This document shows, one piece after another, positions 1-24,273 of a DNA stretch of 24,273 nt. Source of the DNA: a virus; IMG/VR virus record IMGVR_UViG_3300035070_002714, positions 1 to 24,273 of that record; one strand, given 5' to 3'. Under the pieces are notes generated by a model. It had not been told where the DNA came from and made no database searches. It was given only the letters and a program-made list of their open reading frames with translations. The position numbers and the translations under genes are program-made. How positions within the stretch are numbered: the stretch's first letter is position 1; every line of letters begins with the position of its first letter.

Positions 1-6
1 CTATAT

Positions 7-22
7 CAGGCGTCTTTGCCTG
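7..22. other. Short hairpin before the first operon
   Basis: CAGGC (7-11) and GCCTG (18-22) can pair around a six-base loop. The sequence after it is only moderately T-rich, so this could be the terminator of a gene to the left of the window or a chance structure. Confidence 0.25.
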
Positions 23-53
23 TGAGTTGTATTTAACTTTTGGAGAAATAGAT

Positions 54-500
54 ATGAAAATTTTATTAGTAGCATTATTTAGTTTGATGGGTTTGTTCTC
101 AATCCCAGCGCATGCAGTTGACGGCAATATAATTTTTAGCGGCACCGTGGCTTCAAGTTGCTCATTCACTTCGGCAAGCGCAGGTACGTTAACGATCTCA
201 GGCACCTCAATATCATCTGCAACCGCAGGTACTATTCAAGTGACTAACAATGACCCAGCGGCTTACGATTTATCAGTTGGTTCATCTACGTTAACAACAG
301 CACCTAATGGCGAAGGCATAACGAGCATTACCGCTACGCCTACCGTTACTGGCGACAACGCAGGCATTACTTTACCTGCAACGCTTACCAATGCTGGTGT
401 CGATACTGTCTCGGTTGCTTTGACCGCAGGTACTTTAGACGCTGTAGCAACGGCGGGAACTTACGTTTTGACTCAGGTAATTACGTGCGTAACTCCTTAA
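54..500 (+). CDS. Exported fimbrin-like two-cysteine protein
   Basis: This is a 148-residue secreted protein. The ATG at 54 is chosen over the upstream TTG at 27 because GGAGAA lies six bases before it and the protein then begins with a classical signal peptide: a Lys, a hydrophobic core, and an AHA cleavage site near residue 21. The mature part is rich in Thr, Ser, Ala and Gly and looks all-beta. It has one Cys near its N-terminus (SSCSF) and one at its C-terminus (VITCVTP), the pattern of pilin or spore-coat-U-like subunits closed by a disulphide. The next gene starts inside this one and encodes a PapD-like protein, which supports a subunit-chaperone pairing. The fold is inferred from composition and context, not from a clear family match. 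It could instead be a virion decoration or cell-surface protein. Confidence 0.6.
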   Translation: MKILLVALFSLMGLFSIPAHAVDGNIIFSGTVASSCSFTSASAGTLTISGTSISSATAGTIQVTNNDPAAYDLSVGSSTLTTAPNGEGITSITATPTVTGDNAGITLPATLTNAGVDTVSVALTAGTLDAVATAGTYVLTQVITCVTP

Positions 501-880
501 TACTAGGGGCTGTACTAGCCCTAGTTTCTAGCGGTGCGTTTTCGCATTCGCTAGAGCCAGCGCGTTTGAACGTCTGGTCTTATGAAAATAAGACTAGCTT
601 TCGCTTAACTGCGGTTAACAGATTTAGCCGTCGTGCAGCATTTGAAGTTGAGCTGTTTACCGACAGGACTTTCACAACTAAGCTTGATGGTTCGGCTAAT
701 GTTACCAAGTTTAGACTGCAACCAAACGGCACTAGAGTATTAACCATATTTATTAAAGACGTTCCTAAAAATCGTTTTTATGTATGCACCAAAGCAATAC
801 CCCTTAAATCAGGCAAGACTGAAATGGCATTAGCCACTCGTGTCTGCACAGGAGTTAGAGCGTATGCGCGTAATTATTAG
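485..880 (+). CDS. Periplasmic PapD-like (fimbrial chaperone-like) protein
   Basis: This is a 131-residue exported protein. It starts at a GTG that overlaps the end of the preceding gene by 16 bases, with an AGG about seven bases upstream, so translation is probably coupled. It has a signal peptide of about 20 residues ending near GAFS-HS. The mature part follows the spacing of the N-terminal immunoglobulin-like domain of pilus chaperones: an initial strand with P-A-R-L-N-V, a FRLTAVNR strand, an FEVELF strand and an FRLQPNGTRVLTIFI strand. It ends with a Cys pair (YVCTK, TRVCT). At this length it can hold one domain only, whereas true pilus chaperones have two. It may be a single-domain chaperone or a PapD-fold structural partner of the first gene. 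The assignment rests on pattern recognition. Confidence 0.55.
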   Translation: MRNSLILGAVLALVSSGAFSHSLEPARLNVWSYENKTSFRLTAVNRFSRRAAFEVELFTDRTFTTKLDGSANVTKFRLQPNGTRVLTIFIKDVPKNRFYVCTKAIPLKSGKTEMALATRVCTGVRAYARNY

Positions 881-1256
881 CCTATTTTTGTTACTACCAA
901 TGGTAGCTAACGCCGTTGTTGTTAATGTACCAGTCAGCCAGCAGTCATATAATTATGACGAAATTAGAACCAGCAGCGGTACAACTTGCCGTCAGGCTCT
1001 TGGTTCAAACCTAAGTGTCGAGATGGGTGTAATCGCAGAGGACAGCAGCTCAGGTCAGGATTATTTTAGCGACATAAACAACGGCTACAAATCAGACGCG
1101 GATACAGGCGCAATATACGGCCGAGTGGTTTATCAGATCGGCGCACCAAAACGCCTCGATTGCTCAAGGCTTTATGAAATGGAGATCCAGACGCTTAAAA
1201 ATGAATTGGAATTGATGCGTGCTAATATGATGTATGGCATGGAGCAGGACGAATAA
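864..1256 (+). CDS. Exported protein with C-terminal coiled coil, unknown function
   Basis: This is a 130-residue protein starting at the ATG at 864, with AGGAG at 850-854. The start lies inside the previous gene, so the three exported-protein genes form one tightly coupled operon. A signal peptide ends near ANA-VV at about residue 18. The middle has a Thr-Cys (SSGTTC) and alternating polar segments with YGRVVYQIG, which could be beta strands. A second Cys (LDCSRLYE) opens an acidic and basic helix of about 35 residues that looks like a coiled coil. I do not recognise a named family. From context it may be the anchor, usher-like or assembly partner of the fimbrin-like and PapD-like proteins, but that is inference. 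No clear terminator separates it from the convergent genes that follow. Confidence 0.6.
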   Translation: MRVIISLFLLLPMVANAVVVNVPVSQQSYNYDEIRTSSGTTCRQALGSNLSVEMGVIAEDSSSGQDYFSDINNGYKSDADTGAIYGRVVYQIGAPKRLDCSRLYEMEIQTLKNELELMRANMMYGMEQDE

Positions 1257-1274
1257 TAGCTCACGGCAAACTGA

Positions 1275-1496
1275 CTACATGAGTTCCAGCGTCATATCAT
1301 CATATAGCCCCTCTGGTAACTGATCTAAGCGCTCTTGCACGTTTTCTATCGTGCAGTAGTACTCAAACTTTGACCACGGGTTAGTCGCCCAGCGCCTAGA
1401 CTTGCCAGTGAATTTCAGTTGCTTGCCTTTCAACGCCGCGTGTTCACGCTCGGTAAACTCGGCTATTACTTGGTCTTTCAGTTTAATCTGTATCAT
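1275..1496 (-). CDS. Small hypothetical protein
   Basis: This 73-residue protein is last in the leftward replication operon. The ATG at 1496 overlaps the stop of the upstream 41-codon gene as ATGA, and GGA lies seven bases upstream, so I prefer it to a longer GTG start at 1568 that would overlap that gene heavily. The sequence is mixed alpha/beta with a basic centre (KLKFTGKSRRW) and an acidic C-terminus. No signal peptide, membrane segment or known motif is visible. Its function is unknown. Confidence 0.55.
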   Translation of the reverse strand: MIQIKLKDQVIAEFTEREHAALKGKQLKFTGKSRRWATNPWSKFEYYCTIENVQERLDQLPEGLYDDMTLELM

Positions 1497-1618
1497 TGCT
1501 CGTTCCACTTGATTACAAACCCCATTTCCACTTCTCTTAGCGGCCCTGTAAAACTCCCTAGCGCCCACATAAGGGCGCGGTATTGTTGGGCAAAATGCTC
1601 GTTAAGTCCAATACACAT
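1493..1618 (-). CDS. Tiny hypothetical protein, 41 residues
   Basis: This short reading frame lies between the 2OG oxygenase gene and the last gene of the operon. It starts at ATG 1618 with GAGGTG five bases upstream, eleven bases after the oxygenase stop, and ends in an ATGA overlap with the next start. The tight packing and good ribosome site on a fully occupied strand argue that it is translated. The protein begins MCIGLNEHF, with no recognisable family. A GCGCCC/GGGCGC hairpin (1561-1578) lies within the coding region, with an internal ATG in its loop on the coding strand. Confidence 0.5.
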   Translation of the reverse strand: MCIGLNEHFAQQYRALMWALGSFTGPLREVEMGFVIKWNEQ

Positions 1619-1629
1619 AAATCACCTCT

Positions 1630-2289
1630 TTAAAAGTAAATAACTATACCATCGGCGGTGTGTACACCGTGGCCTTGGATTGAAATACGGAACTCACCCG
1701 CTGGTACTGGGTGACGGTTAGATATTCGGTGTGGCGTGTGGCCGTCGTGCAAATACATATTGCCCACGTCATACGCCAGATACTCAAACGGTGGCAGTAC
1801 GCCTTCACGCTGATACGCCTCCATTTCCTCGTCTGTGACGTTTGGCCAGTAGTCTAACCCACCGCCTAGCGTCGGCAGTTGAATTGGCACAGTGAAGCTG
1901 AACGGTCTATTCCAGCACACGCCCTGCCAGTTAATACGGTCATACGGCTCGTCAATATGCACAGAGCCTTCAAGCCCTGCTGAGGCGCTATCGAATATGT
2001 GAAAGCCTGCCACGGCTAGCCTGTGGCTGTGGATTACTGGCGTTTTAAAATGCTTAGATAGCGTGTCGCCCACTGCTACTAGCATACCGCTAAACCGCTC
2101 TTTCAGCAGCCTATTGGTGTTAGCCGCTATGCCCTCGTAGTGCATCGGGTCGTCAAGATAGGTGGACGCGCCAAGAGTGTAAAAACCCTCGCCGCGTTTG
2201 ATCATATAGGGTGACTGTTTTATTACGTGTTTGGCGAGTCGATCACACTGCTCAGGCGTGTACACGGGTAGTACTTCTAGCGTTTTCAT
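1630..2289 (-). CDS. 2OG-Fe(II) oxygenase superfamily protein
   Basis: This is a 219-residue putative non-haem iron, 2-oxoglutarate-dependent dioxygenase. The double-stranded beta-helix motifs are visible: H111-x-D113 in VHIDEPY for iron, a distal His in HDGHTPHR (H184 or H187), and R201 in EFRISIQGHG as the likely 2-oxoglutarate carboxylate ligand. Such enzymes hydroxylate proteins, small molecules or nucleobases, and phages carry many uncharacterised examples. The start overlaps the DNA polymerase stop by four bases (ATGA), so the two are translationally coupled. This placement directly behind the polymerase makes DNA or nucleotide modification an attractive idea, but the sequence does not show the substrate. 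No signal peptide is present, so the protein should be cytoplasmic. Confidence 0.75.
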   Translation of the reverse strand: MKTLEVLPVYTPEQCDRLAKHVIKQSPYMIKRGEGFYTLGASTYLDDPMHYEGIAANTNRLLKERFSGMLVAVGDTLSKHFKTPVIHSHRLAVAGFHIFDSASAGLEGSVHIDEPYDRINWQGVCWNRPFSFTVPIQLPTLGGGLDYWPNVTDEEMEAYQREGVLPPFEYLAYDVGNMYLHDGHTPHRISNRHPVPAGEFRISIQGHGVHTADGIVIYF

Positions 2290-4238
2290 TTTCCGTACCT
2301 CTTTTTATACTCAATGCCTGCTGCAATTGGCAGACCTTCAGCCCAGTCGGGCAGCGTTTCCATTAGTCTTTTAAGCTCGACCTGGTGGTCACCCTCTGCT
2401 ATAATTTCATCGTGACAGGTGAAGATCAAAGGTAAGTCTTCAGGGGCTTGCATCATACAGTTACGCAGTAGATCACCGGCTGCGCCTTGTGTTACATTCT
2501 CAATCAATATACCAGGCGTTAAGGTTCTACGCGGCCACGGCTTGCCTGCTTTGGGTAAGGATGAACCAGCTAACGCGGTTAGCTCGTAGCCTTGTTCTTC
2601 CCACGGGTAATCCACCAGCTCGATCTTAGGCTGAAAGTAAGCCTGAAACGCACCAGAAGGTCTAAGGCACCACAACCAATCACCGCCGTCATACAGGTAG
2701 CTTATCTTACCAGCAAAAAACTCTTGCCCTGGGTTGTGGTAGGCGTCATTAGCAGCGCGGTGTAGTTTCCACCAGAAGTCCACGCACCACTTGTTACCAC
2801 TACGCCATAACGTCTTGTAGTGTTCGGCCTCTTCATCGGTGTAGACTTGGCCGTACTTCTTAGCCATACGCTGCAAGGCACCAGCGCCGCCGGCGAACTG
2901 CAAAGACAGCGCGGATACTTTACCTGCTTGCCTGTCATCCAACCCCATGCTGTCGGCTGTGGCTATGTATAGGTCACACTTTTCGCACTTGCACGTATCG
3001 GGGTGGTCTACTCGAAACACGTCTAGTACTTTCTCAGCTCTAGGGTCATCAGATAACCACGGGCAAACCCGCCCCTCAATGGCAGACCAGTCACCAAAGC
3101 TTATGCCTTTAGGTGAGGTAATCGCCGCCCGTAATAGTTTAGATAGCGTACTGGCTGGGTGGTCCAGCTCATAGTCGTCTAGTACGTCTTGGATTAGGGG
3201 TTCAGGGTCGTCATAGGCGTCGCGCGGAAAGTTATGCAGTTGAAGCCCCTTACTCGCTGCGCGGCCGGTGCCTGCGCCATGCCATGTAATAGCACCATGC
3301 ACCCTGCCATTGACATGAGTGTTGGCCATAGCAGAATATTTACTGGTGGATGAACCACCTGCGTCATCGGTGAAGTTAATCAACTCTTCAACGTCTGGGT
3401 CTAAGTCTGGCGCGGCTAACAGGTTAGCGCGGCGCTCTTGGTCGAAAGAGTATTTCTTAACCTTGTCTTTCCATACGGCCAGTAGCTCTTTTTGCTTATC
3501 AGTAATGCGCTCAAACAACCACTTGTCACGCGCTTTACGTGCCCTGGCTGTCTTCACCACGCCACCGGTTAGTCGCAATATGTTGCCGTCAGCCTCAGCT
3601 TTAACGTCGTCAGCGTAGTTAAGCGCTGCGGTAGCGAACTCAATATCTACCGGTACGCCGAACTCGTTAAGGCGCTCATTACGGTGGTATTCTGCCCACT
3701 CGTCATCCGATAGTTCACGCAGGATAGAACATAGCTGGCGCATTGCTGCCACGTCAGTCTTACAGTAGTCAGCCATTAACGCCTTGTCGTCGTCTTCATA
3801 AGGTACGCGGCCATGCTTTGAGTACTTATTGATCAGTCGCAAACCTTCTTTTTGTTTTTGTATCGGCAGCCCGGTAGCTTTACAGGCTAGCTCTAGTTTA
3901 CCGGGTAGGCCATGCGCCATTGCTCTAGCAGCGCTACAGTGCCACTGCTCAAGCTTAGTAGGTGGGGTGTTGAAGTCGTTAGTCAGCACGTACTCAGTTA
4001 TTAAACGGTCAAATGTTGCGTTGTGCGCAACCATAATGCCGCCACGTTTAATGTGATCCACTATAACACCAGGGAAGTGGCTGTCTTCAGGAAACCAGCA
4101 TTCAGGCTCGTCGTCGCCAAAGGCGTAACCAAGGCATAACACTTCGGTGGTGGGGTCTTCAACGTAACGCTGTAGACCATTAGTGCCTAAGTCAGCTTTG
4201 CTTGTTGTCTCGTAATCTAACCAGAGCGTTTGGTTCAT
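2286..4238 (-). CDS. Family A DNA polymerase with 3'-5' exonuclease
   Basis: This 650-residue replicative polymerase is the length of short phage Pol I types that lack a 5'-3' exonuclease. The N-terminal DnaQ-type exonuclease has D8 and E10 (LDYETTS), H72-N73...D77 (AHNATFD) and Y158...D162 (YCKTD). The polymerase domain has the template-side motif GLQLHNFPR (331-339), motif A GDWSAIEGR (382-390) with metal ligand D383, motif B starting at R436 (RQAGK, then QFAGGAGAL), an O2-like segment IENVTQGA (579-586) and motif C CHDE with D610 and E611. All catalytic positions look intact. Between motifs A and B is a small cysteine cluster, C416, C418 and C421 (CKCEKC). The start is ATG 4238 with GGAAG seven bases upstream, preceded by a hairpin. 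It lies in the leftward replication operon with nuclease and helicase genes. Confidence 0.95.
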   Translation of the reverse strand: MNQTLWLDYETTSKADLGTNGLQRYVEDPTTEVLCLGYAFGDDEPECWFPEDSHFPGVIVDHIKRGGIMVAHNATFDRLITEYVLTNDFNTPPTKLEQWHCSAARAMAHGLPGKLELACKATGLPIQKQKEGLRLINKYSKHGRVPYEDDDKALMADYCKTDVAAMRQLCSILRELSDDEWAEYHRNERLNEFGVPVDIEFATAALNYADDVKAEADGNILRLTGGVVKTARARKARDKWLFERITDKQKELLAVWKDKVKKYSFDQERRANLLAAPDLDPDVEELINFTDDAGGSSTSKYSAMANTHVNGRVHGAITWHGAGTGRAASKGLQLHNFPRDAYDDPEPLIQDVLDDYELDHPASTLSKLLRAAITSPKGISFGDWSAIEGRVCPWLSDDPRAEKVLDVFRVDHPDTCKCEKCDLYIATADSMGLDDRQAGKVSALSLQFAGGAGALQRMAKKYGQVYTDEEAEHYKTLWRSGNKWCVDFWWKLHRAANDAYHNPGQEFFAGKISYLYDGGDWLWCLRPSGAFQAYFQPKIELVDYPWEEQGYELTALAGSSLPKAGKPWPRRTLTPGILIENVTQGAAGDLLRNCMMQAPEDLPLIFTCHDEIIAEGDHQVELKRLMETLPDWAEGLPIAAGIEYKKRYGK

Positions 4239-4260
4239 GTAATTCTTCCAGCAGAAAGCA

Positions 4261-4279
4261 CACCCCCATTACAGGGGTG
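4261..4279 (-). other. Intercistronic hairpin upstream of the polymerase gene
   Basis: CACCCC (4261-4266) pairs with GGGGTG (4274-4279) around a seven-base loop. It is in the gap between the candidate ssDNA-binding gene and the polymerase ribosome site. There is no U tract in the direction of transcription, so it more likely affects mRNA processing or stability than full termination. Confidence 0.4.
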
Positions 4280-4305
4280 GCTTAGTTTCAGTTAAGTTGT
4301 TGTTA

Positions 4306-4992
4306 TTACGCGCGCGAACGACGACGTTTTTTAACTGGTGCTTCTTCTACTGGTGCTTCTTCTTCTACAGCCTCAACTGGCGCTGCTACTTGCTTAGGTG
4401 CTTCACCTTCAAGGTCACCATCGACATTACGCCATTCAACGATCTCGAACACAGGCTTGTAAACCTTACCTGTAGAACGGGTGTAGAAGTCGTGCGCTAG
4501 CTTCACAACAGGGAAGAAATACGTTGAACCAGCGGCTTTAGCCATTACCTGGTTAAGTAGTTCATCAACACGTTCAACACCGCCCATCGAGCCGACTTCA
4601 AAGATAACGCCGTCTTCATCATCATCAAACGTAACGCCTGTGATAATACGCGACGCTTGGCCGTAGTGGGTTTTTGCTGCGCCGTTTTCATCAACGCCGT
4701 CAAACGGTGCAGGTGGCTGCGGTAGTGCTTGGGTGATTTTGGTGTGCGCCTTAGCGGGTGGCTTAGTACCCCACCGCACAAAACCATGCTGCGATTCTAG
4801 TACGTTAATGAAAAGGTTTACCCCTTCAAAGTCCTCACCTTCTTTACCCATCTCCCAACGCCCTGTTTTACCAGAGAATTTGAGATAGCCGCCGACAGCT
4901 CCGCCTGCTTCAGGTACACGATTTTGTGTAGCTAAACCTGCGAAGTCTTCGATTGCTGCTGTGGTGTTTGCTGTTACTGGAAATTTAGACAT
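4306..4992 (-). CDS. Hypothetical protein, candidate ssDNA-binding protein
   Basis: This is a 228-residue soluble protein between the DUF2800 nuclease and the DNA polymerase. In related phage replication modules this slot is usually filled by a single-stranded-DNA-binding protein (DUF2815 type). This sequence is not an obvious DUF2815 member. It has a compact N-terminal part rich in beta-prone segments (GGYLKFSGKTGRWEMG), aromatic residues spread through VRWG and STYFF, and a DFYTRSTGKVYKPVFEIVEW segment. It ends in a low-complexity acidic and proline stretch followed by a strongly basic KKRRRSRA tail. SSB proteins normally end acidic, so the basic cap is unusual. The ssDNA role is inferred from position and architecture only. 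The leader upstream is G-poor and A/C-rich (CACAAACACAAACT), with GAG as a weak ribosome site. Confidence 0.55.
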   Translation of the reverse strand: MSKFPVTANTTAAIEDFAGLATQNRVPEAGGAVGGYLKFSGKTGRWEMGKEGEDFEGVNLFINVLESQHGFVRWGTKPPAKAHTKITQALPQPPAPFDGVDENGAAKTHYGQASRIITGVTFDDDEDGVIFEVGSMGGVERVDELLNQVMAKAAGSTYFFPVVKLAHDFYTRSTGKVYKPVFEIVEWRNVDGDLEGEAPKQVAAPVEAVEEEAPVEEAPVKKRRRSRA

Positions 4993-5026
4993 AATTTTTA
5001 CTCTTAGTTTGTGTTTGTGGTTTGTG

Positions 5027-5050
5027 TTCCCCGCCTTTCTCAGCAGGGAA
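5027..5050 (-). other. Intercistronic hairpin after the DUF2800 gene
   Basis: TTCCCCGC (5027-5034) pairs with GCAGGGAA (5043-5050), one pair being G-U in RNA, around an eight-base loop. It follows the DUF2800 stop codon and precedes the A/C-rich leader of the next gene. It lacks a strong U tract, so it may be an attenuator or a stability element. Confidence 0.4.
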
Positions 5051-5066
5051 AAGAAGTGTAACAGGT

Positions 5067-6212
5067 TTATTCAATAAGTTGCAACATATTTTGTGGGATA
5101 ATATCTCTACCAACGGCAGGTCGTTTATCTGACTCTGGTGCAAGCGTAGTGCCGGTGCTAACAGACGCTACATGCAAAGCATATTTATCGAATGGCAGCT
5201 TCTTAGCTTTGACGACTTTCTCTAACTGCGCCACGCTTAACAGCTTCATACTGAACGCATCTTCCATCTTAATTTTCTTGGCTTTGCGTACCATATCCAC
5301 CACCGCTTCTTCATCGGTCCATTGCCTGGTAGCCCGTTTCTGCACTAGCTTCCAGCCCTCAACCTCACCGCCGTGTTCCAGTGACGCATGGGTAGCTGAC
5401 TTAACCGCCTTACACCATTTCTCTAACTGGTCTACCATACTCATAGCCTCAGACATAGTAGCGGCCACTAGCGGGTCTATGACCAGTGCACTACGGCCTT
5501 GCATTATTTTGGTTTCACACGTCGGTGCTGCTGGGCAATAGTGACAGTGATCACCTGCTTTAGCCGGTGGTGTTTCTCCTTCTGCTAACGCCATTGCATC
5601 TTCGAGATCGTCTTCAAAGTCGTCAATATCTGAACTAACAAACTCCCAAGTTAACGGCTTATCGCCGTTTACTTTTGGCTGCACGATAGCGCCAATAAAC
5701 AGGTCAGCTTTCTTAAAGACATCGGCGGTTGCTGGGTCGGTACGTGCGCACAATGCCGCCATTAATATCTGGCTGTTTTCTTGAGGGCTAACAGGGTTGT
5801 AGCCGAATTTTAGGTCAGATAACAACACTGTTTCTTCATCGCTAGATACCGCTATTAAATCCAGCGTACCGCCTGCTAACTTAGGGATATACTCTACAAA
5901 CTGCTCTACTATCAATTCGTCAGCATCAACCAGATCAAGCAATGATTCGGTTGCCGTGATAGCAGGCTCTACTTGGTTATCTACCATTTCTTGTGTAAGC
6001 GTCAGCCCTTCATAGGATAGCTCACCAACTAAAGACTCAGGTTCAATATCGTCAGCGTACAGCTTCTCCATCACTAGATGAAGCAAACTCCCTTCGGTAG
6101 CTGCGCTGCCGCTGGAGGCTTTTGGTGCTTTCCTGCTGCGTGTTAAGCTTGCAGGACAGTTGATCAAACGGTGTACGCTCGACGTTCCTATTTCTAAATG
6201 TATATCGGCCAT
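5067..6212 (-). CDS. DUF2800 family PD-(D/E)XK nuclease (RecB/Cas4-like)
   Basis: This 381-residue predicted nuclease belongs to the RecB/Cas4-like group. Visible features in order are C19 (INCPAS), an EGSLLH segment with H45, the metal motif GGTLDLI with D118 and LSDLKFG with D133-x-K135, a conserved Gln region (QENSQ), and a C-terminal cysteine triplet C223, C226 and C232 (CHYCPAAPTC). One early cysteine plus three late ones is the iron-sulphur cluster layout of Cas4/AddB-type nucleases. DUF2800 genes are common beside phage polymerase and helicase genes and are thought to process DNA ends or recombination intermediates. The start is ATG 6212 after a GAGAGAG ribosome site. All expected catalytic residues are present. 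Confidence 0.85.
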   Translation of the reverse strand: MADIHLEIGTSSVHRLINCPASLTRSRKAPKASSGSAATEGSLLHLVMEKLYADDIEPESLVGELSYEGLTLTQEMVDNQVEPAITATESLLDLVDADELIVEQFVEYIPKLAGGTLDLIAVSSDEETVLLSDLKFGYNPVSPQENSQILMAALCARTDPATADVFKKADLFIGAIVQPKVNGDKPLTWEFVSSDIDDFEDDLEDAMALAEGETPPAKAGDHCHYCPAAPTCETKIMQGRSALVIDPLVAATMSEAMSMVDQLEKWCKAVKSATHASLEHGGEVEGWKLVQKRATRQWTDEEAVVDMVRKAKKIKMEDAFSMKLLSVAQLEKVVKAKKLPFDKYALHVASVSTGTTLAPESDKRPAVGRDIIPQNMLQLIE

Positions 6213-6231
6213 TAGTTTTCTCTCTCTTAGT

Positions 6232-6819
6232 TTAGTTTAGTTGGTGTTGTAAAATGTATTTCTGCCATTGCGGGTATAGCTCTGCTTGGCGTTTTATTTC
6301 CTCGTTTTTTGCTGCTTTGTACACTTCGTATGCCGCTTCAGGTGTTTTACGGTAGCCTAATGTTTTACGTTTACCTTCTACGCTCAACCGAGCGCAATAT
6401 CGGACAGTGCCATTGCGTAGATAGCTAGTCACGCCCGTGGGGTACTCACCTTTTGTAGCGCCACTAGCAGTAAACAGTGTGTTTAAGCTATGGGGTACGA
6501 ATAGACAAGTATCTGGCGCGTAATGCTTGTTACCTTTTACTTTTATGTCTTTATCTAGCTGCAACCCCTCCCATTCTTGGGACAACATCCACGTGCGGAA
6601 AACCATAAAAGATAGCCACTCTTTAGCTACCGAACAACCAACATACGTGGGGTGTTTAGCATGAAATAACGCGGAGTGACTACGGCGTATTACGTCAAAC
6701 CAGCGCGAGTATATTTTGCATTGCACTGGTTTGTTGTTTTCATCTTGGTAGTAGGTAGGGTAGTCAGCATCGTTAATTCCTACACCAAAAATCGGTTTTT
6801 TCAGCCCGTTGTTCAACAT
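6232..6819 (-). CDS. Putative HNH/AP2-like phage DNA-binding protein (homing endonuclease type)
   Basis: This 195-residue protein belongs to a recurrent phage family recognisable by several segments: YSRWFDV, a PTYVGCSVAKEWLSF stretch, the core EGLQLDKDI followed by GNKHYAPDTCLFVP, and a C-terminal GEYPTGV...GKRKTLGY segment. That last part resembles the beta sheet of an AP2 DNA-binding domain, followed by EAAYEVYKAAK. The middle corresponds to an HNH-like fold in which QLDKDI and DTCLFV take the places of the usual HNH elements. Members behave like mobile homing-type genes in phage genomes. It starts one base inside the helicase stop (TAATG) and is inserted between two replication genes. Whether the nuclease centre is active cannot be decided here, because a classic His-Asn-His triad is not obvious. 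Confidence 0.6.
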   Translation of the reverse strand: MLNNGLKKPIFGVGINDADYPTYYQDENNKPVQCKIYSRWFDVIRRSHSALFHAKHPTYVGCSVAKEWLSFMVFRTWMLSQEWEGLQLDKDIKVKGNKHYAPDTCLFVPHSLNTLFTASGATKGEYPTGVTSYLRNGTVRYCARLSVEGKRKTLGYRKTPEAAYEVYKAAKNEEIKRQAELYPQWQKYILQHQLN

Positions 6820-8177
6820 TACTTGTTCTCCTTTAAATGCGCTAAAAATAATTTCATGTTTTCTGCTTTGCTTTCTTGTCTGTTCTCAACCAATACGTCT
6901 ATGCTGTCGCGGCACATCACCGTGGTTATCAACACCGGCTTAGTTTGGCCAGTCCTGTGTAGTCGGCCTTGCGCTTGTATCTTTTGGTCTGCCGACCAAC
7001 AAGGCTGCATAAAAGTAAGTCGGTGGCATACGTCCTGAAGGTGGTTTGTGCCGTGAGAAACGGTACGTGCCTGGGCGATCAAAAGCTGTGCTTCTCCTGC
7101 AATAAACGTCGCTAGTGCTTCAGCTTTATCGCTACCACCGAAAATATAGACAGCGTTGTAGTTCGTTAACACCTGTCTGAGTTGGGCTAGCTGATGGTTG
7201 TATTCGTACAAAATCACCATTGGGTCGTTGTTGTGTTGCTTAACTAAGCTGTGGACTGCTTCTGCCCTAGCTGTATCAAACTCAACAACCTGTTCATCTT
7301 CAGTGATTGCAAACCCGCTACCGAGTTGTCTCAATTTCCCTGATGCTACCGCGCGATTTACCGCAACTACACCACTGCCGACTTCCAACACCATATCTTT
7401 TTTCATCTGGTTGTAGTGCTTACGTGTATTTACCGGCATATCAAAGTAGCTGTACTCTTCAGTAATAGGTGGCAGCTCTTTCGCTTTGTTAGAAGGCACG
7501 TTATATAGAATGTCGTCAATAGCGTTTAGTATGTCTTTCTCTGCGCCTGGGTTTAACTCCCAATTATATTGTTTGTAATCAGTAGGGTAGAAATACTTGT
7601 TTAGGTACCGATCTTCACTGCGCCCAAGCCTAACCCCAGAGTCCAACACCTTGACCATCTTAAACAGCTTCCTAAAATTCTCAGCCACGATTGTCGCTGT
7701 CATAACTACTCGAATGGTATATTGGCTTCGGTGTTTCTTGTTATGTAACTTTTTAGTTGCCACGCCGCGGGCAGTAGATATTTCATCTATCACTACCATA
7801 GTCGCATCGGTGCCGTGATCTAATAACCAAGGTAGGTTAGGTAGGCTAACAACTATAACCTGTGGTTTTGATTTAACGATGGCTGACCGTTGAGCTGGCG
7901 TACCTACAGCAGCTTGTATATCTAGCGCCAAACCCCATTTGTCGCTTTCTGGCGGCCATTGTTTAATGACATTCGCTGGCGCTGCTACCACTGCTTGAGT
8001 GATCATGCCGTTGTCTAGGTAGTGCTTGATAGCGTGTAAGGCAACTGAGGTTTTACCGAAACCTGTAGTACCCACTAGAAAAGTTAAATCTCCGTTTACA
8101 ATAAAATCAACAACAGCTTGTTGTTTTACGCTTAAGGTATGATATGAAGTCTTCGAGGCTTCGGACGGTTGTGACAT
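6819..8177 (-). CDS. SNF2-type DEAD/DEAH helicase
   Basis: This is a 452-residue superfamily 2 ATPase. Motif I is GTTGFGKT (residues 36-43), motif II is DEIS (131-134) in place of the usual DEAH, motif III is MTAT near 159-162, and the motif V/VI region ends in QAQGRLHRTGQ (about 401-411), the arginine-finger signature of SNF2-like enzymes. Phage members act on DNA in replication or recombination, probably as translocases. The first 71 bases overlap the end of the VRR-NUC gene, and the ribosome site before ATG 8177 is weak, so expression is probably coupled. VRR-NUC and SNF2 helicase genes sit together in many phages and are likely to work on the same DNA intermediates. Confidence 0.88.
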   Translation of the reverse strand: MSQPSEASKTSYHTLSVKQQAVVDFIVNGDLTFLVGTTGFGKTSVALHAIKHYLDNGMITQAVVAAPANVIKQWPPESDKWGLALDIQAAVGTPAQRSAIVKSKPQVIVVSLPNLPWLLDHGTDATMVVIDEISTARGVATKKLHNKKHRSQYTIRVVMTATIVAENFRKLFKMVKVLDSGVRLGRSEDRYLNKYFYPTDYKQYNWELNPGAEKDILNAIDDILYNVPSNKAKELPPITEEYSYFDMPVNTRKHYNQMKKDMVLEVGSGVVAVNRAVASGKLRQLGSGFAITEDEQVVEFDTARAEAVHSLVKQHNNDPMVILYEYNHQLAQLRQVLTNYNAVYIFGGSDKAEALATFIAGEAQLLIAQARTVSHGTNHLQDVCHRLTFMQPCWSADQKIQAQGRLHRTGQTKPVLITTVMCRDSIDVLVENRQESKAENMKLFLAHLKENK

Positions 8178-8394
8178 TTGCGTTTTGCTCTCTGAGTCGT
8201 TTGTGTATGTGAACTTGTAGCGGCGACATTACGCCTGTGTTTGTTTTAATTTCTACGAAGTGGACTGCGCCGTCTGGGGTGATAACAGTCAAATCTGGCC
8301 AACCTCTCGTACTAGTGGAGTCCACTTTGACTGCTATAATACTGTGTTCTTTACAGAATGCAACAATATTCTTTTGTATGTTTTTCTCTAACAT
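8107..8394 (-). CDS. VRR-NUC domain nuclease
   Basis: This 95-residue single-domain nuclease is of the VRR-NUC branch of the PD-(D/E)XK superfamily. The sequence shows the N-terminal helix with E3, the metal motif GWPDLTV with D34, HFVEIKT with E48-x-K50, and the downstream SPLQ with Q60. These are the standard catalytic positions, and the length is normal for stand-alone phage proteins. Eukaryotic FAN1 uses the same domain to cut branched DNA, and phage copies probably resolve replication or recombination structures. It is the first gene of the leftward replication operon. The start is ATG 8394, and GGAG about eleven bases upstream is a distant ribosome site. Confidence 0.9.
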   Translation of the reverse strand: MLEKNIQKNIVAFCKEHSIIAVKVDSTSTRGWPDLTVITPDGAVHFVEIKTNTGVMSPLQVHIHKRLREQNANVTTVRSLEDFISYLKRKTTSCC

Positions 8395-8449
8395 CTGTGT
8401 TATGCTCCGATTTCGTAATTAAATTAACTACTAAGAAGAGTACCACAAG

Positions 8450-8644
8450 ATGAAAAAGATAATCCCTGAGTTAGAACCAGTACGCAAAATGAAGCGTACC
8501 GCGCTGTACATATCACAGGAAGACTACGCGCTAGTAGAAGCGTTTGCTGAAGCACAAGGCTGTAGTGTAAACCGCGCATCTGTGTTCGCACTGAAGCACG
8601 GCCTAGAGGCGTTAGGTGTAAATGAAAAGTCTGTGCTAAAGTAG
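8450..8644 (+). CDS. Ribbon-helix-helix DNA-binding protein
   Basis: This 64-residue protein has the shape of the Arc/MetJ/CopG fold. A basic N-terminus leads into the strand RTALYIS, then a helix (QEDYALVEAFAEAQG) and a second helix (NRASVFALKHGLEAL) after CSV. Dimers of this fold bind operators with the strand pair. The gene is divergent from VRR-NUC with only 55 bases between them, and it precedes the primase-helicase gene. A transcription repressor of the replication genes is therefore a reasonable inference. The ribosome site is AAGAAGAG, nine bases before ATG 8450. A hairpin follows the stop codon. Confidence 0.75.
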   Translation: MKKIIPELEPVRKMKRTALYISQEDYALVEAFAEAQGCSVNRASVFALKHGLEALGVNEKSVLK

Positions 8645-8659
8645 TCGACCAGGCATAAA

Positions 8660-8692
8660 AAAGGCCACTGGGGGTTTAAGTCAGCGGCCTTT
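8660..8692 (+). terminator. Hairpin between regulator and primase genes
   Basis: AAAGGCC (8660-8666) pairs with GGCCTTT (8686-8692), extended by CTG/CAG across one mismatch, with an eleven-base loop. The U tract is limited to the arm itself, so this could be a weak or regulated terminator (attenuator) that reduces read-through into the primase-helicase gene. Confidence 0.5.
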
Positions 8693-8736
8693 AGTCTCAC
8701 ACAACCAACCAGAAGCGTAAGAGAGGGCTTCATTGT

Positions 8737-11073
8737 ATGACAAAACCTAACAAGAAACTACCCCATGCAGTAACAAACCAAGAGTTCTTAGACGCCGTGT
8801 TCGGTACTGATGAAAGCGCCCGCGCACACGTAACCTCTTTCTCTAATGACCCCAGCGACATAGCTAAAGAATTCAGATCGGCTTGTTGGGGCGGCGGTAG
8901 TGCCAAGCAGCGACTCGCTAACTTCGCGCCGGCGGAAAACCAATACTTTTGTATCTCACTGTTTGCTGATGACGCCGAAGGTAAAGCGCGCAGACGTAAA
9001 GCCTTGTTCGATGCCTGCTTTGTTATCGTGGCCGATGATGTGGCAGAAAAAGTGCCGGTGGAGAACGCAGAAAAACTACCTCCGCCGTCGTATAAGCTAC
9101 TCACCAGTGCAGGCTCCCAGCAATGGGGGTGGATATTAGACGAGGCGTGTGAGTCTCGCGCCCAGGTGACTAACTTGCTTGACGGTTTAGTGGCGCAAGG
9201 GCTAGCACCTGAAGGCATAGACCCAGGCATGAAAGGAGTTACGCGGTACGTTAGACTGCCCGCTGGCTCAAACACCAAAGCTAAACGGCTAGACGCTGAA
9301 GGCAACGCTTTCAAATGCCAGATGCTAGAGTGGGAACCAGATCGCCTATACTCAATGGATGAAATGGCTAAGGCGTTTGCAATTGACATATACGCTCAAA
9401 ACAACGACCAAGGCACTTCATTAGGCTTAAACAGCGATAACCACATAGTAAAAAACCACCCAATATTAAAACACGTTAATGTCACTGGTACCGGCGCTGA
9501 TGGTTGGATAAAAATAGACTGCGTTAATGCAGAGAACCACACAGGCGAAGACGCCAGCGGTGCAGCGGTGCAGATACTACCTGATGGGCGGGTTAATTAT
9601 ATGTGTCACCACGGGCATTGTGGTGGTGATGAAAACACCAAGAAGGTAACCGGGCCAGAAGCAGTAAAAATACTTAACAAGCAAATACCCGGCTTTAGTA
9701 AAGACTACGATAACTACCAGGTTGACATTAAAGCTTCAGGCTTAAAACACTTACAAGAAGCAGCGCTAGCTATGCGTGGTAGTGACCAAGATATAGACGA
9801 GCTACTAACCCCGGCGATAGACCCTGATGGTATGAACCCACTAGATTACGTGTTTATGAAAAGCACCAACACGTATTACGAGCTAAAGACCGGCACCGAG
9901 TTGTCACCCTCTGCACTAGACGCTATTTACCTACCACAACACACGGGGCGCAAAGGCGACCCGAAAGCCAGCATGTTATATAACATGGTGATGGAGCGCG
10001 AAACGATGTGCGCTGATGGTTTCATCTGGCACAGCGACGTAATAAAACCCACACCCAAGCGCCTTGTCAATAACGGTACTAAGCGCGTCGTTAACGAGTG
10101 GGAGGGTTTGGCCCTAACCCCAGTGAAAGGCGACGTTGAACCGTGGTTAGACCTACTAGCTTTTCTGGTCCCTAACGAGAAAGAGCGGCTAATTGTCACC
10201 CAATGGCTTGCTAACTTGTTTCTAGACATTGGCAATAAACCTCAATGGCAGCTTATCCACCGAGGTAGCCTGCGAAACGGTAAAGACTCACTATACAAAC
10301 CCATTGCTCAAATATTCGGCAGTGAAGGCGCGGCGGATATTAGAGGGGAAGATATAGATAATGGCTGGGGTGATGTTTTTTACGGGCGTAAACTTTTAAT
10401 CTTTCAAGAAATCAAACGACCACAGGACCGGGGTTTTAGCAATAAACTAAAAACCTATGCCGCTAGCACATCCACCGGCGTGACTACCTATAACATTAAA
10501 GGCAAAGGGGTTAGACAAGCTGCTGATACAATGGGCTTTGTTGGCATGTCAAACTATCACGCTTGCCTAGCACTAGACCCTGGCGAGCGTCGATATTTTG
10601 TTTTTGACTCGTTTTTTCAACCAAAAGAAGAAGACTACTACACCAAATACCACCAGTGGCTTAATAACGGGGGTGCTAGCGCTCTTTTACACCACCTGAT
10701 AAATGACGTGGATATGACCGGCTTTGACTCAGGGCGTTTGCCTTACGTCACTAAGGCTGCGCTTGAAATGACCGAGCTTGGCAAGTCCGACTATGCACAG
10801 GTGATGTGTGAACAGATCGAGGCGCAACTGGGTTGCTTTAGTAGTGTTGCAGTAACACTGCCGCAGGTTAAGGCCCAGCTTGAGGCGCAAGGTAATAAAA
10901 TGGGGCGTAATGGTATCGCTGAAGCGCTTATTACTGAGGGGTATAGACGGTACAGAGGGACAAGAAAGGTAGACGGCAAGGTTGCCCATACGCCACGCTA
11001 TTTCACCACTGATAACCTAGACGGCTATAGCCCTGGTGAGCTATACGACTATTGGCTTGATGGTGAAGACTAG
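8737..11073 (+). CDS. Primase-helicase: RepB-like primase plus DUF5906/SF3 helicase
   Basis: This 778-residue multidomain protein primes and unwinds DNA. The N-terminal 220 residues look like a RepB-type archaeo-eukaryotic primase: FVIVADDVAEK with D100-D101, then YKLLTSAGSQQWGW, and later PGMKGVTRYVRLP. A middle zinc-like cluster is C290-H-H-G-H294-C295. The C-terminal half is a DUF5906/D5-type SF3 helicase, with the P-loop RGSLRNGKDS (Walker lysine K516), Walker B LLIFQEI around 554-559, a polar sensor MSN at 604-606, and an arginine motif GERRYFVF at 616-623. Primase and helicase parts both seem complete, so it could initiate replication alone with the family A polymerase. The start is ATG 8737 with GAGAGGG upstream. 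The gene is rightward, opposite to the replication operon, and ends at a strong terminator. Confidence 0.9.
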   Translation: MTKPNKKLPHAVTNQEFLDAVFGTDESARAHVTSFSNDPSDIAKEFRSACWGGGSAKQRLANFAPAENQYFCISLFADDAEGKARRRKALFDACFVIVADDVAEKVPVENAEKLPPPSYKLLTSAGSQQWGWILDEACESRAQVTNLLDGLVAQGLAPEGIDPGMKGVTRYVRLPAGSNTKAKRLDAEGNAFKCQMLEWEPDRLYSMDEMAKAFAIDIYAQNNDQGTSLGLNSDNHIVKNHPILKHVNVTGTGADGWIKIDCVNAENHTGEDASGAAVQILPDGRVNYMCHHGHCGGDENTKKVTGPEAVKILNKQIPGFSKDYDNYQVDIKASGLKHLQEAALAMRGSDQDIDELLTPAIDPDGMNPLDYVFMKSTNTYYELKTGTELSPSALDAIYLPQHTGRKGDPKASMLYNMVMERETMCADGFIWHSDVIKPTPKRLVNNGTKRVVNEWEGLALTPVKGDVEPWLDLLAFLVPNEKERLIVTQWLANLFLDIGNKPQWQLIHRGSLRNGKDSLYKPIAQIFGSEGAADIRGEDIDNGWGDVFYGRKLLIFQEIKRPQDRGFSNKLKTYAASTSTGVTTYNIKGKGVRQAADTMGFVGMSNYHACLALDPGERRYFVFDSFFQPKEEDYYTKYHQWLNNGGASALLHHLINDVDMTGFDSGRLPYVTKAALEMTELGKSDYAQVMCEQIEAQLGCFSSVAVTLPQVKAQLEAQGNKMGRNGIAEALITEGYRRYRGTRKVDGKVAHTPRYFTTDNLDGYSPGELYDYWLDGED

Positions 11074-11094
11074 CCAGGGGTGGCAGTCAAAAAT

Positions 11095-11120
11095 AAACCC
11101 GCTACTTAGGCGGGTTTTTT
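11095..11120 (+). terminator. Rho-independent terminator of the primase-helicase gene
   Basis: AAACCCGC (11095-11102) and GCGGGTTT (11110-11117) form a perfect eight-pair stem with a seven-base loop, followed by more Ts. It lies 21 bases after the primase-helicase stop codon. The reverse strand also has a T run, so it could work for the convergent operon too. Confidence 0.9.
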
Positions 11121-11129
11121 GTGTGCTTT

Positions 11130-11185
11130 AATAACACTTTGCTAATTGAGTCTGCGCTGCGCTTGCTCATTAGCGTTTTGTTATT
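11130..11185. terminator. Long imperfect hairpin in the convergent gap
   Basis: AATAACA (11130-11136) pairs with TGTTATT (11179-11185), and GCTAATTGAG (11141-11150) with CTCATTAGC (11166-11174) apart from one bulge. The loop holds CTGCGCTGCGC. The structure overlaps the last codons of the 30-residue leftward gene and probably ends leftward transcription as a partner to the rightward terminator nearby. It could also be a processed RNA structure. Confidence 0.5.
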
Positions 11186-11273
11186 CACCCTTCCAAAGTT
11201 CCCAAATCATTATCATGCAGACAGCCAATACGCCTACTGCTAAAAATATATCTGCTATGGTTGCTGTGCTCAT
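11181..11273 (-). CDS. Tiny single-pass membrane protein, 30 residues
   Basis: This short gene ends the leftward small-gene operon. Its ATG (11273) overlaps the stop of the previous gene as ATGA, giving coupled translation. The peptide has a short polar start (MSTATIADI), about 16 hydrophobic residues (FLAVGVLAVCMIMIW) and a short charged end (ELWKGE), so it should span the inner membrane once. No family is recognisable. Small phage membrane peptides may affect lysis timing, membrane potential or superinfection, but nothing here selects among those. Confidence 0.5.
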   Translation of the reverse strand: MSTATIADIFLAVGVLAVCMIMIWELWKGE

Positions 11274-11515
11274 TTTCTGCCCCTGCTTACTAGGTCCACT
11301 GTGACCTGCTTGATGATTATTTTGGATGATGCTTGCCAGTGTGTTAGGTGTTTCAGTTTAGCTTCTAGCTCTTTAACAGGTAGTGGGCTGGAATAAAATT
11401 CATGGTGATCGTCGGCGGTGTCTTTCACCACATAACTTAAATTCAGTATTTCAGGCCCGTTAAGCTCTTTTAGCAGGTGCGTTAACAGTGTTGCCTTAAT
11501 GGTTAGGTCTATCAT
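11270..11515 (-). CDS. Small hypothetical protein
   Basis: This 81-residue soluble protein starts at 11515 in an ATGA overlap with the gene upstream and ends in another with the 30-residue membrane peptide downstream. It is predicted to be mixed alpha/beta: MIDLTIKATLL, then a helix-rich ELEAKLKHLTHW centre, then the beta-like SKIIIKQVTVDLV. No catalytic or binding motif is visible. It may contribute to host takeover like its neighbours, an inference from operon position only. Confidence 0.65.
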   Translation of the reverse strand: MIDLTIKATLLTHLLKELNGPEILNLSYVVKDTADDHHEFYSSPLPVKELEAKLKHLTHWQASSKIIIKQVTVDLVSRGRK

Positions 11516-11721
11516 TTTTGCTGCTCCCAGGTTGCAGTCGGGTTAGGCTTACGCCATATTAGTTTTTCACCTCTGAAGATGCTAGCACTGTGAGCGCCGT
11601 CCATTGCGGTGAAGTTATCCGCTGTTGCTTTCAACTGGGCAGCGGTGCGTGTGGTAGCGTTGGACGTGTACACGGTATCGCCGTCGTCGTCGAATATTAC
11701 AAAGTATTTTTTACTTATCAT
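11512..11721 (-). CDS. Small hypothetical protein
   Basis: This 69-residue protein has a basic start (MISKKYFVIFDDDGD) followed by beta-prone segments and a helix (AAQLKATADNF). It starts inside the stop of the CsrA-like gene and ends in an ATGA overlap with the next gene, so four consecutive genes of this block are translationally coupled. No known domain is visible. Close coupling to the CsrA-like gene suggests co-production in fixed ratio. Confidence 0.65.
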   Translation of the reverse strand: MISKKYFVIFDDDGDTVYTSNATTRTAAQLKATADNFTAMDGAHSASIFRGEKLIWRKPNPTATWEQQK

Positions 11722-12104
11722 CGTCTCTTACCTTTATAGGTGATGGTGGTTTTTTTAACTGGCTTATCTATCAAGTCGATTATCTCCGTTGGCGTTCTTA
11801 CTTGTTGGCAGGGTACGCCGGCTTTAATTTTGTTATATATCTCTTCACGGTGTACCGCTACTCTTCGCGGTGCGGCTATGCCAATGCGTACTTGATGCTT
11901 TTTAAGTGTTAGCAGCTTAAGGGTTACGCCGGGGGCTATTTCTGCCTCCTGGCCCGCGAGTAAGGCGTAAATTTCGTTTGTGCTGCCTTGCGCCCTTGAG
12001 ACAGTAAAACGTGCGTATTCTGGCGTTATACCCTGAAGGGTTAGCAGGATGTTATCTCCGATGATAATGGTTTGGGCTTTCATGCTGCGCGTAAGTACTA
12101 GCAT
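11718..12104 (-). CDS. CsrA/RsmA-like RNA-binding regulator with internal insertion
   Basis: This 128-residue homologue of the post-transcriptional regulator CsrA is about twice the usual 60 to 70 residues. The ATG at 12104 is chosen, overlapping the upstream stop as TGATG, because it gives the exact family N-terminus MLVLTR with L4 and R6. The C-terminal hallmark VAVHREEIYNKI (82-93) keeps the RNA-contacting R86. Between TIIIGDNILLTL (12-23) and HQVRIGIAAP (70-79) lie about 45 extra residues. They appear to repeat the beta2-beta3 unit: GDNILLTLQGITPEYARFTV against APGVTLKLLTLKKHQVRIGI. A basic tail (KKTTITYKGKRR) follows. CsrA binds GGA motifs and usually blocks ribosome access. The neighbouring genes have ACAAGGAT leaders, so their mRNAs are likely targets. 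Confidence 0.85.
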   Translation of the reverse strand: MLVLTRSMKAQTIIIGDNILLTLQGITPEYARFTVSRAQGSTNEIYALLAGQEAEIAPGVTLKLLTLKKHQVRIGIAAPRRVAVHREEIYNKIKAGVPCQQVRTPTEIIDLIDKPVKKTTITYKGKRR

Positions 12105-12280
12105 CAAAAACGCTCCAATAGGTTATACACGGTTTTATTGTCGGTTAGTGTCCAGCTAGCGGTCAATACATGGCCGTGTGTGATGTAGCGCGTAACCCTG
12201 GACTGCGAGCCGGTGCGTAACGTGCTAGCCGGGCTCGCGTCTTTTGTGATTAGGTCGAATAGCTCTTTAGTGATTTGCAT
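12104..12280 (-). CDS. Small hypothetical protein upstream of csrA-like gene
   Basis: This is a 58-residue protein. The ATG at 12280 has AAGGA eight bases upstream, in a leader related to the operon's repeated leader. I prefer it to a start at 12349, whose extra codons would run through a GCGCCC/GGGCGC hairpin and the leader itself. The peptide begins MQITKELFDLI and has a Ser/Thr-rich middle and a beta-like end (ASWTLTDNKTVYNLLERF). No known family is visible. The stop overlaps the CsrA-like start (TGATG). Confidence 0.6.
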   Translation of the reverse strand: MQITKELFDLITKDASPASTLRTGSQSRVTRYITHGHVLTASWTLTDNKTVYNLLERF

Positions 12281-12303
12281 GCTGTTTGTCCTTTTTAAGT
12301 GAT

Positions 12304-12319
12304 GCGCCCGGGTGGGCGC
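12304..12319 (-). repeat. Intercistronic GCGCCC-N4-GGGCGC hairpin, copy 1
   Basis: GCGCCC (12304-12309) and GGGCGC (12314-12319) form a six-pair all-GC stem with a four-base loop. In the transcript it comes after a stop codon and 21 bases before an AAGGA ribosome site. The same stem recurs at 14183-14198 and 14637-14652. Confidence 0.75.
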
Positions 12320-12335
12320 GTTGGTTTTAGTGGGG

Positions 12336-12512
12336 TTAAATTTCGTCAAAACCTCTAGGACACTGCCCCCAGCTATTTTGCTTAACTACCGCACCTGTGT
12401 TTGGATTGTGGCATAAGCCATGGTCAAAACCGTTTGCGTTTGCGCGCTCATGGTTAAGCATAAACATCAATACTACTGCGAATGTTAATAGTGCTATGTA
12501 TAGATTTTTCAT
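12336..12512 (-). CDS. Small exported two-cysteine protein, 58 residues
   Basis: This short gene lies between the clamp-like gene and the 58-codon gene before csrA. ATG 12512 is preceded by AGAGG at eight bases. The protein has an N-terminal hydrophobic stretch (LYIALLTFAVVLMFML) and an Ala-Asn-Ala site at about residue 26, giving a mature peptide of about 32 residues with two cysteines (HGLCHNP and GQCPRGF), which may form a disulphide in the periplasm. Alternatively, it stays anchored by the hydrophobic helix. No family is recognised. Confidence 0.6.
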   Translation of the reverse strand: MKNLYIALLTFAVVLMFMLNHERANANGFDHGLCHNPNTGAVVKQNSWGQCPRGFDEI

Positions 12513-12555
12513 TTGTATTGCCTCTTCTTGGTTTAGTGGTTTGGTTTGGTTTGGT
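12513..12555 (-). promoter_or_regulatory. A/C-rich, G-poor leader with pentamer repeats
   Basis: In the transcript this gap reads as tandem ACCAAACCAAACC-type repeats of five bases, followed by AAGAAGAGG before the 58-residue exported protein. It contains almost no G or U, so it should remain unstructured and may act as a ribosome standby site. Similar A/C-rich leaders stand before the genes starting at 4992, 6212, 13263 and 13758. Confidence 0.4.
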
Positions 12556-13263
12556 TTACTTTTTAGGTTGTCTTAATGGCATCACTACTGCTAGAGAACC
12601 ATCTGCAAATTCTATTAATACACTCTCACCTGTGCCAGTCAATGGCGGCAAAGTAAGGCGCGCTACTGGCGACGGGTTGGATATGGCGTCTTGGAAGTAC
12701 TTTTTGTTGACTTCACAAGCTGTTTGCGTCGCGACGCCGTCGTCGTTTGTTATGGCTTCACGTAGTATTAGTACTTCAGTCGTTTGCGTGTTGTACTTGT
12801 GTACACCGGTATAAAAATCAGTAATAGCGTTAAACTTCACTTCTATGCGGTTTGGACCGTTAGGGATAACACGGTCAATGTCTGGATACCTACCATCTAC
12901 TTCTACCAGGTTACCGGCTTTGTCGTAGTAGCCGTCAACTAAATCAGTTGGCGCAATGTGTAGCCGGTGGCCGTCCGTGCCGCGTAACTTGCCTGCTAAC
13001 ACGTTGGCGTTGTTCAAGTAGTATCTAACGTCCTTAGAGGGTACAGCTTTTTGTACCCATTGCGCCGCTGTTTTAGGTTTAGCAGGTAAGGCCGGGATAA
13101 AGTACCCATAAAGCGTCGCTAGTTGGTACTCAGTAGGCGCAAGCCCGGATGCTATAAGTTCCTCAACTAAACCATAAACGGCTGGCTTGGTTGGTTTTTT
13201 GCCGTTGTTAAACACGCGATCTTTAGCGGCTAATGTTGCAATGTTGTTTAATGTGTTTGTCAT
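12556..13263 (-). CDS. DNA sliding clamp-like protein (beta-clamp C-terminal domains)
   Basis: In this 235-residue protein the last 160 residues resemble bacterial beta clamp. AVPSKDVRYYLNN (73-85) leads to GKLRGTDGHRLHI (91-103), the ATDGHRLA signature of DnaN. VDGRYPDIDRVIP (122-134) corresponds to the GRFPDYRRVLP segment opening the last clamp domain. CEVNKKYFQDAI (183-194) matches its late helix, and the end SVLIEFADGSLAVVMPLR resembles the VVMPMRL terminus. The first 65 residues are not clamp-like. About 1.5 clamp domains plus an extra N-terminal domain are therefore present, compared with three domains in DnaN. A two-domain clamp would need to trimerise, as gp45 and PCNA do. The start is ATG 13263 behind an ACAAGGAT leader. 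Assignment comes from motif recognition only. Confidence 0.6.
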   Translation of the reverse strand: MTNTLNNIATLAAKDRVFNNGKKPTKPAVYGLVEELIASGLAPTEYQLATLYGYFIPALPAKPKTAAQWVQKAVPSKDVRYYLNNANVLAGKLRGTDGHRLHIAPTDLVDGYYDKAGNLVEVDGRYPDIDRVIPNGPNRIEVKFNAITDFYTGVHKYNTQTTEVLILREAITNDDGVATQTACEVNKKYFQDAISNPSPVARLTLPPLTGTGESVLIEFADGSLAVVMPLRQPKK

Positions 13264-13281
13264 GGTGTTTAATCCTTGTTT
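13246..13281 (-). repeat. Duplicated translation leader plus first six codons, copy 1
   Basis: These 36 bases, covering the ACAAGGAT leader, the ATG and codons for MTNTLN of the clamp-like gene, recur at 13741-13776 with a single mismatch. This suggests duplication or recombination of a translation-start cassette. Confidence 0.8.
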
Positions 13282-13298
13282 TTGGGTTTGGGTTTGGT

Positions 13299-13382
13299 TT
13301 AGTGGTTCTTATTCATGGTCAATTCAGTCATTACCAGGCTTGTTAGTGCGCTGGCAATGATAGCAATGATAAACGGCGTCAT
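13299..13382 (-). CDS. Tiny membrane peptide, 27 residues
   Basis: This short frame lies in the gap between the acidic 123-residue gene and the clamp-like gene. ATG 13382 comes four bases after the upstream TAA, with GAAGAAG at the end of that gene as a possible ribosome site. The peptide is hydrophobic at first (PFIIAIIASALTSLVM) with a polar end (TELTMNKNH), compatible with one membrane helix. The evidence is position and composition only, so it could be fortuitous. Confidence 0.4.
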   Translation of the reverse strand: MTPFIIAIIASALTSLVMTELTMNKNH

Positions 13383-13386
13383 GGTG

Positions 13387-13758
13387 TTACGCTTCTTCGC
13401 TTAAGTATTCGGTTAATATCTCGTGCGCTTCACAAGCTGTAACGTCATACAAACCCAGCTCTGCTATTAACTCCTCACCTTTGATGTATGCCAGCATGTT
13501 AGCGATCGATTCACTGTTTATGTCTGTATTCATCTCACCGAAGGTGTCAACTTCATATTCTTTTACAATGTTGATAGCTTCAAATGTACTGTCAAAATAA
13601 TCTTTAATCCATTGTTCTGCATTGTAATACCCAATGATGTAGTAGTCTTCATTAAAGCAATGAAAGTGTAGATCATCCATATTATCATCTGTTATTACAC
13701 CATCATTAATACGGTCTAATATATGGCTTGCCAGTTCTGAGTTTAATGTGTTTGTCAT
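13387..13758 (-). CDS. Acidic hypothetical phage protein
   Basis: This 123-residue, strongly acidic protein starts MTNTLN from the same 36-base leader-start repeat as the clamp-like gene. It includes DLHFHCFNEDYYIIGYYNAEQWIKD, then an acidic centre (VKEYEVDTFGEM), and ends in helices (SIANMLAYIKGEELIAELG). Related small acidic proteins occur in phages and mobile DNA without a known role. Acidic phage proteins sometimes mimic DNA to block host enzymes, which is only a possibility here. It is transcribed from the promoter at 13806-13833. Confidence 0.65.
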   Translation of the reverse strand: MTNTLNSELASHILDRINDGVITDDNMDDLHFHCFNEDYYIIGYYNAEQWIKDYFDSTFEAINIVKEYEVDTFGEMNTDINSESIANMLAYIKGEELIAELGLYDVTACEAHEILTEYLSEEA

Positions 13759-13776
13759 GTTGTTTAATCCTTGTTT
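13741..13776 (-). repeat. Duplicated translation leader plus first six codons, copy 2
   Basis: This is the second copy of the 36-base leader-start repeat (see 13246-13281), one mismatch apart, at the start of the acidic 123-residue gene. Confidence 0.8.
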
Positions 13777-13805
13777 AGTTTGTGTTTGTGTTTGTGTTGC
13801 CGTGA

Positions 13806-13833
13806 AGTATATAGGTGTTGCAAGTTAATGCAA
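13806..13833 (-). promoter_or_regulatory. Sigma-70-like promoter with inverted repeat, internal to the small-gene operon
   Basis: On the reverse strand, TTGCAT (13833-13828) and TATACT (13811-13806) are separated by 16 bases. GTTGCA-N6-TGCAAC (13817-13834) is an inverted repeat overlapping the -35 box and spacer and could be an operator. Downstream bases GGCAACACAAAC match the promoter at 14849-14876, so the cassette is repeated. Confidence 0.75.
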
Positions 13834-13849
13834 CAACTATTTTAGTTTA

Positions 13850-14158
13850 TTATTCTATTTCGCTACTTGAGTAAAAGAATATAGCCTGAAGCGTAGTGTC
13901 GTCAGATAAACAAACCGCTTTGTGTGGTATGCCGTCGTCGTGTAGCGCTTGTGACATGTCATGTGTATCTACAGTGTAAACACCATCTTCCAGGTTGTCG
14001 CGGATGTGGTCCGCTATTGAATATTTACCAGTCACAAAAGCTAACCAACCTAATTCGCTTTCTGTTAACCGGTACTTCTCGCCGTCTTCCAGTTGATAAT
14101 GATAGTTTTCTAGCTCGGTATCTTGGGCTCTTAATGATTCGCTTGTGTGGATTGTCAT
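13850..14158 (-). CDS. Hypothetical protein
   Basis: This 102-residue acidic protein starts behind an exact ACAAGGAT leader and a GCGCCC/GGGCGC hairpin. The N-terminus is polar (MTIHTSESLRAQDTELE). A central ESELGWLAFVTGKYSIADHI segment and a C-terminal TTLQAIFFY segment look folded. No motif or family is recognised. The stop codon lies about 16 bases before the -35 box of the internal promoter for the next gene. Confidence 0.65.
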   Translation of the reverse strand: MTIHTSESLRAQDTELENYHYQLEDGEKYRLTESELGWLAFVTGKYSIADHIRDNLEDGVYTVDTHDMSQALHDDGIPHKAVCLSDDTTLQAIFFYSSSEIE

Positions 14159-14182
14159 GGTCTGTTTATCCTTGTTTGTGTT

Positions 14183-14198
14183 GCGCCCTGGCGGGCGC
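14183..14198 (-). repeat. Intercistronic GCGCCC-N4-GGGCGC hairpin, copy 2
   Basis: GCGCCC (14183-14188) and GGGCGC (14193-14198) form a six-pair stem with loop TGGC. In the transcript it is preceded by AACCAAC after a stop codon and followed by the ACAAGGAT ribosome site of the 102-residue gene. Confidence 0.75.
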
Positions 14199-14208
14199 GT
14201 TGGTTTGG

Positions 14209-14451
14209 TTAAATGTGAGCTAGTATGGTTGAGTCTAAGCTTTTTACATTATGCCACTGCCCGCCAGCATAAGCGTATAACCCGGCTTTATGGGGTAGTG
14301 ACTTAAATATGCCTAGTTGGTTGTTAATCTGCCAGTTGTTGTTGGTTTGCTTGTTTAAAAATTCGTGCATTAGTTGCGCCTCTTTAAAAACTTTAACTCG
14401 TACACGTTCACCTTTCATTTTGCCGTTAGTCTTTTTAACTGAATATGTCAT
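14209..14451 (-). CDS. Small basic hypothetical protein
   Basis: This 80-residue basic protein begins MTYSVKKTNGKMKGERVRVK and continues into a helix (EAQLMHEFLNKQ) and an aromatic, Gly-rich end (HKAGLYAYAGGQWHNV). The layout resembles small nucleic-acid or protein-binding phage factors, but no family is recognised. The ribosome leader is AAAAGGAT, a one-base variant of the repeated ACAAGGAT. Confidence 0.65.
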   Translation of the reverse strand: MTYSVKKTNGKMKGERVRVKVFKEAQLMHEFLNKQTNNNWQINNQLGIFKSLPHKAGLYAYAGGQWHNVKSLDSTILAHI

Positions 14452-14467
14452 GGTTTGTTTATCCTTT

Positions 14468-14611
14468 TTAGTTTAAGTAATTATGTTGGTTTGGTGCCCT
14501 ATCATCATACTTCTCTAACTTGAGCTTTAAATACTTAATGATATGTAACGTATCGCGCTCGAATGCTTGCTGCCTTGCTGCACGTAGGAGTCTTTCTAGT
14601 TTGTTTTTCAT
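14468..14611 (-). CDS. Small hypothetical helical protein, 47 residues
   Basis: This short frame has a full ACAAGGAT leader ending at ATG 14611 and stops right before the leader of the next gene, so it fits the packed operon. The peptide is highly charged and helical (KLERLLRAARQQAFERD, then YLKLKLEKYDD) with a polar end. It has no known family. A dimeric coiled coil or RNA-binding helix would fit the composition. Confidence 0.65.
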   Translation of the reverse strand: MKNKLERLLRAARQQAFERDTLHIIKYLKLKLEKYDDRAPNQHNYLN

Positions 14612-14636
14612 GGTCTGGTTATCCTTGTTTAATGGT

Positions 14637-14652
14637 GCGCCCTGGTGGGCGC
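14637..14652 (-). repeat. Intercistronic GCGCCC-N4-GGGCGC hairpin, copy 3
   Basis: GCGCCC (14637-14642) and GGGCGC (14647-14652) form a six-pair stem with loop TGGT. It is preceded in the transcript by ATTAAC after a stop codon and followed by the ACAAGGAT leader of the 47-residue gene. Confidence 0.75.
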
Positions 14653-14661
14653 GTTAATGGT

Positions 14662-14814
14662 TTAGTAGTTGTAGGGTGTTGCTTTGTTGTCTTTAGCGAA
14701 TTGCTTAGCCAATGTCTTAGATGAAAAGGCGAAGCTCTTACCAACGGGGCGGGGCGAATCGCTTAGGGTTATGTGGTGGGTTTTGCCAGCTTTAAAGTAG
14801 TGGGCGTATAACAT
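14662..14814 (-). CDS. Small basic hypothetical protein, first gene of the operon
   Basis: This 50-residue protein begins at ATG 14814, directly behind an ACAAGGAT leader. A longer frame from 14871 is rejected because it would start upstream of the promoter's transcription start. The peptide begins MLYAHYFKAGKTHH and has a basic, Ser-rich C-terminal half with a helix (SKTLAKQFAKDN). No family is recognised. As first gene behind the strongest promoter seen, it should be highly expressed early. Confidence 0.6.
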   Translation of the reverse strand: MLYAHYFKAGKTHHITLSDSPRPVGKSFAFSSKTLAKQFAKDNKATPYNY

Positions 14815-14848
14815 AATGTTTAATCCTTGTTTGTTTGTGTTGCCGGCT

Positions 14849-14876
14849 AGTATATACAAAAGCAATAACATTGCAA
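14849..14876 (-). promoter_or_regulatory. Sigma-70-like promoter of the leftward small-gene operon
   Basis: On the reverse strand, TTGCAA (14876-14871) and TATACT (14854-14849) are separated by 16 bases. Transcription would start near 14842, giving a short leader with ACACAAACAAAC before the ribosome site. The region from -10 to the leader strongly resembles the promoter at 13806-13833. Confidence 0.8.
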
Positions 14877-14910
14877 CACTTATTTGTTGTATTTAAGCAT
14901 TTATTTTTGG

Positions 14911-15190
14911 GGTTCCCAGGGTAACCAGCAGTTCCCACTTTGTTTTTCAAGTGTGGGAACCGCTGGAGGCCGCACAGAACAAGGGGTTTTGGGGTGTAGT
15001 TCCCAGTTCCCACTTATTACTAATAAAATATATATATAAAGTAGTGAAATATACGGTTTTTTAGCGTTTGGCCAGATATGACTATTTCTAAATACATGCT
15101 GGCTGCGACTTAAAGTAAAGTGGTAACCGGGAACCTTTTTATTTATGCTCTGAAACCGTTGGTATGACTCACTTGTTGCGGTTACCACTT
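14911..15190. repeat. Cluster of GGTTCCCA / GGTTACCA motifs around an AT-rich block
   Basis: GTTCCCA-type sequences occur at 14912, 14931, 14999 and 15006, with inverted copies (GGGAAC) at 14955-14960 and 15129-15134 and related GGTAACC or GGTTACC forms at 15122 and 15179. The pair at 14931-14938 and 14953-14960 can form an eight-pair hairpin. Between them, 15017-15053 is nearly all A and T. Direct and inverted short repeats beside an AT-rich block are typical of replication origins or operator arrays. No convincing gene lies here. Confidence 0.5.
15017..15053. other. AT-rich block, possible DNA unwinding element
   Basis: About 35 bases are almost entirely A and T, including an alternating TATATATATA run, within a region of repeated motifs and no genes. 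It might be an unwinding element of an origin. Confidence 0.35.
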
Positions 15191-15247
15191 TTGAAGCGGT
15201 TTTTTGGGGGTTTTGCTGTTTTACTGTGTTTTCTGGTAAAAACGGCC

Positions 15248-15270
15248 TTTTAGCTGTAAATAAGCTAAAA
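15248..15270. other. Hairpin before the tandem repeats
   Basis: TTTTAGCT (15248-15255) and AGCTAAAA (15263-15270) form an eight-pair stem with a seven-base loop. It may be a weak terminator or a structural element of the putative origin region. Confidence 0.4.
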
Positions 15271-15290
15271 ATTTATTCTGCAACACAGCA

Positions 15291-15540
15291 GAGCACGACG
15301 CTGCGCAGAGCGGCAAGCTGCGCATTTTAGAGCAGAGCACGTCTCTGCGCAGAGCAGAGCACGACGCTGCGCAGAGCAGAGCACGTCTCTGCGCAGAGCA
15401 GAGCACGACGCTGCGCAACTGAGCAGAGCACGACGCTGCGCAACTGAGCAGAGCACGACGCTGCGCAGAGCAGAGCGCTACGCTGCGCAACTGAGCAGAG
15501 CACGACGCTGCGCAGAGCAGAGCACGACGCTGCGAACCGG
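15291..15540. repeat. GC-rich tandem repeat array, ten 22/25-base units
   Basis: Units begin GAGCACGACGCTGCGC at 15291, 15335, 15357, 15379, 15401, 15426, 15451, 15473, 15498 and 15520. The standard unit is 22 bases, ending AGAGCA. Three units (15401, 15426, 15473) are 25 bases and end AACTGAGCA. The first is degenerate and stretched, and the last is truncated. Two units (15335, 15379) have TCTCT for CGCT, which creates a perfect 12-base palindrome CTCTGCGCAGAG. Units abut without spacers, so this is not CRISPR. Open frames through it on the reverse strand only read the repeat. It could bind an initiator or terminase, or serve as a recombination site. Confidence 0.9.
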
Positions 15541-15663
15541 GTACCCTTGGTTTGGCGTTGATGCTTAACTGATTCGCTGTGGAACACTAAGGGTGGCCTT
15601 CGGTTTAAACTCGGCGGCTTGTACTTGGTCTGGACTGCCCAACAGATAACCACTATTTTCCGT

Positions 15664-15692
15664 TTGTGTGAACACCCATAACAGGGTACACT
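15664..15692 (+). promoter_or_regulatory. Candidate promoter of the NUMOD4-HNH gene
   Basis: TTGTGT (15664-15669) and TACACT (15687-15692) are separated by 17 bases, 30 bases before the ATG at 15722. The -10 box is good and the -35 box moderate. Confidence 0.45.
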
Positions 15693-15721
15693 GTAGTCCA
15701 CCAACAAGAGAGGCAACTAAA

Positions 15722-16258
15722 ATGTGGAAAACTGTAACGCTAAACGAAAAATATGAGGTGTCAGACAAAGGAGAGGTGCGTAACGCAAAAACCAAACAAG
15801 TATTGCGCCTAACAGTCAATAAGTATCCTCAAGTGAGTTTGCTGTACCCCCAACGTAAAAGTAAAACCCACGTAGTCCACCGCCTAGTGGCTTTGGCTTT
15901 TATTCCTAACCCTAACAACGCACCAGAAGTTAACCACATAAATGGGATTAAGACAGACAACAACATTAGCAACCTTGAGTGGGTCACACGTAAAGAGAAT
16001 ATAGCCCACGCAATAGCAATGGGGTTGAATAAGAGTGTAGGGGAAGAGTACATCCAAGCGCAGCTAGAGTATGCAGTACAAGCAACACCTGCACATTTCG
16101 GTACTAGTGTGGGTTTCGTTATGTTTGGTGTGAGGGATTATAGAAAAACAGGTATGCTGAGTACTTCCGTCCATAACTGTATTAATCGACCACCACCAAA
16201 ACTTAAAGCACGTAGAACGTGTAACGGGTACTTCCTTGATGCGATATCCATTTTTTAG
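15722..16258 (+). CDS. NUMOD4-HNH homing endonuclease
   Basis: This 178-residue protein starts at ATG 15722 with GAGAGG upstream. The longer frame from 15668 lacks a ribosome site and would start within the promoter. The N-terminal NUMOD4 DNA-recognition motif is visible: WKTVTLNEKYEVSDKG, then VRNAKTKQVL. The HNH nuclease part follows: VVHRLVALAFIPNP, then NHINGIKTDNNISNLEWVT, with the typical His, Asn and NLEW residues. The C-terminal part (residues 100 to 178) has a further possible DNA-binding segment. It lies alone between the repeat region and the small terminase gene. Homing genes often settle near packaging genes, and some HNH proteins assist terminase, but the NUMOD4 architecture favours homing. 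Confidence 0.88.
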   Translation: MWKTVTLNEKYEVSDKGEVRNAKTKQVLRLTVNKYPQVSLLYPQRKSKTHVVHRLVALAFIPNPNNAPEVNHINGIKTDNNISNLEWVTRKENIAHAIAMGLNKSVGEEYIQAQLEYAVQATPAHFGTSVGFVMFGVRDYRKTGMLSTSVHNCINRPPPKLKARRTCNGYFLDAISIF

Positions 16259-16309
16259 CCCCCGACAAAAAACTTCTTCTGCAACACTTTTGTGTGTTAG
16301 CATTACCAC

Positions 16310-16825
16310 ATGACAAATTCCGCACTGATACAATACGAGCCGTCGCACATACCAACCGGTTTGGCAGACGACGAAAGTAACCCCTCGGCTGATACCTATA
16401 TAGCCTACTTACAGAAAGTGCAGTTGGCTATCGTGGCGCACGGTAAAAGTATGAAACCGCAGATCGTAACAGCGGTTAAGATGTACCACCGTGGTAGCAC
16501 CTTTATAGAGATTGGTGAAGCGCTGAAGCACACCCCCCAGTGGGCAAGTAAACACGTTAAGTCCCAGCCCGGTCAAAAGCTGCTTTCCCTTCTGGCTTTC
16601 TATCAAGACGCGCTAAGTGGCCCGCGTCAAGCCCAACGCCTTAATATGTTGTGGCGTATTGCTAAGCGTAATGAGTTGTTGGCGCCTAAGACGTCAATCG
16701 GTGCGATTGAGACACTAAATAAGATGGACCCTGCGTTAAAAAGCCTTGGCGAGATAACTGCAGGTAATAGTGGTACAATTAATGTACAGATAAACCAAAA
16801 TTTAGCTTCACCACTAGACGGGTAA
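16310..16825 (+). CDS. Terminase small subunit (putative)
   Basis: This 171-residue protein lies directly upstream of the large terminase. It is a DNA-binding packaging-recognition subunit by context and by a helix-turn-helix-like segment at about residues 49 to 85 (KPQIVTAVKMYHRGSTF, then IGEALKHTPQWASKHVKS). Helices continue through LLSLLAFYQDALSGPRQ, and a flexible C-terminus (SGTINVQINQN) may contact the large subunit. Size and order match phage small terminases. There is no visible Shine-Dalgarno before ATG 16310. TTAGCAT at 16297-16303 could be a -10 box that makes the mRNA nearly leaderless. The sequence itself is too divergent to name a subfamily. Confidence 0.72.
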   Translation: MTNSALIQYEPSHIPTGLADDESNPSADTYIAYLQKVQLAIVAHGKSMKPQIVTAVKMYHRGSTFIEIGEALKHTPQWASKHVKSQPGQKLLSLLAFYQDALSGPRQAQRLNMLWRIAKRNELLAPKTSIGAIETLNKMDPALKSLGEITAGNSGTINVQINQNLASPLDG

Positions 16826-16830
16826 TAACA

Positions 16831-17103
16831 ATGACAACATCAAACTTTTTAGAACCTGCGACAGATAACCCAATGCGCCCCCAACAGGCGCAACTGAACT
16901 ACGCCCCACAGGTCAGAATCTTTGAGTCAACCAACCCCAACGCATTACAGGCCGACATAAACGACTATTTGGCCAGCCTAGCAGCCCCGCCGCAGCCCGT
17001 TAAGTACTACCTGCGTGAGATAGAATACACCTCGGCTCAAGAGAAGAACAACATGGTCAGCTACTCTGCCCTCTTGCATTTAGAGTTCTGGGAGCAAGAA
17101 TAG
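16831..17103 (+). CDS. Small hypothetical protein between terminase genes
   Basis: This 90-residue protein starts five bases after the small terminase stop and ends three bases before the large terminase start. The N-terminus is proline and glutamine-rich. It then has VRIFESTNPNALQADINDY and, near the end, KYYLREIEYTSAQ followed by VSYSALLHLEFWE. The pattern of a strand-helix unit then a conserved Tyr-Ser-Ala strand faintly resembles small Cse60-like (DUF2758) proteins. Its place in the packaging operon suggests a role in DNA packaging or its control, which is inference. Confidence 0.6.
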   Translation: MTTSNFLEPATDNPMRPQQAQLNYAPQVRIFESTNPNALQADINDYLASLAAPPQPVKYYLREIEYTSAQEKNNMVSYSALLHLEFWEQE

Positions 17104-17106
17104 CCT

Positions 17107-18567
17107 ATGACAACGGTAGCCAAAGCGGTTCATCAGTCTATTTATGGTAGTTTCGACAACCAGAGCGATTTTCACAACTTTTTTGATCACCCAGGCGCTA
17201 AAAATGCTGCCAATAGTGACCTGTGGGAGCTGCCGTACACCCCACGCCCCGAAATGGAGGCGTTTCACTCAAGACACGAGCGTAATGCCTTCCTTATATG
17301 TCACCGCCGGTATGGTAAGACGGTGGCGTGTATTGCAGAACTTGTCCTACGGGCGACGCTAACGAAGAAGACGAACGCTCAGTTTGTGTACGTGTGCCCA
17401 TTCAGATCACAGGCCAAAGCGGTAGCGTGGCAGTATCTCATTTCAATGACTCAAGGGCTGGCGACTGATATAAAGGTGAGTGAGCTGGCGGTAACGCTCC
17501 CTAACGGGGCTAAAATCTGGCTTTCAGGTAGTGATAACGTCAACGCGCTGCGTGGTCTATATTTAGATGGGTGTGTATTGGATGAGTTTGCCCAGTGCCG
17601 TCCTGATCTGCTAGAAGCAGTCATTTTGCCTTGTTTACTTGACCGTAATGGGTGGTTGGTGATCATTGGCACCGCGTATGGCCGCCTGAATCAGTTTTTT
17701 GCTAAGTATGAAGAAGCCAGGGAGTCAGATGACTGGTTTTTTGCCGATTTAAAGGTGTATGACACCAACGTAATCCCCCCAGACGAGATAGCGCGCATAA
17801 AACGCTCGATTAGTGACGCGAAATTTAACCAGGAGTTCCAAAACGACTTCTCTGCTGAGTTGGTAGGCACCTATTATGCGGCTCAGATAAACCAGCTTGA
17901 GCAAGACGGTAAGATCAACGGTGAGGTGCATTGGGACCATAACCGTAAGGTGCAGGTGGCGTTTGATATTGGGCGCGGTGATAATACGGTAGCCTGGTTC
18001 TGGCAAGAAACACCCTATGGTATTAACGTCATCGACTTTTATACTAATAATGGTGAGCAAGCTAAGCACTATATAGATATGCTCAAAGAAAAGCCCTACG
18101 ACTATGAGCGAATCCATCTACCCCACGATGCCAAGGCTATGACGTTCAGCACCAACAAATCGGCCTTAGAACAGTTCGTGGACGGCTTTCAGGCTACAGA
18201 TACGCAGGTCAACATTGTGCCTAAGCTGAGTATAGAAGACGGCATAGAGGCCGCCCGTCAGCTACTAAAATACACTAATTTTGACGCCGAGCGCTGCTAC
18301 TATGGCGTTGAGTGTTTACGGGTGTATCGTAAGAAGTGGGACGAGATTAACCAGTGCTTTATGAAGACCCCGTTACACGACTATAGTTCCGACAGTGCAG
18401 ACGCATTTCGTTATATGGCGATAATGGCTAAAAAGAAGTTTTTGCTCGCGCCCTCACCACATGATAGCATCGATAGTCCACAACTACATGACTACAGCCT
18501 TAACGATTTGTTTTCAGCTAACGAAAAGGCTAAGAAACGTACCTCCACCTTGAGTAGAAGAATGTGA
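17107..18567 (+). CDS. Terminase large subunit
   Basis: This 486-residue packaging motor has an N-terminal ATPase and a C-terminal RNase H-like nuclease. Walker A is CHRRYGKT (65-72), the arginine-rich form common in phage terminases. Walker B with the catalytic acid is CVLDE (E160), and a coupling-like GTAYG follows at 188-192. Nuclease acids are D287 in VAFDIGRGD, D341 in LPHDA and D429 or D432 in SSDSADAFRY. Both active sites look complete. The enzyme cuts concatemeric DNA and pumps it into the prohead through the portal. It ends in a TGATG overlap with the portal gene. Confidence 0.95.
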   Translation: MTTVAKAVHQSIYGSFDNQSDFHNFFDHPGAKNAANSDLWELPYTPRPEMEAFHSRHERNAFLICHRRYGKTVACIAELVLRATLTKKTNAQFVYVCPFRSQAKAVAWQYLISMTQGLATDIKVSELAVTLPNGAKIWLSGSDNVNALRGLYLDGCVLDEFAQCRPDLLEAVILPCLLDRNGWLVIIGTAYGRLNQFFAKYEEARESDDWFFADLKVYDTNVIPPDEIARIKRSISDAKFNQEFQNDFSAELVGTYYAAQINQLEQDGKINGEVHWDHNRKVQVAFDIGRGDNTVAWFWQETPYGINVIDFYTNNGEQAKHYIDMLKEKPYDYERIHLPHDAKAMTFSTNKSALEQFVDGFQATDTQVNIVPKLSIEDGIEAARQLLKYTNFDAERCYYGVECLRVYRKKWDEINQCFMKTPLHDYSSDSADAFRYMAIMAKKKFLLAPSPHDSIDSPQLHDYSLNDLFSANEKAKKRTSTLSRRM

Positions 18568-20774
18568 TGACAGACGAAATTGAAAGCAGCGAAGCCCAGA
18601 CGCCAAAAGAGAAGTATGACTATTGGTCGGCTGAACTCCAAACGAGCGAGAAAGCCCGAAAGAGTTGGTGGAAGCGGAGCGATAAGATCGTCAATAACTA
18701 TATTGGCAAAAACCCCGCAAGCCAGACAGAGGACTCGTTGTTTAGACTTAACCTGTTTCATTCTAACGTCACTACCTTAAGTGACATGCTGTACGGTAAC
18801 ACCCCTAAAATTGACGTGAGTAGGCGCTACGCGCAGGCTAATGACGACGTCGGCCGTGTGGCCGCTGAAATGATCGAGCGACTGCTTAACATTGACGTGT
18901 CTGAGCGCAGCGCTGAGACAGACGCGGTGTTTAAGGCTGCACTGCAAGACCGCTTACTAGGCGGCTTAGGCTGTGTTAAGGCTAGATATGTGGTCGAGAC
19001 AGAAGAAGTCCCCGTGATGGACGAGTTCGGCCAGCCTATGGTGGGCGAGGACGGCCTACCTATGATGGAAGAGAAGGTGGTGTTTGAGGACGCGCCTATT
19101 GACTACTACTACTGGGGTGACATTCTATGGGGCTGGTGTAGAACATGGGCTGACATGCCGTGGATAGCGTTTAGAAGCTACATGACTGAGGACGAGGCCA
19201 CTGAGCGCTGGGGTGAGGCAGCCGCAGAGAACATGGACTTTAAGAAACAGACTCGCCAGACAGGTGACGAGGGCGTAGAAGACCCCGAAGAAAACGACTC
19301 AGCTTGGCTTAGAGCCGAGGTATGGGAAATATGGTGCAAAGAGACTCGCACCGTCCATTGGATAACCAAAGGGCATAAAGAACAGCTAGAAGAGAAGCCC
19401 GATTTACTTGAGCTGTCTAATTTTTGGCCAGTACCACCATTTCTATTGGCTAACCCAACAACCAGCTTGTACACGCCTACTCCTGACTACACGTTAGCAG
19501 AAGATTTGTACAACGAGATTGACGGACTACAGACCCGCATAACCACCTTAACTGAGGCGGTGAAAGCAGTGGGCGTGTACAACTCCGCAGCGGCTAACAT
19601 AGCGCAAATGTTTGATGGGATGGACAACCAGCTAATACCTGTGGAGAACTGGGCGCTATTTGGTGAGAACGGCGGCGTAGCAGGGCAGATAGACTGGGTG
19701 CCTATTGAGGCAGTCACCAACGCTCTGCGTGAGCTAGTTGGTCAGCGCGACAACACTATTCAGCTACTACAGCAAACGACTGGTATGACAGACGTGATGC
19801 GTGGCAGCTTAGACAACCAGTATGAGGGCGTCGGCCAGACTCAAGAGAAGTCTAAGTATGGCTCAGTGCGGATTCAAGCGCTGCAAGAGCAGTTTGCCTT
19901 ATTCGCTGGCGGCGCCATGCAGATAAAAGCGGAGATAATTTCTAGGCATTTCTCGCCAGAGACTATTTTTAAGCGTGCTAATATGCAGTACTCAGTTGAT
20001 GAAGAGTTGGTACCACCAGCCATAGAGCTGATCAAAAACCCAGATGAAGCGCGTATACGTGTGGCTATCCGTCCTGAGTCAATCGCTATGGTTGACCATA
20101 ACGCGGTTAAAAACGAGCGAACTGAGTATCTTAACGCGGTGTCTACCTACATGCAGTCAGCACAAGGTATTATTGACGCAGACCCAGCCGCTAAACCGTT
20201 TGTCCTACAGCTATTGCAGTGGGGCTTGGCAGGCTTTAAAGGCGCTAGCGAGATTGAGGGCGTCATCGACAAAGCGATTGAGGCTAGCCAGAAAGCAGCG
20301 GAAGAGCAAGAAGGTAAGCCAGACCCAGCACAAGCAGAAGCGCAGGCAGCTAGCCAGCTTGAGCAGATGAAACAGCAAGGGGCTATGCAGGCGATTGAAG
20401 CTAAAACGCAGTCTACTCTAGCTATACGTCAGTCTGATATGCAAGCGGATATTGCTACCGCGCATGAAACTCACGTTCGTAAAATGGCGGAGATTCAAGC
20501 AGGCTTAGAAGCTAAAATAGCTGAAACGCAAGTATCACTACAGGCTGATTTGTTGATGGAGCAGGCGCAAGCTGCCTCCAACATTCAGCAGACGCAAGCT
20601 ACCGTCGAAGGTGAGATCCAGAAAGATATGGTAGAGGCGCAGATTGATATGGCCAGTGAGCAAAGCAAAACAGCTAATAAGATCGACGAAATAGCGGCAA
20701 GTGCTATGGCTGACATTAAAAAGAATCAAGTGCAGGCAGCACTAGCACCTAAGCCAGCGGAGAAGAAAGGATGA
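18567..20774 (+). CDS. Portal protein, P22-like
   Basis: This 735-residue protein is the length of P22-type portal proteins. It forms the dodecameric ring through which DNA enters the head. The N-terminal half has the family's WKRSDKIVNNYIG and LNLFHSNVTTLSDMLYG segments, then VKARY, and a Trp/Tyr-rich DYYYWGDILWGWCRTWADMP clip-like part. Later it has IDGLQTRITTLTEAVKAVGVY and GSLDNQYEGVGQTQEKSKYG. From about residue 580 to 730 it is a long Gln/Ala-rich helix with heptad-like spacing, comparable to the barrel of P22 portal. ATG 18567 is chosen over GTG 18564 because it couples with the terminase stop (TGATG). Confidence 0.92.
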   Translation: MTDEIESSEAQTPKEKYDYWSAELQTSEKARKSWWKRSDKIVNNYIGKNPASQTEDSLFRLNLFHSNVTTLSDMLYGNTPKIDVSRRYAQANDDVGRVAAEMIERLLNIDVSERSAETDAVFKAALQDRLLGGLGCVKARYVVETEEVPVMDEFGQPMVGEDGLPMMEEKVVFEDAPIDYYYWGDILWGWCRTWADMPWIAFRSYMTEDEATERWGEAAAENMDFKKQTRQTGDEGVEDPEENDSAWLRAEVWEIWCKETRTVHWITKGHKEQLEEKPDLLELSNFWPVPPFLLANPTTSLYTPTPDYTLAEDLYNEIDGLQTRITTLTEAVKAVGVYNSAAANIAQMFDGMDNQLIPVENWALFGENGGVAGQIDWVPIEAVTNALRELVGQRDNTIQLLQQTTGMTDVMRGSLDNQYEGVGQTQEKSKYGSVRIQALQEQFALFAGGAMQIKAEIISRHFSPETIFKRANMQYSVDEELVPPAIELIKNPDEARIRVAIRPESIAMVDHNAVKNERTEYLNAVSTYMQSAQGIIDADPAAKPFVLQLLQWGLAGFKGASEIEGVIDKAIEASQKAAEEQEGKPDPAQAEAQAASQLEQMKQQGAMQAIEAKTQSTLAIRQSDMQADIATAHETHVRKMAEIQAGLEAKIAETQVSLQADLLMEQAQAASNIQQTQATVEGEIQKDMVEAQIDMASEQSKTANKIDEIAASAMADIKKNQVQAALAPKPAEKKG

Positions 20775-21181
20775 GCCAAGATCATATCTCAACTGAGCAG
20801 CAAGCCGTAGATAAAGACAAGTTCGATCAAAGCTTTTCTAACATTTTTGGCGAGTTCAAACGGCCTAAGTCGGGCGGCTACATTCAAGACCCTGAAACGG
20901 GTAAACTTGTGCCGCGCAGTGAGTACGTCAGGCCAAAAGAGAACAAGTCGGCAATGGTGATGAACCCACTACAAGACTTTAAATCACCAATAGACGGGCA
21001 AATAATCTCGACTAGGTCACAACTAGAAGCGCACAACCGTAAGCACGGCGTAACTAACTCAAGTGACTATTCTAACGGCTATATTGAGCGTAAAGCACAC
21101 GCCCGTAACACCAAAGGCGAGAAATATTTAAAAGAAACACGTCGCAAAGATATTAACGAAGCGATTTCACGATTTACCTAA
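20771..21181 (+). CDS. Conserved hypothetical protein of the head operon
   Basis: This 136-residue basic protein starts in an ATGA overlap with the portal gene. The N-terminus is polar, followed by GGYIQDPETGKLVPRSEY and, at about residues 70 to 91, FKSPIDGQIISTRSQLEAHN then RKHGV, a motif I associate with small proteins beside portal genes in related phages. The C-terminal half is lysine and arginine-rich. The function is unknown. Portal assembly, scaffold help or head completion are possible from position only. Confidence 0.7.
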   Translation: MSQDHISTEQQAVDKDKFDQSFSNIFGEFKRPKSGGYIQDPETGKLVPRSEYVRPKENKSAMVMNPLQDFKSPIDGQIISTRSQLEAHNRKHGVTNSSDYSNGYIERKAHARNTKGEKYLKETRRKDINEAISRFT

Positions 21182-21199
21182 CCCTACGACGAGGCTATT

Positions 21200-22297
21200 A
21201 TGGAAACAAGCATGAGAGAAGATTTAGCGGCTGCACTTGACGAAGCAGGCGAAAACTTTGAAGAAACACCACAGGTAATAGATACCGATGAAACAGACAC
21301 ACTCCTTGATAGCGAATCAGCTAGCACAGAACCTAGCGGAGAGCCAGAAGGCACACGCGGAACGGATGAGGATAATTCGCTTGGAGCTGAAACGGGCGAA
21401 GCAGACAGTGTTACTGCTAGCACTGATAGTAGTGTTAGCGGCGACAGCAACGACAGCGCTGACCCACTAGCTGACAAGCGAAGCACAAAAGCCCCGATAG
21501 ATTGGTCGCCTAAAGAGCGTGAAGATTGGTCTAAGATACCGCGGCACCTGCAAGATAAGATAAAAGCCCGTGAAGCGCAGACGCAAGAGCTAATGGCCAA
21601 CACGTCAGAAGCGCGTAAAACGCATGAATCGTTTAGCCGTATTGCTCAGACCTACGGTGCGACCCTTTCAGGCGTCGTAGCGGGCGATACACCACTAGAA
21701 GCAGCAGAAAATCTGTTTAGCACCGTGGCTAATTTACGTATGGGCACCCCCATGCAGAAAGCACAGATCATATCTGAGCTGATTAGCGACTTTGGCGTAG
21801 ACATCGGCACGTTAGATAGTGCGCTGTCTGGTACGGTGCCAGAAAACAACCAAGAGTCACACCTAGAAGCGCTACTTGATAAGCGTATGGCTCCTATGCA
21901 CCAGTACTTTGACCAGATGGAGCAACAGAAGCGGCAAGCCGAGCAGCAAACACAGCAGAAAGCTATGGGCGATGTACAGTCTTTCGCAGATAATGCAGAG
22001 TTTATCAACGATGTGCGTATGGATATGGCCGATCTGATCGATATGAGAGCTAAACACGGTGAAATCCTGTCGCTTGAAGACGCCTACCACCGCGCTTGTG
22101 CGATGAACCCACAAATAGCGCAGATACTAGAGCAACGCAAAGCGAGACAAGCCTTAACAGGCAGTCAAAACTCTATCAAGAGTAAGCGTAACGCGGCGTC
22201 TAGTTTGCACCGTCCACGGGTAGGGGTTACCTCACCTAATGGTAACCAGTCTATACGTGACACCATAGCAGCAGCATGGGATGGGGTAGACGAATAG
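21200..22297 (+). CDS. Scaffolding protein
   Basis: This 365-residue protein lies between portal and major capsid genes, the normal site for an internal scaffold. The first 95 residues are highly acidic and Ser/Thr-rich (many Glu, Asp and Gly, unfolded). A conserved APIDWSPKEREDWSKIPRHL segment follows, then a long helical centre, a Gln-rich coil (FDQMEQQKRQAEQQTQQ) and a basic C-terminus (SIKSKRNAASSLHRPR), which may dock the coat protein as in P22. ATG 21200 has GAGG seven bases upstream. It would direct prohead assembly and then leave or be removed. No protease gene is visible in this window. Confidence 0.85.
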   Translation: METSMREDLAAALDEAGENFEETPQVIDTDETDTLLDSESASTEPSGEPEGTRGTDEDNSLGAETGEADSVTASTDSSVSGDSNDSADPLADKRSTKAPIDWSPKEREDWSKIPRHLQDKIKAREAQTQELMANTSEARKTHESFSRIAQTYGATLSGVVAGDTPLEAAENLFSTVANLRMGTPMQKAQIISELISDFGVDIGTLDSALSGTVPENNQESHLEALLDKRMAPMHQYFDQMEQQKRQAEQQTQQKAMGDVQSFADNAEFINDVRMDMADLIDMRAKHGEILSLEDAYHRACAMNPQIAQILEQRKARQALTGSQNSIKSKRNAASSLHRPRVGVTSPNGNQSIRDTIAAAWDGVDE

Positions 22298-22315
22298 CTA
22301 CACAGTGTAGCTATT
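22293..22315. terminator. Bidirectional terminator-like palindrome between convergent genes
   Basis: AATAGCTACAC (22293-22303) and GTGTAGCTATT (22305-22315) are perfect inverted arms around one A. The palindrome contains the stop codons of both the scaffold gene and the inverted HNH gene. It is followed by TACTTTTGCTT on the forward strand, so it probably ends transcription from at least the rightward side. Confidence 0.7.
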
Positions 22316-22876
22316 ACTTTTGCTTCTGTTAACTGACATTGGCAAAATCTGTAGGTTTGTGTGTACGTGAAGACCCGACACAAGCTTACCTTTTAGCGGT
22401 ATCATGTGGTCTACGTCGAATCCTTTAGGGCATTGGGCGTAGACTTGTCGTATAGCGTCCATGTCTGCCCATGCAGGAGTTTGAGCCTGTAGTCGTTTTA
22501 TGTGATCTCTTGCTTTAGCTCGCACTTGGGGGTCGTTTGCATACCTTTCTTTATTCCACACACTTATCCGAGCGCCATACCGCCCTGTGTATTTAGGCCA
22601 TGTCTCTTTAGATTCCGCTTTCGTACACTCTTTACATTTATGTGAGATAGTTTTCAGCTTTTTATAGTAGCCGCTTCTCGGCTTCAATACCTTACATACA
22701 GGACATACCTTTTCGGTCACTGGCGGCAGACCGTGTACACCGCCTGTAGGAACATACGCAGCTTTAGCCTCAGCCTTTAACCTTTCTTTGTTGGCTTCAT
22801 ACCACGCTTTGCGTGAAGCTCTGCACTTCTCTTTGTTCTCTTGGTAGTATTTAGCATCTCTATCTTTTCTGTTCAT
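22298..22876 (-). CDS. HNH endonuclease with N-terminal zinc-ribbon-like cysteines
   Basis: This 192-residue protein is inverted between scaffold and major capsid genes. Its start, ATG 22876, has GAGGT eight bases upstream. The first 45 residues are highly charged (MNRKDRDAKYYQENKEK). Two CxxC pairs, VCPVCKVLK and HKCKECTK, form a likely zinc site. The C-terminal HNH signature is FDVDHMIPLKGKLVSGLHV followed by HTNLQILPMSVNRSKSN, with D-H, the N in TNLQ, and the final N-R-x-K segment. Orientation against the virion operon and separation of the two genes fit a mobile homing endonuclease inserted upstream of the capsid gene. Confidence 0.88.
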   Translation of the reverse strand: MNRKDRDAKYYQENKEKCRASRKAWYEANKERLKAEAKAAYVPTGGVHGLPPVTEKVCPVCKVLKPRSGYYKKLKTISHKCKECTKAESKETWPKYTGRYGARISVWNKERYANDPQVRAKARDHIKRLQAQTPAWADMDAIRQVYAQCPKGFDVDHMIPLKGKLVSGLHVHTNLQILPMSVNRSKSNSYTV

Positions 22877-23037
22877 TTTACTTGACCTCAGTATCGTAGG
22901 GGTTTATGGTTATATTACATAACACTTTTCAAGACGTGTCCCAGCCTCGGTAGCAGACAAATAGTTCGGAGAAAGGTTTATAGAAAACTCAAGCTAGATA
23001 TTGGCCTGATTAACACTTTTTATTAACCCTATCATTA

Positions 23038-23052
23038 ACTGTCATAGACAGT
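23038..23052 (+). promoter_or_regulatory. Hairpin directly upstream of the capsid ribosome site
   Basis: ACTGTC (23038-23043) and GACAGT (23047-23052) form a six-pair stem with a three-base loop, just before AAGGAA (23055-23060). It may control access of the ribosome or mark a processed 5' end of the capsid mRNA. Confidence 0.45.
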
Positions 23053-23098
23053 ATAAGGAACTATTATCGCATTTGCTAACTCATCCATCTCGGACATC

Positions 23099-24064
23099 AT
23101 GGCCACAACAATTGCATCTCGTACTAAGAAGATAGCAGATAACGTGACCTCAAACAACGCCCTTCTAATGAAAATGAAGAAGAAAGGACGCATTAAAACT
23201 GTGTCTGGTGGCGAATACATCATGCAAGAACTCTCTTTTGCTGAAAACACCAACGCTGGTTGGTATTCAGGTTACGATCTATTGCCAGTTGGCGTTAGTG
23301 ATGTAATCAGTGCAGCAACCTTCGATTACAAACAAGCAGCCGTACCTGTCATCATTTCTGGTTTAGAAATGCTGAAAAACTCAGGTAAAGAACGCATGAT
23401 CGACTTGATGGAATCTCGTTTAGAGGTTGCAGAAGCGACTATGGCTAACTTGATCACTGGCGGTATCTACTCAGATGGTACAGCAGCAGGCGGTAAGCAG
23501 ATTGATGGTTTAGAAGCCATGATTCCTTTAGACCCAACAGCAGCACCTTACGGTGGTATTGATGGGGCAGCTTTCCCTTTCTGGCAGAACCAGGTAAGCG
23601 ACAACACAGCACTTGACGGCTTAGACCCTACTCAAATCCAAGGTTTCTGGAATGAGCTTTGGGCTTCATTGGTTCGCGGTCAAGATCGCCCTGACTTAAT
23701 TATGACCGACACGACTGTATGGAATGCTTACATAGCTTCTTTACAAGCTCAACAGCGTTTCAGCAACACTGAATCAGCGGATGCGGGTTTCGCAACTGTT
23801 AAGTTCATGGACGCTGACGTTTGTTTGGATGGTGGTATCTACAACGGTAACTCAGGTTCAGGTGCGCCAGCAGGCACAGCCTTCTTCTTGAACACCAAGT
23901 ACATGCACTACCGTCCACATGCAGACCGTAACATGGTAAGTCTATCTCCTAACCGTCGTTACTCAACTAACCAAGACGCAGAAGTGCAGATTCTTGGTTG
24001 GGCGGGCAATATGACTTGTTCTGGTAGACAGTTCCAAGGTCGTTATGACGCAGTAGGCGTATAG
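23099..24064 (+). CDS. Major capsid protein
   Basis: This is at least 321 residues of a phage major head protein. It shows the family pattern ATTIASRTKKIADNVTSNNA, then GRIKTVSGGEYIMQEL, WYSGYDLLPVGVSDVISAA, FDYKQAAVPVIISGLEML, a YSDGTAAGGKQIDGLE segment and a conserved end with LGWAGNMTC. The listed start is the only canonical ATG, but it has no good ribosome site. In this family the N-terminus continues upstream, like MAFANSSISDI before this Met. That text is present in frame back to 23066, where ATC stands six bases behind AAGGA (23055-23059). TAA at 23054 closes the frame, so the true start may be non-AUG (332 residues). Codon choice is more regular than in neighbours, as expected for an abundant protein. 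An HK97-type fold is expected from gene order. Confidence 0.92.
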   Translation: MATTIASRTKKIADNVTSNNALLMKMKKKGRIKTVSGGEYIMQELSFAENTNAGWYSGYDLLPVGVSDVISAATFDYKQAAVPVIISGLEMLKNSGKERMIDLMESRLEVAEATMANLITGGIYSDGTAAGGKQIDGLEAMIPLDPTAAPYGGIDGAAFPFWQNQVSDNTALDGLDPTQIQGFWNELWASLVRGQDRPDLIMTDTTVWNAYIASLQAQQRFSNTESADAGFATVKFMDADVCLDGGIYNGNSGSGAPAGTAFFLNTKYMHYRPHADRNMVSLSPNRRYSTNQDAEVQILGWAGNMTCSGRQFQGRYDAVGV

Positions 24065-24097
24065 GTTAGTTTTTTAACCTTGTCGTAGGGGTTGTAG

Positions 24098-24120
24098 GGG
24101 CTACTTCGGTAGCCCTGAGT
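24098..24120 (+). terminator. UUCG-loop hairpin after the capsid gene
   Basis: GGGCTAC (24098-24104) and GTAGCCC (24109-24115) form a seven-pair stem closed by a stable TTCG loop, followed by TGAGTTTT. It lies 33 bases after the capsid stop and likely partly terminates or stabilises the abundant capsid transcript. Confidence 0.75.
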
Positions 24121-24142
24121 TTTAACCGTTTGGAGTAAATAT

Positions 24143-24273
24143 ATGTTAGTACCTTATTTTGTACAGTTAGATGTAGTAGCAGCCAGAGCACTTGAGTACC
24201 CATCTGAGACAGATTGGGATACGGGTGCAAATAGAGCAGGCAGTAATGCGCACGGTATTGGTATTGGTGAAGG
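24143..24273 (+). CDS. Virion gene after capsid, partial (5' end only)
   Basis: This frame opens at ATG 24143 with GGAG seven bases upstream and runs off the window after 43 codons. The peptide begins MLVPYFVQLDVVAARALEYP and continues with SETDWDTGANRAGSNAHGI. From position it should be a head-completion, head-tail connector or decoration protein. The fragment is too short to assign. Confidence 0.6.
   Translation, partial: MLVPYFVQLDVVAARALEYPSETDWDTGANRAGSNAHGIGIGE

Follow-up and report, generated by a model that had tools for sequence, protein, structure and literature searches.

A probable ATC start codon for the major capsid gene of a phage and a close match in a second phage

Introduction

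Where does translation of the major capsid gene begin in the virus whose 24,273-nucleotide record, IMGVR_UViG_3300035070_002714, is analyzed here (the entire stretch is referred to below as the window)? The capsid frame reads ATT ATC GCA TTT GCT AAC TCA TCC ATC TCG GAC ATC ATG (I I A F A N S S I S D I M). Between the TAA at 23054 and the ATG at 23099 it contains no ATG, GTG or TTG, leaving the ATG at 23099 as the earliest canonical start available to it. Non-canonical starts are established for cellular genes including infC, the gene for IF3, whose start codon is ATT in E. coli and, in Streptomyces, ATC, and Streptomyces sigR, that starts with GTC, both of which are repressed by IF3 (PMC5472188). 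A literature search returned no report of an AUC or AUU start for a phage major capsid gene.

Results

The protein encoded by the frame matches PHROG 9953 (major head protein) over residues 3-327 with an E value of 4.6e-105 in a profile search, and the best Foldseek matches of its predicted model (mean pLDDT of 70) are the capsids of Mic1, A-1(L), lambda and T7, with probability 1.00 and TM scores of about 0.4-0.56. The full-length profile match and the HK97-type fold place it among the HK97-fold major capsid proteins of PHROG 9953. Features of the locus are collected in Table 1.

Table 1. Positions of features at the capsid locus, in window coordinates
Feature	Position	Strand	Basis and remarks
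HNH / endonuclease VII-like free-standing nuclease gene	22298..22876	-	PHROG 1035, E 3e-15; L001 and L010 lack it
Promoter-like TTGACC-17-TATGGT for the capsid transcript	22882..22910	+	Consensus scan only; relatives have promoter-like hexamers at the equivalent place
Leader RNA hairpin TGTC-[CCAGCCTCGGTAGCA]-GACA	22937..22959	+	Covariation of the stem in 24 leaders; no stem at control sites
24-base leader block identical in L010	23031..23054	+	Sequence comparison
Hairpin ACTGTC-ATA-GACAGT directly 5' of the Shine-Dalgarno site	23038..23052	+	Folded; identical in L010
In-frame TAA	23054..23056	+	Rules out an earlier start
AAGGA, Shine-Dalgarno site	23055..23059	+	Separated from ATC by six bases (23060-23065)
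ATT, adjacent alternative near-cognate start	23063..23065	+	In frame with capsid; probably leader
ATC, inferred start codon	23066..23068	+	Relatives have ATG (104) or GTG (5) at the aligned codon; ATC also in L010
Major capsid protein gene (HK97-type fold)	23066..24064	+	Start codon ATC, 332 aa; PHROG 9953 match, homologues start at the aligned codon
ATG, internal Met12, not the start	23099..23101	+	Relatives with an upstream ATG start have L/I/M/V at position 12

In order to locate the start we have compared homologues of 42-92% identity from IMG/VR, where at least 596 are found, and from phage records. Removal of duplicates left 111 comparable starts and, as a few rows share a contig, about 110 distinct homologues, 104 of which start with ATG, 5 with GTG and 2 with ATC. 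Nearly all of these starts fall exactly at the codon aligned with ATC 23066, the few distant ones lying within one or two codons of it, and the N-terminal pattern of the family, M-[A/S/P]-F-[A/P]-N...-[A/S]TTI, begins at the window's ATC. A first-pass annotation of the window had recognized a typical family N-terminus reaching back to ATC 23066, had tentatively placed the true N-terminus there and had proposed an alignment of homologous N-termini as a check; the alignment bears it out, with start methionines at ATC and not at MATTI. The letters likewise confirm what it had read around the start, AAGGA six bases ahead of ATC and a TAA at 23054 that blocks any earlier start. With an AUH codon at the homologous start position, a ribosome site before it and no canonical start there, the gene is a candidate for near-cognate initiation.

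The duplex of AAGGA with the anti-Shine-Dalgarno sequence is calculated at -6.2 kcal/mol against a family mean of -7.25, and both the site and its spacing resemble those of relatives. None of the 111 starts compared has a ribosome-site region more open than that of the window, where the unpaired probability is 0.68 against a mean of 0.49. This openness is absent from the other ATC phage, L010, and is therefore not a shared compensation. A better ribosome site as compensation for a poor start codon was accordingly rejected, the Shine-Dalgarno strength being ordinary and the extreme openness confined to the window.

The second ATC phage, L010 (IMGVR_UViG_3300037285_000002), has a capsid protein 85% identical to that of the window, encoded by a gene that is 76% identical, and its start region reads cattaactgtcatagacagtatgggagact ATT ATC GCT TTT GCA AAC. 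Since ATT ATC recurs at the equivalent place, the pattern is not a matter of chance. Codons 2-11 differ at 11 bases between the two phages and yet at only 3 residues, each at a position that varies in the family; when the same number of changes was placed at random, as few residue changes and no stop were obtained in 0.2% of simulated trials (P = 0.002). The stretch ahead of ATG 23099 has thus been kept as protein, and codons 2-11 are under purifying selection in both phages.

These comparisons bear directly on the shortened coat protein that the first-pass annotation had allowed for, starting at ATG 23099 and lacking 11 residues. The codon has in its favor that it is the window's first canonical in-frame start, but it lacks a good ribosome site, as the annotation had already remarked, with tcatccatctcggacatc directly 5' of it. 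Residue 12 is Leu, Ile, Val or Met in the family, and because many relatives that start at an upstream ATG also have Met at this position, the ATG at 23099 is an ordinary internal methionine. L010 has no Met there, nor any in-frame ATG, GTG or TTG before residue 34, and the residues that would be lost are conserved in the family and include the first part of an N-terminal helix predicted, with modest confidence, at residues 6-28. A start at 23099 is disfavored, and we regard it as quite unlikely.

The C at 23068 might instead be an error of sequencing or assembly, as had also been proposed, or belong to a dead mutant allele. With several hundred homologues in IMG/VR, it would be no surprise if one of them had a start codon misread by chance, and nearby inverted repeats can raise error rates. 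However, an independent contig, with a gene that diverges from that of the window at 24% of its bases, also has ATC, and the neighboring genes are open in both the window and L010. An error is disfavored, and this explanation as a whole seems very improbable.

The first-pass annotation had left the choice between ATC and ATT undecided. A non-AUG start remains the best reading of the gene, and a likely one, with ATC favored; ATT 23063, which would add one residue, is the less likely part of that proposal. ATT too is a near-cognate start, as in E. coli infC (PMC5472188), and ATT ATC is conserved in both phages. Against this, no more than three bases separate ATT from AAGGA, the start of homologues aligns with ATC, and ATT also precedes a genuine ATG in L063, L031 and L039, for which reason it is probably leader. 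Initiation at ATT is, in our estimation, unlikely.

How two phages came to share ATC can be judged from the leader. The block listed in Table 1 is specific to them, in that its 19-base core was found in no IMG/VR contig besides L010, and L001, L002, L011 and L063 have different hairpins at the place of the window hairpin. In a tree built from 44 capsids the sister group of the window is L001/L246, which start with ATG (support 100/98), while L010 lies elsewhere, and two changes are required to place ATC on the tree. Over the 45 bases 5' of the start, on the other hand, the match of the window to L010 has a z score of 14.6 versus 4.2 for L001, even though the window's gene is closer to that of L001 (85%) than to that of L010. 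Recombination of a short block comprising leader and start is the simplest account of a leader so discordant with capsid tree and gene identities, and two or more phage lineages have probably shared the block in this way. It would be an odd coincidence for ATC to have arisen by separate mutations in two leaders that happen to match.

A promoter-like CTGTCA-17-TATTAT spans the ATT-ATC start in both phages (23039-23067 in the window, 2977-3005 in L010). An internal promoter here, giving a short-leader mRNA that would use ATG 23099, was considered and rejected, the site being a consensus match only and L010 having no downstream ATG. An upstream open reading frame with a frameshift was likewise rejected: no ATG in any frame occurs in the window leader between the promoter-like site and 23098, and an out-of-frame ATG in L010 is not conserved. 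A search of the window for a special initiator tRNA found no tRNA gene, and a phage-encoded one was dismissed as well.

The inverted homing endonuclease that the first-pass annotation had noticed just upstream is indeed present as the minus-strand HNH / endonuclease VII-type gene of Table 1. Its further suggestion, that insertion of this gene had altered the start, is disfavored. The gene lies after the stop of the upstream gene and ahead of the capsid promoter-like site at 22882, the window leader from 22924 onward is collinear with those of endonuclease-free relatives, and L010 has ATC with no endonuclease gene between the upstream gene and capsid; for these reasons the endonuclease did not create ATC by landing on the start. 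The window has a second free-standing nuclease gene, of the NUMOD4-HNH type, at 15668-16258 (+) before the terminase genes, just ahead of which a tandem-repeat-like region at 15220-15490 (-) carries an in-frame repeated CAASCSAQLRSVVLCSAQRRALL.

Two further explanations involve such endonucleases. In the capsid gene of mycobacteriophage LittleE an intron and an inverted endonuclease are arranged in this manner (PMC3706429), and the capsid gene of another relative, L272, has apparent introns; a self-splicing intron could similarly part a true ATG exon from the rest of the window's gene. Yet L010 has ATC with no insert, the leader from 22924 is collinear with those of ATG-starting relatives, and neither an intron nor any other catalytic RNA of Rfam matches the window. 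With the leaders of the window and L010 both collinear with relatives, the gene does not belong with intron-interrupted capsid genes, and splicing is extremely improbable. Alternatively, the start region may be a target of a homing endonuclease, the change to ATC conferring resistance at a cost in translation and the tracts spreading by co-conversion. Endonuclease genes do lie upstream of capsid in the window and in L272, and leader and ATC have moved between lineages; however, the nuclease gene is about 190 bases from ATC and was inserted upstream of the promoter-like site, and in L010 no endonuclease lies close by. This proposal, to which we give little credence, would explain why ATC persists and is compatible with initiation at AUC.

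Pattern scans of IMG/VR for more near-cognate starts produced only L010 (FAN class) and L272 (IMGVR_UViG_3300037506_000013; ATA, FPN class), with no further ATC start, and scans of genomes yielded none. The L272 homologue begins ATA GCG TTT CCA AAT on the reverse strand around 6981, with a TAG four codons before ATA, purine-rich sites upstream and an HNH endonuclease gene ending a few tens of bases before ATA. It may be another natural near-cognate case, or else a decayed or misread gene, and because its frame is broken up by two apparent introns, of which the second contains an endonuclease-like frame, we give it little weight.

The 5' leader of the major capsid gene contains, in addition, an RNA hairpin with a stem of 3-7 bp, freely varying in sequence, and a nearly invariant 15-base loop, CCAGCC[U/A]CGGUAGCA (CCAGCC[T/A]CGGTAGCA as DNA). 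It lies roughly 80-130 bases before the gene, after the promoter-like site and an ACTTTTC box in near relatives, and occurs in the window and in the leaders of L001, L007, L009, L010, L014, L016, L019, L024, L025, L063, L100, L257 and others. A search of four long genome records found a single copy in each, and some other leaders have two copies in tandem. Across 24 distinct copies 82.5% of stem cells are paired, and the covariation score of 0.92 falls to at most 0.21 when the partner is slid by one to three bases. At some 65 other places in IMG/VR where the 15-mer occurs by chance the stem is missing, with mostly 0-1 pairs. No match to the hairpin was found in Rfam, and it is likely to be a new regulatory RNA of phages, part of the capsid transcript. 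As phages with ATG and with ATC starts both have it, it is not the cause of ATC. In more distant relatives (L033, L034, L035, L041, L043, L045) the capsid leader has tandem hairpins of other kinds, whose conserved loops differ from this one (..TCA.GCG.. is an example).

Discussion

The best explanation of these data, and one that we hold to be probable, is direct initiation by fMet-tRNA at AUC 23066. Ribosomes would bind AAGGA just behind the small hairpin, and the initiator tRNA would pair with AUC in the P site with a mismatch at the third base, giving a 332-residue product that begins fMet-Ala-Phe-Ala-Asn-Ser-Ser-Ile-Ser-Asp-Ile-Met; we infer, then, that Met is the first residue. ATC would have arisen from the ATG of the family through one third-base change and been inherited with the short leader block that at least two phage lineages appear to have exchanged.

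Several points count against initiation at AUC. IF3 discriminates against this start codon, ATC starts are seen in only two genomes, and the open start region of the window has no counterpart in L010. Hecht and co-workers reportedly found in 2017 that initiation at near-cognate AUH codons is weak in E. coli. Such weakness is hard to reconcile with a coat protein of which each virion requires hundreds of copies. Enough of it might be made thanks to a strong promoter, a host whose discrimination is lax or changes in IF3 late in infection, although these are guesses. It is also conceivable, if doubtful, that the AUC start and the hairpin leader form a regulatory cassette passed between phages, tying coat synthesis to initiation fidelity (the level of IF3 or the state of the ribosome) and so holding back or timing late coat production. 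Were this so, the expectation of an optimal start for the most abundant virion protein would be reversed.

Like the window capsid gene, infC has a near-cognate AUH start behind a ribosome site, a single third base away from AUG, but infC is a cellular gene that regulates itself, its weak start serving for feedback, whereas the gene considered here encodes the main coat protein of a phage. The sigR gene is similar in being a bacterial-type gene with a non-canonical start; it differs in using GTC, in encoding a sigma factor kept at a low level and in having a start proven by experiment. Mx8/Mx9, Stenotrophomonas phage BUCT555 and the IMG/VR relatives in PHROG 9953 belong to the window's family, with similar gene order and an N-terminus of the form M-x-F-x-N...ATTI or TTTI, yet they start with ATG or GTG. 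LittleE shares an opposite-strand endonuclease near an HK97-type capsid gene, but there it resides in a spliced intron and not, as in the window, upstream of a promoter-like site with no intron found.

Since the starts recognized by gene finders are in practice limited to ATG, GTG and TTG, genes of this sort are annotated too short or missed; in L010 such programs would trim more than 30 residues from the coat protein. Should near-cognate initiation on this highly expressed structural gene be confirmed, it would call into question the notion that AUH codons serve only low or self-limited expression, and would provide a natural high-output system for studies of start-codon fidelity.
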